This document shows, piece by piece, positions 1-64,000 of a stretch of 64,000 nucleotides of DNA (its first letter is position 1; every line of letters starts with the position of its first letter). The DNA comes from a virus, in the IMG/VR virus record IMGVR_UViG_3300028883_000044, positions 1 to 64,000 of that record; one strand, 5' to 3'. The position numbers and the translations under genes are program-made. Below the pieces are notes generated by a model. It was not told where the DNA came from. It was given only the letters and a program-made list of their open reading frames with translations, and did not search any database.

Positions 1-52
1 GTGGCTAGTAGCTGGTGGCTGGTAGCTGGTGGCTGGTAGCTGGTGGCTGGTA
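1..52. repeat. 14-bp tandem repeat at the left edge
   Basis: About 3.7 head-to-tail copies of a 14-bp unit reading GGTGGCTGGTAGCT. The first copy carries one or two differences, the array touches base 1 and so probably continues outside the window, and it is followed by a TA dinucleotide run and a GAAA-rich tract. It is G-rich on this strand, unlike the surrounding A/T-rich DNA, and encodes nothing. Its role is unknown; expansion by slippage, a protein-binding array or an assembly-prone junction are all possible. Confidence 0.85.
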
Positions 53-128
53 TATATATATAAATGTAGAAAGAAAGAAAGAGAGGGGAAAAATATAAAT
101 ATATATAAAAAGTGATACATGAAATCGT

Positions 129-157
129 TTGTATATACTTGCAATTAATGATATACT
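129..157 (+). promoter_or_regulatory. Putative sigma-70-type promoter for the 212-826 gene
   Basis: TTGTAT at 129-134 and TATACT at 152-157 are separated by exactly 17 bases, close to the vegetative consensus. The start codon of the next gene lies 55 bases downstream of the -10 box. It is the best promoter match in this leader, judged by eye only. Confidence 0.55.
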
Positions 158-172
158 TAGGTATCTCATTAA

Positions 173-189
173 TCACTTCGAAGAAGTGA
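173..189 (+). promoter_or_regulatory. Short hairpin in the leader of the 212-826 gene
   Basis: TCACTTC at 173-179 and GAAGTGA at 183-189 form a 7-bp stem with a 3-base loop, placed just before the ribosome binding site (GGAAGG, about 10 bases before the ATG). In RNA it could affect translation or stability; as DNA it could be an operator half-site pair. No test is possible from sequence alone. Confidence 0.4.
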
Positions 190-211
190 ATTTAACAGGA
201 AGGTTAAAATA

Positions 212-826
212 ATGCCAACAAAAGAAACACAACAAGTAGTAAAGGTAGTAAATCTAAATAATATGCAAGATAAGTTTAATGCTAGATTTATTCCCGAAAT
301 TGCAAGAGATTTCAATAAAAGTATAAGTAATACTTATACTGAATTAATTCAAACCCCTTTACTTATAAAGGGTGAATTAAATGGTATCAAATTTTCTCTT
401 GTTGAAAAAACAATTCCAGCTAGGAATAGAAACGGGAAGGGGGATAAAAGTCTGTGTAAACCCTATTTTACGGTAAAGGGTAAAGGGTGTTTTGGAAGTA
501 TAGAAGAATTTACTTTTCTACAAGCCTATTTAATTTCAATGCTTTACTATGCAAGCGGTATCAATGCGACTGCTTGCATGAGAAGTCTAGCGTTAAGGTT
601 TTTTAGGTTGAATATTGAAAGTATCAATATTCAATTTACTACTAAACTTAACTGGAATGATAATACCAGCATTACAAGTATAGAAGGTAATAGCATTAAT
701 AAAATTTATCAAAGAATTGAGATGCTAGCGGGATTAAGCAGTAGTATAAAAGTATGGAATGAGACTACCATTAAGGTAGCCTCAAAGAATACAAATAAAA
801 TAAAAGACTATTCTAATCTTGTATAG
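212..826 (+). CDS. Orphan protein of unknown function, 204 aa
   Basis: I do not recognise this protein. It is mixed charge with no signal peptide or clear membrane helix; a hydrophobic stretch around residues 100-115 is more like a buried helix. The ATG has a good ribosome binding site (GGAAGG). The gene stands alone, points away from the leftward lysis genes, has its own promoter and leader hairpin, and ends in a terminator hairpin that contains its stop codon. Such self-contained single-gene units in phages are often independently expressed accessory genes (inference only). Confidence 0.75.
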   Translation: MPTKETQQVVKVVNLNNMQDKFNARFIPEIARDFNKSISNTYTELIQTPLLIKGELNGIKFSLVEKTIPARNRNGKGDKSLCKPYFTVKGKGCFGSIEEFTFLQAYLISMLYYASGINATACMRSLALRFFRLNIESINIQFTTKLNWNDNTSITSIEGNSINKIYQRIEMLAGLSSSIKVWNETTIKVASKNTNKIKDYSNLV

Positions 827-834
827 AATAGTCT
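805..834. terminator. Terminator hairpin overlapping the stop codon of the 212-826 gene
   Basis: An 11-bp perfect stem (805-815 pairs with 824-834, 8-base loop) is followed by a run of A on this strand and preceded by A/T-rich sequence, so on the opposite strand it is followed by T residues. The TAG stop of the upstream gene (824-826) sits in the stem. It may stop leftward transcription as well as contribute to rightward termination. Confidence 0.6.
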
Positions 835-845
835 AAAAAAAGAAA

Positions 846-897
846 AACCTTGCAATAACGGATTTTTAAAATCGCTCAAAATTGCAAGGTTTTTTTT
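846..897 (+). terminator. Strong rho-independent terminator
   Basis: AACCTTGCAAT at 846-856 pairs with ATTGCAAGGTT at 881-891. The stem is followed by an uninterrupted run of T and encloses a second small inner stem (GATTTT/AAAATC). This is a textbook intrinsic terminator for the rightward orphan gene. Confidence 0.85.
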
Positions 898-910
898 ATA
901 TCATCTAATA

Positions 911-1014
911 GTGAAAAAATTCACAAACTAGTTAACCATACCTAATTCTAAAATTAGATAGCCCTAAAAATAAAATTAGAGACACCCCCCTTACTTGTGA
1001 AAAAATTCACAAAC
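911..1014. repeat. Two direct copies of an 18-mer containing a palindrome
   Basis: GTGAAAAAATTCACAAAC occurs identically at 911-928 and 997-1014, 86 bases apart. The first 14 bases are a palindrome (GTGAA, AAAA, TTCAC). The rest of the gene-free stretch 898-1104 holds only A/T-rich sequence and an imperfect inverted match of GACACCCC (981) to the end of the endolysin gene. Candidate operator pair or packaging/replication protein site. Confidence 0.7.
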
Positions 1015-1104
1015 CAGCCGAGCGTGGCGAGGTTAGTATACCCCAAGGACACTTAATAAATTTTAAAAGTAAATGTTAAACTATACGCATTAATCAAGAG
1101 GGTG

Positions 1105-1842
1105 TCACAAAGACTCATAAAGCTCATTCGCCAGGGACTTAGCTTCATCTAGCTTAATAAGAAGAGACTGGTACAATTCACCAGTATTCGTGGGGGTAGT
1201 ATTAGGTACAATTTTACTAAGATTAGACTTAAGCATAATATTCATATCTACACTGGTACCACTATTACCAATACCATTAACTCTCCCAGAGGCTGAGTAT
1301 TGCCATATAGTCCAGTTATTCCACCCTATAGGCATATAAGGACTCAAATCTCCCCAAGCCTTATAGTGAGCTACCCATAAAGGACAATCTCTCACCCAAG
1401 AAGGAATTTGAGTACCAAACCTATTCCAGTACCATTTAGCAGTGTACAAAATCGTGGGTTGGTTCCACTTCGCATAGATCGTATCTACGTATTCATAAAT
1501 ATTATTTAAATAATAATCCCTGCTAGAGGAACTCAGTAAAGAATATATACGTACATCCTCTACATCTATTACGGGATACTGCTCTCTTTTTTCAGTATGA
1601 TCCATAAAGTAAAGAGCCTGATCTTTACCTGAGACTTGTCCTCTCCAGAAATGGTACCCCGATCCTGATAAATTTATTTGTTTAGTACCGTTTAGATTGT
1701 TCTCTCCCTGATCGTCAATGAACCAATTACCCTCAGTAACTTTATAAAAAGCAAACTTTAAATCCAACGGGTCATCTTTGACCTGGTCCCAATCGATATT
1801 ACCTTGATAATGTGATACATCAATACCGTTGATAACTTCCAT
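1105..1842 (-). CDS. Endolysin, GH25 family lysozyme (N-acetylmuramidase)
   Basis: Glycoside hydrolase family 25 cuts the MurNAc-GlcNAc bond of peptidoglycan. The N-terminus carries the family signature GIDVSHYQG with Asp8, and the catalytic pair appears as VIDVED with Asp93 and Glu95. The catalytic barrel fills about residues 5-210. A short Thr/Pro/Asn linker and a helical tail of about 30 residues (from residue 217) follow, with no recognised binding domain. The ATG has an AAGGAG ribosome binding site. It is the last gene of the leftward late block, directly after a small membrane protein, the usual lysis arrangement. No signal peptide, so release should depend on a holin. Confidence 0.92.
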   Translation of the reverse strand: MEVINGIDVSHYQGNIDWDQVKDDPLDLKFAFYKVTEGNWFIDDQGENNLNGTKQINLSGSGYHFWRGQVSGKDQALYFMDHTEKREQYPVIDVEDVRIYSLLSSSSRDYYLNNIYEYVDTIYAKWNQPTILYTAKWYWNRFGTQIPSWVRDCPLWVAHYKAWGDLSPYMPIGWNNWTIWQYSASGRVNGIGNSGTSVDMNIMLKSNLSKIVPNTTPTNTGELYQSLLIKLDEAKSLANELYESL

Positions 1843-1843
1843 A

Positions 1844-2101
1844 TTAACTGTCTCCTTTTAATTCTTTTTCTAATTCAGATATTTTATTTTGTAACATAGA
1901 TATAAACTCCAACAGGTCAGCATTAACATTCCTTAATGTCTCTACCTCATGTTTACTTAACTGTAGAGCCTTATCCATTAACTTTTCAGATATTTCTGTC
2001 TCTGACTTTTTAGCTTCAGCTCGCCATTTTCTTAATTGCAGGAGGGCGACACCTAACGTACCAATCAGAGAAATGATAGCAACGATTATTCCAGCATCCA
2101 T
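1844..2101 (-). CDS. Holin-like small membrane protein, 85 aa
   Basis: One N-terminal membrane helix (about residues 4-22) is followed by a basic patch (RKWRAEAKK) and a heptad-like charged helix to the C-terminus that looks like a coiled coil. This resembles small phage lysis membrane proteins of the haemolysin XhlA type, but no family signature is certain. It lies one base upstream of the endolysin gene and shares its transcript, which makes holin or holin-accessory the most likely role. The start has a good AAGGAG site. Confidence 0.65.
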   Translation of the reverse strand: MDAGIIVAIISLIGTLGVALLQLRKWRAEAKKSETEISEKLMDKALQLSKHEVETLRNVNADLLEFISMLQNKISELEKELKGDS

Positions 2102-2111
2102 GTCTGACTCC

Positions 2112-2744
2112 TTAAACCAAAGTTACAGTACCGGTTATTGTTGGATGTCCATTAGTAGTACAAGTTCCTGCAACTCTTAGTTTAATTACTTCCCCTGATT
2201 TTTTAATAGCGTCTAAGGTATAGCAACATTTTGGAATCTCCCCAGAAAATCTCTGTCTTGACTTCTCTTTGAATACTTCCCTATAATCTGGATGTACTAT
2301 ATCTAAAAGATTCTTACCTATTATTTCTCCTATACTACCATACCCTAAAACCTCAGCCAATTTAAAATTAGCATACTCTAATATATAATCTGAATTGAAA
2401 ACATAAAACCCTATCTGAGAATTATCCATAATAGCATAGTGTTTATGTTGTAACTCTTCGATTATATTTGAAACTACATTAGAATCAATTTTACTTTCAT
2501 ACTTTTCTGTTATTAATTTTACTCCATAAATTATAATATCACTCACTAAGATAACAATAAAAAGCAAATAATCTATTTTATATTTATAAAATATATAGGG
2601 GGAAATAACCATACTCAATAATACTATTCCTAATAATAACCTTGGAATAGCTTCCCCTATTACAGCTATATAATTTTTTCGTATAGCTTTTATTATTAAA
2701 AGTATTGCTGAAATGATTGCCAGTATTCCTAAAATGGTATCCAT
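2112..2744 (-). CDS. Membrane protein with a C-terminal PAS domain, 210 aa
   Basis: The N-terminal 80-90 residues hold three hydrophobic segments. The C-terminal half (about residues 100-210) looks like a PAS sensor domain, with the typical pattern of GFYVF, a YANFKLAEVLGY segment and a closing GEVIKLRVAGT strand pair. No kinase, GGDEF or HTH output domain follows. I placed the start at 2744 because AAGGAGA lies seven bases before it; a longer ORF from 2771 would overlap the upstream gene without an SD. It sits between fibre genes and the holin-like/endolysin pair, so a role in sensing membrane or metabolic state for lysis is possible but is inference. Confidence 0.75.
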   Translation of the reverse strand: MDTILGILAIISAILLIIKAIRKNYIAVIGEAIPRLLLGIVLLSMVISPYIFYKYKIDYLLFIVILVSDIIIYGVKLITEKYESKIDSNVVSNIIEELQHKHYAIMDNSQIGFYVFNSDYILEYANFKLAEVLGYGSIGEIIGKNLLDIVHPDYREVFKEKSRQRFSGEIPKCCYTLDAIKKSGEVIKLRVAGTCTTNGHPTITGTVTLV

Positions 2745-2755
2745 ATATTTTCTCC

Positions 2756-3433
2756 TTACGTTACCATACAATTAGATATTAGTGGATTATTTTTATAAAC
2801 TGTTTGTATTGGTGCTTCCTTTAAAACAGACGCCCATATCAAATAGCTAGTAGCCGCAGTTAGTGTAGCACTGGCTTCATCATCACTGGTTTCATCTGAT
2901 CCCCATACACCTCTATTGCCCGGAGTCGTTGCTAATTCAAATCTCTCATTTTGATTAGTCCCAGGTGTAACACTTATAGTAGCGTCATCGAAGCCTAAGA
3001 AACTTAATACAAACCCATCGCCACCTGCAAGAGACGATACAGAAGGAGTAGTATCCCTAGTAGCATAAGACCTATTAAAAGTTGATGGGGTATTATACGG
3101 GTTTGTCTGATGTACTCCAGAATAAGATACAGCACCAGCCATAATATAACAATTAGTATTTAAACTTACAGCTACTGTATTACTCCCAGAAGCTGGGTTT
3201 ACTAAATAAAATATAGTAAATCTACCATAATCTGTATTCTCTTCATGTAACTTCGTCATAGAAACACTATTATAAGTAACTGTTGCTACATAGTTTAAAC
3301 CGCTACCGTTAGTATAACCGTGCATAACAACAAATAAAATTCTATTGTCTCCTACCCCTACTTCGTGTGAGAAAGAGGGGGAGGAAGCATTATTAATATG
3401 GTATGTTGTCGCATTATCGTAAGCTATAGTCAT
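2756..3433 (-). CDS. Putative surface or fibre protein, beta-rich, 225 aa
   Basis: The sequence is rich in Ser, Thr, Asn and Gly with alternating beta-strand patterns and no membrane segment. Segments such as FYLVNPASGSNTVAVSL and AGAVSYSGVHQTNPY resemble a beta-sandwich module common in secreted and environmental surface proteins. I recognise no enzyme motif. It lies at the end of the tail fibre block, so a receptor-binding or virion-surface role is the best guess. Its ribosome binding site (AGAAG) is weaker than those of its neighbours. Confidence 0.6.
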   Translation of the reverse strand: MTIAYDNATTYHINNASSPSFSHEVGVGDNRILFVVMHGYTNGSGLNYVATVTYNSVSMTKLHEENTDYGRFTIFYLVNPASGSNTVAVSLNTNCYIMAGAVSYSGVHQTNPYNTPSTFNRSYATRDTTPSVSSLAGGDGFVLSFLGFDDATISVTPGTNQNERFELATTPGNRGVWGSDETSDDEASATLTAATSYLIWASVLKEAPIQTVYKNNPLISNCMVT

Positions 3434-3435
3434 AA

Positions 3436-4047
3436 TTAACTTCTACTAAATGATATTAAAGTGTCCAGTAAAATAGCCTGTACAGGTAAATCATCGTCTC
3501 CCGAACCCTGTCTAGATACTTTTAGGGTTACTCTTTCACCTGCGGCTGGAGTACCTGCCAAAGTAACAGCATTTGTTGAAGAAGTTATATGTAAATCTTC
3601 ATTAGCTATCCAATCATCTGTTACTGATTGACTGCTACCTACATTAGTATGTAAATCTTCATCGTTTCCAAAAGACCTTCCAGAAAGCATCCAAACTACA
3701 GAAGTTCCTGAATTACTTTCACCGGATAAAACTGTCCAAAAAAACTTTGCTGTAATTGTACCGCCATCCCAGTCTGTTGGCATAATAAAACTTATTTCCG
3801 CATCACCAGCTTGTCCAGGTTCAAAAGGTAAACCTATTATTTTAGTATCTGTACCGGAGGATTCATCTGTTATTAAATCCTCACAGGGATGGGATAATCC
3901 AGGTTCCATTGACCTTGCTGATATAGATACTGTACCATCAGGTGTACTGCCTTCTGAACCAGTAGGACCTGTGGGACCAGTAGGACCCATTTGACCATAA
4001 CCTACATATTTCCATTCCCCATCATCTCTTATTTTTAATCTTCCCAT
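3436..4047 (-). CDS. Fibre protein with short collagen-like run, 203 aa
   Basis: Residues 18-32 contain a short [10 protein letters not shown] run. It follows an N-terminal segment (KIRDDGEWKYVGYG) that looks like the attachment region of the larger collagen-like fibre gene at 4849-6945. The C-terminal 150 residues are predicted beta-rich, in the manner of carbohydrate-binding or jelly-roll fibre heads (PAAGERVTLKVSRQG). The ATG has an AAGGAGG site. It probably forms trimers through the GPT run. Confidence 0.65.
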   Translation of the reverse strand: MGRLKIRDDGEWKYVGYGQMGPTGPTGPTGSEGSTPDGTVSISARSMEPGLSHPCEDLITDESSGTDTKIIGLPFEPGQAGDAEISFIMPTDWDGGTITAKFFWTVLSGESNSGTSVVWMLSGRSFGNDEDLHTNVGSSQSVTDDWIANEDLHITSSTNAVTLAGTPAAGERVTLKVSRQGSGDDDLPVQAILLDTLISFSRS

Positions 4048-4057
4048 AATTACCTCC

Positions 4058-4849
4058 TTATGAAACTTCTTGTATACTACTTAAATCAGAAACATCGATA
4101 TTATTTATAGCTAGTATATTAGATTCTGAAACAGAATTAATATTTTTTAACTGGGAAAAATTAGAAAGCATATTAGAATAACCGACGCCATTTCCATTAT
4201 TATATAACCATTCTAAATTATCTACTGATAATGCTGAATTCCATACAGATACTTCATCTATATAACCATAAAAGGAATAACTACCATCATCCCTCGCACC
4301 TATAGCAAAATTATTGTTAGCTTTACTATAATCAATAATAAGACTGGAAGTCAGACTGTCCTGCTGTACTGCATCTTTATAAAGATAAACATTTTTGCTA
4401 CCTTCATAAGATGCAAATGTTCCAGTCCACATATGCCAATTATTATCAGAAATACTTGCAGATAATCTAACATAATTATCAGCTGAATTTGTTAAAGTCC
4501 ATCTAGCATCCCCAGCATGGAAATCTATACTATAAGATGAATTAGCACCATTATCAAAAATAAAGCCTTTTGCTATACCACCATTAAGTGAACGTGTATA
4601 ATCAATACACTTAGCCCAAAAAACTAGAGTTATATTTGTTACTTCTAACCAACTTTGATCTCCTATATTTATTGTATCACTACTTCCATCAAAATATCTA
4701 CAATAGTTAATCTTACCATTTGAATTTACTACTGCACCTGTTGAAGTATACGAGCCTTCTCTAACAGACTCGTATACATCGTTTCCAGATTCTTCGTCTA
4801 GTGTCCACCAAGCAACTAAATTATTTATAGAAGGTTTAGTAGCTGTCAT
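4058..4849 (-). CDS. LamG/concanavalin A-like lectin-fold protein, 263 aa
   Basis: Residues about 8-215 match the laminin-G-like (LamG/ConA lectin) pattern: LVAWWTLDEESGNDVYES at the start, YCRYFDGSSDTINIGDQSW in the middle, and GYIDEVSVWNSALS near the end. Such domains bind glycans and commonly form phage receptor-binding tips. The C-terminal 45 residues are different and may attach the domain to a partner. Its start overlaps the end of the adjacent collagen-like fibre gene by one base. Probable host-recognition or decoration module. Confidence 0.75.
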   Translation of the reverse strand: MTATKPSINNLVAWWTLDEESGNDVYESVREGSYTSTGAVVNSNGKINYCRYFDGSSDTINIGDQSWLEVTNITLVFWAKCIDYTRSLNGGIAKGFIFDNGANSSYSIDFHAGDARWTLTNSADNYVRLSASISDNNWHMWTGTFASYEGSKNVYLYKDAVQQDSLTSSLIIDYSKANNNFAIGARDDGSYSFYGYIDEVSVWNSALSVDNLEWLYNNGNGVGYSNMLSNFSQLKNINSVSESNILAINNIDVSDLSSIQEVS

Positions 4850-6945
4850 TATTCCTCCCTTGTTATGTATGTTAGTGATGGTTGGAATATAATAGTATCT
4901 GGACTTATTGCATATCCTATAGGTTGTACAATAACATCCGCACCTTCTGGTACTGAAGAAACAATTTCACCCGATACAATAGAAACATATAATATATCCC
5001 CCTCTGTCCAATTCCAAGAATCATTCCTAGCTTTACCGTAACGCAAAATCGTTTTACTGTTTCCAGTTCCAGATTCAACTGCTAAAGCTGTACATATCAT
5101 TGTATTAATATTATCAGCACATGCTGTAGTATATGCACCTCCAGAGGCTATATAAAGAGGACATCCAAACCCTGTTAAATTTCCACTAATAGAAACTTTT
5201 TCAGAAAAACCTATAAAAGTATTGTTATTATCAGGGTCTCCTGAAGGAAATACTATTGAGTATTGATCTAATTCAATATCAGCAGTAAGTGTTGCACCTG
5301 AAGTATCATCAGTATCCCACCACAACTGCCCTTCAAAAGTTTCCTCTGGTGCGGTAGCGGATATATAAACTTCGGCACCAGTAGCCCCAGTTGGACCAGT
5401 AGGACCTGTGGGACCTGTGGGACCAGTAGGACCTGCTCCAACCCCCGATATTGTTACGATAGTTTTATCACTTCCGGAATCGTCAGTTACAGTGACCCCT
5501 GTCCCTACAAAATCTAAATTAGTCCGTTGATCCAAGGCTACGCCTTCATCCATTATCGTATGACCACCAGAACCACTGCCACCTGATATTGTTACATTAA
5601 CAGAACCGTCTCCGTTATCAGTAACCGTACCATTCGAGAACTTAATGGTATCGACATTAGACACCGAAGGTGTACCATCCTGTTCAGTTACTGTTATCGT
5701 ATTAGAACCGGTAGGACCTGTGAGACCTGTGGGACCTGTTGGACCAGTAGAACCGGCAGGACCGGTAGAACCTGTAGGACCTGTTGAACCTGTAGGACCT
5801 GTTGGACCGGTAGGACCGGTAGGACCTGTATCTCCCCTAGCACCTTCTGTTATAGGGGTATGAACATGGGAAGCATGGTCAGTACCATCATAATAAAAGG
5901 TAAAAACAACATCAGATGTTCTTGTAGTAACTGCGTATATTTTTATAACCAATCTATCTGTAATCTCTAAAGGTATATCAGCAGATTGTGTCATTGACAT
6001 ATCAATTACTTGAACATCTGTATTCTCAATAGAATCAGAAGTATAGTTAAATAATTCTGTTTCATTTCCTTCTGTATCTTTTTTATATAAATAAAATTTT
6101 AATTTAGAATCTCCGGTAGTATTATCTACTTTAGCATACATGTGAGCATGCCATACACCTGCTGGAATAGCTTCAATGCCCGGAGAGCCTTCAGAAGTTA
6201 CCCATTGAAATATAGGTGTTAATTGTGTTTCTCCATCAGTATTTTTACAAATAGCTGTTACTGTTGTTTCAACTCCACTAGGAATTGCCCTACGCCATTT
6301 TTCATAGTTTGCTATAGTGCCATCTGCAGTATCATGCCAATATAAAGCTATACCTACTGCGGCTTCACCTTCAGGACCAGTAGGACCGGTAGGTCCTGTT
6401 GGACCTGTAGGTCCTGTAGGTCCTGTAGGTCCTGGCACTCCACTTATAGTTACAACAGTAGTATCATCACCGGAATCATCTGTAACTGTTACAGCACTTC
6501 CGACAAAATTTAAATTTGACCTTTGAGTAAGTGGACTTCCTTCATCTTCTATAGTATGCCCACCTCCTGCACCTCCTGATATAGATACGCTTACAGAACC
6601 GTCCTCATTATCAGTAACTGTACCATTAGTAAATTTAATATTGCTAACTCCAGATATTGTTGGACTGCCATCCTCTTCTGAAACGGTTATCGTATTAGAA
6701 CCTGTAGGACCTGTAGTACCTGTGGGTCCTGTTGGACCTGCATCACCTGTATCACCTGCAGGACCTGTCGGACCAGTGGGACCGGTAGGACCTGTAGTTC
6801 CTGCGGCACCAGAACCAATTTTAGCTACATTTCCTAAATCGTCCTGTTGATATATACCATCATCTTTAGCGAATATTTGCCATTTACCTGTGGAGGGGGC
6901 AGAAGGATCAACACTTCTCTCATTGAATATAAATACCGAACCCAT
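4849..6945 (-). CDS. Collagen-like tail fibre protein, 698 aa
   Basis: Four blocks of Gly-Pro-Thr triplets (about residues 48-85, 172-192, 370-415 and 500-525) alternate with beta-rich modules. Two of these modules are close copies, each running from a TGSN(T)ITV start through GHTI.DEG, a QR.NL.FVG stretch and VTVTDDSG to [11 protein letters not shown]-type collagen repeats form triple helices in bacteria and phages, so the protein is probably a trimeric fibre. The N-terminus ([19 protein letters not shown]) is likely the attachment region. The strong AGGAGG site and its place next to a glycosyltransferase suggest a Thr-glycosylated fibre (inference). Confidence 0.88.
5377..5437 (-). repeat. 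GPT-encoding nonamer repeat block
   Basis: Degenerate 9-bp repeats encoding Gly-Pro-Thr, seen on the plus strand as GGACCTGTG-like units, inside the 698-aa fibre gene. Their near identity to the other blocks makes them substrates for slippage and recombination. Confidence 0.85.
5705..5829 (-). repeat. Longest GPT-encoding nonamer repeat block
   Basis: About fourteen 9-bp units encoding Gly-Xaa-Thr/Gly-Pro-Thr, mostly GGACCTGTA or GGACCGGTA-like on the plus strand, including Ser and Ala variants. Synonymous changes between units indicate older expansion rather than one recent slippage event. Confidence 0.85.
6373..6435 (-). repeat. GPT-encoding nonamer repeat block
   Basis: Seven 9-bp units, several identical (GGTCCTGTA), which suggests recent slippage within this block of the fibre gene. 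Confidence 0.85.
6699..6810 (-). repeat. N-terminal GPT-encoding repeat block
   Basis: About twelve 9-bp units coding for the first collagen-like segment of the fibre, with GDTGDAGPT interruptions that break the perfect GPT pattern. Confidence 0.8.
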
Positions 6946-6953
6946 TATACCTC

Positions 6954-8018
6954 CTATAATTTATCAATAAAGAATTTTAAGTTATTTAAAAGTCTTTGAT
7001 TATTTGGGTCTAAACTCAAAGCCTTTTCTGCATATTCCTTACCTTCACTATATCTACCTAATTGCCATAAACATCTTGCTGTAAAATCGTAATAGTAAGT
7101 TCCATACCAGTAATGATTTACATAAGTTCCTTTTGGTTTTTGTATCTCTCCTATAAGTTTTAATAAACTAATTGCTAATGTGTACTTTCTATTTCTGTAA
7201 TAATATTCTGCTATTTCTCCCCACCACTCTCTTCTTAGAGGTTCATAACTAACAGCTTGATATAAATGATTTAAATATTTAGTAGTATCTTTTAACATTG
7301 CATAAGCTCTCGCTATAAAATAGTGGGCATTTCCTATATCTCTATCCCCTGAAGTTTTAAAATATTTTTTAAAGGTAGTGATAGCCTGCTTTGGTTTTTC
7401 TAGGTATATATACTGTCTACCTAAATAAAATAAAATTCTAGGATTATTTGGATTTTCTTTATTATCTAATTTAAGTCTATCCAAAGTATATTTAAATTTC
7501 CAAGCATCCCTTTCTTTAGGTGGTCTATGTTCAAATAAAACATCAGAATAAATATATTTAATATTCTTTTCTTTTTCTATTTTGAAGGGAACTTCATGGG
7601 CACGATACCTGTATAAATGTGTCCCAGCTTTCCATATCCTTAATTGATGGAAAGAATATGTAGCTATATCATTAGTCATATAAGCCAATGTAACATAGAT
7701 ACCACTTATTCCATTTTTATCTGCATTGATTATTTCTTCCTTCGTGTTTTTTATATCAGATATTTGTTCATCACAATCTAAAGAAATTATCCAATCACCT
7801 GTAGCTGTATTTATAGCTCTATTTCTAGATTCTGCTTTGTGCATCTTATCTCCCCCAGTTAATACTTTAGCACCTAATTCTTCCGCTATTTTTACAGTAT
7901 TATCAGTAGAACCTGTATCAACTACTATTACTTCATCAGCTAAACCTTTAACACTACCTATAGCTTTTTCTATATATCCTTCTTCATCCTTTGCAATCAT
8001 ACATGCACTAATTTTCAT
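6954..8018 (-). CDS. Family 2 glycosyltransferase with TPR tail, 354 aa
   Basis: The first 100 residues have the GT2 pattern of a GT-A fold: [16 protein letters not shown], then [10 protein letters not shown], and the metal-binding LDCDEQ in place of DxD. After about residue 190 come helix-turn-helix repeats of TPR type ([35 protein letters not shown]). This GT2 plus TPR architecture is common in bacteria and includes protein-glycosylating enzymes. It is located between a collagen-like fibre gene and other tail genes, with its own AGGAGG site. Modification of Thr in the neighbouring GPT repeats is an attractive inference, by analogy to glycosylated GPT repeats of Bacillus BclA. Confidence 0.88.
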
Positions 8019-8027
8019 CTTATCCTC

Positions 8028-8699
8028 CTATCCTTCCAATATAAATACACCATCTATTTCCAACTGACCTTCTAATTCAAACTCAGGTCCGTTTATCATT
8101 GTATACCCACTAGGAATTACTACGGTTGTTCCAGAAGGTATATAATGCCTAATCATATAAAAACCTTTATGGTCTATAATTATTCTAGTAGAATCATTAG
8201 GTTCATCATCTTCTACTTGAATATTTTCCCCTATAAAATCTAATTGCGATCTCTGAGGCATAGCATTTCCACTATCTAAAATAGTATGCCCTCCACCACC
8301 GCCTGTCCCACTAACAGTACATTCTACAGTTACAGCATTTCCACTAGTGGTTACATTAAAGCTACTATCAAAATCTATAATAGTAATACCCGAAGCTATT
8401 ACAATACCTTCACTTTCAATAACAACTCCTCTACCACTTTCTAGAGTTGTAATCCTATATCTAATATTATTTAAATTATCTAGTAAACTTTCCCCACTAG
8501 TTGTAAATGTTATATCACTTTCTGTAAAATCATATGCTACTTTTGTTTGTGGAAGATACCCAATAAATCCGCCCGGAGGTCCACCAGCACCACCACCACT
8601 AGCACTTACTCCGCCAAGGTTTAAAGGTCTTGCTACAATACTAGCCTTTACATTTTCTAAAGCCCCAAACAATTCCCTTTCGAAATTATATATACTCAT
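8028..8699 (-). CDS. Tail/fibre-associated structural protein, 223 aa
   Basis: It is rich in Gly and Ser, with a glycine-rich hinge near residues 30-45 (SASGGGAGGPPGG). Residues about 138-175 (GHTILDSGNAMPQRSQLDF onwards) repeat the GHTI..QR..LDF module found twice in the collagen-like fibre, so the two genes share a building block. Probably a fibre connector or fibre subunit. The C-terminus (MINGPEFELEGQLEIDGVF) resembles short fibre caps seen in many phage structural proteins. Confidence 0.65.
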   Translation of the reverse strand: MSIYNFERELFGALENVKASIVARPLNLGGVSASGGGAGGPPGGFIGYLPQTKVAYDFTESDITFTTSGESLLDNLNNIRYRITTLESGRGVVIESEGIVIASGITIIDFDSSFNVTTSGNAVTVECTVSGTGGGGGHTILDSGNAMPQRSQLDFIGENIQVEDDEPNDSTRIIIDHKGFYMIRHYIPSGTTVVIPSGYTMINGPEFELEGQLEIDGVFILEG

Positions 8700-8701
8700 A
8701 A

Positions 8702-11700
8702 TTACATCCTATCATCTGCTCTAATAACAGTTATATTTGAGTTTGGTAAACCTGTAGAACACTCAAAAAATTCTGTTTCTATGTCATCATAATACATTGC
8801 TTCTTTTTGGTAAAATGTAGAAGGGCTTCCCTCCAAGCTTGCAAATATGTAGGGGAAATCTTGATAGTTAGTTGTTTCAACTTGTTGAACATTTCCTGTA
8901 TCAAATGTATGATAATCAGTTAATTGGTATCTATACATTTGAGGTTTATCATCTATAATAGGTGAGAAATAACCATCAAAATCTATCATACTTATTTGAC
9001 CGGGATTTGTTTCGTCATCCTGACAGAATAAAATAAAACGACTGTAATTTCCATCAGCAATAGAACTGAAAGCTCTAGCACTCCTTACAAACTCTCCACC
9101 ACAAACAATATCATCTTCTAAGTAATAAGTATTCAAGTGGTAAAAGTCTACTTCTCCCTCATCATCTGAAAACCATATATAGCCTTTATTGTAATCTTCT
9201 ATTCCCCCATAAACAACTATAGGTCTACCATTAGATATTTCTATATTACTTTTATATGGCAAATCTATTACTTTTGTAAAAGAAGAATCCGTTACAGTGT
9301 TTCCTATGTTTCCCCTGAATAGTTGAAAATTATATTTACTACTAGGTTTACTATCACCATAGGGTAGCATTTCAAAACAAGACAGCCTTGGTCCAAAATT
9401 ATGTATAGGATCATTTCCTCCCATAGTTATTACAAAATTCTGTAATACCATAAAAGCATTATCATCATCTGCATATTTATAAGTCGAATAAGTTCCATTA
9501 GCTAAATTTATATATCTGTTTACAGTATTAGTATTATAGTCTACACCTATAGGATACATACTATACTCACTACCGACATGGGTTAAAATATAAAGGGTAT
9601 TATCATAATCATCCATATAAGGACTCACATCAATATATTTTTCACCTGTACGATAATGTGCATCTATAGTCTTTTCTTTAAAGAAGGTTATCGGATTTCT
9701 TATATATATATGTGTATCTGTACCATAAGGGTTTCTATCCACTTCCATTATTTTTGCACCAAATTTTCTAGAATTTAATCCACGTGTGAAAGCATAATCA
9801 CTTAAAGCACTTGGTGCATTATCTAAAGTATCATAAATTGTAGTACCGGTATCTGTATTAGTTAGTCTTGAATACAATCGTAAGTCTATATTTATATTCT
9901 CTATTTCAAAAGACAGTGTATAAGAATACTGTAAAACATAATTAGTCGAAGTTGGAGTATATTTCCATGAACTTGTTAAATTTTTTGCAAAAAGACCCAC
10001 ATAGGATAAACCATTAAGTAAATCAGTTCCGCCCATAAGCTGGGATACACCACCAGGAACTATAGAATCTGGGGGATATTCCCCTGTCTCTATACCATAG
10101 TCTGAAGTTCTAATACTCTCAATAATTACTTCACTAGTATGACCATTCCAAGTTATAAGGTGTGCTTCACCTCTATCGGAATAGTAACCATCAAATCCTG
10201 CTGAAAGTCCAAAACCAACATTAGATAATGATATTTGCATTGCGGTTCTATCATAAAAGGTTATTTCTGTATTATAATCAATAAAACGATTTCTAACTAT
10301 AAAATATTCTTTTTCTTCATACTCTCCTGTAACCATATTTATTTTTAGTAATATCATATAAGCATCTATATCATACTTATACCCATAGTACCAGTCATCG
10401 ACTATATTAGCTAAAACTTCCTTTTTTATCATATGATAGTAATAACCATCTTTGATTACCCAGTACCTACTTGCATTTGTATATGAATCATATCTAACAA
10501 GTCCTATAGAAGGTGTTCCCCAATTATCTGGAACATATTCTTTTACAGTAGTGTAAGTAGATGTTCCGGTTTCAAAATTTACTACGTACCTATCCCAAAT
10601 ATTATTGTGTTTAAATATTCCATAAAGAATACCATCTTCTTCATAAATAGCCATATCATATTTACCAGTAGGAACGACTTCAACATAAGTTATATCATTA
10701 CTAAGCTCATTATAATATTCATCATAATATTGCCTATAACGGATAGCTTGTGTACTAGAGGTATCATTAGCCCATAAATAAATAGCTTCAGCACCTGTAT
10801 AAGGTCCTGTAATTATTTCCTCTGGATCACTGTCATCTAAATAAATTCCAGTAGAAGTTATATGGCGGAAAATTGGATTAAATGAAGCCAAATATGTGCC
10901 TATTATAGGTCTCAACCCCCTAACAAAATTTGTATTTCGTAACATTTCTACACTATCTGCATCTGAAGGTAGAGAAGTATATTGTGTAAAATCAGCCAAG
11001 GTATCTGTACCATTATCTGATGAACCATAATTATAATGAACCCATTCATCTGTATCTTCATTCTCTGGAATGTTATCCGCTAAAACTGTTACATAGGGAG
11101 AACTGCCATCACTATCTACATCAAATCCGTGAGCATTATAATATAAATTACTATCACCGCCACTTATAGTTATTGGGTATGATAAATAACTAGAATTTAT
11201 AGGATTAAATTTCACTAACCAGCTTCTCAATTTTGTACCAGAAACTACTGGTATAGAATTTATATAATTAATATTCTCATTAAGATTGAATACTCCATAA
11301 ATTCTACTTGTTATTTTATCTACAGCACATCCCGTACAGTGGTAATTATCTGATGAATACTCCTCTTCAGTTTCAGGATCAATTAAACTAGCCGGAGTAA
11401 ATTCTGTCCAGCTTTCGTCATCAACTATTCTATAATATAATTTACTAAAATCTTCCCCACTTACAGTACATATACTTGCAAATACCCCATTACTAATACT
11501 GAGATCACTAACAAAAGAATCTGCAATACCAGTATTAAATGCTGACCATACATGATTATAATTAAGTAACTTTCTATATACACCATTCCCTTCCGTACCA
11601 GCATAGACATAACCACCGTAATCAAAATACCCAAATAATCTAGGACATCTTTCATCAAGTATTATTGTAGTTATAAGCCCTTCATCACTCATTTTAGAAC

Positions 11701-12592
11701 CAACGGTAGTTACTAAACCAATCCCTGTAAAATATTTTGATTTTATTAAAACATGTTCCCCCAAGTTTACATTCATAGTCCCAGCAACTTCTATATGTTT
11801 TTCAAAAGTTATTTGACTAAATTCATTTAGTGCTCTATTAGCAAGAGCATTTGCAGTAGATGATTCTTTTATATAACTATTAGCTACTACTAGTGTTCTT
11901 TTATCATTTGTATCATAAGACCAAGGAGTATCTTTAGAAACATCTGCAAATACCCATCGCTGTAAATCTGAATTACCATTACCCCATACAACTACACGAT
12001 TCCTTAACATCTTATCATCTTGTACGAGTTTCAAATCTAGAATATCTGTATCTGTTAAAGTATGGTCATATGAAGATGTATCATAATCTAAAGTACCTAT
12101 AGTAGCAATATTACTGTCATCAAAATATAAGTACCAACCATTTTGTTGGAGTAGAGGTGTAACAGCATCCAAACAAGTACATGGTCCTATTGAAGTATTA
12201 TTATTAATTATCTGCCCAACAGAATCAGTATTGAATGTATAGTCTATAGTAGCTTCTCCAAGAAATCTTTCTATCCAAGCTCTTGAATATTCTAAACTAT
12301 CTATATTGTTTACTTCTGTTATAAAATAATCTTTATATTTTTTATAACCATTTCCACAGGAAAGTTTTAAAGTCCCATCATAATTATCTGTTATTATATC
12401 TAAATAAAATGTTCCTCGCTTGTTACCACCTTCGTATAGTATAACTGTGCTATAGGGAATATAACTTCGACCTGTATTAGTTACAGTAATTTCCAATTGC
12501 CCTTTACTATCACATATATTATTACTATATGTATATGTAATAACCTCGGTTGTTATATTATTACCTTCCCAAACTAAACTGACATTCATCAT
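8702..12592 (-). CDS. Large tail hub protein with propeller-like extension, 1296 aa
   Basis: The N-terminal 320 residues resemble a baseplate/tail hub protein (late control D class): an IVTNTG-like strand region, then LRNRVVVWGNGN and GEHVLIKSKYF with a closing TTIILDERC. Residues about 325-1296 are a very long beta-rich region with WD/BNR-like turns. FNTGIADSFVSDLSISN near the start and STGLPNSNITVIRADDR at the end share a blade pattern, consistent with a closed beta-propeller. No protease or glycosidase motif was recognised. It is placed after the 319-aa hub protein and is probably a tail-tip host-interaction protein. Starts at either of two adjacent ATGs behind TAAGGAA. Confidence 0.75.
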   Translation of the reverse strand: MMNVSLVWEGNNITTEVITYTYSNNICDSKGQLEITVTNTGRSYIPYSTVILYEGGNKRGTFYLDIITDNYDGTLKLSCGNGYKKYKDYFITEVNNIDSLEYSRAWIERFLGEATIDYTFNTDSVGQIINNNTSIGPCTCLDAVTPLLQQNGWYLYFDDSNIATIGTLDYDTSSYDHTLTDTDILDLKLVQDDKMLRNRVVVWGNGNSDLQRWVFADVSKDTPWSYDTNDKRTLVVANSYIKESSTANALANRALNEFSQITFEKHIEVAGTMNVNLGEHVLIKSKYFTGIGLVTTVGSKMSDEGLITTIILDERCPRLFGYFDYGGYVYAGTEGNGVYRKLLNYNHVWSAFNTGIADSFVSDLSISNGVFASICTVSGEDFSKLYYRIVDDESWTEFTPASLIDPETEEEYSSDNYHCTGCAVDKITSRIYGVFNLNENINYINSIPVVSGTKLRSWLVKFNPINSSYLSYPITISGGDSNLYYNAHGFDVDSDGSSPYVTVLADNIPENEDTDEWVHYNYGSSDNGTDTLADFTQYTSLPSDADSVEMLRNTNFVRGLRPIIGTYLASFNPIFRHITSTGIYLDDSDPEEIITGPYTGAEAIYLWANDTSSTQAIRYRQYYDEYYNELSNDITYVEVVPTGKYDMAIYEEDGILYGIFKHNNIWDRYVVNFETGTSTYTTVKEYVPDNWGTPSIGLVRYDSYTNASRYWVIKDGYYYHMIKKEVLANIVDDWYYGYKYDIDAYMILLKINMVTGEYEEKEYFIVRNRFIDYNTEITFYDRTAMQISLSNVGFGLSAGFDGYYSDRGEAHLITWNGHTSEVIIESIRTSDYGIETGEYPPDSIVPGGVSQLMGGTDLLNGLSYVGLFAKNLTSSWKYTPTSTNYVLQYSYTLSFEIENINIDLRLYSRLTNTDTGTTIYDTLDNAPSALSDYAFTRGLNSRKFGAKIMEVDRNPYGTDTHIYIRNPITFFKEKTIDAHYRTGEKYIDVSPYMDDYDNTLYILTHVGSEYSMYPIGVDYNTNTVNRYINLANGTYSTYKYADDDNAFMVLQNFVITMGGNDPIHNFGPRLSCFEMLPYGDSKPSSKYNFQLFRGNIGNTVTDSSFTKVIDLPYKSNIEISNGRPIVVYGGIEDYNKGYIWFSDDEGEVDFYHLNTYYLEDDIVCGGEFVRSARAFSSIADGNYSRFILFCQDDETNPGQISMIDFDGYFSPIIDDKPQMYRYQLTDYHTFDTGNVQQVETTNYQDFPYIFASLEGSPSTFYQKEAMYYDDIETEFFECSTGLPNSNITVIRADDRM

Positions 12593-13548
12593 TTCCTTAA
12601 CTCCAATGTTGTTGTAAACCCCTCACTTTCAAACGATTGTTCTATAGCATAAACATACCAGTCAAGTGTACCTATACTTAATGTAACTGGGGTAACTCTT
12701 ATAATATCTCTAGCTGAAATATCAGTTCTACCAACTATATTAATACTCATACTTTCAGTAAGTCGATTTAATTTATCTAAATTATAATCGGCTATTGTTT
12801 GAGCCATATCATTAGTTTGAACTAAAATACTAGAAGCATATACAACTGATTTATAAAAATCTGTGGGCAGGTATGGTGAAACAGCAGAAGCTTCGGCATA
12901 CACACCATCATTACCATAAACAACAACTCTATTTCTTAAATCTTTTTCTGATACAGAATAATCTTCTTCAAGAATTTCACTAGCTGAAATTTCATGTGTA
13001 TAAGTATCTCCATCCATGATATAAGGCATACGTCTTTTGAAGTGTACTGTTCCAGAATTATCACACCATATATGATAAGCTAAAAGAGTAGCTATTCTAT
13101 TATTGAAATCATAAACAGATTCTAAATTAACTTCAACAGGATTATTTATGCCAAATGTAAAATAACTTGTTTCATATTCATAACTATTTAAATTAGCTAG
13201 AGAAAAAACATCCCCAACTAAATCTTCTGCTGATATATTACTTCTACTAAAAGGGCTATCAGGATCGGACGAAGCTATAAAATAATCTATAGCCCTTGTC
13301 ATCTTATCATTTAAAGTTATATTATAAGTATTCTCAGGAATGTTTTGTTCTATTAGCTTTACATACCCATTAAAGACTACATCAGAATCTCCTACATATC
13401 CTAAATCAATATTTATTTCATCTCCCAAATCGACAGAATGATTTTCACATTCTATAATTGCAGTAGCCGAGGGGGATGAATGGCTTTCACTAATTCTAAT
13501 TGACAGTATACCACTCATCCCTGAGATACTTCCATATAAGCTACTCAT
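12589..13548 (-). CDS. Tail hub/baseplate protein, late control D-like, 319 aa
   Basis: Pattern of a phage tail hub: ISIRISESHSSPSATAIIECE with GDEINIDLGY (first beta-barrel), NVIGRTDISARDIIRV and a final EGFTTTLELRK strand. Shares the LRNRVVVYGN motif and the closing barrel with the first 320 residues of the next gene, so the two are probably paralogues. Homologues such as XkdQ form the ring at the tail tip that receives the tube. The ATG lies close to GGAG about ten bases upstream, and overlaps the 122-aa ORF by 8 bases. Confidence 0.7.
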   Translation of the reverse strand: MSSLYGSISGMSGILSIRISESHSSPSATAIIECENHSVDLGDEINIDLGYVGDSDVVFNGYVKLIEQNIPENTYNITLNDKMTRAIDYFIASSDPDSPFSRSNISAEDLVGDVFSLANLNSYEYETSYFTFGINNPVEVNLESVYDFNNRIATLLAYHIWCDNSGTVHFKRRMPYIMDGDTYTHEISASEILEEDYSVSEKDLRNRVVVYGNDGVYAEASAVSPYLPTDFYKSVVYASSILVQTNDMAQTIADYNLDKLNRLTESMSINIVGRTDISARDIIRVTPVTLSIGTLDWYVYAIEQSFESEGFTTTLELRK

Positions 13549-13903
13549 CCTTATATAACTCCAAATCTGCTATATATACATTTGCAGTCTCCGGAAGATC
13601 AGTTCTAAGTGACTGACAAATAGAATATATTTGTTTAATAGAAACATTCTTCAAATAAAAATCACCTACTACACCGTCATAATTTACTAGCTCAAAAGAT
13701 ACCCCACTAGCTACTAAACTTTCTATATGATTTTTATCTGTATCACCTACTATATAACAACCTAATTTCGAAATGGGAGTAGTATACCCAAACACTTGTA
13801 AGACAGTATCTCCTGCCAAAGGTTGTAATCTTGCTATAATCTGTTCAGAATCTTCTGCAGACTCTGTTACAAAAATTCTTGTACCACCATAAGTCCATGC
13901 CAT
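13541..13903 (-). CDS. Small tail protein next to the tape measure, 120 aa
   Basis: Not recognised by motif. It begins AWTYGGTRIFV and ends in a strand-rich ADLELYKDE, which fits a small beta-fold tail-tip protein such as a distal tail or LysM-like adaptor. I chose the ATG at 13903, eight bases after AGGAG; a GTG at 13909 is only two bases after it. It follows the tape measure gene by 10 bases and overlaps the hub gene, the usual place of tail-tip proteins in siphoviruses. Confidence 0.7.
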   Translation of the reverse strand: MAWTYGGTRIFVTESAEDSEQIIARLQPLAGDTVLQVFGYTTPISKLGCYIVGDTDKNHIESLVASGVSFELVNYDGVVGDFYLKNVSIKQIYSICQSLRTDLPETANVYIADLELYKDE

Positions 13904-13913
13904 AATCACACTC

Positions 13914-16900
13914 CTAATTAACTATATTTGTTTTTGTTGTAGTATTACCACTACCAAATCTTAATAAATCTTCAAATAAATATCTCTTTATTGTATTAGC
14001 AACAGTTCTTCCATCTAAAACTAACTGAGAAGTATTTGTCATATTTATCTCTAAACGAACTGGTTTTGTATCTATATTTAGCGAAGGACCTTTATCTAAA
14101 GCATTAGCCCCCATTGCAGAAGCTGTTAAAGCCCCACCAAAAAATGGAATAGAACCTAACATTCCATACATTAAAACTCTTTCTAATAAATTCATATCAG
14201 AAGGTTTAGATGTTGTTGTAGTAGTATCTGGAAGAAGTCCTCGCTGTCTTTGGAAATAATTATCTCTCAACGTAGTATGTAAATCCCTATCCTCTACAAA
14301 TCCGGGCTGAGTTCGACTAGATTTAATGGCAGTTCTTTTAAGAGTATCTTCTTCCAATTCTTTTAGATAATCTATATCTGCACTTTTTTCCAGAGCGGTT
14401 GCCTTAGCTATTTCTGTATAACTTCCCCGTGTAGGGCTTGTAGTTGTAGTTTCTTTACCCCCAGCTAAAGTTTTTGCGGCAAGTTCTGCGGCATCTGCAG
14501 GTACCCACATATAAGCACCTTCTGGTAAATTATATACACCATCTAACTGTTTCTGTAAAAGTTCATTGGTTTCTTCCTGAGCTAATTTGAAAGCTAATTG
14601 ATTAACTTCAATTGTCTTTAATCCATCAGAAAGAATTAATCTCATAGCGTCTTGTGTAAGACCTCTTTCACCACCAACTTCTCCGCCATACCACTCATTA
14701 GCCCATTGCTGTTCGAACTGTCTTGCCCTTGGTAGTATTTGATTCATTAACTGCTCTTGTGAAATATCTGTCATAGCCTGCATATTTATTTTACTAGGGT
14801 CTAACTTTTCCATAGCTTCTTCCATAGCAGGGCTAAAAAATTCACCTAAGTTATCTACAATTTTCCACTTATTCTTACCAAATTCATCTACAGTTAATAC
14901 TGCGAATTCACTTAAATCTTCTCTCCATTTATCTTTTACACTCTCAGGTAAATCAAAAGCACTTATATAGCTTTCACGCATTATTGTAGCTGTTCGAATA
15001 GCTTCATTTACCGCATCTTCATTCATCACATCTTGGCTATAAATTGAAGGTGCTTCAAATGCTTGGAATTGCTGTCCTTCTATTTTTTGCTGTACCATCT
15101 TTGCAGTATATTTTTCAAGGTCAGCAGTTGGTAAATTATTTTCTATATTGTAAGCTATTTGACCAAAAAGGGCTATAAGATATTCTTGTTCATCCCCTGT
15201 AGATTTTACCATAGCTTCAAATAAAGCTTCTATAGCTTCGCTTCCGGTTACACCCATTCTTTCTTTTAGTTCATCACCAATTACTGCATATAATCTAGAT
15301 AGCTGTGTATCCATTGTTTGGAGATATTCCATCTGTTCTTTATATGTAGTAATATTCATATCCCCAAAACTAAGCTCTGTACCAAGTTCTTTTTCTCTCT
15401 CAGCACGTAGGGTAGAGAATAAATTTGAATAGGTTTGTTCTATAGCTGTGGCTCTGTTTGTTGTTTCAGTTTGAATATCAACGCCCATTCCCTGATTTAC
15501 AACATAGAAGTTTTTATAAGCTTCTCTATATTCATTTAAAATATCTTCAGGTGCTGTTGAGCTTGCAACTGCTGTTCTATATTGTTCTTTATCCATACCT
15601 TGTAAATTCTTTTTTCCGAAAAGCTGATAAGTACCATAATTTACGGAAGAGGCTATATTAGCTAACCATAAAGGAAGTTTATCGCCCTTCTGTCCAATAG
15701 CTAATTCAAACTGATTAGCACTATATCCCATAAGATTTTCTTGGGCAGTATCTAACCTCTCACCCGCTTCTCGTATTTTTCTTTCTCTATCTGTTTCTTC
15801 TGAAACATCTTTTTCACTAGCACGCTGTCCTTCAGCCATTGCTTTAGCTATAGTACCACCTATATCATATTCTTCAACTGCTGTAGAATAAAGTGCTTGA
15901 CCAGCAGTTGAACCTAATACTATACCTAATGCAGGTGCACCAAAAGCTGAACCTGCAACACCGCCAAGAGCGGCACCTACTGTCTGAGCCGCCGCACTTC
16001 CAGCATCACCATTAATAAGTGACATGGCGGCACTGGCAAATACCATACCACCTGCGGCAAATGCGGCTGGATTATTTTTTACAGCAGTTGCAAATTTATT
16101 TCCAATTACATCGCCTGCGGCTTCTGCGTTTTTTATTAAGCCTGTATTTGTATTATAAAGTAATCCAGATAATTTTGCAGTATCTTTATGATAATATTGA
16201 CTTGGGGTAGTACTCCCTACGGCACCTCTATTAAAAATTTTTCCAGCACCATATCCAGTACGGTATGCCATATTAGCACCCCAATCTACGATACTAGCAC
16301 GTTTACCTGCCATATTTTCTCTACCTAACCATAAACTACCTGCACCTGCCATAGCTAAATAAGGCGTTAGAGAACCTAATACCTTAGTAGTACTGGCAGA
16401 AAATTTAGTTATACCTGTTAGTACATTAAGTAGTTTCGTAGCTGTATCTAACAAATTGCCTTCATTACCTAAAGACATAGCTAATTCGGTAAAAGAGTTT
16501 GCAAGTCGTTCAGAAGCTACACTTGTAGTATCTAACTTATTAGTTAAAGCTGAGTAAGTATCTCCTGCGGCATTTGCACTAACTGTTGAAATATCTGTAA
16601 TTCTTCCAAGGTTTTCCATAAACGCATTGAATTGAGCACCACGTCTAGCACCACCACCCATAACTTCAGCTAGTTTAGCCATCTCTTGTTCAGATATTAA
16701 ACCTGCATCTGACATAGCTCTAATATCATACATAACATCCATGAAAGCTCTAACATTGCCATCAACATCTTTTACTGCAATACCATATTTTGTAAGTTCT
16801 GCTACAGATGTATCTGTTTGAAAACCAGATATAAAAGCTCTTACCATATTACCAGTTTCAGTAGCACTCTTATTAGATACTTCTGCAGAAGCGGCAATAA

Positions 16901-18371
16901 CAGCATTCAATTCATCTACTTCTAGACCAACATTATTAGCGGCTGTAGCTACAATTGAAAATGACATAGCGAGTGATTCAATATCTACATTAGCTACCTT
17001 TGAAACAGCTACCCATTTATCTAATAGAGATACACCCTCTGTCAATTCCATATCCAATTGTTTCAAAGCGGCTGATAGAACGTCTAAAGCCTGAGCTTCA
17101 TCCATCCCCGATAACTGAGAAAGTGCTAATGAATCTTTAAGTAGAATTGTAGCAGTGGCTGATCTTTCTAATTCATTCTTTAAATTACCTGCGGCAATGT
17201 AAGCCATCCTATAGCTATCAACAGTACCTGCTACACTCTCGCCCATTTCACTAGCTACATCGACTAACCCATCAAAAGTTTTGTACAATTCACTTGATGA
17301 CTGTGCTGTCACAATTTGAACTTCTGCTAATTTAGTTTCTGTAACAATCATTTCATCAATGAGCTCTTCAAATTTTCTAATAGGTGCATAAACAACACCA
17401 ATAGCTAATGTCCATTTAGCTACTTCGCCGATGTCTCGTACAATGGCATCAGAGAAAGTTCTGAATCGTTTTTGTGTATCCTTTAGTACTGTACCATGTT
17501 TATCTAATGACATATTCATGGTATCAAATACATGTGCACCATCCCCACCCATCGTATGCTTTTTTGTAAACTGAACTCTAGCCATACCTGTAGAAGCTTC
17601 ACGATTTATCTTTGTAATTTTATCTACACTATACCCGTACTTTTCAGCAAATTTCTCAACATTTTTTAGACCTTCTTCACCCCACTGTTGTCGGATATAA
17701 TCCTCAGTTGTATCAAAAGATTCTTCCATTCCCCCGCCACCAGCTCGTCTATTTTCATATTCCCAAGGGCTTTCAACATTAGTCCCATGTTGGGCATATG
17801 CAATATTCATTCGCTGTATTGCGGCTAGGTAATCATATATCTGTTTAATTTCTGGAATAGTTTCAGGAGGAAATAATGGTTCTTTTCTACCAGCACCCTG
17901 TAATAGTGCATTCATTCTAGAAAGTTCATCATTAACTTGCTGAACACTGGTTGTCCTACCTATACTTCCTCTAAATGAGGAAAGAATTCTATCTTGGTCC
18001 TCACTAGTTCTTAAAGATGTAGGTAAACCTCCTCGTAAATTAGCATAAGCTTCTGTTCCAGCACCGGGTGAACGAACAGATGTAGCAAACCTATTACTAA
18101 CACTTAATAAGTTTTCTAAGGCTTTAGCAAGCTTTTGAGTACTTTGTGAAGAAGCATCAAAACCTGTGGTTATTTGATTAGCATTTTTTATAACAGTATC
18201 GAAAGCTGTAGCAAAAGTATCCGCAGTAACAGTAAATTTACCAGACCCTATATTAGCTAGAGCATTGTTTAATAACTCTAAAGCTTTAATAGCTTCTGGA
18301 GATTTAACACTGATTACATTAAAGAACTCTTGTAATGCTTTTATACTCTCATGTATTTGGCTATTTGCCAT
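13914..18371 (-). CDS. Tail tape measure protein, 1485 aa
   Basis: Long, helical and Ala/Gln-rich, with the phage tail tape measure core at about residues 310-640 (FDASSQ... then VAEVQIVTAQSS, SYRMAYIAAGNL, MDEAQALDVLSAALKQ and EVSNKSATETGNMVRAF), as in the TIGR01760 family. A hydrophobic stretch about residues 680-830 contains Gly/Ala-rich helices that could span a membrane during DNA entry. It is the longest gene of the window, directly after the tail chaperone. Its length sets tail length, so a tail of moderately long siphovirus size is expected. No peptidoglycan hydrolase motif was seen. Confidence 0.9.
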   Translation of the reverse strand: MANSQIHESIKALQEFFNVISVKSPEAIKALELLNNALANIGSGKFTVTADTFATAFDTVIKNANQITTGFDASSQSTQKLAKALENLLSVSNRFATSVRSPGAGTEAYANLRGGLPTSLRTSEDQDRILSSFRGSIGRTTSVQQVNDELSRMNALLQGAGRKEPLFPPETIPEIKQIYDYLAAIQRMNIAYAQHGTNVESPWEYENRRAGGGGMEESFDTTEDYIRQQWGEEGLKNVEKFAEKYGYSVDKITKINREASTGMARVQFTKKHTMGGDGAHVFDTMNMSLDKHGTVLKDTQKRFRTFSDAIVRDIGEVAKWTLAIGVVYAPIRKFEELIDEMIVTETKLAEVQIVTAQSSSELYKTFDGLVDVASEMGESVAGTVDSYRMAYIAAGNLKNELERSATATILLKDSLALSQLSGMDEAQALDVLSAALKQLDMELTEGVSLLDKWVAVSKVANVDIESLAMSFSIVATAANNVGLEVDELNAVIAASAEVSNKSATETGNMVRAFISGFQTDTSVAELTKYGIAVKDVDGNVRAFMDVMYDIRAMSDAGLISEQEMAKLAEVMGGGARRGAQFNAFMENLGRITDISTVSANAAGDTYSALTNKLDTTSVASERLANSFTELAMSLGNEGNLLDTATKLLNVLTGITKFSASTTKVLGSLTPYLAMAGAGSLWLGRENMAGKRASIVDWGANMAYRTGYGAGKIFNRGAVGSTTPSQYYHKDTAKLSGLLYNTNTGLIKNAEAAGDVIGNKFATAVKNNPAAFAAGGMVFASAAMSLINGDAGSAAAQTVGAALGGVAGSAFGAPALGIVLGSTAGQALYSTAVEEYDIGGTIAKAMAEGQRASEKDVSEETDRERKIREAGERLDTAQENLMGYSANQFELAIGQKGDKLPLWLANIASSVNYGTYQLFGKKNLQGMDKEQYRTAVASSTAPEDILNEYREAYKNFYVVNQGMGVDIQTETTNRATAIEQTYSNLFSTLRAEREKELGTELSFGDMNITTYKEQMEYLQTMDTQLSRLYAVIGDELKERMGVTGSEAIEALFEAMVKSTGDEQEYLIALFGQIAYNIENNLPTADLEKYTAKMVQQKIEGQQFQAFEAPSIYSQDVMNEDAVNEAIRTATIMRESYISAFDLPESVKDKWREDLSEFAVLTVDEFGKNKWKIVDNLGEFFSPAMEEAMEKLDPSKINMQAMTDISQEQLMNQILPRARQFEQQWANEWYGGEVGGERGLTQDAMRLILSDGLKTIEVNQLAFKLAQEETNELLQKQLDGVYNLPEGAYMWVPADAAELAAKTLAGGKETTTTSPTRGSYTEIAKATALEKSADIDYLKELEEDTLKRTAIKSSRTQPGFVEDRDLHTTLRDNYFQRQRGLLPDTTTTTSKPSDMNLLERVLMYGMLGSIPFFGGALTASAMGANALDKGPSLNIDTKPVRLEINMTNTSQLVLDGRTVANTIKRYLFEDLLRFGSGNTTTKTNIVN

Positions 18372-18374
18372 AAG

Positions 18375-19384
18375 TTATCCTTCGATAGCATTTTCTGAAA
18401 TTAGTATTGAGTTACTTTTGCTATCTTCTTTATTTTTTCCATAAACTCTATCAAGCCAATTATCTAAGTCACTTGAAGTACCATCCCATATTATTTTATC
18501 TGTAGGTCTTTTATCTTTAGGTAATTCACTTAGATTATCAACTTGCATTCGCTTTCGTATAACATAAGATATTGTATAAGGTAAGTAATTTATTTCTGTA
18601 ATTGAACGATCAAAAGGAATTCCTAATCCCTTTGAAACAGTCCATAAAGAAGCTATACCATTACTCCTAGCTATTTTTTTAAAGTTTCGGTGGATATTTC
18701 TAAATCAGAATACGCACTAAAAATCTGTTTCTTTATATCCTGTGGTAAATTATCAAACTGTTCATAGTTACCGAAGTAATGTGTTATATACTTATTGTCA
18801 CGGTATACACTTAGAAATACAGTCATAGACCTAAAAGCATCTAACATAGTAGCTTCACATATTGTATCTATAACAGCCTTCTCATATTTTTTATACAGAA
18901 TTTCTAAATCTATTTCACCTAAAGTTTTCTTTTCTTTTTCTATAAACTTGGTTGTTTTTTCTTTTAGGATTTCTGCTCGTTTTTTACTCCAATCATCTAC
19001 TACTTTCTGATATTTTTCATGGGCTTCTAAATCAGCTTTCTCAGAAGGTTCAGTAGGTAAAGGTAAATCAATCTCCTCTGAGACCTGTTTATAAAAAGTT
19101 TTAATTTGAGTTGCTAAGATAGCTTCTATATAAATTTCCCTGCTCTCTTCATCATAGGGTAATATATAAGCAAACCTTTCTTCTGAAACTTCTTTTCTAA
19201 GATTCTCTCGTAACTCAGCACTCTTTCGTAGAGCAAATACTCTAGCTCTATTTATATCAGCATCCCCAGCTAATCTTATATATAATGTTACTATTGTATC
19301 ACCTTTACTATTTTTTAAGCTTAGTTTCTTTTTCCACTCAAAAAGTTTAGATATATCAACATCATTTTTTTCAATTGACTCCAT
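18375..19384 (-). CDS. Tail assembly chaperone, -1 frameshift fusion product (about 336 aa)
   Basis: The upstream 237-aa frame ends TTA AAA AAA TAG. Slipping back one base on T TTA AAA or A AAA AAA continues without stops for 99 codons to a TAA at 18375-18377, just before the tape measure ATG. The extension has no start codon with an SD of its own (the ATG at 18662 meets a stop within two codons), and its sequence (GLGIPFDRSITEINYLPY, DGTSSDLDNWLDRVYGK) looks like a real protein. This is the classic G/GT tail chaperone arrangement of lambda-like phages. The fusion binds the tape measure during tail assembly. Confidence 0.88.
18671..19384 (-). CDS. Tail assembly chaperone, unshifted product, 237 aa
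   Basis: Charged, helical protein with no recognised catalytic motif, ending at TAG 18671. Its place between the major tail protein and the tape measure, plus the slippery site at its end, identify it as the G-type chaperone. The region about residues 110-160 is Lys/Glu-rich and probably coiled. The expected ratio to the shifted form is tens to one in related systems (family knowledge). Confidence 0.8.
   Translation of the reverse strand: MESIEKNDVDISKLFEWKKKLSLKNSKGDTIVTLYIRLAGDADINRARVFALRKSAELRENLRKEVSEERFAYILPYDEESREIYIEAILATQIKTFYKQVSEEIDLPLPTEPSEKADLEAHEKYQKVVDDWSKKRAEILKEKTTKFIEKEKKTLGEIDLEILYKKYEKAVIDTICEATMLDAFRSMTVFLSVYRDNKYITHYFGNYEQFDNLPQDIKKQIFSAYSDLEISTETLKK
18674..18683 (-). 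promoter_or_regulatory. -1 ribosomal slippery site
   Basis: On the minus strand the bases read TTTAAAAAAA immediately before TAG. Two overlapping heptamers of the X XXY YYZ type are present: T TTA AAA and A AAA AAA, read in the zero frame. The adjacent stop codon is a pause that favours slippage. Confidence 0.8.
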
Positions 19385-19410
19385 TCCATACCTCCTAGTT
19401 AAAATTAAAT

Positions 19411-19448
19411 GGGGCTATAAATAAACGTAATAGTCTATATATAGCCCC
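19411..19448 (-). terminator. Hairpin behind the major tail protein gene
   Basis: GGGGCTATA pairs with TATAGCCCC over 9 bp. On the minus strand the stem is followed by ATTTAATTTT, a weak U tract. It lies between the tail-tube gene and the tail chaperone gene and probably acts as a partial terminator or 3' end protector, keeping tube protein high relative to downstream genes. Confidence 0.6.
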
Positions 19449-19484
19449 GTCTTACTACCTTTATGCTATTTTCAAAATTTTATA

Positions 19485-20678
19485 TTATGCTCGTGCACCA
19501 CTGTAAATAATACATTGAGCATCATTACTCTTATAATTAAATGTTTGTGTAATATTACTATTAACATTAGCCACAAAGCTATCGCCTTGGACAGAAATGT
19601 TAGGTATGTAAATTGTTTTCAACACGGTATACGGTGCTTCGACATCACATGGGTCTATCAATTTAATTTCAAGAGAAACGCCTGAAATCGCACAACCTTT
19701 ACCGATTTCAAATTCAGTATCTCCACCATCAATAGAACCTGTTGTTAGTAATTCTATAAGTTCAGTATCTGTATCTAACACAGTGATCTGACCTTCTACT
19801 GTAGGAACTTGAGACTGATAACCAACAATACTTCTATTACCGAGTTCTTTTACAGCTTCTGGTTTTAAGTTACCATTAATTGAAACTGACTGAACTCTCA
19901 AAATATCGTTAGCACCTATCAAAATATCTACGTCCTGTCCACGAACAGCAACTGCCTGAACAGAGTCAGAAATATATGACCAGTTATCTCCAGCAGGATT
20001 AGCATGATATACAGCTACTGCTTGGCTAACTCTACTGTCCCCTGTAGTAAGGGTTGTACCAGAAACACTATATTCACCAGTAGATGGACCTGCTGACACT
20101 TCTGTCAAATAATCACCATCTAAAATAACTGAAAGTAAATAATCACCGTTCTTTAGTTGAATAGGTGTTTCGCTTAATGTAAAACTTGTTGTTCCTGATT
20201 CAAAAGTATCTACAACAATATCATTTTTGAACCACCGTCTTTGAGAACCAATAGCTACATACTCTTCTGTAGACTCACCATCAATACTATAGTTGAAAGT
20301 GAAATCCCTAATCTGTAGTTTTTTTCCATGACCTGACTTTACATAATCAGTAGCAGTAGCACTTTTGATATAAAATATTGCATCTATTTCACCAAGATTT
20401 GCTATATCAACTCCAGCACCTGGATAAGCATCCGGGTCTGTACCAGTCAATGCGGCGAATATCCTAATACCTACATCAAAACCACTGAACGTTACAGTAA
20501 TTTCTGGAATATCATTTACTGTACCTGCGTGTAGATTATTACCAAGTTCATCAACATCTGTAGAACTAACATTTGCGTCTACATTCAATCGCTGAACCCT
20601 AGAAAGGTCTACAGAACCTAGCCGGTTAACAACGGAAAGTTTTACCTCTTTCGATGGAATTGCTAATCTTTTAGCCAT
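19485..20678 (-). CDS. Major tail (tube) protein, 397 aa
   Basis: Beta-rich, acidic, with no membrane segments and ending in a cysteine-containing strand (NDAQCIIYSGARA). Placement right before the frameshifted tail chaperone and tape measure, the excellent AAGGAGG site and the terminator-like hairpin behind it indicate a highly expressed tail tube protein. The length is larger than the usual 200-300 residues, so it may carry an extra surface domain, perhaps the TTSFTLSETPIQLKNGDY region. No sheath-like gene precedes it, which favours a siphovirus. Confidence 0.75.
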   Translation of the reverse strand: MAKRLAIPSKEVKLSVVNRLGSVDLSRVQRLNVDANVSSTDVDELGNNLHAGTVNDIPEITVTFSGFDVGIRIFAALTGTDPDAYPGAGVDIANLGEIDAIFYIKSATATDYVKSGHGKKLQIRDFTFNYSIDGESTEEYVAIGSQRRWFKNDIVVDTFESGTTSFTLSETPIQLKNGDYLLSVILDGDYLTEVSAGPSTGEYSVSGTTLTTGDSRVSQAVAVYHANPAGDNWSYISDSVQAVAVRGQDVDILIGANDILRVQSVSINGNLKPEAVKELGNRSIVGYQSQVPTVEGQITVLDTDTELIELLTTGSIDGGDTEFEIGKGCAISGVSLEIKLIDPCDVEAPYTVLKTIYIPNISVQGDSFVANVNSNITQTFNYKSNDAQCIIYSGARA

Positions 20679-20691
20679 TTATTTAGCCTCC

Positions 20692-21141
20692 TTAACAAGA
20701 TTCATATTCTGTAGTAAAAGTAAGTTGGGCACGCCAGTAGAGCATATCATTTACATCTGGAAATACTTTTACTAAATGTAACTTTATATTATAAGGTAGA
20801 AGAACTCCTATTTTAGTTGGTGAAACTTCGGGAGGAAATCCTTCATCATAATCGTTAACTTCTACCCCTTCTTCAATATTATTTAATAATCTATATCCCA
20901 TACCATCCCGTTGTGATTTATTTTTGGCAAATATATTTATCGACCAAAACCCAGTTTTAGCACCTATGTTGTTACCCAGCTCAATTTGAAAAGTTGTAAT
21001 ATCTTCCCTTTCTATACTTATTGTCGGCAAAGAAAGAGCTTCCATTGGAAATTCATCCTGAACCGTTAATGAAGTAATATCACTAAATAAATTACTTATC
21101 CAATAATACATAGCTAAATCTTGTTTCTTCTCTAAATACAT
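20692..21141 (-). CDS. Tail terminator-like/head-tail joining protein, 149 aa
   Basis: An alpha-beta fold with the pattern of tail terminator or completion proteins (FPMEALSLPTISIER, WSINIFAKNKSQRDGMGYRL, and a final LTFTTEYES strand). Placed between a neck-like gene and the tube gene, as expected for a protein that caps the finished tail. Not proven by motif; position is the main evidence. Confidence 0.6.
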   Translation of the reverse strand: MYLEKKQDLAMYYWISNLFSDITSLTVQDEFPMEALSLPTISIEREDITTFQIELGNNIGAKTGFWSINIFAKNKSQRDGMGYRLLNNIEEGVEVNDYDEGFPPEVSPTKIGVLLPYNIKLHLVKVFPDVNDMLYWRAQLTFTTEYESC

Positions 21142-21144
21142 TTA

Positions 21145-22128
21145 TTAATATCTCCTTTTTGTTACAATACCTATACGCTTACCAAACCGTTTACTATCTC
21201 GAACAATAAGTTGCATTCTTTTATTTAAATAATCTACTTCCATGACAACATCGTTCATATTAAATTCTGCTAAACTTTTAAGAATTGTATCTAATTCAAC
21301 CAAGGCATGTTCATATTCTTTACGTAATGTCTCGGTGTATTTATTATCCCCACTAAATTCCTGTGTCCTCGCTAATTCAGTATTGATATATGTATCCATT
21401 AATCGCTGGCATTCTATTTCAGATTTTTCTACAAAATTTGTAGGCAAAGCTACAGGATAAGCTGTGCCCTCATACCCGGGCATATTCACAGAACCCTTAT
21501 CTAAAAAATACCAATATCCTGCCCCACTGTCTAACGCAAGTCTGCTATTAATTATACCAGTATACTTACCAAAATCAATTTTCTTTTTACTAACAAACTT
21601 ACCTTTACTCTTTTTAGTTTTTATAGCGGGGGCTGGTGCACCTTCTCTAGCAATTTGATAAAGTTTTTTCCAATATTCAGAACGTTGCTCTGGAGTAAAT
21701 TTATCACCCTTATTCCCATAGTGTACAGCTTCCATCCATTCTTCTGGATAGCCTGCTGTTTTATATGGTTCAACTGTTACAAATACTTTCTTCATACTAT
21801 ACTCTATAGTAAAATCAAAAGTATCTTCTTTCAATAAACAAGATTCTAATCTTCTCTGTAAAGCGTACCATTCGTATTCTTTATTTACAACAATAGCCTC
21901 TCTTAAATGCTTATCTAATATCAGAAGAAACTGTGGTAACAGTGTATCAATTGTAGAAATAGCTAAAGATTTAAAATCTTTTTCTGTCTCTTCTGTAACA
22001 GCTAAATCATGGTAAGCTAATTCCCACTCCATTTCACTAAGAGTTTCTTGTAAATCAGATACATACCTCTTAGCAGAGGGGGTTAGTCTTTGCCAATTAT
22101 TCAGCTCTGAAATCAGGTCGTTGAACAT
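21145..22128 (-). CDS. Putative neck/tail-completion protein, 327 aa
   Basis: The central third (about residues 130-230) has a GNKGDKFTPEQRSEYWKKLY segment and a GAGYWYFLDKGSVNMPGY segment that recall HK97 gp10-type virion proteins with a W-x-x-D-x-G core. The rest is helical. The start is uncertain: a TTG at 22149 has no SD, while the ATG at 22128 has only a weak GAAAAAG, so I take the ATG. It overlaps the 88-aa gene by about 30 bases. Position between connector and tail terminator genes supports a neck role. Confidence 0.55.
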   Translation of the reverse strand: MFNDLISELNNWQRLTPSAKRYVSDLQETLSEMEWELAYHDLAVTEETEKDFKSLAISTIDTLLPQFLLILDKHLREAIVVNKEYEWYALQRRLESCLLKEDTFDFTIEYSMKKVFVTVEPYKTAGYPEEWMEAVHYGNKGDKFTPEQRSEYWKKLYQIAREGAPAPAIKTKKSKGKFVSKKKIDFGKYTGIINSRLALDSGAGYWYFLDKGSVNMPGYEGTAYPVALPTNFVEKSEIECQRLMDTYINTELARTQEFSGDNKYTETLRKEYEHALVELDTILKSLAEFNMNDVVMEVDYLNKRMQLIVRDSKRFGKRIGIVTKRRY

Positions 22129-22363
22129 TTTCTTTTTCAATATCTCCAAATATTAATCGAATTATCGACCTTGTATAATCATTAAAATAATCTAAAATTA
22201 ATTTTCTAACTTTAATAAAATCTTCAGAATCTTTATCTATAACATTCTCAACATCATCCAAAAGAAGGGCTTGAAACCTCTTAGTCTTTTTTCTAATGAA
22301 TGTTATTGTATCTATAGCATCGAGACCATTTATTATAATATTAGTGTCATTGAGCTTAGACAT
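22097..22363 (-). CDS. Small unknown protein, 88 aa
   Basis: Not recognised. Basic N-terminal half (FIRKKTKRF) and helical C-terminus, no membrane segment. Packed into a block of connector genes with overlaps on both sides (8 bases with the 147-aa gene). Probably a minor neck or assembly factor; a DNA-binding role is possible given the basic stretch. Confidence 0.6.
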   Translation of the reverse strand: MSKLNDTNIIINGLDAIDTITFIRKKTKRFQALLLDDVENVIDKDSEDFIKVRKLILDYFNDYTRSIIRLIFGDIEKENVQRPDFRAE

Positions 22364-22799
22364 CTTTTTTCCTCTCCTCTAAATTAATTATAATCCTATT
22401 TATAGACGGTACCCCTCTATAAATAATATTCTTTTTAGCCATTTCCTTATCATCTACTATAAAAATATCGGATATATCAACGACATTTTTATTTGTATCT
22501 GTATACTCAATTTGAACTTTACAATCACCTTCAGCTAATTGTCCCCCCGATACCCAGCCGAGTTCATCTACTTTACCCCAAGTTACATGAGCATTAACTG
22601 AATAACCGCTAACAGTTTCAATCCAGTAAGCACCTTCACAGGCAATACAAAAAGGGTCTGTAGATAAATTAGTTGTAGGGTCTAATGTACATAAAGAACA
22701 GGCGGATATAGTCGGTACATTTATGGTTATATCTCTACCTATGGCATTCCTTATATCATCAATTACTTGCTTGTAATCCTCCACCCACGTTATGCTCAT
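22356..22799 (-). CDS. Cysteine-bearing neck-region protein, 147 aa
   Basis: Residues 34-51 carry CSLCT...FCIAC, two CxxC pairs spaced like a zinc knuckle; the rest is beta-rich with HVTWGKVDELGWVSGG. Zinc knuckles are known in several phage tail/neck proteins. Placed directly after a glycosyltransferase gene with a 41-base overlap, in the connector block. I infer a head-tail connector or adaptor stabilised by zinc. Confidence 0.6.
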   Translation of the reverse strand: MSITWVEDYKQVIDDIRNAIGRDITINVPTISACSLCTLDPTTNLSTDPFCIACEGAYWIETVSGYSVNAHVTWGKVDELGWVSGGQLAEGDCKVQIEYTDTNKNVVDISDIFIVDDKEMAKKNIIYRGVPSINRIIINLEERKKDV

Positions 22800-24018
22800 T
22801 TTCTTCTACCTCAACTTTTACTTCTTCCGTTACAGTATTTTCAAAAACTCTTGCCCATCTTTTTGCAATAGTTTTCCATGAGTATTTGGAAGATGTAAAT
22901 TTTTTATATGATTTTTCTTCCAGTTCTTTTCTGAGGTCTTTATCTGTATAAAGCATTTCCATCCCCTTTGCTACATCAGCAGGATGTACTAAACCTCCAG
23001 TAGTATTAATATTATCTTGAATAATCGCCTGTCGTGGCTCAATAAGAACCCCACAATCTCCAAATAATTCTAAACAGGAACTATGTGCTGGAACTATTTG
23101 AGCCGCTCTGGTTACTGTATGTTCCATGCTAACTAATCCCCACCCTTCTCCTACAGAAGTATTAATACCTATATCAGTTGCATTATAAATTTTATTTAGT
23201 TTCTCTACAGATTTTCGCTGAACACCGTTGGTCAAATCAGTTAAAATAAGACGATTAACTATACCATAGCGTTTAGCTAATTTTGCTACATTTATAGCGG
23301 CGTCTGTATTACCTCCATGATAATACATTTTAACATTTAAAGGTTTATCGCTGGAGAATATAGCAAAAGCTTGTAAACTTATATCTATCCTTTTACGTGG
23401 TTGATTTCTATTAGCATTTAAAACTATAAAAGAATCCTCAAAATCTTTGGCACCTTTCGGATAAATTTCTCTCTTTACTTCTAATTTATTTTCTAATGGA
23501 TAAAATATTTTCTTATCAATACCATGTGGCATTATTTCCACAACCATTTTAGGATTTGCTTTTAATACAACATCTTTAGCAAATTCTGTATAAACAAATA
23601 TCTTATCAACTATATCAAAATTAGTATACCATTCAGGATCATGATCCATTGCATCTATTGGAAAATACACAATTATTTTTGGTATACTTTTATTTTTAAA
23701 TTCTTTTAATGCAAATGTTTTTTTAATTTCTTTTAGATAAGCATTAATAACCCACGCATCATTTAATAGGAATATAAAGTCATAATCGTCTTGTAACAAT
23801 AATTCTTTTATTCTATTATAACCATATATATTTCCTTTAGAAAAAGCGGGAAATATTTTATGGGAATACTCATGTGGGTCTCCAAAATAATTAACAGCTA
23901 ACTGTGCTATTTCAAATTTTGTTTTCGGTAAATTATCTATAATACCGTGCATTACTCTGGAAAATCCCGTAGGCACTACACCATCACCTATAAAAAAACC
24001 TTTCAATTTCCTTTCCAT
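22759..24018 (-). CDS. Family 4-type glycosyltransferase (GT-B), 419 aa
   Basis: GT-B fold with the family 4 signature: an N-terminal GVVPTGFSRVMHGIIDNLP, a central VEIMPHGIDKKIFYP, a second-domain NANRNQPRKRIDISLQAF, and INTSVGEGWGLVSMEH with the E-x(7)-E region (EGWGLVSMEHT). It transfers sugars from nucleotide donors. There is no signal peptide. It is located inside the head/neck block, upstream of the neck genes, and overlaps one, so it is co-transcribed with virion proteins. Glycosylation of a virion component is possible but unproven; a host-surface target is the alternative. Confidence 0.88.
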   Translation of the reverse strand: MERKLKGFFIGDGVVPTGFSRVMHGIIDNLPKTKFEIAQLAVNYFGDPHEYSHKIFPAFSKGNIYGYNRIKELLLQDDYDFIFLLNDAWVINAYLKEIKKTFALKEFKNKSIPKIIVYFPIDAMDHDPEWYTNFDIVDKIFVYTEFAKDVVLKANPKMVVEIMPHGIDKKIFYPLENKLEVKREIYPKGAKDFEDSFIVLNANRNQPRKRIDISLQAFAIFSSDKPLNVKMYYHGGNTDAAINVAKLAKRYGIVNRLILTDLTNGVQRKSVEKLNKIYNATDIGINTSVGEGWGLVSMEHTVTRAAQIVPAHSSCLELFGDCGVLIEPRQAIIQDNINTTGGLVHPADVAKGMEMLYTDKDLRKELEEKSYKKFTSSKYSWKTIAKRWARVFENTVTEEVKVEVEENEHNVGGGLQASN

Positions 24019-24029
24019 CTTTCCTCCTT

Positions 24030-24542
24030 CTATATGTTGTCTCCATTTTCATACTTATTTTTTAAGTAACCGGGCAACGATCCTTTATAAGGTTGAGCTA
24101 ATCGTTTAGTTGGTGGTAATAATAAGTTCTCTAATTCATTAGTTAAGTTCTTTAATATTGTACTTTTAGTTCTATACTTTTCAAGATTAGAAAAAGAAAT
24201 CTCACTATCTTTCCAAGATACTGCATCCCAACTGGAATTCTCTAAAGAGCCTTCTAGTAAAATTATACAAGCCATAATCAATAAAGCTTGTTCATCTTTA
24301 TGTTCAATTACTGGTGGAGAATCAAATAAAAACAATTCAACAGAAGCTGAATTTCTAGTTACTACATAAGAATCATCTAAAATATATTTATGATTCCACC
24401 AGTTGTTTAAAGTTTTTAAAGCTGAGATTAAAGAGGCTCTTATCCATTCATCTAAATAAGAATAACTTTCTGAATTAAGGTCACCCACACGTAATCTTAC
24501 ATATGGGATTAGGTAATCTAAGTCAGAGCTTTCAGGGAACAT
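24030..24542 (-). CDS. Head-tail connector-like protein, 170 aa
   Basis: Begins with a short loop then helices, LIPYVRLRVGDLNSESY, followed by DEWIRASLISALKTLNNWW, a pattern typical of gp6/gp15-like head-tail connectors (adaptor ring under the portal). No catalytic motif. Placed two genes downstream of the major capsid gene in a conserved phage order. Confidence 0.65.
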   Translation of the reverse strand: MFPESSDLDYLIPYVRLRVGDLNSESYSYLDEWIRASLISALKTLNNWWNHKYILDDSYVVTRNSASVELFLFDSPPVIEHKDEQALLIMACIILLEGSLENSSWDAVSWKDSEISFSNLEKYRTKSTILKNLTNELENLLLPPTKRLAQPYKGSLPGYLKNKYENGDNI

Positions 24543-24557
24543 TTATACCTACCTATT

Positions 24558-25088
24558 TTAATCTTCGGACTCTGCTTCCTCTTCTTCATCTGACTGAACA
24601 AAAGTAAGTCTAGCCTCTATTAAATTAATTATTTTTTCAGACTTTTCTAAGTCACGTGCTTTACTCAATACTCTAAATAAAATGGCGGTAGATGTCATTT
24701 TCTTTAATGCGTATTTGATGCTAAAGAATTTACTCATAAGTAATTCTTCTATCTCTTCATCTGTCATTATATTAAAATTCTTTTCTTTTTCTTCTTCTTC
24801 CTTTTCAACAGACCTATCGTATTCAATGATATTACCCTTTTCTAAATGGTATCTATTCATTTTTCTAAAGAAAGAATCTTCTGATTCTGACCACACATCA
24901 ACAACAATTTTATCTAGATTAATTTTGTGTGCAAAGGGATTACCTTTTAAAATTAAATCTTCTGGATTTCCTGTATATGTATTCATTACACGTACATAAA
25001 TTCGAGGTACGCATACCTTCTTATAAGATTTAAAAGGTAAGCCTACCTGCATTGCAGATACTTCATTTGCTGTTTTATTTACTACCAT
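24558..25088 (-). CDS. Acidic unknown virion-region protein, 176 aa
   Basis: Not recognised. The N-terminal 60 residues look beta-rich, followed by a Glu/Lys-rich segment (EKEEEEKEKNFN) and an acidic tail (SDEEEEAESED). Located between the capsid and connector genes, with a hairpin upstream of its ribosome binding site. Could be a virion accessory protein; the charged low-complexity parts suggest flexible linkers. Confidence 0.6.
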   Translation of the reverse strand: MVVNKTANEVSAMQVGLPFKSYKKVCVPRIYVRVMNTYTGNPEDLILKGNPFAHKINLDKIVVDVWSESEDSFFRKMNRYHLEKGNIIEYDRSVEKEEEEKEKNFNIMTDEEIEELLMSKFFSIKYALKKMTSTAILFRVLSKARDLEKSEKIINLIEARLTFVQSDEEEEAESED

Positions 25089-25114
25089 ATACTCCTCCTT
25101 TCCTAAGTATAAAT

Positions 25115-25137
25115 GGGGGATAGTTAATCTATCCCCC
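25115..25137 (-). terminator. Hairpin behind the major capsid gene
   Basis: GGGGGATAG pairs with CTATCCCCC over 9 bp with a 5-base loop. On the minus strand it is followed by ATTTATACTT, a poor U tract. Placed between the capsid gene and the next gene, parallel to the hairpin behind the tail-tube gene; probably a partial terminator or RNA stabiliser. Confidence 0.6.
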
Positions 25138-25153
25138 TACTTTCCTATAAAAA

Positions 25154-26062
25154 TTATGAAGTAGTAACACTCAAAACATAAACGCCCTGAGCATTATCTA
25201 TAATCATACCAAATTGCTGATAAACTTCTACCATCCACTGTGGGGGTGTAGGATTCATATCAGTCCACTGTTTCCACTTGGCATCACCGTAAGTAATAAA
25301 CTCACCAGCATTTTCACCAATAACAAGAATCTTATCTGCTGGTAAACTAATAGCATTATAATCATCAGGATTGTCATATACCTGATCTAAGAATAACAGA
25401 GGAACACCATAATACTTACCTACCTGACCACGTTCAAGAATTTCCTGAACTTGGGTAGGAATCTCAGTAACATTTGTTCCGTCTGACCAAAAACCTGCAA
25501 ACTTAGTAATAGGTGTCATAGCGGCTCTAGAGCCAACTACAAGTTTGGCACCGGGTGTAACTAAATTAATTTGGTCAATAGCATCTTCTAAAGCTGTAGC
25601 GGTAATTACTCCGCCAACATCTGTATAATTGTCCGGGGCATAAGCTTCGGTCCATACATCTGTAAGTGCTGTAAAAACTTTAGTAAGATAAAAATCTTTC
25701 AACTTAGCAAGCATTTCAGATTTAATTTCCTGAACACTTCCTATATCTCCATTTTCAATATCCCACTCATTATAAGTAACTTTTACATCAGCACCGTCAA
25801 GAATGTAATTCATTCTTTCAGATGTAGTAACCTCACTAGCTAAGTGCACAGAACCTGGTACTAAAGTTCTAACTTTAATACCTTTTCGTGTTTTCTTAAC
25901 AAGTGCGTCACCGGGCTTTAAATTTCTTGTGTTGAGCATCATTCCTATAAAGTCTGTAGTAATATGGTCTGGACCTACATACTCAACTATGAGTTCAGCA
26001 ATAGCATCCCTGTTGCCACTTTCTACAACAGATGCCATAGCTTTTTTCAGTTTTTCATCCAT
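25154..26062 (-). CDS. Major capsid protein, 302 aa
   Basis: Acidic protein with the layout of an HK97-fold capsid protein: a helical N-terminus, an E-loop-like beta region (RTLVPGSVHLASEVT), a long helix (KSEMLAKLKDFYLTKVF), a P-domain VVGSRAAMTPITKF and C-terminal strands with VEVYQQFGMIIDN. The short N-terminus agrees with a separate scaffold gene upstream. Located after protease, scaffold and decoration genes, with a strong AGGAGGATATAGCTATAATG start. Length fits small HK97-type capsids. Confidence 0.8.
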   Translation of the reverse strand: MDEKLKKAMASVVESGNRDAIAELIVEYVGPDHITTDFIGMMLNTRNLKPGDALVKKTRKGIKVRTLVPGSVHLASEVTTSERMNYILDGADVKVTYNEWDIENGDIGSVQEIKSEMLAKLKDFYLTKVFTALTDVWTEAYAPDNYTDVGGVITATALEDAIDQINLVTPGAKLVVGSRAAMTPITKFAGFWSDGTNVTEIPTQVQEILERGQVGKYYGVPLLFLDQVYDNPDDYNAISLPADKILVIGENAGEFITYGDAKWKQWTDMNPTPPQWMVEVYQQFGMIIDNAQGVYVLSVTTS

Positions 26063-26079
26063 TATAGCTATATCCTCCT

Positions 26080-26643
26080 TTATAATGTTCTGAATGTCAG
26101 GGTAAAGTTTGTAGAATCAAAATATTCCACAGTACCTATAGTACCTGAAGCATCATATTGTAATTTTCCTGAATCGTCCGCACCGTCATCCTCTGTATTA
26201 CACACAGACAAGTTTGCACCTGGAGTAAGGTCTGCACTATAAACAAAGTTACCAGAAGTAACTGTAAATACACCCCTGTCTAAAGCCAAGGCTAGTTCGC
26301 CTGATGGAATAGTCTGAGGAGTACTCATATTGCCCGGATGTGTAACGTAAACATCAGTATTGAAAGGTGTTTGAGCATCTTGATCCCAGCCACCTCTTCG
26401 AAGAGCATAAGTATTTGAAGGATATGTAAGTAGTGGAGTTTGCCTATTATCTAAAGCAAATGCAGAAACAAACTTGGCTTTAGCGGCATCAGTAGAGTTT
26501 GCAGGTAATTTAATACCGGGCAAATCAGTCCTACTGCCAAAGTCATGGGAAGCACCTGCATTAGTAATAACAACCATTCTCCCTTCAACAATAGCTTCTG
26601 TAGCGACTACACCTACTATATCAGTATATTTATTGATTTCCAT
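26080..26643 (-). CDS. Capsid decoration-like protein, 187 aa
   Basis: Rich in Ala, Thr, Gly and Asp, beta-rich, no membrane segment. The pattern with an early AIVEGRMVVITN strand and GSRTDLPGIKLP resembles head-stabilising proteins (DUF2190-like) that precede the capsid gene. Placed between scaffold and capsid genes. Identification rests mainly on position and composition. Confidence 0.65.
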   Translation of the reverse strand: MEINKYTDIVGVVATEAIVEGRMVVITNAGASHDFGSRTDLPGIKLPANSTDAAKAKFVSAFALDNRQTPLLTYPSNTYALRRGGWDQDAQTPFNTDVYVTHPGNMSTPQTIPSGELALALDRGVFTVTSGNFVYSADLTPGANLSVCNTEDDGADDSGKLQYDASGTIGTVEYFDSTNFTLTFRTL

Positions 26644-26656
26644 CTTGGATTACTCC

Positions 26657-27145
26657 TTATTTATTTTTTTCTTCCCTAAGTAATCTTCCGATTTCTTTAG
26701 GGCTTAAAGTATCTTTAGTATTCTTAACAAAGTTTGGAACATTCAGAGAAGCACTGGATTCATTCTTCTTCGCAAACCCAACTAACTCTTGGATGAAAAA
26801 GTCAATGGAAGTATCTTCCATAGCCATAAACATATCACGTTTCTCGTCAAAATATTTATCATCCATTTCCAAACCAGCTTCTGAGAACTTATCTTTAATT
26901 GATTTAAATTTAAGTGCGTCTGCTTCCCTTGCTTCTGCTTCTGTTTTAAAGGTTTCTAATTCTACAGTTTTTTCTTGTAGTTCTTCAAACTCTTTATTCT
27001 TAGCAGTAAGCTCGGCTGTAATTCTTTCAATTTCAGAATCCTTCTCGCCAACTACTTTTTCAAAATCGGCAATAGAAGCTTTGGATTTATTTATATCTTC
27101 TTTCAGTGATTCGTACTCCCTTTCTGAAATTTCAACTGTATCCAT
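26657..27145 (-). CDS. Scaffold protein from an internal start, 162 aa
   Basis: An in-frame ATG (Met193 of the protease-scaffold protein, at 27145) lies 11 bases after a perfect GGAGG at 27157-27161, a site that otherwise only encodes Glu-Val. It would give the coiled-coil scaffold part alone, as in lambda C/Nu3 and many herpes-like systems. The site is the sequence evidence; production of the short form is inference. Confidence 0.65.
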   Translation of the reverse strand: MDTVEISEREYESLKEDINKSKASIADFEKVVGEKDSEIERITAELTAKNKEFEELQEKTVELETFKTEAEAREADALKFKSIKDKFSEAGLEMDDKYFDEKRDMFMAMEDTSIDFFIQELVGFAKKNESSASLNVPNFVKNTKDTLSPKEIGRLLREEKNK

Positions 27146-27721
27146 TTTTTTATTAACCTCCGATTTATTTTTCTGAGCAAGTGCTAATACTGGAGTTCTC
27201 CCCTCGTAAGCGGGGACTCCCACAAGTGTTGCCGCATTCATTGAAACACCTCTAAGAATTTGTATTCCACTTTCTGACTCAGATTCTGTATAATTTAATT
27301 CCCATGAAATATTTAAATTATCTTTATTATTATAAAGATGTTTAAGTAAGTTAACATCTTCGGGTCTTTCACTAGCCCAAAGAGCAGCTAATCCGATAAT
27401 CTTATTACCTTCTATAGATAAATTAGTTATAACGCCTATAGGAAAAGCTTCGGCGTGCCCTTCGCTTATCTTACCTGCGGCTACTTTCAGGGGCATATTT
27501 ATCCCTGAACGAATAACATTATTGAATTCTTCTTTAGGAATCTGCTGTTTATTACCATTAGGCACATCATCTAACAATACAAACTTCATCCAACTAACAT
27601 TAGGATTAACAGTGATACCAGCTTGCGTATAGTTTTCTCCATTCTCCTTAATTAATTCTAACTGTTCTGACAGAATAATGTTAGTTTTTATAGTATCATT
27701 CACCTTTTTCGTCTTTTTCAT
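26657..27721 (-). CDS. Prohead protease fused to scaffold, 354 aa
   Basis: The N-terminal 185 residues look like a capsid maturation protease: an ISEGHAEAFPIGVI segment with His89 and NISWELNY with Ser139, the expected His and Ser of the herpesvirus-type phage protease fold. A coiled-coil, Glu/Lys-rich domain (about 195-290) and a helical C-terminus (SPKEIGRLLREE) follow, typical of scaffolds. Such protease-scaffold fusions are cleaved during capsid maturation. It overlaps the portal gene by 26 bases. An internal start within it likely yields scaffold alone. Confidence 0.82.
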   Translation of the reverse strand: MKKTKKVNDTIKTNIILSEQLELIKENGENYTQAGITVNPNVSWMKFVLLDDVPNGNKQQIPKEEFNNVIRSGINMPLKVAAGKISEGHAEAFPIGVITNLSIEGNKIIGLAALWASERPEDVNLLKHLYNNKDNLNISWELNYTESESESGIQILRGVSMNAATLVGVPAYEGRTPVLALAQKNKSEVNKKMDTVEISEREYESLKEDINKSKASIADFEKVVGEKDSEIERITAELTAKNKEFEELQEKTVELETFKTEAEAREADALKFKSIKDKFSEAGLEMDDKYFDEKRDMFMAMEDTSIDFFIQELVGFAKKNESSASLNVPNFVKNTKDTLSPKEIGRLLREEKNK

Positions 27722-29201
27722 CTACTTTCTCTCCTTCATTATTATCTGGAACATTGGAATGTGGGACTGGACTAAAAGCTTCCAATCCATTTACTTCTAT
27801 AAAGTTTTGCTCTTCTAATCGTTTATCCGCTTCCTTTGTCCAGTTATATCCAAGAACTTCTACTAAGGAATCTCTAGAGATATTGCCCTGCTCATATAGT
27901 TTTGTAAGCATTTCAAAGAAGTTTGAAAAGTCAGTTAGATTTATAGGTTTAAATCTAAACAAGGGTGCTTTAGAAAATTTATTCATATCTACTATATTAT
28001 CTATAATATCCTGAATAAAGTACTCTAACTTTTCTCTAATATTATCCATTGTTTTTATTGGAGATAACATTGCATATGAAGCATCAGAAGTGCCTGTCTT
28101 TTCTACCTCACCTGTCACAAGTATTCTAGGAAAACCAAATGCGTATAATATATCTTTATTTATACTATCATATTTACTATCACTAAGTAAAGCTTCAACA
28201 TTTGGATATACCCATTCTATATTAAGTGTATGATTACCAAAAAGTTGAAAAACTCTTTCAACATTTTTATTAGAAGAATCTCTCCATAACATTTGAGTTC
28301 GTAAATCCTCTAGTTGCTTTTCATTTTCTTCGACTAATGGAAAATCTTTATCACCTAATTTTACCAATTGAATAGCACTAATAACTCTTGAAGCTATGGA
28401 ATAATCCATCTTTCTAAGATTTCTTTTATGTTTTAAAGATTCTAACGCTGGATATAAATAAGGTATTGGATATGTTTCACTAGACATTCTACGTCTTTCT
28501 ATAACAAGTGGGTTATCTAGTAATATTTTGGTTTCCCCATTATTCACCTTTTTAACAAACTCTGGATACATTATTAATAATTGTTCATATAAATCTTTAT
28601 CAACTTCCCCTGTAGAATACTTACCTTCATTTTTAATAAAGAAAATTATTTCATCTGGTACTTCAACAAAATAACTACTCTTTGAAGATACGAAACTTCT
28701 TTTAATAGTTATTGTTGCAGAATCTCTTACCCACATATCTGTAGGTAAAGTTAAAGCAGATTTCTTTTTTATACCATAATCCCTTAACTGTTTTCCTTTA
28801 ACTGCTGTGTAATGTATCTCCGGAATAACTAAACCAGTTAGTAAGTATTCTAACGCACATTCTTCTATAAATTGTTGAATATCTCTTTTGATAGCTTCGA
28901 ATGCTCTGAATTCATTTTCCTTCATTCCATTAGAAAAGAATTCCAAATCTGTTATACCAATCTCTATTAACTTATTAACAACAGTTGAAGCTAAAGGGTC
29001 TCGTTGATAAAAGAATCTGCATAACTCTAATACTTTTTTATATTTATTTAAATCTTCTACATGGAATTTATCTACATCAGTAGAATCCCAATAGAAACCG
29101 CCCCCAGTAAAATCAGTACTAATATCCATAAAGGCGGCTTTAGCCGTTCCTAACTTTATAACACTATCTTTTTCTTTATCTATATTTTTTTCTTTTTCCA
29201 T
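27696..29201 (-). CDS. Portal protein, 501 aa
   Basis: Pattern of a phage portal (SPP1/HK97-like): DKFHVEDLNKYKKVLELC at the N-terminus, IPYLYPALESLKHKRNLRK, and a C-terminal helical clip region. Portals form the dodecameric ring through which DNA enters. Placed between the large terminase and the prohead protease, which fits exactly. I chose the ATG at 29201, six bases after AAGGTGG; the stop of the terminase gene overlaps it in TAATG. A GTG at 29210 would precede it inside the SD. Confidence 0.88.
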   Translation of the reverse strand: MEKEKNIDKEKDSVIKLGTAKAAFMDISTDFTGGGFYWDSTDVDKFHVEDLNKYKKVLELCRFFYQRDPLASTVVNKLIEIGITDLEFFSNGMKENEFRAFEAIKRDIQQFIEECALEYLLTGLVIPEIHYTAVKGKQLRDYGIKKKSALTLPTDMWVRDSATITIKRSFVSSKSSYFVEVPDEIIFFIKNEGKYSTGEVDKDLYEQLLIMYPEFVKKVNNGETKILLDNPLVIERRRMSSETYPIPYLYPALESLKHKRNLRKMDYSIASRVISAIQLVKLGDKDFPLVEENEKQLEDLRTQMLWRDSSNKNVERVFQLFGNHTLNIEWVYPNVEALLSDSKYDSINKDILYAFGFPRILVTGEVEKTGTSDASYAMLSPIKTMDNIREKLEYFIQDIIDNIVDMNKFSKAPLFRFKPINLTDFSNFFEMLTKLYEQGNISRDSLVEVLGYNWTKEADKRLEEQNFIEVNGLEAFSPVPHSNVPDNNEGEKVDEKDEKGE

Positions 29202-30742
29202 TATAACCACCTTGGGGCTAAAAGTTTTCTAGACTTTCTTAATAATACTAATTCATTTGCTTGATGGTAAGCAAGTATTCCACAAAGCATTGCGGCTGTA
29301 AAATGATCTTCTCCCTTTTTGCCTCCTTTTGTAGTAAGTGTTTTATATACAACCATTCCTGTTGGACCTTTTGTATAAGTCATTCTTTCAAGTTCTGAAA
29401 TTAATTCTAAATCCGTTGAAGAATAGACTATCCTATGATTATTGGAATACTCCTGTAAGAGAGAAACAGAGTAGGGTTTTACTTTTTCAGATACTTCGTT
29501 ACCTTCCGTATCTAATCCTACAGCTATTGAAGCACTGAAATTCACAGGAACTACACGCTTATCATAATTTTTATTTATGTATTCATTATCCGATTGCATA
29601 TGATGTACTGTAGCTTTTCCTGAACTACCCTCATCAATACCTATTAACATTGGTCTGAATTTACTATCTAAATAATCTATGATTTTTTCTTGAATAGGAT
29701 AAGATACTTTTGATAGTTTTATTCTGCAATGGATTCTGAACTCTCCACTAGTTGTTTGATTGAAAACAACTATAGCGGTAGGTTCTGTATAACCTAAGTC
29801 TATACCTATAAGCGAACCAATACTATCTGAAGGAAGTGATGGAATTAAAGATAACTTACTTGTATACTGAGATAAATCACCTTTTAAAGATACTCCATCT
29901 AAATTTGTTTTGTATACTGGATATGTTTGAATTGAAAACAGACGCCTATCAAAAACAGAAAATGTAGGGTTACCATGCCTACCTAAAACTAAATGGATAT
30001 AATCTTCTCCGTCTTTACCACCATATTGTTTTATATTTCTAACCTCGTCATCCTCAGAATATCTTGGGTTTTCATGTGCACTGATTCTATGTTTAGTAAA
30101 CTTATCATCTACTTCATCTGCAAAATACAATACATTATTTTCCCTCAATCCTGTAGGAACACCTGATACCATAAGTTTAAAACCTTCTACCCATGTATTC
30201 AAAGTAGGTAACAATTCTATCCAAGTACCCCAAGGATAAAATCCGGCTTCATCTAGCATTATCATAGGAGTGTGCATACCAACAACATTTGCACCTGTAC
30301 CACTTTGACCAGCTATACGACAATCCAGCATAGTTCCATTTAATAATCTAATAGTAAAACTTGAAGAATTAATTCCTTTCTTTGGATTAATAAAGTTCTT
30401 TAAAAAAGAATTTCCTCTTAGTTTCTGGGTAAGTAAATTAAATACTGGCTCTAAGTGTACTCTATTAGGTACTGTATATGCAATATACTCTGTTCCATAT
30501 ACTCTATTTATTAGTACCCATAGAATAATTTCTGAAATACTTTGCGTTTTACCGACAGCACGTCCACAACATAGTGCTACATAAGAATTAAAATCACATA
30601 TAAATTCTCTCTGATATAGAGTTAATTCCCAGTCCTGTCTCTCATTATCTATATTATTTTCAAACTCTGCAAACATCAGAGGATGTTGTATAACTTCTAG
30701 TATAGCCATTTCCTCGTAGGAAAGTTTTTCTACAATAGCCAT
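29201..30742 (-). CDS. Terminase large subunit, 513 aa
   Basis: ATPase motifs are visible: Walker A GRAVGKT at residues 60-66 and Walker B IMLDEA at 161-166. The C-terminal nuclease has acidic residues in GIDLGYTEP (Asp315), IGIDEGSSGK (Asp370) and GEDHFTAAM (Asp479). It pumps and cuts DNA at the portal. The gene precedes the portal gene, as usual, and its product matches terminases of ~510 aa. The order of small and large terminase is less clear: no certain small subunit is seen, only the 217-aa zinc protein just upstream. Confidence 0.93.
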   Translation of the reverse strand: MAIVEKLSYEEMAILEVIQHPLMFAEFENNIDNERQDWELTLYQREFICDFNSYVALCCGRAVGKTQSISEIILWVLINRVYGTEYIAYTVPNRVHLEPVFNLLTQKLRGNSFLKNFINPKKGINSSSFTIRLLNGTMLDCRIAGQSGTGANVVGMHTPMIMLDEAGFYPWGTWIELLPTLNTWVEGFKLMVSGVPTGLRENNVLYFADEVDDKFTKHRISAHENPRYSEDDEVRNIKQYGGKDGEDYIHLVLGRHGNPTFSVFDRRLFSIQTYPVYKTNLDGVSLKGDLSQYTSKLSLIPSLPSDSIGSLIGIDLGYTEPTAIVVFNQTTSGEFRIHCRIKLSKVSYPIQEKIIDYLDSKFRPMLIGIDEGSSGKATVHHMQSDNEYINKNYDKRVVPVNFSASIAVGLDTEGNEVSEKVKPYSVSLLQEYSNNHRIVYSSTDLELISELERMTYTKGPTGMVVYKTLTTKGGKKGEDHFTAAMLCGILAYHQANELVLLRKSRKLLAPRWL

Positions 30743-30743
30743 G

Positions 30744-31397
30744 TTAGAACTCCGGAACCGCTTCTATATTTTTCATCCCATTCTCTACTAATTCGGGATA
30801 AGTTAAAATGACCTTTTCATCACACCTATCACAATAAAACCAAAACTTATTCTTAGAAGATTCTGGATATAGTACCCAAACACTTCCAATAAACATTTTG
30901 CATTTAGGGCAGAAAACTCTAGCGTATCTAGATTCATAAAATTGTTTAGCTCTATCTTTTAAATTATCTATGTAAGCAAGTACTGATTCTTCTCTGTCAC
31001 CTTTTCGTATACGTCTAGTTATTTTTAAATCTTCCTGCATTTTAGAAATATCAGCTCTAAGATTATTCATTATACTTGAAACTTTTCTAATCTGTTCAAT
31101 TTCATTAGATTCGCTGTTACCCATCATATCTCTTTGTAGCCGATAAGTATACTGTTCATAATCTTCTAAGGCAATCATTGAACGAATCAATGAATCTAAA
31201 GTACCCATATCATTTACTTTCAAATCATCTATATCATAATCTTCACTAAAACTTTTTAATCTTTCTTGTACCCTTGTTTCAAACTCTTTACTTTTTAAAC
31301 TTTTATCTTCAATCTTTCTATAAATAATATCAAACTCTTCGTCAGATAGCTCTTGATACTGTCTTAAATTCCTTACACTCTCCTTACTCTTAGCCAT
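30744..31397 (-). CDS. Zinc-ribbon protein upstream of terminase, 217 aa
   Basis: The first two thirds are helical and charged, with acidic and Lys/Arg-rich stretches. The last third holds FCPKCKMF and CDRCDEK, two CxxC pairs spaced as in a zinc ribbon. Ends one base before the terminase gene, so a role in packaging (small terminase or packaging accessory) is plausible, but no small-terminase helix-turn-helix was recognised. The sequence alone allows only zinc-binding, probably nucleic-acid-associated protein. Confidence 0.6.
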   Translation of the reverse strand: MAKSKESVRNLRQYQELSDEEFDIIYRKIEDKSLKSKEFETRVQERLKSFSEDYDIDDLKVNDMGTLDSLIRSMIALEDYEQYTYRLQRDMMGNSESNEIEQIRKVSSIMNNLRADISKMQEDLKITRRIRKGDREESVLAYIDNLKDRAKQFYESRYARVFCPKCKMFIGSVWVLYPESSKNKFWFYCDRCDEKVILTYPELVENGMKNIEAVPEF

Positions 31398-32301
31398 GTC
31401 TGCACCTCCAGTAATTAATTATATGGGGTTCTAACCACCTTGTTTGAATATTTATTTCAGATGGTAAATCTAATCCAGAAGTTAATGGATAAACATTCCC
31501 ATTGTAAGGCAAAGAGTAAGTTTCTTTCCCAGGCAATCCTCCCCACTTACCTATATAATAATTCTTATTCATTTCAAAATACTGTGGATCAGAACCGCCA
31601 GAACCTTCATGTATAGTTCTACTCCAAAAATGGAAATAGTAAGCATTTTTTAATTTACAAGCATACTTACTAAGTCCTTTTAAATATCCCCTAAAAGCAT
31701 AATCGTTATCTTCAAAATAGGCTGGATAGAAATTTGTATCTATATAACCTATTGTTTCAAATACCTTTTTAGAAACCAAACCCATATTATGAACGTCTAT
31801 TATATCAAACTTACCTACTAAGATTTCTTCTGAATAACCTTTAAATAATTCCCAAGGCTTTTTCTCTAAATTTTTTATTATATATTTATTAGTATTGATG
31901 TTTGATTTTATTTGCGGATAATATTCTAATAATTTTTTTATACTCAATTCACTTGCTGTTACCCAATGATAACCTAAATCAGCTTGTTTTATTAATGAGT
32001 CTATACTATAAGGATAAGCTATAATATCATTTCCTATAATAATAAGATATTCATAATTATTATTTATAAAAGCATAATCATACAGATCATTCAAAGATGC
32101 AGGAAATCCTTTGTTCTCAGAATGTCTTATACTTCTGATATTATTCTTATCTACCCACTTTTTAGTTGGTGTGTCTGTAGGCTTGCCATCAACTATTAAA
32201 AAATCAAATGCCGATTTTGTTGTATTTTTTATAGATTCATAAGCCAATTTACTATAAGTTAAATTACCATAAGTAACCATGCCTATTAATGTTTTCGCCA
32301 A
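31390..32301 (-). CDS. Family 2 glycosyltransferase, 303 aa
   Basis: GT-A fold pattern: GMVTYGNLTYSKLAYESI, LIVDGKPTD, then YLIIIGNDIIAY (metal-binding site D-I) and YPAYFEDNDYAFRGYLKG, which resembles the ED acceptor-binding motif of GT2 enzymes. The start is a TTG at 32301, ten bases after GGAGGAGG; the first ATG lies inside the first beta-strand and would remove it. It is the last gene of the sugar cassette, next to the zinc-ribbon protein. Confidence 0.83.
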   Translation of the reverse strand: MAKTLIGMVTYGNLTYSKLAYESIKNTTKSAFDFLIVDGKPTDTPTKKWVDKNNIRSIRHSENKGFPASLNDLYDYAFINNNYEYLIIIGNDIIAYPYSIDSLIKQADLGYHWVTASELSIKKLLEYYPQIKSNINTNKYIIKNLEKKPWELFKGYSEEILVGKFDIIDVHNMGLVSKKVFETIGYIDTNFYPAYFEDNDYAFRGYLKGLSKYACKLKNAYYFHFWSRTIHEGSGGSDPQYFEMNKNYYIGKWGGLPGKETYSLPYNGNVYPLTSGLDLPSEINIQTRWLEPHIINYWRCRHG

Positions 32302-33185
32302 ATTTCAATTTCCTCCTCCATCCTGTTAACAATTCTATTTACATCTGTTACATTACTCCAAGTTTTCCTAGCATTTGTTTTAATATTGTATAGTAAATTA
32401 GAACCTTCCAAAGTTCTGCAAAAAGATAAGAAGAAAAAATCTTCCCTATTATAGTTATCTTTTACCTGAGTAAAAACGTAAGGTCCAGAACTTCTACCTA
32501 TAACACCATTACAGTATGTACTTAAATAACTTATCTCATTTAAGTCTTTATTATTTGGTGCTTTTATTATATCTTCTGTATAAACAACATTATCTAACAA
32601 TAGTGTGCTAAACTTTTGAGTAAGTATAAATACAATATCTGGATATTTTTTAGCTATTGAATATATAGGTTTATCAAAATTAAAATTAACTGCTTGATCT
32701 GAACTAGCAAACCCGTTGCTTACCAAAATCTTTTTTCTAGGTTCATTATCTACAAACTTATCTATATTATCCAGTAACTTATTATCCAAAAGTAAATAGT
32801 TTATTGTTGGTGTATAGTGATAAATATCTTTATCAAACCATCTACCATATCCAATATTTTCAAAAATATCATTAAACATATCTTTAAATTTAAAGAGAGC
32901 ACATCCTATCCCTGGCAAAACATATTTTGATTCTAAACCTATCCATGTATTTATATATAGATTATTATTAATAATATCAAAATGTTTTCCAAAAGGACAT
33001 GTCTTACTAACCTTCTCATAATATAAATTAGGGACATCTTGCAAAAGTAATTTTCCGTGCGGATGTTGATATATAACTTTATCAACATTCACAACACGCA
33101 TAGTATCTGAAACAAACTGTTTAGAGTTGAAGATGTCCCCATTACCATAAATATTAAAAAATATTAGATTTTTAAATTTTAACAT
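32286..33185 (-). CDS. Putative glycosyltransferase of the sugar cassette, about 299 aa
   Basis: Starts with a Rossmann-like strand (FKNLIFFNIYGNGDIFNSK), contains RKKILVSNGF and KKYPDIVFILTQKF, and ends in YNREDFFFLSFCRTL, a two-domain GT-B-like layout. No certain family. It overlaps both neighbours in the cassette. The ATG at 33185 is preceded only by a weak GGAAG; a GTG-like longer frame begins at 33215. I infer a transferase from context more than motif. Confidence 0.55.
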   Translation of the reverse strand: MLKFKNLIFFNIYGNGDIFNSKQFVSDTMRVVNVDKVIYQHPHGKLLLQDVPNLYYEKVSKTCPFGKHFDIINNNLYINTWIGLESKYVLPGIGCALFKFKDMFNDIFENIGYGRWFDKDIYHYTPTINYLLLDNKLLDNIDKFVDNEPRKKILVSNGFASSDQAVNFNFDKPIYSIAKKYPDIVFILTQKFSTLLLDNVVYTEDIIKAPNNKDLNEISYLSTYCNGVIGRSSGPYVFTQVKDNYNREDFFFLSFCRTLEGSNLLYNIKTNARKTWSNVTDVNRIVNRMEEEIEIWRKH

Positions 33186-34275
33186 TTTTAGAAAATTCTT
33201 CCACAACTTCGGCAATATATTCTTGCTGACTATATGTTAATTCTGGATAGCTTGGAAGAATTATTACCTCCTTGTTTAGTAGTTTAGCAGAATCTTCTTT
33301 GCCTTTAAACTTTTCTTGCAAATGTTTATGATAAGATACAGGGTAAAATAAAGGTCGAGTTTCTATATTCCTATCTTTAAAAAATCTATACGCATCATCA
33401 TAATTAGAGTTTCCTCTAATTCTAATTCCAAACATCCAGTTAGAATGTTTAGTATTTACAACTTCTATTTGAAATCTAACTTTAGGATTCTTTCTTAATA
33501 ATTTTCTATACCGACTAAATACTATATCCTTCTTATGAGCTATCTCTGGATAATCTTCTATTTGAGCATATAACATAGAAGCACTAACATTATTCAATCT
33601 ATAATTATATCCGAGTTCATCATGTATAAATTTTTTTTCTGTTTGACCTTGACCAAATATCTTTCGAGCATAGTCATAAATTTCTTTATACTTAGTTACA
33701 AAAGCACCGCCTTCTCCACAAGTTATATTTTTATTTCCAAAAAAAGAAAATGTGGAAAATACAGACTCTGTCCCAGCATGGTTAGAATTATAATAACCAC
33801 CAAAAGCTTCGCAAGCATCTTCGAAAATAATTTTATCTGGAAACATTTCTTTTAGCCTATAAACATTTATAACATTACCTAAATTATGTGTTACATAGAT
33901 AGCGTCAAATTCTTTTTGTTTTTCTAATAAATGTCTAGTGCTCATATTCCAAGAACTTAGGCTTGCATCTATAGGAACAAACTCGTAATCAAAATTATCA
34001 TACAATAATGAATTCCATACAGACACATAAACATTATTAGGAACAGCTATACGCTTTACTTGCGGATAAAATTTATGTAAACACTTAATCATTAAATGAT
34101 TAGCTACTGTACCATTACTTGTAAGTAAAACATAATCACTATCTATAAATCGTTTTAGTTTATCCGTAGCAAAATCTACATACATACCATTAGAAGAAAT
34201 CCAACCACTCCTAATTGCACTTTCACCAAACTTAATTAGCCTTTCCGTTATATAGGGTTTATATACGGGTATCAT
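33172..34275 (-). CDS. DegT/DnrJ/EryC1-type sugar aminotransferase, 367 aa
   Basis: PLP-dependent aminotransferase family that converts nucleotide-linked keto sugars to amino sugars. Visible motifs: VYKPYITERLIKFGESAI at the start, LTSNGTVANHLMIKCL, DACEAFGGYY, FFGNKNITCGEGGAF (with the PLP-binding Lys) and ETRPLFYPVSYH. The start overlaps the upstream stop in ATGA. No nucleotidyltransferase or 4,6-dehydratase gene is in the window, so the substrate should be supplied by the host (inference). Confidence 0.9.
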   Translation of the reverse strand: MIPVYKPYITERLIKFGESAIRSGWISSNGMYVDFATDKLKRFIDSDYVLLTSNGTVANHLMIKCLHKFYPQVKRIAVPNNVYVSVWNSLLYDNFDYEFVPIDASLSSWNMSTRHLLEKQKEFDAIYVTHNLGNVINVYRLKEMFPDKIIFEDACEAFGGYYNSNHAGTESVFSTFSFFGNKNITCGEGGAFVTKYKEIYDYARKIFGQGQTEKKFIHDELGYNYRLNNVSASMLYAQIEDYPEIAHKKDIVFSRYRKLLRKNPKVRFQIEVVNTKHSNWMFGIRIRGNSNYDDAYRFFKDRNIETRPLFYPVSYHKHLQEKFKGKEDSAKLLNKEVIILPSYPELTYSQQEYIAEVVEEFSKNVKI

Positions 34276-34817
34276 AATGTAGCTACTACTATATCATCTT
34301 TGGCTAAATTACTATTTTCGTAAATAATAGAATATTCAGGATTGATAACTTTTAACATTCTTATAATTCTATGTTCTGTTACATTTTTCCATTCATTTAT
34401 ACTACCCATTAAACTTCTATTATTGACTAAAATAGTATGTATATTTAATTTATGACTACGAATAATATCTAACTCATTTACTAAAGGCATTGTAGCAATT
34501 CCCTTCTTTTTATTTAAGGCTGGGAAAGTATAACTATCTAACCAAAATGTAACTGGTACATCAATATTATCTATAAGTTTTTCTAATACCTCTAAAGAAT
34601 CTCCGTAGTAAAGTTTTACTTTTGTATTATTAGAGAATTTCTTTTTGGCTTTTGTATAATAAGGTTTATAAACTTCTATTGAATATATTTTTGAAAAACT
34701 TTTACAACCCAAAGCAGTTGCTACACCACCACCTAAGTAAGTTCCCGTTTCTACAAAAATACTATTCGGATATTTATTCAAAACACTAACAGGTAAACTC
34801 ATTGAATTATTCTCCAT
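34272..34817 (-). CDS. Putative SAM-dependent methyltransferase, 181 aa
   Basis: The SFVETGTYLGGGVATAL segment and YYGDSLEVLEKLI fit the SAM-binding Rossmann fold of small-molecule methyltransferases related to TylF/FkbM. Lies between the DegT aminotransferase and another methyltransferase and shares an ATGA overlap. Probably methylates a sugar or glycan of the same pathway. Confidence 0.7.
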   Translation of the reverse strand: MENNSMSLPVSVLNKYPNSIFVETGTYLGGGVATALGCKSFSKIYSIEVYKPYYTKAKKKFSNNTKVKLYYGDSLEVLEKLIDNIDVPVTFWLDSYTFPALNKKKGIATMPLVNELDIIRSHKLNIHTILVNNRSLMGSINEWKNVTEHRIIRMLKVINPEYSIIYENSNLAKDDIVVATL

Positions 34818-34818
34818 T

Positions 34819-35409
34819 CTAATTATCCTTCCTTGTGGCTGTCATATTATAGTGTAAGGGTTGTGGTTTTACAGTTGAGCAGTCATAATAAATTGTATCA
34901 AATTTAATATTGTAAAAATCTTTTTCAAACATGGCTCTCAATCCCATTTCAGAGAATCGCCAAAAATCAGGAAAGGGTTGATGTAGCCTAAAATAAAATG
35001 GAGTGGATAAATATAACCTACCTTCCGGTTTTATTAAGTAAGCTAAAATCTCAGGCACTTCAAACGCACGTTTAACATGCTCTATCACATCTAAAATTAA
35101 AACAGTATCAAATTCTTCTAAGTTAAAGGCTTTATAAGCTTCCTCTATTCCTATATTATAATCTACGTCTGCTTTTTCATAAGGGTCTATAGAAGTATAT
35201 ACGCACCCTTTTTGTTCTATTGTTTCTTGTGTATTTACATAAAAACATTTTATAGGAACAAACTCATAAACCATTGGACCTACTTCTAAAACATTTCCTG
35301 TTACTTCTTCGAAAATAGTTTTCGTAATAAAGTCATAAATGTGTTTTCGTATATCAACGGTAGGTACATCTATTGGTTTCTCTCCTAATTTATTTTCGGC
35401 TATTTCCAT
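34819..35409 (-). CDS. SAM-dependent methyltransferase, 196 aa
   Basis: Motif I reads TGNVLEVGPMVYEF (E/D-x-G-x-G type). VLILDVIEHVKRAFEVPE is the typical acidic post-motif II/III of the Methyltransf_11 class, and PEGRLYLSTPFYFRLHQPFPDFWRF is a characteristic substrate-proximal segment. Methylation of a sugar, probably in the neighbouring cassette. The SD is GGAGAGGAT upstream of ATG. Confidence 0.78.
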   Translation of the reverse strand: MEIAENKLGEKPIDVPTVDIRKHIYDFITKTIFEEVTGNVLEVGPMVYEFVPIKCFYVNTQETIEQKGCVYTSIDPYEKADVDYNIGIEEAYKAFNLEEFDTVLILDVIEHVKRAFEVPEILAYLIKPEGRLYLSTPFYFRLHQPFPDFWRFSEMGLRAMFEKDFYNIKFDTIYYDCSTVKPQPLHYNMTATRKDN

Positions 35410-35418
35410 CCTCTCCTC

Positions 35419-35721
35419 CTAATATGACTTATGTTTTTGTTGTACAATTTTATTAACTTCTACAACCCTTTCGGCGGCTTGCTTTAGAAACTCTAACATT
35501 TTGAAATCTATCTCATCTATTAAATCATTTCTTTGCAAGTTTAAATCAATTCCTTTTTTAAATTGTTTGTATAATTCTTCCATACCTTCATCATTATAAT
35601 ATCTATTTTTAAATTCTTCAAATGACATATGTCTTATTTTATAAAACATTTCTTGAGCGTTCCACATTTTTAAATTTACTATAGATAATTTATCAACAAG
35701 GCTTCCAAGTGTATCACTCAT
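35419..35721 (-). CDS. Small helical protein, sugar-cassette member, 100 aa
   Basis: Helical, with SLVDKLSIVNLKMWNAQE and LNLQRNDLIDEID. The N-QRNDLIDEID ending recalls a short helical domain family found next to glycosyltransferases and polysaccharide genes (DUF4254-like), but I cannot confirm it. It sits between methyltransferase and HAD genes, with a 4-base overlap with the latter. Function unknown. Confidence 0.55.
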   Translation of the reverse strand: MSDTLGSLVDKLSIVNLKMWNAQEMFYKIRHMSFEEFKNRYYNDEGMEELYKQFKKGIDLNLQRNDLIDEIDFKMLEFLKQAAERVVEVNKIVQQKHKSY

Positions 35722-36032
35722 GCTTTTCTCCTAACTAATTCATCTAATTTTTCTAAATCCTCATAAGGATTACAGCTTCTATCATCTACCCAATAATCAT
35801 AATGTACTTTACCCATCATAAGTATATGGTAATTAACATTGTTATCCTTTAGCCATTTAGCTGTCATTTCATATTCTTGCCAACCTCTAGCTGTATATAT
35901 TATAATTGTATCTCCCCTATTATAAAGTCGATTAATATAACTTATAATAGTATAAACAGGTAAAGCTAAACTTCTTTCAAATGTCGGTTTTTCAGTACAT
36001 ATTGTACCATCTAAATCGAATACAAACTTCAT
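35718..36032 (-). CDS. HAD-type phosphatase of the sugar cassette, 104 aa
   Basis: Motif I is FDLDGTIC at residues 4-11, followed by IIIYTARGW (motif II, TAR) and YWVDDRSCNPYE (motif IV DD). This is the compact HAD layout of small sugar-phosphate phosphatases. It starts with ATG overlapping the stop of the 323-aa gene. Likely removes phosphate from a sugar-phosphate precursor. Confidence 0.82.
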   Translation of the reverse strand: MKFVFDLDGTICTEKPTFERSLALPVYTIISYINRLYNRGDTIIIYTARGWQEYEMTAKWLKDNNVNYHILMMGKVHYDYWVDDRSCNPYEDLEKLDELVRRKA

Positions 36033-37000
36033 GCTGTTAACCTAAAAACATGATCCCTACTAGAGCGAACTAATTTAAATCCTTCATGTGCTTCTAAATT
36101 TTTTACTGGTTTATTTTCTATATTCTTTTTAAAATTATTTTCTAAGTATGTTATAAAGTCTAAACCGCATTGAATACTAAATGTACTTCCACCACCAAAT
36201 CTAGAATTTATTTCTATAAGATAAGGCTTATTATCTTTAACAATAAATTGAAAATTGCAAGGACCGGTTACACCAAAAGTTTCTCCTACTATTTTAGTAA
36301 GATAAATAAGTTGTGGATTATGTACTGATTTACTTATAATAACTTCACCATAACCAATTCTATCTCTAGTCCTTACAACACAGTCTATAAACTTTTTAGA
36401 AATACAATCAAAGTAAGCATCTACAGAATATTCTTCTCCGTCTACATACTTTTGAAATACATAACCATTTTTTTTCACAGTTTCATATTCTGAATATGTA
36501 AGCTTTTTTATCCCTAAAGAGGAATGACCATTAATAGGTTTCTTTATAACTTTCTCACCACTCTCAACCGAAGGGTAAATATAATCAAAATTTTCTTTCA
36601 TAGCTTGTTCAAAAACTAATTTGTCATAAGACATTTCAGCCACAGTAAAAGTTTTAATAGGAAATTTACTTAACATATATTCATCATTAAAAAACTCCAA
36701 ACTGTATAACCAACTAGCACTATCCATCAAAGGCACAACTAAATCAATATTATTGTTATCTACTAGAAAGCGTATGGTTGAATTAAACTTTATACTATTT
36801 TTAAATTCAAATTCAATTCCTTGATACATTACAATAGAATTTCTAGGTAGTTTCATTAGTGGGGAAAATCTAGGTTCTAATTCAGTAGCGTAGATTCTCC
36901 AACCATTAACAATAAAATGTAAAGCTAATTCATATCTCCTACCACCACCTAAAAATAAAACTGATTTATTTAAATCTATAAGGTCATCTTTTTTAAACAT
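36029..37000 (-). CDS. ATP-grasp ligase, 323 aa
   Basis: ATP-grasp enzymes join a carboxylate to an amine or thiol with ATP. The fold signals are SVLFLGGGRRYELALHF in the pre-ATP Rossmann part, EYSVDAYFD and the terminal catalytic PYLIEINSRFGGGSTFS with the Glu-x-Asn metal site. It resembles carbamoyl-phosphate-synthase-type carboxylate-amine ligases found in polysaccharide clusters. It opens the sugar cassette after GGAGAGGAA. With the aminotransferase upstream in the pathway it could acylate an amino sugar (inference). Confidence 0.85.
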   Translation of the reverse strand: MFKKDDLIDLNKSVLFLGGGRRYELALHFIVNGWRIYATELEPRFSPLMKLPRNSIVMYQGIEFEFKNSIKFNSTIRFLVDNNNIDLVVPLMDSASWLYSLEFFNDEYMLSKFPIKTFTVAEMSYDKLVFEQAMKENFDYIYPSVESGEKVIKKPINGHSSLGIKKLTYSEYETVKKNGYVFQKYVDGEEYSVDAYFDCISKKFIDCVVRTRDRIGYGEVIISKSVHNPQLIYLTKIVGETFGVTGPCNFQFIVKDNKPYLIEINSRFGGGSTFSIQCGLDFITYLENNFKKNIENKPVKNLEAHEGFKLVRSSRDHVFRLTA

Positions 37001-37016
37001 TTCCTCTCCTTACCTA

Positions 37017-37238
37017 TTAATAGTAACATATTAAATAGAAGGGTATATAATACACTACAACAACAATTATATAAACAATTCCAAATATAGATGTGTATAT
37101 AAATTTATCAAAAGTTCCCAAATCATCTTTCAGCTTCATAATTTTCCACATCCAACGAAGAAAATTAATAGACATAGTAATAAAAAATAAAAACATAATT
37201 ATTGCTAACAGCAGTCTTATATAGAGCATGTACTCCAC
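37017..37238 (-). CDS. Small membrane protein, about 73 aa
   Basis: Two hydrophobic helices (about residues 5-28 and 50-70) with a short charged loop between, probably anchored in the inner membrane. Unknown function. Start uncertain: GTG at 37238 or the in-frame ATG at 37229 three bases after GGAG. Overlaps the preceding gene. Confidence 0.6.
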   Translation of the reverse strand: MEYMLYIRLLLAIIMFLFFITMSINFLRWMWKIMKLKDDLGTFDKFIYTSIFGIVYIIVVVVYYIPFYLICYY

Positions 37239-37417
37239 CCACAGCTAAGACAAGTTAAACATCTACCATTTCTTAAAGTTATAGCACCACAAATAGGGCA
37301 GTGGATATAAGCTTTATCATCTGACTCTAAAGTTTTTTGTTCAATACTCTTAGAATTACTTCCAAAAGTTTCTAGTTTTTTTTGATTTTCTATTAGTAAT
37401 TCGTTATTATTTAACAT
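37217..37417 (-). CDS. Stand-alone cysteine-rich protein resembling the tail of class II RNR, 66 aa
   Basis: An N-terminal helical part, then HCPICGAITLRNGRCLTCL followed by SCGWSTC. The spacing CPxCG-x(8)-C-x2-C-x2-CG-x2-x-C matches the C-terminal zinc/redox tail of class II (B12-dependent) ribonucleotide reductases, whose last cysteines re-reduce the active site. This tail is absent from the RNR in the window. The start at 37417 has AAGGAG seven bases upstream. Alternative: a generic zinc ribbon. The match is by eye and needs alignment. Confidence 0.55.
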   Translation of the reverse strand: MLNNNELLIENQKKLETFGSNSKSIEQKTLESDDKAYIHCPICGAITLRNGRCLTCLSCGWSTCSI

Positions 37418-37631
37418 TTTTTCTCCTTTTTCTTTTACTATCATCTTTAATATTATACCACAAATCTGTAGTATCTTGTAATATTTTATGTAATTCTTCT
37501 TTATTTTGTATCTTTTTAAAACATTCTTTATGGAAAAAGATATTCCGATAAGGAATATCTATACCATACATATAATAATCGTCTGCTAAAAATATTGGTT
37601 TACCACAATAAGGGCATCTATTTTTTCTCAA
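37407..37631 (-). CDS. Zinc-finger protein, 74 aa
   Basis: MRKNRCPYCGKPIFL opens with CxxC, and FFHKECFKK supplies His and Cys for a treble-clef-like site, as in phage HNH-like or FCS zinc proteins. Basic at the C-terminus (DSKRKRRKN). The start is TTG at 37631, seven bases after GGAG. Unknown role; may bind DNA. Confidence 0.6.
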   Translation of the reverse strand: MRKNRCPYCGKPIFLADDYYMYGIDIPYRNIFFHKECFKKIQNKEELHKILQDTTDLWYNIKDDSKRKRRKNVK

Positions 37632-37849
37632 TAGCGTTCTCCACTTCTGTTACCTTTAGCATATGAGAATAATCTTTTCATAAAGTTTTCAGATAACAAA
37701 CCTTTACTACCTGTCATAAGAAAATTAAGAAGCCTATTCAAATCACTTCTCGCCATAGGTACATAAATAATATCGTGTTCCTCTACATGCTTATTTCTCT
37801 CAACAATTGTTTTAAATTTTTTACCACAATAGTAACATTTATAATCCAT
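37628..37849 (-). CDS. C2H2 zinc-finger protein, 73 aa
   Basis: A classical finger, C-x2-C-x12-H-x3-H, is present at residues 5-25 (CYYCGKKFKTIVERNKHVEEH). This eukaryote-like arrangement is unusual but known in bacterial Ros-type and phage proteins. The rest is helical, with no second finger. Could bind DNA as regulator. The ATG follows AAGGATG. Confidence 0.65.
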   Translation of the reverse strand: MDYKCYYCGKKFKTIVERNKHVEEHDIIYVPMARSDLNRLLNFLMTGSKGLLSENFMKRLFSYAKGNRSGERY

Positions 37850-38372
37850 TTCTTACCATCCTTCCCAAAGCTTCGTGTAATGAATAGGGTACATATTTAT
37901 TATTTGTATCTACTCCAACATCTAAACGGTTATGCCTAGATGTTGATTTCCCATGAGTATGCCCATGAAAATGTAAATGTCCTCTAAAAGAACCAGCCCA
38001 ACTTTCTAAGGGAAAATGCGACAACACAATATTAATACCCGTTACTTTTATTTTATATATTGGTTCTAAAAATTCAATTTTATCTTTTAGTAATTTATGT
38101 TTTATAAAATGCTTTGCCCAATAGTCATGTTGTAAAGGTGAATAAATAAAATAAATAAAACCATTTAATTCATTAATAATATTATAAACCATCTTCCAAT
38201 TACCAAATGAAAAATCCCCTAATTGATATACTATATCTTTTTCACTCACAACACTATTCCAAGAATTGATTAATGCAGTATTCATTTCTTGTTTAGAACT
38301 AAAATCACGATTACAATAATTTATAATTTTAGTGTGATTAAAGTGTTGGTCTGCTGTAAAAAAATATTCCAT
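37839..38372 (-). CDS. Calcineurin-like metallophosphoesterase, 177 aa
   Basis: Metal-binding motifs of the family are visible: FTADQHFNH near the start (D-x-H), QLGDFSFG (G-D), and the C-terminal HFHGHTHG (GHTH). The middle has SPLQHD in place of the usual GNHD motif. The start at 38372 has GGAGG ten bases before; an earlier start at 38417 adds a basic tail without SD. Substrate unknown; nucleotide or sugar phosphate are common in the family. Overlaps the methyltransferase gene by one base. Confidence 0.8.
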   Translation of the reverse strand: MEYFFTADQHFNHTKIINYCNRDFSSKQEMNTALINSWNSVVSEKDIVYQLGDFSFGNWKMVYNIINELNGFIYFIYSPLQHDYWAKHFIKHKLLKDKIEFLEPIYKIKVTGINIVLSHFPLESWAGSFRGHLHFHGHTHGKSTSRHNRLDVGVDTNNKYVPYSLHEALGRMVRNGL

Positions 38373-39181
38373 TATATGTCTACCTCCAAACCTATGGTTT
38401 CTTTTATTTTTTCGCAATAATCCTTGTTCAATTCATAGCCAATAAAATCTCTATTGGTTTCTTTACAAACTACACCAACAGTACCTGAACCTGCAAAGGG
38501 GTCTAACACTAAGTCTCCTTCATCAGTATAAGTCATAATAAAAAATTCAACTAACTTCTTAGGGAAAGTAGCTGGGTGCCACTTATTTGGACTATAAGCA
38601 TTTATAATATTATCCACATGAATTACATTTGATGGGTAAGCTTTTGTTTTCCCTTTAAAGTTTTCAAATCTAGGTTGTATCATACCACTATTATTATTTG
38701 ATGCACCTGAATATTTATTTTTAATTCTTCTATAAGTAGCTTCTTTCAAAGGTACCATAACCCTTTCGGGGTGCATTTTAATTCTATGATACTTTGCAAA
38801 ATGATAAATAGGTTCCCAGCCATTTTTAAACCTAGTATAAGGTTTGCCCGGAAAACCATTCTTAGTCCAAACCAAAGTATCTACCTCATTCAAATCAGTT
38901 TCAGTACATAATCTATAAACTAATTCTTTTACATAAGTGCTTTTGTATTTTGTCTTTTTAACTGTATGCTCTTTTATATTCAAAAAGAAAGAACCTGTAG
39001 GTTTTAAAACTCTACTTATCTCTCTAGCAATAGGTAGAAACCAAGATACATATTCAGTAGAATCTATACCACCATAAGTATCCTTTCTCTGTTGAGCATA
39101 AGGTGGTGATGTAAATACCATATCAATAGTATTATCCTCTAAACTTTCCAAGCCTTTTAAACAATCGATATTATAAATCAT
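38372..39181 (-). CDS. DNA methyltransferase, N6-adenine/N4-cytosine type, 269 aa
   Basis: Catalytic motif IV TSPPYAQQ is at residues 24-31. Motif I LDPFAGSGTVGVV near the C-terminus gives the beta-class order (catalytic motif first). The protein has the size of stand-alone phage methylases; no restriction gene is next to it. It probably protects phage DNA or marks it for regulation. Start at 39181 has GAAGGAG before it and overlaps the upstream gene in ATGA. Confidence 0.88.
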   Translation of the reverse strand: MIYNIDCLKGLESLEDNTIDMVFTSPPYAQQRKDTYGGIDSTEYVSWFLPIAREISRVLKPTGSFFLNIKEHTVKKTKYKSTYVKELVYRLCTETDLNEVDTLVWTKNGFPGKPYTRFKNGWEPIYHFAKYHRIKMHPERVMVPLKEATYRRIKNKYSGASNNNSGMIQPRFENFKGKTKAYPSNVIHVDNIINAYSPNKWHPATFPKKLVEFFIMTYTDEGDLVLDPFAGSGTVGVVCKETNRDFIGYELNKDYCEKIKETIGLEVDI

Positions 39182-39459
39182 CTGTCTCCTTCCCAAAAAA
39201 ATCCTTCTATATGGTCACTACTAAAAACATCATCTATATCGCATTCTTCTGCAACAATGTCTATAAGAGTCTGTAACTCATATAAATCTAAAGGATTAAT
39301 TGTATTTTTAAATTCCATGTTATCATTTATAAGTTGAGTTAATAAATCTAAATTATTAATAATAGCACTAGCTAAAAATATTCTTTCGTCATCTTGACTT
39401 TCTTCTAACTGGTTTACAATTTCTAAAAGCGTCGCTCTTAGCATATCATATGTGTTCAT
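39178..39459 (-). CDS. Small helical acidic protein, 93 aa
   Basis: Leu/Asp/Glu-rich, predicted mostly helical, with no recognised domain. First gene of the leftward transcript from the divergent promoter, preceded by AAAGGAG. Its position suggests an early role in that transcript, such as regulator or decoy, but nothing in the sequence shows this. Confidence 0.6.
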   Translation of the reverse strand: MNTYDMLRATLLEIVNQLEESQDDERIFLASAIINNLDLLTQLINDNMEFKNTINPLDLYELQTLIDIVAEECDIDDVFSSDHIEGFFWEGDR

Positions 39460-39597
39460 TTTTGCCTACTCCTTTTATTTTTTATTAAAGATAATCCATA
39501 ATAATTTGTCATAACTTTTTAGTTGCATCAGCATAAGCTTCAAATTTAAAATACACTTCTGCTTTCGTTATATAAATGTGCATCGTAATTTTATAAT

Positions 39598-39626
39598 ATT
39601 ATACCACTGCTTTTTATTATTGTCAA
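39598..39626 (-). promoter_or_regulatory. Consensus promoter for the leftward block
   Basis: On the minus strand TTGACA at 39626-39621, 17 bases, then TATAAT at 39603-39598, a perfect sigma-70-type match with an extended TGG before the -10. It lies about 140 bases upstream of the first leftward gene. Confidence 0.85.
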
Positions 39627-39646
39627 ATACCAATTTTTAAATTAAT

Positions 39647-39675
39647 CTTACATTTTTCTTAAAATGTGGTATAAT
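39647..39675 (+). promoter_or_regulatory. Second candidate rightward promoter
   Basis: CTTACA at 39647-39652 (four of six matches to the -35 consensus), 17 bases, TATAAT at 39670-39675 with an extended TGG. Confidence 0.5.
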
Positions 39676-39710
39676 TAATTATAGATAGAATAAATAAAAA
39701 AAATAAATAC

Positions 39711-39739
39711 TTGACATTTAAAAATAAATATGGTATAAT
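39711..39739 (+). promoter_or_regulatory. Consensus promoter for the rightward replication block
   Basis: TTGACA at 39711-39716, exactly 17 bases, TATAAT at 39734-39739, with an extended TGG before the -10. A perfect consensus match in both boxes. It is followed by a long A-rich leader and the DNA polymerase gene at 39920. Confidence 0.88.
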
Positions 39740-39758
39740 TGTGTCGCCAAATACTGCG

Positions 39759-39862
39759 AAATAAAAACAATCTAATTAAAAAACGAATTAAAAAAAAATT
39801 AGATAAAAAAAATTAAATAAAAAAAACAATTAAATATTAAAATAAAAATAAATAAAAACAAA
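39759..39862 (+). other. A-rich leader tract, candidate origin or untranslated leader
   Basis: About 104 bases almost wholly A and T, with A dominating the plus strand and only a handful of C or G. It lies in the transcribed 5' leader. Low duplex stability would suit DNA opening (origin), and the A-rich RNA could enhance translation. The inverted stretch CTAATT...AATTAG at about 39772-39802 is part of it. Confidence 0.6.
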
Positions 39863-39919
39863 GTATTTAACCTTGTATTTATATTATAGCACACTAATAA
39901 AAAAATTGAAAGGAGTTTT

Positions 39920-41803
39920 ATGAATTTATTTAAAATCGAAACACTTAGTGATATTGCTAATTTTCAAAAAGATTTATCTACTACGGAATATATTATTTTA
40001 GATATTGAAACTAACGGATTAGATTGCTTTTCTAATGATTTGCTTTTAATACAATTAAAATTAAATGATAATTATTATTATGTTGAATATCAATTTGCTG
40101 ATAAAAAATTGGTTTATTATCTATTAGATTTAATTGATGCTTCTGGTAAAAAGGTTATCGGATTTAATATTAAATTTGATATGAAATTTATATTAAGTAA
40201 ATTAAATATTCTGCTAAGGAATGTTATTTGTATTATGTATACAGAAGTTATTTTAGAAAATGGTATAGGTAAAAGATTTTATTCACTACCTGAAATTGTT
40301 TCTAAGTATCTTGACATAGAAATGTCAAAGGATGTTAGAAATGATTTTATAGATTTTCCTAAAGAATCTCATATAAGTCAGCAAATGATTGAATATGGTT
40401 TAACAGATGTTTCTTATTTAGATGAAATATTTAAAAAGCAATCTGAATTTATCCATAAAGATAGATTAGAAGAAGTATTAGATTTAGAAATGAAACTACT
40501 ACCTGTAGTTTGTAGTATGGAAAATGAAGGTATTTCTTTAAATAAAGATTTATGGTCAGAGTTAGCTAATAATGCTAAAAAAGAATATGCTTCTTTAGAG
40601 AAAAAAATAAAGGAAAATATTTTATTATCTTATATAGATACATTGGATAAGGATTTATCTATAACAGAAATTTGTGATAATCTTAAAATAAGAATAACTA
40701 CTAAACGAGAAAAAACAGCTTTAGATTTAGTAAAAGATTATGATAATAAAAAAGAAATTGTATTAGAAAAATTTAATTTAAATTCTAATGCTCAATTAAA
40801 AAATTTATTAAATCTTGTAGGAGTACCTGTAAAGGATGTATCTGAAAAAACATTAAAGAAACTTATAAATCAATTTAGTTTTCTTGAAGATATTATTTCT
40901 TACAAGGATAAAGCAAAAGCTATATCATCTTTTGGTGAAGGTTTCTTTGATTATATTCACCCAAAGACTGGAAAGATTCATGCTACAGCTAATCAACTAA
41001 TGGCTCAAACAGGAAGATTTTCTTATAGTAATCCTAACCTTCAACAGATAAAACATGATAGTAAATATCGTGAAGCTTTTTATGTAGAAGATGGTTATAA
41101 GATAATCGCCGCAGATTATTCTCAACAAGAATTGAGATTGTTTGCCTCACTAACTAGAGAGCCAAAACTTATTGAAGCTTTTGTTAAAGGTATTGATCCA
41201 CATTCTATGACAGCTTCTATTGTCTTTGAAAAGGATATTGCTGAAATAACTCCAGATGAACGTTCTATAGGAAAGGCAGTTAATTTTGCTATTATCTATG
41301 GTACAACATCTATGGGAATGGCATATAATTTTTCTATCCCTTTGAAAGATGCTGAGAAATTTTTAAATAAATTTTGGTTAGGTTATAACATAGCAGGATA
41401 TTTTGTTACAGAAGTTAAGAATAAAATTATTCAAAATTATTATACTAGAACTCCAATAGGAAGAATAAGAAGATTTGAACAACAAGTTATATTTAAAGAT
41501 AGAGGAGATTATTATAGACATACAGAAGCAGTTAAACGAAAAGGTTTTAATACAATAGTCCAAGGATGTGGTGCAGATATTGTAAAGTATGCTCTAGTAA
41601 ATATGTTTAATAACAATCCTTTTGGAGACAAGTTTAAAATTATACTTACAGTACATGATGAAATTTTGGTAAAAGTTTCTGATGATATTGTAGAACCCGC
41701 TAAAGATTTTGTGATTAAAATTATGGAAGATGTGGAACAAATATTTTTAGGAGAAATTCCAGCAAAGGTAGATGGTAAAGTTTCTACATACTGGAAACAT
41801 TAA
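39920..41803 (+). CDS. polA: DNA polymerase I family with 3'-5' exonuclease, 627 aa
   Basis: Exonuclease motifs: DIETNG (Asp28, Glu30), NIKFD with Asp87, and YGLTD with Asp163. Polymerase motif A is DYSQQELRLF (Asp399), motif B RSIGKAVNFAIIYG (Arg448, Lys452, Phe456, Tyr460), motif C VHDE at 578-581. There is no 5'-3' exonuclease domain, and the protein is shorter than bacterial Pol I, as in phage replicative PolA. Phe at position 456 corresponds to Phe762 of E. coli. First gene of the rightward operon, with a good AAAGGAG site. Confidence 0.95.
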   Translation: MNLFKIETLSDIANFQKDLSTTEYIILDIETNGLDCFSNDLLLIQLKLNDNYYYVEYQFADKKLVYYLLDLIDASGKKVIGFNIKFDMKFILSKLNILLRNVICIMYTEVILENGIGKRFYSLPEIVSKYLDIEMSKDVRNDFIDFPKESHISQQMIEYGLTDVSYLDEIFKKQSEFIHKDRLEEVLDLEMKLLPVVCSMENEGISLNKDLWSELANNAKKEYASLEKKIKENILLSYIDTLDKDLSITEICDNLKIRITTKREKTALDLVKDYDNKKEIVLEKFNLNSNAQLKNLLNLVGVPVKDVSEKTLKKLINQFSFLEDIISYKDKAKAISSFGEGFFDYIHPKTGKIHATANQLMAQTGRFSYSNPNLQQIKHDSKYREAFYVEDGYKIIAADYSQQELRLFASLTREPKLIEAFVKGIDPHSMTASIVFEKDIAEITPDERSIGKAVNFAIIYGTTSMGMAYNFSIPLKDAEKFLNKFWLGYNIAGYFVTEVKNKIIQNYYTRTPIGRIRRFEQQVIFKDRGDYYRHTEAVKRKGFNTIVQGCGADIVKYALVNMFNNNPFGDKFKIILTVHDEILVKVSDDIVEPAKDFVIKIMEDVEQIFLGEIPAKVDGKVSTYWKH

Positions 41804-41813
41804 AGGAGGAAAA

Positions 41814-42155
41814 ATGGAAGATGGAATACTTGAACTATTGGCTATATTAAAAAGCATTGTTGAGAATGAATTTCCTAAGTTGTGGGAGATTTGCCAAATG
41901 CAAATACAATCAGAAATAAATGTCTGTCTCGGGTGGATAGGTTTTCTTGTTTTAGTTATTTTATTGTTAAGTGTGGTATTTGACCTCGATAATAAACTGT
42001 GGGAGACAGGCGTGGTAGCCTTTTTATGTGCATTAATTATATTTATTTCATTAATAGTTTTACCATTTTTATTTGAAAAGTATATACTTTTATCTAGTAA
42101 CCCTGAATACTATGCTTTATTAAGATTATCTGGTATATTAGGTTTGGGGCAATAA
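41814..42155 (+). CDS. Small membrane protein, 113 aa
   Basis: A hydrophobic region about residues 38-85 holds two or three membrane helices, with charged flanks. The start at 41814 follows AAAGGAGG directly; an in-frame ATG at 41772 would overlap the polymerase gene. No family recognised. Located between polymerase and RecA genes, perhaps anchoring replication at the membrane, but this is speculative. Confidence 0.65.
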   Translation: MEDGILELLAILKSIVENEFPKLWEICQMQIQSEINVCLGWIGFLVLVILLLSVVFDLDNKLWETGVVAFLCALIIFISLIVLPFLFEKYILLSSNPEYYALLRLSGILGLGQ

Positions 42156-42158
42156 CTT

Positions 42159-43145
42159 ATGGAACAATTTAAAAAATTTATGCAATCAGATTTTGATGAA
42201 TTAATTACAGATAAAGTAGAGGATGTAGAAGTAATCCCAACAGGTTCGTATAGTTTAGACATATCTATAGGACCGGGAGGTATTCCTAAAGGTAAATTTT
42301 CTCTTGTATATGGACCCGAATCTAGTGCAAAAACAACACTATCATTAGGGATATGTAGAGAAGCTCTGAAGCAAGGTGATAGTGTTCTGTTTATAGATGT
42401 TGAGAATCAGCTTGATTTAAAATATTCTAAAGATATTATAGGGGCAAGTTTTGATGAGAATAAATTTATTTTAGTACAACCAGAATTAGCTGAGGACGCT
42501 TTTAAAATAGCTGAACGTGGTATTGAATCGGGAGAATTTGGTTTGGTAGTAATGGATTCTATCGCCGCCCTAGCACCTGAGAAGGAAAAGAAAGATGATT
42601 TTGAGGACGCAAATGTTGGACTTATTTCGAGAATGCTTGGGAAATTTTTTAGGCGACAGGCTTATCCAGTCAGAAAGAACAATGTCGCTGTGCTATTTAC
42701 AAATCAAGTAAGAGATACTATTGGAAGTTATGTTTCAACATACAGTGTGCCCGGAGGACATGCACTTAAACATTATTGTTCTTTGATTGTAATGTTATCT
42801 AAAGGAGTTAAGATTGAAGTAAAGAAAAATATTATAGGATTGAATGTAAAATTTAGTGTAAAGAAAAATAAGATAGGTGGTATACCTTTTGCAGGTTTTA
42901 CAATTCCAGTAATGTTTGGAATGGGAGTAGATAGTTATCTCGACCTCTTGACATTTGCTTCACAATTAGATATAATATCTCGTAGAGGTTCATTCTATTA
43001 TTATGGTGATGCTAAGTTAGGTCAGGGAAGTTTTGATGCCAGTAAAACACTTATGGAAAATAAAGAAATACTTGACGAAATACTAAAAGAGTGTTATAAT
43101 ATGGTAAATCCTGAGTTAGCTATGAGGAAAGAAAACGAAGAATAA
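42159..43145 (+). CDS. recA: RecA-like recombinase, 328 aa
   Basis: Walker A is GPESSAKTT (residues 52-60), the typical RecA form being GPESSGKTT; the Walker B region reads GLVVMDSIAALAP, and IVMLSKG follows later. C-terminal portion after about residue 290 is short. Phage RecA homologues promote recombination-dependent replication and repair. Located three bases after the small membrane gene. The Gly-to-Ala change in Walker A is a small oddity but keeps the Lys-Thr. Confidence 0.88.
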   Translation: MEQFKKFMQSDFDELITDKVEDVEVIPTGSYSLDISIGPGGIPKGKFSLVYGPESSAKTTLSLGICREALKQGDSVLFIDVENQLDLKYSKDIIGASFDENKFILVQPELAEDAFKIAERGIESGEFGLVVMDSIAALAPEKEKKDDFEDANVGLISRMLGKFFRRQAYPVRKNNVAVLFTNQVRDTIGSYVSTYSVPGGHALKHYCSLIVMLSKGVKIEVKKNIIGLNVKFSVKKNKIGGIPFAGFTIPVMFGMGVDSYLDLLTFASQLDIISRRGSFYYYGDAKLGQGSFDASKTLMENKEILDEILKECYNMVNPELAMRKENEE

Positions 43146-43166
43146 TTTTAAGAAAGGAGAAATTTT

Positions 43167-43496
43167 ATGGATAGAAGTTTAGGTATGGAAAGGTTATACT
43201 CATTAGGTAATTATAAAAATATTAAATTTTCTAGCTACATTAATGACTTACCAGAAGATATAATGTTAGAACCCTCTGTTGTAGGAAAGCTAAGATTTAT
43301 GCAGATGTTAGAAATCGAACTCTCATATAGAAAATATATACAGCTTTCAAAAGAAGTTTTTAATAAACTAGAGGAAGGTGAAATAATTGAAAAGCTAGAA
43401 GAAGTTATGGATAGTAAATTATCTGAATTAAAAAGTTTATTAGCTAAAGTAGAACCACCAGTAGAGTTAAAAGCAGATGTAACTTTGGAGGAATAA
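43167..43496 (+). CDS. Unknown replication-region protein, 109 aa
   Basis: Helical and charged, with a central RFMQMLEIELSYRKYIQ and a C-terminal acidic coiled segment. No motif. AAGGAG precedes the ATG. Ends one base before the next ORF's start codon. Function unknown; placed between RecA and SSB-like genes. Confidence 0.6.
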   Translation: MDRSLGMERLYSLGNYKNIKFSSYINDLPEDIMLEPSVVGKLRFMQMLEIELSYRKYIQLSKEVFNKLEEGEIIEKLEEVMDSKLSELKSLLAKVEPPVELKADVTLEE

Positions 43497-43619
43497 ATGA
43501 TAGACTCTAGCAGTCTGGTGGTACCATTCGAAGTTTTTATAGCAGTTATTTTAGGTAGTATTATTAATTTTTTATTTATTGTATTACTACGATACTTAGT
43601 CAAAAATAATAAAATATAA
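43497..43619 (+). CDS. Small membrane protein, 40 aa
   Basis: Encodes a 40-residue peptide with one clear membrane helix (FEVFIAVILGSIINFLFIVL) and a short basic tail (RYLVKNNK). The ATG lies four bases after GGAGG and overlaps the upstream stop. Such short membrane proteins are easily missed; the coding sense is supported by the SD and the uniform hydrophobic core. Confidence 0.65.
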   Translation: MIDSSSLVVPFEVFIAVILGSIINFLFIVLLRYLVKNNKI

Positions 43620-43633
43620 GGAGATAAAAAAAT

Positions 43634-44446
43634 ATGTTTGCCGATACTGGATTAAAAGATGGTGATAAAGCTCGACCGAAAATTCATTATTTACATACGA
43701 CACCCGGACATCATATTATCCGAATTCTTTCCGAAAAAGCACATAGAGTTGATATGCACTGGGTAAATGGAACTTCTGTACAATGCTTGGGAGAGGAGTG
43801 TCCACTGTGTGAAAATAATAAAATTATTAGAACAGAAAATCCTGATACCTTTAGAGAAATTTCTGGATATATTCCTTACAGAAAAACTTTTTATATAAAC
43901 ATCTATGATAGAACACCTGTGAAAATTTGCCCTAATTGTGGGTATGAAAATACTAAAGTTGAGGGTGGGGCTTTTCCAGCGGTATGTGATAAATGTCAAA
44001 CACTTATTGCTAGTATAGAAGCACATCAATCAAATAGTATAAAGGTTTTAGTTAAAGGTGTTTCTGTGTTTGACCAGTTTAATGCTTTATATGCTTCTGT
44101 ATTAGATGAATCTGGAGAACCCGTTTCTCTAAATAAATACGATATTGATTTATATGTACAAGGTGTAGGAAGGAATACTAAAATTACTGCAATACCTAGA
44201 ACGGATAAAATGGATGTAATTGAATATAAAGAAGAAGATTTATATGATTTAGAAAACATACCATTGAAACTTTCTGCGGATGAAATTTTACAGTTACAGA
44301 GAAAAGTTTCTTTGCAAGATATTTTCGCCGCTCGTAGGGCTAAAGAAACTTCGGATGCAGTAATTACAGATGTAGGAGAACAATTAGAGCTTATACCGAA
44401 AGATGTTAAAGAAGAACTTAATGATAGAATAAATAAATTCTTTTAA
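43634..44446 (+). CDS. Single-strand DNA-binding-like protein with zinc ribbons, 270 aa
   Basis: The arrangement HW...CLGEECPLCENN near the N-terminus and ICPNCGYEN with VCDKCQTL later gives zinc sites, and the whole layout (LHTTPGHHIIRILS, IPYRKTFYINIYDR) resembles T4 gp32-type SSB proteins of other phages. The acidic C-terminus expected of SSBs is only modest here. Located between RecA and helicase genes. Binding single-stranded DNA is the likely role. Confidence 0.7.
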   Translation: MFADTGLKDGDKARPKIHYLHTTPGHHIIRILSEKAHRVDMHWVNGTSVQCLGEECPLCENNKIIRTENPDTFREISGYIPYRKTFYINIYDRTPVKICPNCGYENTKVEGGAFPAVCDKCQTLIASIEAHQSNSIKVLVKGVSVFDQFNALYASVLDESGEPVSLNKYDIDLYVQGVGRNTKITAIPRTDKMDVIEYKEEDLYDLENIPLKLSADEILQLQRKVSLQDIFAARRAKETSDAVITDVGEQLELIPKDVKEELNDRINKFF

Positions 44447-44453
44447 AGTTAAA

Positions 44454-44521
44454 TGGGTAGTAGAGTTAAGTAAACCGATTTCCTACGGGTTTTTATTGTG
44501 GGTTCAAATCCCACCTACCCA
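44454..44521 (+). tRNA. tRNA-like element with irregular anticodon arm
   Basis: The acceptor stem (TGGGTAG with CTACCCA) and T arm (GTGGG TTCAAAT CCCAC) are perfect, and the element lies between coding genes. The D and anticodon parts do not fold into a normal cloverleaf: the stretch is 37 bases rather than about 40, D-stem pairing is poor, and the anticodon stem is possible only with an 8 or 11-base loop (ATTTCCTA region). TCC is central in the loop. It may be a degenerate tRNA, a pseudo-tRNA or a tRNA-mimicking element. Confidence 0.45.
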
Positions 44522-44548
44522 TTTTATAAAATAAATAAAAGGAGGAAA

Positions 44549-45229
44549 ATGAATACAAAATATATACTACATTTATCCGGAGGAAAAGATTCTACAGCTT
44601 TACTAATCTACATATTAGAAAATAATTTGCCTTTGGATGAGATCATATTTTGCGATACAACCAAAGAATTTCCTGATATGTATAACCATTTGGATCAAAT
44701 TGAAAAATCTTTGAATGTTTCAATAACAAGACTCAAAGAAAAATCATTTGATTATTGGTTTTATCAGCATAAAAAAACTAAGGGGAAGAATAAAGGAGAG
44801 TACGGATATGGATGGCCGTTCATGGGATTGCGGTGGTGTACAAAACAGTTAAAACAATGGGTTGCAAATAAATATATAAAATCTTTAGATGTTCCAAATA
44901 TTCAATATCTTGGGATAGCTTATAATGAAAAACAAAGAGCTGAAAAATTTATTAAATTAAACTATTCTTTTCCCCTAATAACTGGGAAAATATCCGAAGA
45001 TGAATGTCTTAGAAAGGCATATTCATATGGGTTTACTTGGAATGGGTTATATGAAAAAATTCCAAGAGTTGGTTGTTATTTATGTCCATTAAGAAAATTA
45101 TCAGGACTAGAAATAATCTACAATGAATTTCCTGAATTGTGGGAAGATATAAGGTTTCTGGATAGCAAGACATCCAGACCATTTAAATTAGGGTATACTT
45201 TGCAGGAAATTGAAAAGAAATTTTCTTAA
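44549..45229 (+). CDS. PAPS-reductase/ATP-pyrophosphatase family protein, 226 aa
   Basis: The PP-loop is LHLSGGKDSTALLIYI at the N-terminus, followed by FCDTTKEFPDMYNHLDQIEK, WCTKQLKQWV and GCYLCPLRK with cysteines. This is the adenine nucleotide alpha hydrolase fold of CysH/PAPS reductase-like proteins. Roles of such phage proteins include thiolation or sulfur-linked modification of DNA or tRNA; not shown here. The start is ATG 44549, four bases after GGAGG; the longer frame overlaps the tRNA-like element. Confidence 0.8.
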   Translation: MNTKYILHLSGGKDSTALLIYILENNLPLDEIIFCDTTKEFPDMYNHLDQIEKSLNVSITRLKEKSFDYWFYQHKKTKGKNKGEYGYGWPFMGLRWCTKQLKQWVANKYIKSLDVPNIQYLGIAYNEKQRAEKFIKLNYSFPLITGKISEDECLRKAYSYGFTWNGLYEKIPRVGCYLCPLRKLSGLEIIYNEFPELWEDIRFLDSKTSRPFKLGYTLQEIEKKFS

Positions 45230-45235
45230 ATACTC

Positions 45236-45264
45236 TTGTATATTTGTAAATAGTATGGTATATT
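45236..45264 (+). promoter_or_regulatory. Putative internal promoter
   Basis: TTGTAT at 45236-45241, 17 bases, TATATT at 45259-45264 with an extended TGG, matching the style of the other phage promoters. It lies just downstream of the PAPS-reductase-like gene and upstream of the 90-aa gene, so it may raise expression of the helicase/nuclease segment. Confidence 0.5.
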
Positions 45265-45291
45265 TTATAAAATAAATGAAAGGAGGAAAAA

Positions 45292-45564
45292 ATGGACAAA
45301 CCAAAAATAACAGACTTTATTCCAGAGTTGGTTGAAGCCTTAGAGAAAGAACTCACTGAAGCTGAAAAGAGGTGGGGTGATACTTGGCTAAATAGAACTA
45401 GAAAAGGTCAAGAAGGAAGAGACGAAAAAAGATTTCAAGACTACTTTGACCAGTTTAAATATAATGGAATACCAGTACCTTGGTTATCAATTATAGGCAA
45501 TTCTTTTATTTGTTGGATAAGAGATAATCACCCAGAATATTTTCCAGATTATAAAGAGGATTAG
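45292..45564 (+). CDS. Unknown small phage protein, 90 aa
   Basis: Soluble, charged, with EKRWGDTWLNRTRKGQEGR and WLSIIGNSFICWIRDNHPEY, a pattern I associate with a small family widespread in Firmicute phages but cannot name. AAGGAGG precedes the ATG. Followed by an overlapping GTG-start gene. Confidence 0.65.
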   Translation: MDKPKITDFIPELVEALEKELTEAEKRWGDTWLNRTRKGQEGRDEKRFQDYFDQFKYNGIPVPWLSIIGNSFICWIRDNHPEYFPDYKED

Positions 45565-45920
45565 TGGATAATTTAAATAAAGGTTTGATAGATGTTTATT
45601 TAGAAAAATTAAATAATTCAGAAGGTAGTTATGGTAAAATATTAGCTCAATTTTATTGGGAATTATTTAATATAAGACCCAATAGAAATGACATTGTTAG
45701 ATTCAATCAGTTAGTTAAATTATATGGTGCTAAACGAGTGATATTTGTTTTACAAAGTTTATATGGTCAGGATAATTTAAATACAGATAATCTATACGGA
45801 CTTATTCGATATAAATGTAGTAGAGATTTATTTGCTAAAGCTAATACAGTTGTATCAGAATCATTGATGTCAGATATACAAAAAGTTAAAGAACAATTAT
45901 ACGGAGGTGCTGATGGATAA
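45564..45920 (+). CDS. Putative helicase-loader-type protein, 118 aa
   Basis: GTG start (45564) with GAGG upstream and overlapping the previous stop. Helical, with ILAQFYWELFNIRPNRNDIVRF, a winged-helix or helicase-loader-like pattern. It ends inside the start of the DnaB-like helicase gene, which supports a loading or regulatory role. No certain family. Confidence 0.55.
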   Translation: MDNLNKGLIDVYLEKLNNSEGSYGKILAQFYWELFNIRPNRNDIVRFNQLVKLYGAKRVIFVLQSLYGQDNLNTDNLYGLIRYKCSRDLFAKANTVVSESLMSDIQKVKEQLYGGADG

Positions 45921-47196
45921 TCTGTTTTCAACAGATTCAGAAAATTTTGTTTTGGGAATTTTAATTAAGAATCCTGATTTAGTTTATAAAATAAAAAACT
46001 TAGAACCCTTTATGTTTTCTTCACAGCAAAATTCTTTAATATATTCTACTATTAAGGATATGAGAGATAAAGGTTTAGTGCCAGAAGTTGATTTAGTATT
46101 ACAGCATTTAGAAAATAGTGGTAACTTAGAAAATGCAGGTGGCTCAGAATATATAAAATATTTGCATGGGTTAGATGGTATTAGTAGTAATCTACACGAA
46201 TATGAAAGATATGTTGTCCAAAGTTACAAGACACGTGCACTATTAAATATATTAGGTAAATATAATACAGATATTATAGTAAAATCTAATATAGAAAAAA
46301 CTTTAAATAATTTAAAGAATAATATAGAAAAAATTTCTACTACAGCGTTTGGTGATGATACTGTTTACTTAGGAGATTTTTTACCAGAATCTTGGAAAGA
46401 GATTGTAGAAAGGGCAGAGAATCCGGGCATTCGTGGAAAGACATTTGGGTTCTCTAACTTAGATATTATAACAGGTGGTATCAGCCCGGGAGACGTTAAT
46501 CTTATAGCGGGTAGACCGTCTATGGGTAAGTCAGCTTTTATATGCAATACAATTTTACAGGGTGCTAAACAAGGGAATAGGGCTTTGATATTTTCTTTGG
46601 AAATGAATAAACAAACCCTTGTAGAAAGAATGGTTGCTATAGAGACTGGAATATCTTTATCTAACATTCGTTTAGGAAATATTAAACAAGAGGAGTTAGA
46701 TAAAATATCAGAAGCTATTAATAATCTAAAAGATTTACCTATTTATATAGACGCAAATTATTTTGCTGATTTAGATTATTGGGAGAACACAATTAGAAAG
46801 TATAAAAATATTTATGGTGTAGATGTTGTATATACAGATTATTTACAATTACTTGCCGAAAGGAATTCAGATGCTACGCAGGAACTTGGAAGAATTTCTC
46901 GTAGAGCTAAAATGTTAGCAAACGATTTAGAGTTAGGACAAATTCTATTATCCCAATTAAATCGTGAAGTAGAAAGAAGAGACGATAAACGTCCTATCTT
47001 ATCTGACTTACGACAATCAGGTAATCTTGAAGAAGATGCTGATTTAGTAGCTTTTGTTTATAGGGATGAAGTCTATAATAGTACTACTAAAGATAGAGGA
47101 ATAATGGAGTTTATTATAAGAAAGCATAGAAATGGTAGGACTGGTACAATCTTTTTTAAGTTTGACCAAGAGATAACAAAGATTACAGACATATAG
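45913..47196 (+). CDS. dnaB: DnaB-like replicative helicase, 427 aa
   Basis: Walker A reads GRPSMGKS (residues 200-207), with LIFSLEMNKQTLVERM and VVYTDYLQLLAE (Walker B region), then LSQLNREVERRDDKRPILSDLRQSGN, the classic DnaB H4 motif. The N-terminal helical domain (residues about 1-140) is present. It unwinds DNA ahead of the polymerase. I chose ATG 45913, five bases after GGAGG, over the GTG at 45907. Confidence 0.93.
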   Translation: MDNLFSTDSENFVLGILIKNPDLVYKIKNLEPFMFSSQQNSLIYSTIKDMRDKGLVPEVDLVLQHLENSGNLENAGGSEYIKYLHGLDGISSNLHEYERYVVQSYKTRALLNILGKYNTDIIVKSNIEKTLNNLKNNIEKISTTAFGDDTVYLGDFLPESWKEIVERAENPGIRGKTFGFSNLDIITGGISPGDVNLIAGRPSMGKSAFICNTILQGAKQGNRALIFSLEMNKQTLVERMVAIETGISLSNIRLGNIKQEELDKISEAINNLKDLPIYIDANYFADLDYWENTIRKYKNIYGVDVVYTDYLQLLAERNSDATQELGRISRRAKMLANDLELGQILLSQLNREVERRDDKRPILSDLRQSGNLEEDADLVAFVYRDEVYNSTTKDRGIMEFIIRKHRNGRTGTIFFKFDQEITKITDI

Positions 47197-47211
47197 GGAA
47201 GGAGGTTGCTT

Positions 47212-47640
47212 ATGGTAAATGCTAAAAGAAAGGGTAGTGCATGGGAAAGGGAAGCTGTAAAGATTTTAAATAATGCCTTTGGCGAAAGATTTAAAAGAGT
47301 TCCGGGTTCTGGTGCATTGGGTACAATGCTACACGAATCTATTTTAGTTAGTGATGTAAAAGGTAAATTTAATTTCTTACCAAGACCCATTCGTATAGAA
47401 TGTAAAGTGGGCTATGGTGGAAGTAAACAGATGACAATAAAAAAAGAATGGTTAGATAAAGTAAAAGAAGAAGCCGATTCTGCATATTCTTTTTCAATGC
47501 TAATGGGTAAGTTTAGTGGTGCTAGAGAAGGCACTAAACATTTTGTTGTTATTGACTTAAATACTTTTATTGATATAATGAAGATAGCCGAAAAACAGAA
47601 AGCCATTTTAGATGAGGTATACGATGGAAAAGAAAATTGA
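47212..47640 (+). CDS. Holliday-junction-resolvase-like/restriction-fold nuclease, 142 aa
   Basis: The N-terminal RKGSAWEREAVKILNNAFG, then RIECKVGYGGSKQMTIKKEW, is the pattern of a PD-(D/E)XK nuclease such as phage Holliday junction resolvases (E-x-K with Glu and Lys in IECKVG). Located after the helicase gene, fitting a junction-processing role. Start at ATG 47212, six bases after GGAGG. Confidence 0.7.
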   Translation: MVNAKRKGSAWEREAVKILNNAFGERFKRVPGSGALGTMLHESILVSDVKGKFNFLPRPIRIECKVGYGGSKQMTIKKEWLDKVKEEADSAYSFSMLMGKFSGAREGTKHFVVIDLNTFIDIMKIAEKQKAILDEVYDGKEN

Positions 47641-48037
47641 TTGGGATTCTCTTTTAACTTTTTATAAAGAAAAGCTAAATGTTCCTGAATACATTGTTTT
47701 TTTATTAAGTGATTATAATATTTTAACAATGTGTTGCACTGGTTTTTCTAATGAACTTATCTCTGAATTCTTAGATGTGGATGAATCTTCTGTAAAAGGT
47801 GTATTAGTTGAACATTTTGATTTCAATGGTTGGAAATTGAACCTTGACAAAAATCCTTTATTGGTGTATAATAATACTATTACAGAGATTGAGGATAATT
47901 TTTCTACTGAATTTATGGATAAATTTTATTCTAATCTAAAAGAAAATAATTTTAGCGGTGATGAATTAGAGATAGCTTATAACATCTGTAACATCTTAGC
48001 TAGAATAGAAAGGAATATCAATGAGTACTACTCTTGA
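47624..48037 (+). CDS. Unknown helical protein, 137 aa
   Basis: Mostly helical and acidic, with an HTH-like FSNELISEFLDVDESSVKGVL segment. Not recognised. ATG at 47624 sits six bases after GAGG; it overlaps the nuclease gene. May be a DNA-binding regulator. Confidence 0.6.
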   Translation: MEKKIDWDSLLTFYKEKLNVPEYIVFLLSDYNILTMCCTGFSNELISEFLDVDESSVKGVLVEHFDFNGWKLNLDKNPLLVYNNTITEIEDNFSTEFMDKFYSNLKENNFSGDELEIAYNICNILARIERNINEYYS

Positions 48038-48386
48038 AAAATGGTTACCAGATTTTGATGATATGTCTAAGATTGTAGAAGAATTGAGAAACTTAGACAT
48101 GCGACGTGCTTCCTTAGAGTTTCAAATTAAGAAGGGAGAAATGATTGCCTTTACAGTAGCAACAGAAGATAGTCAGTATTTTGTGGGTAATAAACCACCT
48201 TCTGCTACATATATAAATAGTAAATGGAAATACGGAGGAATCAATAATGAGTTATTACCTCTGAGAAAGGAGTTAGGTGAGTTAGAAGTAGAGATAGATA
48301 ATACTAAACTTAAATTAGAAATATTACGAATGAAGATAGAAGTATGGAGAACAGTTAGTGCAAATGAGAGGTTGTCTAGATTATGA
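48021..48386 (+). CDS. Coiled-coil protein, 121 aa
   Basis: The C-terminal half has heptad-like Leu/Ile spacing (ELGELEVEIDNTKLKLEILR), so a coiled coil is likely. The N-terminus is mixed and shows no motif. Overlaps both neighbours. Function unknown. Confidence 0.6.
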   Translation: MSTTLEKWLPDFDDMSKIVEELRNLDMRRASLEFQIKKGEMIAFTVATEDSQYFVGNKPPSATYINSKWKYGGINNELLPLRKELGELEVEIDNTKLKLEILRMKIEVWRTVSANERLSRL

Positions 48387-49099
48387 ATTTATATTTATCA
48401 GCTTCCGCTATACAGGATTATGTTACATGTCCTAGAAGGTTTTATTATAGATTATATCATTCAAAGGAAGCAGAAAAATCTTTTGCTATGGAGTTTGGAA
48501 ATTTAGGACACTTTCTAGCAGAAAAATATTTTGAATGGGAAGGTTTAGATGACCATGATAGACTTGTATTTTGTAATGAGTTTATAAAAAATAACGAGTT
48601 ACTATCACGGCTTAGCAGACAAACTGTTAATGATAAGATATTATTATATACAAAAACTTTAGGTAATTATACAGAACTTTTAGACAAAGATGATTTGGTA
48701 GAAAAGTTTTTCAAAATTAAATATAAAGATGATTTATATTTTACAGGTAAACTTGATAGAATAAATCCTAAAACAAGAATGGTTATTGACTGGAAAACTT
48801 CTAAGAGATTACCTCCAATGTTATTTGATAATAATTTACAGTTTATATTTTATAGAAGGATGTATAAAGAATTATATGGATGTTATCCTTCTAGTATGTA
48901 TTTAGTATCGCTGATAAAGCCAGCCATGCGAACGTTTAAGCCGAATGATTATTACGAAAGTGTAGTGTTTAATCAACTTATACCTTCGATTTATAATGAC
49001 TGGAAGAAAAATAGTTTCCCTAAGTTGGGCTATTTTAAAGATAAATGGATTTGCGAATATTGTTCATATAAAAACTTTTGTTCATTGAACGAGGAGTAG
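48383..49099 (+). CDS. PD-(D/E)XK nuclease, Cas4/RecB-like, 238 aa
   Basis: LSASAIQDYVTCPRRFYYR carries the first Cys of a likely Fe-S cluster. FTGKLDRI and VIDWKTSK contain the nuclease Asp and Asp-x-Lys, and CEYCSYKNFC near the C-terminus gives three more cysteines. This four-cysteine layout is that of Cas4 and AddB-like exonucleases. It likely processes DNA ends in recombination. Start overlaps the previous stop (ATGA). Confidence 0.85.
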   Translation: MNLYLSASAIQDYVTCPRRFYYRLYHSKEAEKSFAMEFGNLGHFLAEKYFEWEGLDDHDRLVFCNEFIKNNELLSRLSRQTVNDKILLYTKTLGNYTELLDKDDLVEKFFKIKYKDDLYFTGKLDRINPKTRMVIDWKTSKRLPPMLFDNNLQFIFYRRMYKELYGCYPSSMYLVSLIKPAMRTFKPNDYYESVVFNQLIPSIYNDWKKNSFPKLGYFKDKWICEYCSYKNFCSLNEE

Positions 49100-49102
49100 G
49101 AA

Positions 49103-49504
49103 ATGAGTTGGTTAGTTGAAGATTATATAATGTCTATGAATACTGTAAAGGAAGCAAGTGATTTTGAATCACAGGCATATGATGAAATAATCGCTATTGA
49201 AATGGCAATAGATGTATTATCATCCTTACATATACTAACTGACAAGGAATTGAAAGTAATAAATTTACTGAAAGAAGGTAATTTATATGCTGATGTTGCC
49301 AGAAAATTAGGTTTAGCTAGACAAACAGTTCCTATAGTTTTTAGAAAAGCATGCAATAAAATTGCAATACATTTAGGAAAGGAATTTACAGACGAAGGTT
49401 TTAAAGCTAAGATGATAAATAAGTATAATCTATCATCTTCTGAAATTAAAAAGATGGACAAGTATATGAATAGTAGATTTAAACACAGACTGAAAAGGAG
49501 TTAA
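49103..49504 (+). CDS. HTH protein with sigma-region-4-like motif, 133 aa
   Basis: The central LTDKELKVINLLKEGNLYADVARKLGLARQTV is a clear helix-turn-helix of the sigma-70 region 4/LuxR type. The N-terminal 55 residues are helical and acidic. It is a likely transcriptional regulator of the phage programme; no region 2 is present. AGTAGGAA lies just before the ATG. Confidence 0.75.
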   Translation: MSWLVEDYIMSMNTVKEASDFESQAYDEIIAIEMAIDVLSSLHILTDKELKVINLLKEGNLYADVARKLGLARQTVPIVFRKACNKIAIHLGKEFTDEGFKAKMINKYNLSSSEIKKMDKYMNSRFKHRLKRS

Positions 49505-49505
49505 T

Positions 49506-50195
49506 ATGGCTAGGAAAAAAAATAATAGTGAACCTCGATGTGTACATCGACATACAATTAAAGAACACCCCTCATGTTTTGCAAAGGGCAGAGTAAAACC
49601 AGCGAAGTTGGAATCGGGTTGTGTACCTCAAAAAGAACCTTGGTTCAAGCAAGATGATTATAGAATAGGTTATCTTGATATAGAAACTTCTAATTTATGG
49701 GCTGACTTTGGTATTATGTTATCATGGTGTCTCAAAGAAAAAGAAGGCGAAGTATCATATGATATTATTTCAACAAAGGATATTCATAACTATGGTAACG
49801 ATAAAAGAATAGTTGAATCTCTTATTGAAGAAATGAAACGCTATGCTATTATCTGTACTTATAATGGAACACGATTTGATATACCTTTTGTAAGAACTAG
49901 AGCATTGTATCATCAAATGGACTTTTTAAATTATGGAGATATTTTCCATTGGGATTTATACTACACAGCAAAATCTAAATTAAGAATGACAAGAAAATCT
50001 TTAGATGCTGTTACAGATTTGCTTGGTATTCCAGGCAAAACTCCAGTACCTAGAGAGACTTGGAGAAAAGCACAGTATGGTCATAAGGAATCTTTACAAT
50101 ATGTATTAGACCATAATATTGCAGATGTAGTTATCTTAGAAGAACTTCATAATAAATTATTACCATTTAGAAAGTGGATAAGGTCAAGTATATAA
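49506..50195 (+). CDS. DEDD-type 3'-5' exonuclease, 229 aa
   Basis: Exonuclease motifs: IGYLDIETSNLW (Asp, Glu), TYNGTRFDIPF (Asp), and HNIADVVILEEL (Asp). These fit the DnaQ-like/YprB fold. The N-terminus has a Cys/His pattern (CVHRHTIKEHPSC) that could bind zinc. Distinct from the polymerase's own exonuclease domain. The start follows AAAAGGAG. Confidence 0.8.
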   Translation: MARKKNNSEPRCVHRHTIKEHPSCFAKGRVKPAKLESGCVPQKEPWFKQDDYRIGYLDIETSNLWADFGIMLSWCLKEKEGEVSYDIISTKDIHNYGNDKRIVESLIEEMKRYAIICTYNGTRFDIPFVRTRALYHQMDFLNYGDIFHWDLYYTAKSKLRMTRKSLDAVTDLLGIPGKTPVPRETWRKAQYGHKESLQYVLDHNIADVVILEELHNKLLPFRKWIRSSI

Positions 50196-50506
50196 TGAGT
50201 GAAAAAGCTGACCCTAAATTTGTAAATACAATTTTATATCACCAATATGACCCTAAAGATAAAGTATATGTTGCGTATAGTATACTAATTCTTGGAAGGA
50301 AGTCGGAAAAAGATACATGGGAATATGGTACATTTTGTGTAAGAGTTGCTCACGATAGTGTCAATGAAGCTATCGATGGTGTAAATACTGCTACTAGAAG
50401 AAGATTTGTAGATGGTTTTGATGATAGCTTTTTTGAATATGATACCTATCCTGAAATAAGTTTTATTGAGGATTATCCTTTTGTTAATATAAATATGGAG
50501 AAATAG
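50195..50506 (+). CDS. Unknown protein, 103 aa
   Basis: Not recognised; acidic, with a strand-rich centre (YGTFCVRVAHDSVNEAI). I chose the ATG at 50195, which overlaps the exonuclease stop in TAATG, over a GTG at 50174. No domain or membrane segment visible. Confidence 0.6.
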   Translation: MSEKADPKFVNTILYHQYDPKDKVYVAYSILILGRKSEKDTWEYGTFCVRVAHDSVNEAIDGVNTATRRRFVDGFDDSFFEYDTYPEISFIEDYPFVNINMEK

Positions 50507-51073
50507 GTGAATAAGAAATATATAATTTTATTAGGAGGTAAGGCAGGTGTTGGAAAGACTACTACCGCAAATATTTTGCAAAAGCTTTTTGAAGATTGTG
50601 GAGTATCTAGTTGTATTTGTAATTTTGCTAATACTCTTAAGAAAGTCGCTAAAGAATCTTTTGGATGGGATGGCGAAAAAGATGATAAAGGTAGAAGATT
50701 ATTACAAGAAATAGGTAAGTGTGGTAGAAATTATTATGAAGATATTTGGGTAGATAGTATTTTGACCTCACATTTTATGGAGGATTATGATATAATTATA
50801 ATAGATGATTGGAGATTTTTAAATGAATCTACGAAGTGTAAAAATTTCCCTTATCGAAAAACTATTTTAGTTTATATTTCCGCAGAGGATAGAGAGATAC
50901 TTAAAGGTACACCTGCTTATGGTGATGTTTCTGAAACATCTTTACCTGATAATACTTCAATGTTATATGATTATGTTATTTATAACTCTCTAGATAATTG
51001 TCCGAATATAGAAACTCTTGGAGAGGTTGTTGAAAAAACTGTATTCAAAAATTTAATAAAAAAAAGGAGATAA
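50507..51073 (+). CDS. Deoxynucleoside monophosphate kinase, 188 aa
   Basis: P-loop GGKAGVGKTT at residues 10-19, followed by FGWDGEKDDKGRRLLQEIGKCGR, a typical phage dNMP kinase segment, and IIIDDWRFLNE (Walker B-like). Converts dNMPs to dNDPs for replication. GTG start with GGAG six bases upstream. Works with ThyX, dUTPase and RNR of the same strand. Confidence 0.85.
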   Translation: MNKKYIILLGGKAGVGKTTTANILQKLFEDCGVSSCICNFANTLKKVAKESFGWDGEKDDKGRRLLQEIGKCGRNYYEDIWVDSILTSHFMEDYDIIIIDDWRFLNESTKCKNFPYRKTILVYISAEDREILKGTPAYGDVSETSLPDNTSMLYDYVIYNSLDNCPNIETLGEVVEKTVFKNLIKKRR

Positions 51074-51077
51074 TAAA

Positions 51078-51278
51078 ATGGAGTTTAAACTTTTTGATGC
51101 TACAGAAAGAGATTTTCAATACTACGATAGTGTTACAGAACACTTTTTAAATGTATTTGAGTCAGGAGATAAACAAGCTGTTATAGCTATTGGTGAAAAT
51201 CAAGTTGATTTAAACAGTGAACTCGTAGAAGAATTGATTAGAGTTCTTGAAATTGCTAACAACGAGTGGTTGAAATAG
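51078..51278 (+). CDS. Small acidic protein, 66 aa
   Basis: Acidic, helical, not recognised; AAGGAG site directly upstream. Ends just before a strong hairpin. Could be an inhibitor or decoy, but there is no sequence evidence. Confidence 0.55.
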   Translation: MEFKLFDATERDFQYYDSVTEHFLNVFESGDKQAVIAIGENQVDLNSELVEELIRVLEIANNEWLK

Positions 51279-51284
51279 TATAAA

Positions 51285-51304
51285 GGGGAGAGTTAACTCT
51301 CCCC
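51285..51304 (+). terminator. Palindromic terminator
   Basis: GGGGAGAGTTAACTCTCCCC is a perfect 20-bp self-complementary palindrome followed by TATTTTAA. Likely ends a rightward transcript segment. Confidence 0.75.
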
Positions 51305-51315
51305 TATTTTAACTT

Positions 51316-51495
51316 ATGTCTAAGTGTAAGTATTGTTTTTCTTGTTTGTTACCTTTGTTTATAGAGAATAGTCGTTATTTATACTGTACTCTTTGTAAAA
51401 AACTTTATACTGTAAAACCGAAAGGTTATCTTAAAGAAGTTTTAGATATTGATTTAATAAATATAGCAAAAGAAAAATTTGGGAATAGGATTTAA
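51316..51495 (+). CDS. Small four-cysteine zinc-ribbon protein, 59 aa
   Basis: The ORF starts MSKCKYCFSC and has CTLCKK further on, so two CxxC pairs flank about 16 residues like a zinc ribbon. The C-terminus is helical and charged. It begins only 12 bases after a palindromic hairpin, and no SD precedes the ATG, so translation may be leaderless or coupled; this lowers confidence. Confidence 0.5.
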   Translation: MSKCKYCFSCLLPLFIENSRYLYCTLCKKLYTVKPKGYLKEVLDIDLINIAKEKFGNRI

Positions 51496-51496
51496 A

Positions 51497-51658
51497 ATGA
51501 AATTATCAAAAGCTGTAAATAGAGACAGGAAAAAATATAAAACTGCAAATGCTTCATTGGTAGATTTAAAAAATATTGAAAAGAAAAATAAAGATAAAAT
51601 GCGAGATACTGATATTAAACGGGCTAGGGCGGAAAAGGAAAAGTTAATAGATAGCTAA
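51497..51658 (+). CDS. Small basic protein, 53 aa
   Basis: Highly charged and helical (Lys/Arg/Asp/Glu-rich), starting MKLSKAVNRDRKKYK, with AGGA upstream of the ATG and starting one base after the previous stop codon. Not recognised; could bind nucleic acid. Confidence 0.5.
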   Translation: MKLSKAVNRDRKKYKTANASLVDLKNIEKKNKDKMRDTDIKRARAEKEKLIDS

Positions 51659-51684
51659 ATTTAATATTATAGGAGGTAAGTTTT

Positions 51685-52569
51685 ATGGGCAAGTACGATA
51701 ATTTGCCAAAAGGTTTTTATGTAGATTCGGAAAGTGGTGAAGTAAATTTTGCTAAAGCGAAAGAGTTAGGTTATAAATTTTGTTTAGCAAGAGCGGCGGA
51801 TTGTGACCAGTTAGTTGAAGGTTCTTGGAACAACGCTTCTAATTATGTAGACCAGAAGTTTGCTGAACATGTTCAAAAAGCATATGATAACGGTTTAATT
51901 TTAGGTGCTTTGTACAGATTAGGAACTACTACTGACCACGCAGTTGATTGGAAATCTCCGGGCAACGGTTTACAAGCACAAGCTTTAAAGAAAGCTTTGG
52001 AAAATAAGACATATCATTTTATAGTTATCACAGTGCCAACAGTAAATAATACTGATGGTAATATGAAAGATTATTTATTTAATTTTTTGAATGTATGTAG
52101 TGAAGTATTTCCAAAAGTTCCTTTAGCTGTAGGCACTTCTCCAGATGTATGGGGATATGGTAATAAACAGATAGAAAACTTTATAGGGCAAGAAGATTTT
52201 CCACATACAGTAGTTGTATTAGGTTCTAGGGATAATTTTCTTTCTCCGGGCAACCTACCTTCACAAGGGAACTTAATGTGGAACGAAGGCAACAATGTTC
52301 GTATAGGTGATAGCAATTACTTAATGTTTTTCAGGTACATAGGTTCAGAAGGTTTACTTACAGATAGATTCGGTACACCAGTTAATTGGGATTATATGCC
52401 GAGTACTAGTGATGAGCCTACGGAACCTGGAGACGAACCAACAGAACCTGGAGACGAACCAACAGAACCTGGCGAGTACACCGGAGATATAGCTAATGCT
52501 ATAAATGATTTCAATGTTATATTTGCAGATTTTGTATCTGCATATAAAGAAGTTAATCGATTAATATAG
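51685..52569 (+). CDS. GH25-fold protein lacking the catalytic acids, 294 aa
   Basis: Residues 10-235 follow the GH25 plan: GFYVDSESGEVNFAKAKELGYKF at the start, FAEHVQKAYDNGLILGALY, then a strand at 111-120 in which the family's D-x-E pair is replaced by ITVP (Thr116, Pro118); compare VIDVED in the endolysin at 1105-1842. A Pro/Glu/Gly linker of three identical repeats (residues about 243-264) joins a helical tail. It is placed on the replication strand before a holin-like gene. Binding without cutting, or a new activity, is the inference. AAGG/GGAGGT site before ATG. Confidence 0.7.
   Translation: MGKYDNLPKGFYVDSESGEVNFAKAKELGYKFCLARAADCDQLVEGSWNNASNYVDQKFAEHVQKAYDNGLILGALYRLGTTTDHAVDWKSPGNGLQAQALKKALENKTYHFIVITVPTVNNTDGNMKDYLFNFLNVCSEVFPKVPLAVGTSPDVWGYGNKQIENFIGQEDFPHTVVVLGSRDNFLSPGNLPSQGNLMWNEGNNVRIGDSNYLMFFRYIGSEGLLTDRFGTPVNWDYMPSTSDEPTEPGDEPTEPGDEPTEPGEYTGDIANAINDFNVIFADFVSAYKEVNRLI
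52428..52473 (+). repeat. Three 24-bp repeats encoding an acidic Pro-rich linker
   Basis: Nearly identical units encoding DEPTEPG lie in the linker of the inactive GH25-like protein. The second and third are identical at DNA level over the visible stretch, suggesting recent duplication. Confidence 0.8.
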
Positions 52570-52579
52570 GAGGTAAACT

Positions 52580-52792
52580 ATGACTGTACAGACTGCATGG
52601 GAAAAATTTAAATCCCTGTGGAGTTCTAGGAAATTTTGGGTTTTGCTAGGCTCACTTGTTACAACATGGGGTGCTTATATCCTTGGCGACTTGGATATTG
52701 TTCCTGCTGTTTACGCATCTGTAGCATCTTTCTGTCTATTCTCTACTGGAGTAGCTTTAGAGGATGCTGGTAGAAACATTGGAATGAGATAA
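52580..52792 (+). CDS. Holin-like membrane protein, 70 aa
   Basis: Two hydrophobic segments (about residues 18-34 and 40-58) with a short loop, and the N-terminal WEKFKSLWSSRKFWVLL pattern of small phage holins. Ten bases downstream of the GH25-like gene, with an AGGAGG site. Together they mimic an endolysin/holin pair outside the late block. Whether it lyses cells is not shown. Confidence 0.7.
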   Translation: MTVQTAWEKFKSLWSSRKFWVLLGSLVTTWGAYILGDLDIVPAVYASVASFCLFSTGVALEDAGRNIGMR

Positions 52793-52796
52793 GCTA

Positions 52797-52816
52797 GGAG
52801 GGATTTTTTTCCCTCC
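52797..52816 (+). terminator. Hairpin with a T-rich loop
   Basis: GGAGGG pairs with CCCTCC around an ATTTTTTT loop. The T run is in the loop, not after the stem, so it is not a classic terminator; it lies four bases before tRNA-Thr and may be a processing or anti-read-through element. Confidence 0.4.
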
Positions 52817-52820
52817 AACT

Positions 52821-52892
52821 GCGGGAATAGTTTAGTAGGAAGAACTAGAGCTTTGTAAACTCTCAGCATGGGTTCGAATCCCATTTCCCGCT
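52821..52892 (+). tRNA. tRNA-Thr (anticodon TGT)
   Basis: The cloverleaf is complete: acceptor GCGGGAA with TTCCCGC, D stem GTTT/GAAC, anticodon stem AGAGC/ACTCT (one C-A mismatch next to the loop), loop TTTGTAA with anticodon TGT, T arm ATGGG TTCGAAT CCCAT, discriminator T. It reads ACA. No CCA end is encoded. ACA is a frequent codon in A/T-rich genomes and in the Thr-rich fibres. Confidence 0.85.
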
Positions 52893-52917
52893 TTTATAAA
52901 AAGGAAAGGAGGAACGT

Positions 52918-53178
52918 ATGAAATATGTTAAAAAGCCTATTACTATAGAGGCTGATGTTTATGAAGAAGGTATGGAAGATGGTTTTATAACTACAGTTTC
53001 TGGTTGTGTTACACAATATACTTCGTATAGATTAGACGAATCTTCTGTACCTTATATAGAAACTTTAGAAGGTAAGATGTTTATTAGAAAAGGTGATTAT
53101 ATTATTACAGGAATAGCTGGAGAAAGATACCCATGTAAGCCAGATATATTTAATAAAACTTACGAAAGGGTAGACTAA
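52918..53178 (+). CDS. PGDYG-type small phage protein, 86 aa
   Basis: KYVKKPITIEADVYE at the start and KGDYIITGIAGERYPCKPDIF at the end follow the widespread small phage family with a GDW/GDY-I-I-K-G-x-x-G-E-x-Y-PCKP-x-IF pattern (PGDYG). Function not established in the family. AAGGAGG precedes the start. Confidence 0.75.
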   Translation: MKYVKKPITIEADVYEEGMEDGFITTVSGCVTQYTSYRLDESSVPYIETLEGKMFIRKGDYIITGIAGERYPCKPDIFNKTYERVD

Positions 53179-53871
53179 ATGAAATTATATCTTGATGATA
53201 ATATAAAAATATTAAAAGAACTTTCAGGTATAGAAGTGGATTTAGTTTATGCTGATATGATATATGAAGATTCTAATTTTGAATGGGTAGATTATTGTGA
53301 AAATATTTTAAAAGATTCTGGTATATTTATAGTTCAAACAGATTATCATACAGTAGCTGAAATGAAACTATATTTAGATAAGCTTTTCGGTAAAGATAAT
53401 TTTATTAACTGGTTAATTTATAAACAGGAATGGGGAGGAGTATCTAAAAAATACTTTCCTAGAAAGCATGATGACATACTTGTTTATTATAAAGGAAATA
53501 GGTATAATTTTTACCCTGAGAGAATTATGATACCTAAAAAGACAGCAGGCACGGGATTAGATAAAAATAATAAAAGTTTAAAAATTCCCTGTGATGTCTT
53601 TGACGACCTAGGGAATTTTTCTACTATTGCAAAAGAAAGAGTTAAGTGGTATAATGGTAAAAACATTCAATGGCAAAAACCATTAAAGCTTATGGAGAGG
53701 TTGTTATTACCTTTTACAATTGAAAATGATTTAGTATTAGACCCTTTTATGGGAAGTGGTACTACAGGTGTATGGTGTATAAATAACAATAGGAATTTTA
53801 TTGGGATAGAAAATGATCCCGATGTTTATAAGATAGCAGAAGAAAGATTGAATAAAGGAAAGGAGTATTAA
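53179..53871 (+). CDS. DNA methyltransferase-like protein with altered catalytic motif, 230 aa
   Basis: The overall fold is an amino-methyltransferase: DLVYADMIYED near the start, WEW..GGVSKKYFPRKHDDILVYYK, and LDPFMGSGTTGVWCINNN in motif I. The catalytic motif should be DPPY; here it is DMIY (residues 26-29), so two Pro are replaced. Activity is uncertain. Could target another base or be an inactive regulator. Directly after the PGDYG gene. Confidence 0.75.
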   Translation: MKLYLDDNIKILKELSGIEVDLVYADMIYEDSNFEWVDYCENILKDSGIFIVQTDYHTVAEMKLYLDKLFGKDNFINWLIYKQEWGGVSKKYFPRKHDDILVYYKGNRYNFYPERIMIPKKTAGTGLDKNNKSLKIPCDVFDDLGNFSTIAKERVKWYNGKNIQWQKPLKLMERLLLPFTIENDLVLDPFMGSGTTGVWCINNNRNFIGIENDPDVYKIAEERLNKGKEY

Positions 53872-54294
53872 ATGGGACATAATAGTTTTATACCTTATAA
53901 TATATATTTATCCGGCGGTATGAAATCAAACTGGCAGGATAAAATTATTGAAGCATTATCAGATATTAATGCTAGAATTAAATTTATTGATCCTCGAAAG
54001 AACGGTTTAAAAAATCCTGTTAGTTATACTTATTGGGATATTAATTCTATTAGGAATAGTGATATTATATTTGCATACCTTGAATCTGATAACCCTTCTG
54101 GTTTAGGTTTAGCCACAGAAGTGGGATATGGTGCAGGTTTTGGGTGCTTAACTATATTTATAAATGAGAAATCTAAAGATAAGCATACCCATTTTATAGA
54201 GGAAGTAGCAACACTTTCTTATAGAGATTTAAATGAAGGTATTGCTATGCTTAAAAATATATGTGAGAATGGTTTAGTGAGAGGTATAAGATGA
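53872..54294 (+). CDS. Nucleoside 2-deoxyribosyltransferase-like protein, 140 aa
   Basis: YNIYLSGGMKSNWQDKI at the N-terminus, SDIIFAYLESDNPSGLGLATEVGYGAG with a putative catalytic Glu, and TIFINEKSKDKHTHF fit the Nuc_deoxyrib_tr fold. This may move deoxyribose between bases or cleave nucleotides. Placed in the nucleotide metabolism block. Overlaps the next ORF (ATGA). Confidence 0.75.
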   Translation: MGHNSFIPYNIYLSGGMKSNWQDKIIEALSDINARIKFIDPRKNGLKNPVSYTYWDINSIRNSDIIFAYLESDNPSGLGLATEVGYGAGFGCLTIFINEKSKDKHTHFIEEVATLSYRDLNEGIAMLKNICENGLVRGIR

Positions 54295-54530
54295 TACTAT
54301 ATATTGTTGAATATATTATTGCAATTATTATAGCAGTTATTATTGCAATTATTATAGATAAAGCAAACGATCGTAAATTTATTGAAGAAGAAAAAAACAA
54401 TTTAGATGAAGGAAAAATAGTCTTGACAAAAGAAGAATATCGTAGTATACTAAAAGAAAGACAGAAATATCTGTTGGCTTATTATAAATTATCGGATATG
54501 TTGATTGAGGAAAGGAATAAGAAAAATTAA
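54291..54530 (+). CDS. Membrane-anchored coiled-coil protein, 79 aa
   Basis: An N-terminal Ile-rich membrane helix (about residues 3-24) is followed by a charged helical region (KANDRKFIEEEKNN). Not recognised. Could be an anti-host or structural membrane protein. Confidence 0.55.
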   Translation: MILYIVEYIIAIIIAVIIAIIIDKANDRKFIEEEKNNLDEGKIVLTKEEYRSILKERQKYLLAYYKLSDMLIEERNKKN

Positions 54531-54531
54531 T

Positions 54532-55431
54532 ATGAATAGTATTTTAGAAAAGGTAATAAGTGAAGATTACGAATTAGTAGGTAATGGTAGATGGTTACGT
54601 ACTGTAGAACATGATTCACTTATTATTGATTCTAAAAAGCAACTTTTCTTTTGGAACTCTAAGGATTTAGCTGGTGATGCTTATACTTGGCTAATAAAAG
54701 TTAAAGGTTACAATAATAAAGAAGCTAAAAAAAGAATATCAGAATTAAAAGATTCTGATATTATAACTGTAAGAAGTTTTACAATCAAGGGAAAAAAAGA
54801 AGATGTTGTTGTATGTGAAGATTTGGTAGATGTTTTTTGGAGTAATGGGAAACATAAAGGTAATAGAGATTACTGGTATAAGAGAGAAATCTTTGATACT
54901 ACTATTGACAGATTTAGATTAGGACATTATAATGGGTGGTATACTATCCCTATATATCAGGATAATGAATTTAAAAACTTTCAAATAAGACGGGATTTAC
55001 CAGAGAAGAAAATAAAATCTTGGTATAGAGGAGTAGGACCACTCTTATTTAATTCTAGTATATTGAATTGGATTTCTACAGTTTATATAACAGAAGGATT
55101 AACAGATTGTCTAATTTTAAATCAAGCAGGGTTACCAGCTATTTCTCACAATACAGGTGCAGGTGGTTGGATGCCACAGTGGTTTAAATATTTTATAAAG
55201 CTAAAAGAAATTTATGTAGTATATGATAATGATGAAGCAGGAATAAAAGGAAGTAAATTTGTTGCAGAAAATTTAGGAGTATACCGTACTAAAATTTTTA
55301 CATTCGAAGGTTTCGGAGAAAAATATGATATAAATAAATACTTTTTAGATGGTGGTAATAAGGAAGATTTTAGGAAATTAGTTTTAGAAAAATCTAAATA
55401 TAGCTTTGCTATGGAAAGGAGAATATTATAA
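54532..55431 (+). CDS. DNA primase, TOPRIM type, 299 aa
   Basis: The N-terminus has the primase-like FFWNSKDLAGDAYTWLIKVKG of the zinc-binding domain fold, here without a full cysteine set. The TOPRIM region has VYITEGLTDCLIL and VVYDNDEAGIKGSK (D-x-D). It primes DNA synthesis with the DnaB helicase. The ATG at 54532 has only a distant AAGGA; an upstream TTG at 54505 is less likely. Confidence 0.82.
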   Translation: MNSILEKVISEDYELVGNGRWLRTVEHDSLIIDSKKQLFFWNSKDLAGDAYTWLIKVKGYNNKEAKKRISELKDSDIITVRSFTIKGKKEDVVVCEDLVDVFWSNGKHKGNRDYWYKREIFDTTIDRFRLGHYNGWYTIPIYQDNEFKNFQIRRDLPEKKIKSWYRGVGPLLFNSSILNWISTVYITEGLTDCLILNQAGLPAISHNTGAGGWMPQWFKYFIKLKEIYVVYDNDEAGIKGSKFVAENLGVYRTKIFTFEGFGEKYDINKYFLDGGNKEDFRKLVLEKSKYSFAMERRIL

Positions 55432-55793
55432 TGAAAGAGGCGAGGAAAAATGTTAATGGTTTTACAGTAAAACTTTGGAGAGGTAAGGAAAAGTATTGTT
55501 TTTTATTTTCTGAGGGAAGTTTTTGGGATGATACTTCAAGAGAATTAAAGGATGCTACTCTCTGTTCATTTAATTATAAAGATTTGCTTGTTAATAAAGG
55601 TCATCTTATTTCAACTATGGCTATCAGAAATCCAAAAGATAAACCTGATACTTATACAGGACAAAAAGTTGCTTTGCGTAGATTATTAAATGCTATACAT
55701 AATCTATATACGGAAGAAGATTTGCAAATTATTTGGAAAAAATTCTTCAGTCTTTGGGGCAGAGATGAAAGGGGAGAAAAAGTTGAGAAATAA
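55431..55793 (+). CDS. Unknown protein, 120 aa
   Basis: Not recognised; a central GSFWDDTSRELKDATLCSF and a basic helical C-terminus. Starts at the primase stop (TAATG) and ends inside the next gene. Possibly a replication accessory protein. Confidence 0.6.
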   Translation: MKEARKNVNGFTVKLWRGKEKYCFLFSEGSFWDDTSRELKDATLCSFNYKDLLVNKGHLISTMAIRNPKDKPDTYTGQKVALRRLLNAIHNLYTEEDLQIIWKKFFSLWGRDERGEKVEK

Positions 55794-56604
55794 AATTGTA
55801 AGTATAATAACTCCTGTGTATATTGATAATGACAGTAAGGTAGAAAAGTTATTAGATTTAGAATTGGAATTAGATAAACAGGAGTCTTTTGAATTTGAAT
55901 GGGTAAGAGTTTTTGACGGTTGTGATGTTGTAGAGAGCCATGCCAAAAATTTTAAAGTAAAAGATGTTCAGCTTAAAAATAATTATGGACCCTCTGTAGC
56001 TAGGAACGTAGGATTTTTTGTATCTGCTGGTACTATTATAGCTTTTATTGATTCAGATGATTTACCTTATAGTAATTTTATAACTAATATCTTGAAAAAT
56101 TTTAGTTCAAATATTGGATTAAAATTATTATTTTCGGCTTATGAAATTTTTGATACAAGTGCTGGAATCAAAAGTGGTGAGCATAATTTAAATAAACTAT
56201 TAGATATAACAAAGGTAGATTTTAAACTTCGTGATGAAGTTTTATTACTTGGCTTATCTCAAAATATTAATTTATCTACACCATTAGGTGTAGCTGTTGA
56301 TAGACAGTTACTCTATTTGTGTGGTGGGTTTCAGCCCGGGATTGTTTGTGGAGAAGATGGTATTACATGGAGACGGATTTTACAGACTATGAACGGCACT
56401 AAAATTTTAAATGAGGGTTCAGTTAAAATTTCAGATGATATAGTAGGAACATATTTTGTAAATGAAAATAGCCAATCTAGAACACAGAGGCGTTTTGAAA
56501 TGGGTGGTTTTGCTTTTGATGGTTCTGATATACAAGGAAAGAATGGACAATATTTAGATAATGATTGGTTTACTACTTTATTAACGGAGAAGTATGATGA
56601 CTAA
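55783..56604 (+). CDS. Family 2 glycosyltransferase, about 273 aa
   Basis: VSIITPVYIDNDSKVEKLL, FEWVRVFDGCD, and IAFIDSDDLPYSNF (DxD) are the GT2 GT-A motifs; GIVCGEDGITWRRIL provides the ED segment. It lies between primase and ThyX genes. The start is likely TTG 55783, six bases after GGGGAG; ATG 55765 is possible but with weak SD. A glycosyltransferase in the nucleotide block may modify DNA or host surface, not shown. Confidence 0.8.
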   Translation: MRNKIVSIITPVYIDNDSKVEKLLDLELELDKQESFEFEWVRVFDGCDVVESHAKNFKVKDVQLKNNYGPSVARNVGFFVSAGTIIAFIDSDDLPYSNFITNILKNFSSNIGLKLLFSAYEIFDTSAGIKSGEHNLNKLLDITKVDFKLRDEVLLLGLSQNINLSTPLGVAVDRQLLYLCGGFQPGIVCGEDGITWRRILQTMNGTKILNEGSVKISDDIVGTYFVNENSQSRTQRRFEMGGFAFDGSDIQGKNGQYLDNDWFTTLLTEKYDD

Positions 56605-57199
56605 TAGGATAGATGTATTAGATAAAGGTTATATAGAATTAATTAATTGTATTGGTGATGATGATACTATAGCAAGGGTAGCAAAATTTACCCGTTATAC
56701 ACCATTTGTTCAGGATAAGAAATCAACTAAGATGCTTATAAAGACTCTTATGAACAAAGGTCATACTTCAACTTTTGAATTTGTAGAGTTTACATTTAAA
56801 GTAAAATGTCCGATATTTGTAGCTAGACAGTGGATGCGACATAGGACATGGAACTATATGGAAGTTAGTCGAAGAATGGTTAGCACTAAACCGGATTATT
56901 TTTTAGATGTAGATTGTATTGCAATAGGTAAGTTAGAAAAGGTATATAATTATATTGATAATGTTTATTTAGAATTGTTACAGCAAGGCGTTAGACCAGA
57001 AATAGCTAGGACAATTTTACCTTTAGGTACTTATACGGAATTCTATGCGAAAGTAGATTTAAATAATCTATTAAAATTTTTAGATAAGAGGCTTGATAAT
57101 TCAGCTCAAAAAGAAATAAGGGAATACGCTGTAGCTATTTTACAGTTTTTAAAAGATATTGTTCCAATGACAACAGATTATTTTTTGGAAAGGAGATAA
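56597..57199 (+). CDS. thyX: Flavin-dependent thymidylate synthase ThyX, 200 aa
   Basis: The ThyX signature appears as RQWMRHRTWNYMEVSRR, with RHR kept and the E-V-S-R portion conserved. HTSTFEFVEFTF and RPEIARTILPLGTYTEFY are also typical. It methylates dUMP using FADH2 and folate. ATG 56597 is six bases after GGAGA, preferred over ATG 56594. Pairs with dUTPase and RNR downstream. Confidence 0.92.
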   Translation: MTNRIDVLDKGYIELINCIGDDDTIARVAKFTRYTPFVQDKKSTKMLIKTLMNKGHTSTFEFVEFTFKVKCPIFVARQWMRHRTWNYMEVSRRMVSTKPDYFLDVDCIAIGKLEKVYNYIDNVYLELLQQGVRPEIARTILPLGTYTEFYAKVDLNNLLKFLDKRLDNSAQKEIREYAVAILQFLKDIVPMTTDYFLERR

Positions 57200-57200
57200 A

Positions 57201-57752
57201 ATGAAAGGCTTTGGGTTTGATTTAGATGGTGTGTTATATGACTGGCATTCATCTATTTATATGTATGCGAAAAGTATGTATAATTTAAAGGAAGAATCGG
57301 ATATAGAATTTTTTAGGAATATGGTTGATGGGAAATATACTAAGAATTTTATAGATACACTTATGAGTTATCAACCGTGTTATACTAATATTGTACCTAA
57401 TAAAAAATTAGTAAAACTTATTAATACAATATCTAAAAATTTTGAAATATATTATATAACAAGTCGTTGGAAGAATCTAGAGTATGTTACTTCTAAGTGG
57501 TTAGAGGATTATGATTTTCCACAACCATATAATTTATATATGGATGAATATAAACCAGATGTTATAAGAAAAACATTTTGTAAATATTATGTAGATGATA
57601 TGCCTAAATGGGGTAATAAAGTTTTAGGAATTACAAACTTTATATATCTTAAAAAAAGATGGCACTATCAAGATAATAATTTAGAAGAGAAATCTTTTCT
57701 CATAATTAAAAATATTTTAGAATTAGAAAATAAATTAGACATTTTAGTATAG
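57201..57752 (+). CDS. 5'-nucleotidase-like HAD hydrolase, 183 aa
   Basis: Motif I GFDLDGVLYDW (Asp-x-Asp), motif II YYITSRW, and motif IV YYVDDMPKW fit HAD phosphatases of the 5'(3')-deoxyribonucleotidase type. Likely removes phosphate from a nucleotide in the same pathway. It begins one base after the ThyX stop. Confidence 0.8.
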   Translation: MKGFGFDLDGVLYDWHSSIYMYAKSMYNLKEESDIEFFRNMVDGKYTKNFIDTLMSYQPCYTNIVPNKKLVKLINTISKNFEIYYITSRWKNLEYVTSKWLEDYDFPQPYNLYMDEYKPDVIRKTFCKYYVDDMPKWGNKVLGITNFIYLKKRWHYQDNNLEEKSFLIIKNILELENKLDILV

Positions 57753-57762
57753 GAGGTTTTAT

Positions 57763-58179
57763 ATGGTAAGATTCTGTAAATTACAAAAATCTGCTGTTAC
57801 ACCTAAAAGGAAAAACAGCACTGATGCAGGAATAGATATTTATTCTAATGAGGACAAAACTATTCCGCCTCTTAGTGAAGCTAAAATCCACACAGGTATT
57901 TCAATTGAAATACCTGTTGGTTTTATGGGTTTACTAAAACCTAAAGGAAAATCAAACTGGTTAGTTGGTGCAGGTGTAGTTGATGCACAATATGAACCTG
58001 GAGAATATATAGTAAGAATATTTAATCCTACCATGTTTACATTGAATATTAAACACGGTACACCTGTATGTCAGTTAGTTATTATACCTATAAGCACACC
58101 TGAATTAAAGGAAGTCTCGAAAAAAGATTTGGAAAATTCAAGTGAACGTAGTGGTAAGGGGGGAATACACAATGCTTAG
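57763..58179 (+). CDS. dut: dUTPase, 138 aa
   Basis: Five motifs are present: STDAGIDIYS (1), PKGKSNW (2), GVVDAQYEPGEYIV (3, with catalytic Asp), HGTPVCQLVI (4) and SERSGKGGIHN (5). Trimeric dUTPase hydrolyses dUTP to dUMP for ThyX. AGGAGG start site. The last seven codons overlap the RNR start. Confidence 0.9.
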   Translation: MVRFCKLQKSAVTPKRKNSTDAGIDIYSNEDKTIPPLSEAKIHTGISIEIPVGFMGLLKPKGKSNWLVGAGVVDAQYEPGEYIVRIFNPTMFTLNIKHGTPVCQLVIIPISTPELKEVSKKDLENSSERSGKGGIHNA

Positions 58180-60046
58180 TGAGAAAGGAGAATTTATATT
58201 TAAAAGAAAGTACGCTTTGAATGAGGATGAAACTTGGGAACAGGCTTGTGTTAGAGTAGCTAGCCATGTTGCAAGTATTTTAGGAGACTCTGATGATTTT
58301 AAAAAATATATGAAAGAGTTTTATCAGATAATTGCTAATCTATATTTTTTGCCCGGTGGTAGAATCTTAAAGAATAGTGGTACAGATATTAAGAATTTGT
58401 TTAATTGTTTTTATATTAATATAGAAGATAGTAGGGATTCTATTTATAAAGTATTAAAAGATTCTGCTGAAATATTTGCATGGGGTGGTGGTTTAGGTAC
58501 ACGCATTTCCGACCTTCGTGAAGAAGGGGCAGAGATAAAAACATCTAATACAGAATCTTCAGGACCTCTTTCGTTTATGAAATTATTTAATTTAACTGGA
58601 GAGATAATTCAGCAAGCTTCTAGAAGAGGTGCTCAAATAGCTTTGATGGATATTTCACATCCAGATATAATTAAATTTTTGGAATTGAAATCAAAACCAA
58701 CAGCAGAAAATTATCAGTTACTTAAAGAAATGTCTGCGAATAGTCGTAAAGAAAATATAGAATTCCCTAACAGGGATGTTGTAAAAAGAACTTTAGTAGA
58801 AAATCAATTTACACATTTTAATATTTCTGTGGAAATTTCTGATAAATTCATGGAAGCTGTTATGGAAGATGCTGACTGGAATTTAATTTCCCCCAGTACT
58901 GGTGAAGTTAAAGATACTATAAAAGCTAGAAATCTTTTAAAAAGAATTGCTAAACAGATATGGTTATCAGGAGACCCTGGACTTTTCTTTACTGATGCTG
59001 TTTGTAGAGACAATATGGTACCATATGTCAGTAATAAGTTAGGCTGTAATCCATGTGCAGAAATAAATTTAATTTCTTATGAACCTTGTAACTTAGGTTC
59101 TATTAATTTACACAGATTATATGATAAAGAAATTGGTGGTATAGACTTAGAGAAGTTAACTCATATTGTAGCTACCGCTACTTTGTTTTTAACATTTGTT
59201 CATGGAGTTTCTTCTAATCGTGTTGAAGAAGTTAATAAAATGGCTCAAGGTTTACGAAGAATAGGCATAGGTGTTATGGGTTTTGCTGATTTACTTTTAG
59301 AAATGGGAGTGCCTTACGATTCAGACGAAGCTGTAGAAATTGCTGAAACTCTATCTGCATATATTTCTTATATATCGTGGATGACTTCTGCATCTATAGC
59401 GGAAAACTTAGGTACTTTTCCTATGTATGATAAAGAAAAAGTAGACTTGCATGTTATAGATAAGTTAGAAAAATCGAGTGCTAATTTAGATATGAGTGCT
59501 CTTAGAAAACTTATTGAGGAGAACGGTTTAGCTAATGTATCAACTACTGCTATAGCCCCTACAGGTTCAATAGCTTTATTAGCTGATGTTAGTTCTAGTA
59601 TAGAACCTGTTTTTGGTTTAGCATATACTAGATATATTACAGACGGTGAATCAAATAAAGTGAAAGAAAAGATCATTGAGGTTAATCCTATATTTATTTC
59701 TAAATTAAAAGAAGCCGAAATAGATGAAGAAACTGTAGAAAAGATTGTTAAGTATGCTGAAAAAAATGGTTCAATACAAAACTGTAAATTAGTTCCAAAT
59801 GAAATTAAAAAAGTTTTTGTTACAGCTTTGGATATAGAACCTTCAAAACATATTCTTATGCAATCTGCATGGCAAAAATATATTTCTAATGCTATATCTA
59901 AAACTATTAATCTACCAGAGAGTGCTACAGAAACTGACATATATAACTCTATTATAGAGTTATGGAAAATGAATGTAAAAAGTTCTACATTATATAGAGA
60001 TGGTTCTAAATATTTTCAGATATTGAACGTAGGAAGTGCAGATTAA
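58172..60046 (+). CDS. nrdJ: Class II-type ribonucleotide reductase without the C-terminal tail, 624 aa
   Basis: The barrel core is visible: LPGGRILKNSG near the N-terminus, NCFYINIEDSRDSI, GGGLGTRISDLR, and the active-site stretch GCNPCAEINLISYEPCNLGSINL, then APTGSIALLADVSSSIEPVF and LYRDGSKYFQIL at the end. Class II (adenosylcobalamin) is inferred from length and order and from the lack of a class I small-subunit gene. The cysteine-rich C-terminal tail normally following YRDGS is absent; the 37217-37417 gene resembles it. Start ATG 58172 after GGGGGG. Confidence 0.88.
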   Translation: MLSEKGEFIFKRKYALNEDETWEQACVRVASHVASILGDSDDFKKYMKEFYQIIANLYFLPGGRILKNSGTDIKNLFNCFYINIEDSRDSIYKVLKDSAEIFAWGGGLGTRISDLREEGAEIKTSNTESSGPLSFMKLFNLTGEIIQQASRRGAQIALMDISHPDIIKFLELKSKPTAENYQLLKEMSANSRKENIEFPNRDVVKRTLVENQFTHFNISVEISDKFMEAVMEDADWNLISPSTGEVKDTIKARNLLKRIAKQIWLSGDPGLFFTDAVCRDNMVPYVSNKLGCNPCAEINLISYEPCNLGSINLHRLYDKEIGGIDLEKLTHIVATATLFLTFVHGVSSNRVEEVNKMAQGLRRIGIGVMGFADLLLEMGVPYDSDEAVEIAETLSAYISYISWMTSASIAENLGTFPMYDKEKVDLHVIDKLEKSSANLDMSALRKLIEENGLANVSTTAIAPTGSIALLADVSSSIEPVFGLAYTRYITDGESNKVKEKIIEVNPIFISKLKEAEIDEETVEKIVKYAEKNGSIQNCKLVPNEIKKVFVTALDIEPSKHILMQSAWQKYISNAISKTINLPESATETDIYNSIIELWKMNVKSSTLYRDGSKYFQILNVGSAD

Positions 60047-60048
60047 TT

Positions 60049-60138
60049 ATGAAATTCAATAAGGTAACTTTGCCAGTTAAGACAAAAATCAATAGTTCAT
60101 ATTTTCCCGTTAAGGAAATTTTTAATTTGATAAAGTAA
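60049..60138 (+). CDS. Possible 29-aa peptide
   Basis: A short frame MKFNKVTLPVKTKIN... runs to TAA at 60138, right after the RNR gene and before the terminator. It is basic, with no good SD. Could be coding or just leader; evidence is weak. Confidence 0.25.
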   Translation: MKFNKVTLPVKTKINSSYFPVKEIFNLIK

Positions 60139-60185
60139 GTTAGGAACTGGGTACGCACACTAGAAATATAAAATAAAAAAACTGT

Positions 60186-60220
60186 GGGAAGAAGATTAAA
60201 AACCTTCTTCCCATTTTTTT
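60186..60220. terminator. Bidirectional terminator between convergent operons
   Basis: GGGAAGAAG (60186-60194) pairs with CTTCTTCCC (60204-60212), followed on the plus strand by ATTTTTTT and flanked on the other side by A residues (TTTTTT in the opposite direction). It ends both the rightward replication block and the leftward cassette. Confidence 0.85.
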
Positions 60221-60252
60221 ATACTAAGAAATTATTTAGTTTTAATTTTTAA

Positions 60253-60789
60253 TTAACGTAAACCATTTATTTCTAAGTCTCTAAAATCATTTTCTCTTTG
60301 AACTTCTTCCCTATTATGTGGTAAATTTACTTCTACTGCTTCTAGAAAAGGTAGTCCATTATCTTCTGGTAAAATAAAATCCTGAAAATGTTTTTCAGGA
60401 AGTTTAAAAGGTTTTTGTTTAAATCTCATATGATTAGAATTTAGAATAATTATATCTTTAGAAAATTTCAGTTTTACTTTTTGCATACTAATACAATACT
60501 TTTTAAAATTAGCTTCTCCATAATTTTCTCTTATATCTATTTTGTATTCCTGTATTACAGTATTTATAATTAACTTTATTATTTGAAGTATTTGATAATC
60601 TCTTTCTGAGAATATATTCCTATCATCTTGTAATTTATTAATAATTAAGTATAATGATTTAAATCTAGCATAAGAAAGTACGCTAAATAATATTATAAAA
60701 GTATCATCACTTAAATCGTATAGTATACTTTTAGTTCTATAAAGTTTAAATATTATATCTATTAAAAACTCTATATCTTCGGTTTCCAT
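60253..60789 (-). CDS. Unknown amidoligase-cassette protein, 178 aa
   Basis: Ile/Leu/Lys-rich, helical N-terminal two thirds, with an acidic/basic tail (PEDNGLPFLEAVEVNLP). No motif recognised. Last gene of the leftward cassette and overlaps the 265-aa gene by one base. Probably a cassette-specific partner. Confidence 0.6.
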   Translation of the reverse strand: METEDIEFLIDIIFKLYRTKSILYDLSDDTFIILFSVLSYARFKSLYLIINKLQDDRNIFSERDYQILQIIKLIINTVIQEYKIDIRENYGEANFKKYCISMQKVKLKFSKDIIILNSNHMRFKQKPFKLPEKHFQDFILPEDNGLPFLEAVEVNLPHNREEVQRENDFRDLEINGLR

Positions 60790-61586
60790 TATAGTAATAA
60801 TCCATCTATTAATAAACTTTGTTTAAAATGTCCATGTATAAAATAATCATCATTTTTATAAGCATATATAAAAGATTTTAATTTAGATTCTATCAATTCT
60901 GTATCTCCAAAAGATTTAATAATAGATTTCGTTAGATTTTTATTGTATATATTATGCGTAGCATTACTAACATTATTTAAAATAAGACTATCTAAATAAT
61001 AATCAATGGTTTTATTTTCATTAATTAAAATATTAGTTGTGTAAAAAGCTCTATTTAAAACTAGTAGGAAATAGTATTGAACTAGTTTATTAAAAAAACT
61101 TGCTTTTTTAGTAAACATTAATCTTACAAAATTAAATCTATGTGTATACATATGTAATGAAGAAATTGATGAATATTCAGGTAATAAATAATAACATTTT
61201 CTTCCATAAATTGTATTTATTTTTGTTTCACATAAAGTTGTATAAACTATATCAGGGAAAATATAATTACAAAGTTTTTCAAATTCTAATGAATTACCCT
61301 TAGAAAGAAAATATAAATATATATCTTCTACATTTTCTTTTTTATATAGGTTAGTAGCATCTTCTCTAAAACCTCCTAAACAAACTTCACTACAAGGACT
61401 GTCTACATAAAGTTTAAATTCTTCTAATGTTATTCCTGTATTGGGAACATTTTTTATAAACTTACATAAATCCTCTATTTCAGAATTATTATAAATATCT
61501 GAAAGACGATAATTAATATAATCCGTCATAACTATGGTAATAGGTTTAGTAATTTCTTTTTTACTACCTGTTTGTAATAATTTCAT
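60789..61586 (-). CDS. Unknown amidoligase-cassette protein, 265 aa
   Basis: Contains scattered Cys (CSEVCLGGF, LCNYIF, TLCETK) and Tyr-rich segments; predicted mostly helical with hydrophobic segment FFNKLVQYYFLLVLNRAFY. No known family recognised. Overlaps the amidotransferase-like gene. Function unknown. Confidence 0.6.
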   Translation of the reverse strand: MKLLQTGSKKEITKPITIVMTDYINYRLSDIYNNSEIEDLCKFIKNVPNTGITLEEFKLYVDSPCSEVCLGGFREDATNLYKKENVEDIYLYFLSKGNSLEFEKLCNYIFPDIVYTTLCETKINTIYGRKCYYLLPEYSSISSLHMYTHRFNFVRLMFTKKASFFNKLVQYYFLLVLNRAFYTTNILINENKTIDYYLDSLILNNVSNATHNIYNKNLTKSIIKSFGDTELIESKLKSFIYAYKNDDYFIHGHFKQSLLIDGLLL

Positions 61587-62253
61587 TTAGTTTCCCTTGT
61601 ATAAATCTTATAAAGATTTTAGCAAACTTTTTATTACTATCTCTATATTCTAAATTATTTTGCATAAACTCTGGGTGAAATTGTGTAGTAAATATTTTAC
61701 TATTTTTTCCAAAGGACATTTCTGAAAAACCTCCGAAATAAGCTACCGTAAGTAACTCTTTCGCAGAATATTTAACAGCTTGATGATGTAATGAATTAAC
61801 TCTATCTAATTTTAAATTTTCATTTATATTAATATCTTTTGGATAATATAGTAAATGCTTACTAGGATGATTTTCTATATCCACATTTAACTTTCCGCCT
61901 AAAGAAGCATGTATAAGTTGATGACCTCTACAAATTCCAAAGATAAGTTTATTATATTTTAATGCAAGATATAAATTCTTTAAATCTATTGAGTCTCTTA
62001 TAGTATTATAATGACCATTTTTTAGTGTATAATCTCCATGAATTGTTGGTGAAATATCTTCACCACCAGATAATACTAAAAGATCAATATTATCTTTAAA
62101 TTCTTCTTTATCAAAATTAGTATCTAATAAAGTAGAAGTAACAGGTATTCTAAATTCTTGATAAATAATATTTTCAATAAGTTTTTTAATTTCTCCATAA
62201 AAAGAAAGGGTTGAAAAACCTATACAAAGTTTATCCATAAGTAACTGTATCAT
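61564..62253 (-). CDS. Class I glutamine amidotransferase-like protein, about 229 aa
   Basis: VLSGGEDISPTIHGDY, FGICRGHQLIHASLGG (nucleophile Cys in GxCRGHQ) and TTQFHPEF (His, Glu) form the catalytic triad pattern of the peptidase C26/PuuD-like class I GATases. These hydrolyse gamma-glutamyl bonds or supply ammonia. The start could be ATG 62253 (just after AAAGG) or ATG 62238, overlapping the ligase gene in either case. Pairing with an amidoligase is meaningful. Confidence 0.8.
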   Translation of the reverse strand: MIQLLMDKLCIGFSTLSFYGEIKKLIENIIYQEFRIPVTSTLLDTNFDKEEFKDNIDLLVLSGGEDISPTIHGDYTLKNGHYNTIRDSIDLKNLYLALKYNKLIFGICRGHQLIHASLGGKLNVDIENHPSKHLLYYPKDININENLKLDRVNSLHHQAVKYSAKELLTVAYFGGFSEMSFGKNSKIFTTQFHPEFMQNNLEYRDSNKKFAKIFIRFIQGKLNEIITNR

Positions 62254-63163
62254 AAACCTTTCGCATAATACTTGCAGAATCATCTACCCTTACTTCTAAA
62301 ATATTTTTAATAGACGATTCTAAATAAGTTTCAATTAAAGGTCCAGAAAATTTTTCTAAATTATCTATTACCTTAAGTAAAAGACTTGTTGCTGTAAACA
62401 TTTTTCCTATTTTTCCTAAATCTTTTATCCATAAGTTTGATGGAGTTCTATATTCAATACCTTTTATATTATCTTTTTTAGAATAAGTTTGAATACGAAG
62501 TTTTCCGGGCAATCCATAAAATTCATGCCTATCTTTTTCTAAATAAACTTCCTCTTCAGTTTCCAAAGAAGATATAAAAGCATTTCCTAAAATAATATCC
62601 ATTAATCTTCCTATTTCAAAATATCTGTCAGTATCTATATTAGATATATGTATATGTCCCCCACCAAATCTTTTATTAATATTACTTGCATCAACTTCTT
62701 TAGAATAAAGTCCGCTATAAATATCTAAATCAGGGTCACACCCAAATCTTACACAATAGTTTGCATAACTATCTAAAACACCATCTATGTAAAGAATTTC
62801 TGGATTAAAAATTACTGCAGGTTTTATGGTAATACTATACCCAAATTTTCTTACAAGATTTTCTAAATGACCTATTGCATTAGATATCATACTATAATAT
62901 TCTAAAGTATCCTTTGTAGGTTTTGTATTAATTTCAAATGCCGCTCCATCTTCAATAATTTTATATGAAGATGTTTCCGCAAAAACTGGGTGTTTTTCTC
63001 TATCAGATTCTATTGAAGATGTAGTTAGATTTTTATTTAAATGTTTTGTAGTAAAAGGCATTCCCAACTTTCTTAATATAACTGGTGGAATACATTCTCC
63101 TAAACTATTTACACAAAAAACTTCTGGATCAGAGCCTATTAAACTTTTTCTATTTACTGACAT
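62231..63163 (-). CDS. Phage COOH-NH2 ligase (GS-fold amidoligase), 310 aa
   Basis: The motifs of the phage COOH-NH2 ligase family are present: LIGSDPEVFCVN near the start, IIEDGAAFEINTKP, RFGGGHIHISN, and KGIEYRTPSNLWI. They correspond to the metal and substrate-binding residues of the glutamine-synthetase-like barrel. Such enzymes form amide bonds between amino acids or peptides and have been linked to phage peptide or cell-wall modification. Strong AGGAGAAAAAATATG start. Confidence 0.85.
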   Translation of the reverse strand: MSVNRKSLIGSDPEVFCVNSLGECIPPVILRKLGMPFTTKHLNKNLTTSSIESDREKHPVFAETSSYKIIEDGAAFEINTKPTKDTLEYYSMISNAIGHLENLVRKFGYSITIKPAVIFNPEILYIDGVLDSYANYCVRFGCDPDLDIYSGLYSKEVDASNINKRFGGGHIHISNIDTDRYFEIGRLMDIILGNAFISSLETEEEVYLEKDRHEFYGLPGKLRIQTYSKKDNIKGIEYRTPSNLWIKDLGKIGKMFTATSLLLKVIDNLEKFSGPLIETYLESSIKNILEVRVDDSASIMRKVYDTVTYG

Positions 63164-63178
63164 ATTTTTTCTCCTATT

Positions 63179-63526
63179 TTATTCAACTAGTTTATTAAAT
63201 TTATATGAAGTTACTTTTTTACCTTCAACTTCATATCTTTTTCTACACTTATCGCAAAAGATAGCATTTGAACTACTTATTTGAATATCTTCTAAAGAAA
63301 ATAAATCACCACAACCTTCACATTTTATTAAAGCTTCTTTTTCTGAAAATGTTTTTCCACAATCTGGGCAATAAAAAATTAAATTTTTATTTTCAGAATT
63401 AGATTTAAAAATAATATCAATACATTTTAGACCATTTAATGTTAATTTAGGCGTTCCATAAAAATTAATAGATTCATTTAAATCAATTAGTGCAAAACTC
63501 TTTCTACATTCACTATGGTATATCAT
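63179..63526 (-). CDS. Double zinc-ribbon protein, 115 aa
   Basis: Cysteine pairs CPDCGK, CEGCGD and CDKCRK in the C-terminal half give up to two zinc sites. The N-terminus is beta-rich (SFALIDLNESINFYGTPKL). Located two genes before the ligase in transcription. May be a substrate-binding or scaffold protein of the cassette, or an RNA/DNA-binding factor. Confidence 0.65.
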   Translation of the reverse strand: MIYHSECRKSFALIDLNESINFYGTPKLTLNGLKCIDIIFKSNSENKNLIFYCPDCGKTFSEKEALIKCEGCGDLFSLEDIQISSSNAIFCDKCRKRYEVEGKKVTSYKFNKLVE

Positions 63527-63539
63527 TTATAATTTTCTC

Positions 63540-63986
63540 CTATACAATTTCTACACTTGATATTTTAATATTATATCTATTTTCTATACCACCAACTATT
63601 TCATCTACTGTCATAATATTATTCGTTAAAGATGTTTGATAAATTTCTAAAATAAGTTGTTTACTTTGTGCATATAAATTCTTTACAAAAAAACCTAAAT
63701 TCATATTATTATAACCTTTTATTTTATGAATATCTTTAACTTTACAGTTAGTATAATTAGTATAACTATTTAAAAAAGTTGTTAATAGTAAGTCTTTTTC
63801 ACTTTTACTTACAGGAGTTATTATAGTAGGTATTGGAGGTTGTTCTTGAACATTTCTTCTATAAACAAATGTTTTAACTTTTTCAAAAGCTTTTTCTAAT
63901 TGTAATTCTTGATAATTTCCAAAATTAGGATAATCAAGATATTTAAATAATCCCCTTATTGGAGATTGTATTACTAAATCTACCAT
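63540..63986 (-). CDS. Unknown cassette protein, at least 148 aa (start may lie outside)
   Basis: VIQSPIRGLFKYLDYPNF, a Pro-rich turn (EQPPIPTIITPVS) and helical C-terminus. Its reading frame is still open upstream of the ATG at 63986 to the window edge, so the true start may be outside. Not recognised. Confidence 0.55.
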   Translation of the reverse strand: MVDLVIQSPIRGLFKYLDYPNFGNYQELQLEKAFEKVKTFVYRRNVQEQPPIPTIITPVSKSEKDLLLTTFLNSYTNYTNCKVKDIHKIKGYNNMNLGFFVKNLYAQSKQLILEIYQTSLTNNIMTVDEIVGGIENRYNIKISSVEIV

Positions 63987-64000
63987 ATCTTTTATAAGAA

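Follow-up and report, generated by a model that had tools for sequence, protein, structure and literature searches.

What would a phage do with a membrane-anchored PAS domain encoded among its lysis genes? The question is raised by a 64,000-nucleotide stretch of viral DNA (the window), which belongs to the 80,792-bp virus record IMGVR_UViG_3300028883_000044 (positions 1 to 64,000) and carries on its minus strand, at 2112..2744, an open reading frame for a protein of 210 residues, here termed 3TM-PAS. On the prevailing view, holin build-up to a critical density is the main determinant of when lysis occurs, and T4-type lysis inhibition is the well-studied environmental input to that timing. A PAS-bearing membrane protein in the lysis cassette of three distant phages would let phages read the internal state of the host at lysis, and could also offer a ligand-controlled lysis switch for biotechnology.

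Architecture of the 3TM-PAS protein

The reading frame starts with the ATG at 2744, with an AAGGAG ribosome site shortly 5' of it. Hydropathy places three hydrophobic helices at the N-terminal end (approximately residues 4-21, 36-53 and 61-78); these are followed by a linker helix (about 88-105) and the PAS domain (about 103-209). Residues 103-204 match PF00989 with an E-value of 5.3e-7 and a score of 30.1 bits, above the curated cut-off of 22.6, and the TIGR00229 sensory_box model matches with 4.7e-12 and 46.1 bits against a cut-off of 22.9, the two matches together spanning residues 101-205 or so. The open reading frame has a complete C-terminal PAS domain. An earlier, sequence-only reading had proposed three membrane helices and a C-terminal PAS domain at these coordinates, and both the profile searches and the boundaries agree with it, the strand being minus.

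A model of the protein was calculated with AlphaFold2 from a three-sequence alignment. It displays three membrane helices, the linker helix and the whole PAS topology, which ends at residue 209 of 210, at modest confidence (pLDDT 67, pTM 0.42, with most of the PAS core at 70-83). The modelled PAS strands comprise residues 112-116, 121-125, 172-180, 186-196 and 202-209 with helices between them, giving the five-stranded sheet with intervening helices characteristic of the fold. A Foldseek search with the model retrieved PAS structures including ARNT PAS-B, EcDOS, NifL and FixL, with E-values from about 1e-8 to 1e-7. Only five residues follow the TITG in the final PAS strand; an output domain is absent, as had been claimed from the translation. 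Hydropathy and charge counts predict an N-out/C-in arrangement that would place the PAS domain in the cytoplasm.

Class I holins, of the lambda S105 type, have three TM segments, are N-out/C-in and are encoded beside the endolysin. By hydropathy, charge counts and the helices of the model, 3TM-PAS is predicted to have the same number of segments and the same orientation, and it too has an endolysin neighbour, a likeness in general features. No holin family of Pfam or PHROGs was matched by the window protein, which at 210 residues exceeds the small size of holins, and P0001 and P0002 matched no known holin family. Class I holins, moreover, are without a folded cytoplasmic sensor domain, whereas 3TM-PAS carries the whole of a PAS domain, about 105 residues long.

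Gene order in the window and in related phages

3TM-PAS is the first gene of a packed unit of three, each with its own ribosome site. The gene for an 85-residue partner (1844..2101, minus strand) starts 10 nt past the 3TM-PAS stop codon, and that for a lysozyme-type GH25 endolysin of 245 residues (1105..1842, minus strand, E=2.8e-32) starts 1 nt past the stop codon of the partner. The partner, of a type we call TM-CC, consists of a single N-terminal TM segment and a charged helix (39% Lys, Arg, Asp and Glu); it is predicted to be N-out/C-in and matches a PHROG annotated 'hol-like chemotaxis' (E=4e-7). The upstream gene (2756..3433, minus strand) encodes a minor-tail/fibre-like protein of 225 residues (phrog_553, E=5.9e-13), and the lysis genes therefore end the late tail/fibre run. 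The trio closes a long minus-strand series with portal and terminase, tape measure, tail and collagen-like fibre genes upstream. The location first proposed, between fibre genes and a holin-like/endolysin pair, is borne out by these matches. In a promoter scan, promoter-like sites were no commoner than in shuffled sequences.

Other features of the surroundings can be recorded. Convergent with the lysis genes is a plus-strand open reading frame of 204 residues (212-826) without any family match; between the two lie a hairpin resembling a terminator (834-805, minus strand) and a second inverted repeat at approximately 846-893. The record starts with a short tandem repeat (positions 1-50, gtggctggtagctg...), which is perhaps an assembly edge. 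Within the late structural run, at 6954-8018, 22759-24018 and 33172-34275, are genes for glycosyltransferases (GT2 with TPR repeats; phrog_2170 type) and a sugar-type aminotransferase, which suggests modification of virion or host glycans.

Related phages were collected by a terminase scan of IMG/VR and their records then searched for PAS domains. A second scan, made with a tail protein whose gene lies close to the lysis genes, produced 53 loci and a third lineage, represented by records G091 and G092. In the first relative, G002 (78,810 bp), the terminase is 56% identical to that of the window and the gene order is GH25, 3TM-PAS, TM-CC, that is, the same parts differently arranged. Its 3TM-PAS protein has 202 residues and is 24% identical to that of the window over residues 5-206, the whole length (E=8.5e-10); the TM-CC and GH25 proteins are 34% and 24% identical, respectively. 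This homologue matches PF13426 with 40 bits. G091 and G092 encode a 3TM-PAS protein of 197 residues with a TM-CC gene directly after it. The G092 protein matches PF00989 with 28.8 bits, and its model has the elements in the same order as that of the window protein, with the PAS fold complete. An endolysin gene adjoins the pair in G002 and, two genes downstream of 3TM-PAS, in the window, but not in G092, where the pair follows tail-fibre genes and the GH25 gene is some 32 kb off. The sequence-only reading had held that homologues outside lysis regions with a clearly different role would speak against it, and the G092 locus goes weakly in that direction.

The three phage proteins are homologous over their full length with 21-33% identity, a TM-CC gene adjoins each, and the copies are as diverged as the remaining lysis genes of their phages. 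Five residues of the membrane part are invariant (Ser12, Lys19, Gly30, Arg35 and Asp69) and the C-terminal motif NG[HQ]xTITG is common to all three. The PAS domain is present in three of approximately 119 related records, a floor and not a frequency since most records are fragments.

Single-sequence pattern scans (P0001, P0002, alignments A1 and A7) gave no further viral relatives and an endolysin pattern scan gave none either. No PAS-type PHROG was matched, and tblastn of the PAS proteins against 50,697 phage records produced no match; the earlier remark that phage PAS sensors are rare is fair, though some exist, VqmA among them (PMC8284805). Phage histidine kinases and short PAS proteins also occur among predicted viral structures. 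The open-access papers searched yielded no PAS-bearing holin and no PAS protein of a lysis cassette, and PHROGs likewise had no PAS-bearing holin. The only hint of a holin family is a weak match (E=0.017) of the G092 homologue to phrog_5308, annotated 'holin', to which we give little weight as evidence of a holin because the same profile matches 7 of 14 control genomes. A scan of genome contigs with the terminase alignment found two binned contigs only, in Bathyarchaeota and Brevinema MAGs, too weak a result for host assignment.

Five more lineages (the G011 group, G045, G082, G094 and G031) have, directly before TM-CC, a three-TM protein of 97-111 residues without a soluble domain, and a GH25 lysin is encoded within a few genes of the pair. 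The order in G094 is that of the window: 3TM, TM-CC, GH25. In an automatic scan, six of eight TM-CC loci had a small multi-TM open reading frame directly upstream; the base rate is 2.5% of open reading frames, and the probability of such enrichment is about 6e-9, or about 4e-7 if the base rate is doubled, with criteria that were set post hoc. By positive-inside counts, each of the eight three-TM proteins and each of the four TM-CC proteins is predicted to be N-out/C-in. Comparison of the membrane part of the PAS proteins with the PAS-less proteins gave z-scores, with pattern preserved, of -1.2 to 3.7 and a best profile E-value of 0.11 (G094), by which homology is only hinted at. We use the PAS-less proteins solely as positional equivalents, and the argument drawn from them is positional and architectural. 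In G031 and G082 one more small membrane protein is encoded beside the pair and could be the true holin.

Two other proteins occur in this phage group. In four related phages a conserved protein of 52-77 residues adjoins the lysis pair (L049:7405-7632; L209:8879-9109; L161:20014-20172; L188:18853-19086); it has the pattern MPY...GGD..EN..ME.CV and the C-terminal end KA.AICK, and was not found in the record of the window. Other relatives (L063:2669-3202; L061:917-1291; L172:16401-16913) encode a coiled-coil protein with a C-terminal TM segment, near GH25 or after fibre genes, that has an XhlA-like layout and a GKASQ stretch in common. This is apparently another type of lysis-region membrane protein.

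A proposed role in lysis timing

Two functions had been suggested from the sequence, a sensory factor in lysis timing or an adopted host sensor. The former is the best-supported reading on the comparisons made here, favoured because the same partner occurs in three distant phages, two of which have GH25 beside the pair, and because other lineages have a PAS-less three-TM protein in the position of 3TM-PAS. We propose, with a probability of about 0.58, that 3TM-PAS is a holin-like component of the lysis cassette to which a cytoplasmic PAS domain has been added; the three-TM part and the partner would set the timing of permeabilisation and the PAS domain would regulate the triggering. From the computed results, namely the domain composition, the linkage of the genes, the homologues of full length in distant phages and the predicted topology, we infer a function in lysis, the pairing with the partner and a signal input with its direction.

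A precedent for such a pair exists in F1 mycobacteriophages, where deletion tests indicate that LysF1a, with two TM segments, and LysF1b set the timing of lysis (PMC13056207). LysF1b has one N-terminal TM segment, an N-out/C-in orientation and a charged helix (PMC13056207). The window contains the same layout beside its endolysin gene, adjacent genes for a multi-TM protein and a single-TM, N-out/C-in, charged-helix protein, and by this analogy of layout 3TM-PAS may be read as the multi-TM member. LysF1a itself differs in having 88 residues, two TM segments, a predicted N-in/C-in topology and no PAS domain (PMC13056207).

The three-TM part, N-out and C-in, would work in the host inner membrane together with its single-TM, charged-helix neighbour; the two would determine when the membrane becomes permeable and the GH25 endolysin gains access to the wall. 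The cytoplasmic PAS domain would be joined to the third TM segment by the helical linker. Since the last PAS strand closes the chain, a signal would have to leave by the N-terminal linker, towards the membrane helices, or sideways to the charged helix of the partner. A small cytoplasmic ligand bound by the domain, or dimerisation between PAS domains, might permit or delay assembly of the lesion.

What kind of signal might be read? No His, Cys or Trp is common to the three PAS domains, which also lack a LOV motif, and a conserved heme or LOV-type cofactor is therefore unlikely; we set aside assignment to either class. A ligand held non-covalently is possible. In a more specific form of the proposal, which we put forward tentatively, the protein would be a lysis protein of class I type that senses a metabolite, redox or energy signal of the host through its own cytoplasmic PAS domain and thereby decides the time of lysis. 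If true, this would be an input to lysis timing separate from collapse of the PMF and from superinfection sensing of the T4 type. That 3TM-PAS stands directly beside the lysis genes here, and recurs in two distantly related phages, suggests a possible coupling of lysis timing to a signal from inside the host.

A phage-encoded PAS domain that couples a signal to a lytic outcome, as that of 3TM-PAS might, is found in VqmA of vibriophage VP882, which is a soluble PAS-HTH transcription factor in the lysis-lysogeny decision and not a membrane protein of a lysis cassette (PMC8284805). In the T4 holin T with its antiholin RI, a folded soluble domain on a membrane protein of lysis timing takes the regulatory input; T, however, has one TM segment and binds another protein through a periplasmic domain, as opposed to three segments and a predicted cytoplasmic PAS domain (PMC11413866).

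That a soluble domain can carry the signal in the T4 holin/antiholin complex (PMC11413866) is also consistent with a different division of labour, in which 3TM-PAS is an antiholin or regulator of lysis and the actual holin is TM-CC or another small membrane protein. The constancy of TM-CC in all lineages seen fits this arrangement, as does the activity of single-TM LysF1b, demonstrably triggered by energy poison and needed by LysF1a (PMC13056207). TM-CC, on the other hand, has a single TM segment and belongs to no established holin family, the PHROG name being an annotation only, and we consider such a role for 3TM-PAS possible but rather doubtful.

Alternatively the PAS domain is no sensor and serves as a structural module for dimerisation or clustering that merely aids oligomerisation of the three-TM lysis protein. 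PAS domains often dimerise, and that of VqmA is needed for dimerisation (PMC8284805); the absence of a common His, Cys or Trp that would mark a heme or LOV-type cofactor and the shortened stretch from F-alpha to G-beta in G092 could be understood in the same way. Yet three-TM proteins hold the same position elsewhere with no PAS domain, so the extra domain is dispensable for the basic role, and many ligand-binding PAS domains are without a ligated cofactor, so that its absence is no bar to sensing. A purely structural part for the domain seems rather unlikely to us, yet it is a rival to be reckoned with.

The adopted host sensor fares worse. PAS domains are common in bacterial sensors, and residues 15-198 of 3TM-PAS match the NCBIfam model MASE3_PAS_HK, though at 33.8 bits this is far below its cut-off of 560; the protein could then be the 3TM-PAS fragment of a histidine kinase or cyclase, used for signalling and placed next to the lysis genes by chance. 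The cellular matches examined are confined, however, to the PAS domain and linker inside longer proteins, either open reading frames of 280-1110 residues in one MAG or kinase and EAL proteins on plasmids. The full-length homology of the three divergent phage copies and the same partner adjoining each also speak against a recent pick-up, and a captured fragment is already disfavoured as highly improbable. Least probable, by a little, is a protein of superinfection exclusion or anti-defence that happens to sit in the late operon, roles frequent among small phage membrane proteins, since the partner is constant, the linkage to GH25 recurs in distant phages and PADLOC, which gave no match, lends no support to a defence role.

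PAS-like proteins of Cellulophaga phages

Proteins of a comparable kind are encoded by Cellulophaga phages. Phi18:3 gp090, phiSM CEPG_00010 and phi19:1 gp108 are proteins with one TM segment and a PAS-like predicted fold that are encoded near an endolysin or lysozyme gene. The gene is directly before the endolysin in phiSM, two genes before it in phi18:3 and a few genes before the lysozyme in phi19:1 and Nekkels. The BFVD entries S0A2B2 and R9ZZL0 were tied to the Cellulophaga genes by phage name and protein length. PAS-like single-TM proteins annotated as hypothetical are located at L218:39102-39620, L221:3911-4546, L220:3935-4537, L219:7703-8425 and L222:4094-4723, in Cellulophaga phages of several families.

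With 3TM-PAS these proteins share membrane anchoring, the PAS-like predicted fold and the vicinity of lysis genes. They differ in having one TM segment and a strongly basic N-terminus, which suggests that they are probably N-in/C-out, opposite to 3TM-PAS. Profile comparison with hhalign gave no sequence link between the two groups. The Cellulophaga proteins are probably a parallel case, and there may have been more than one origin of membrane-anchored PAS-type domains in the vicinity of lysis genes.
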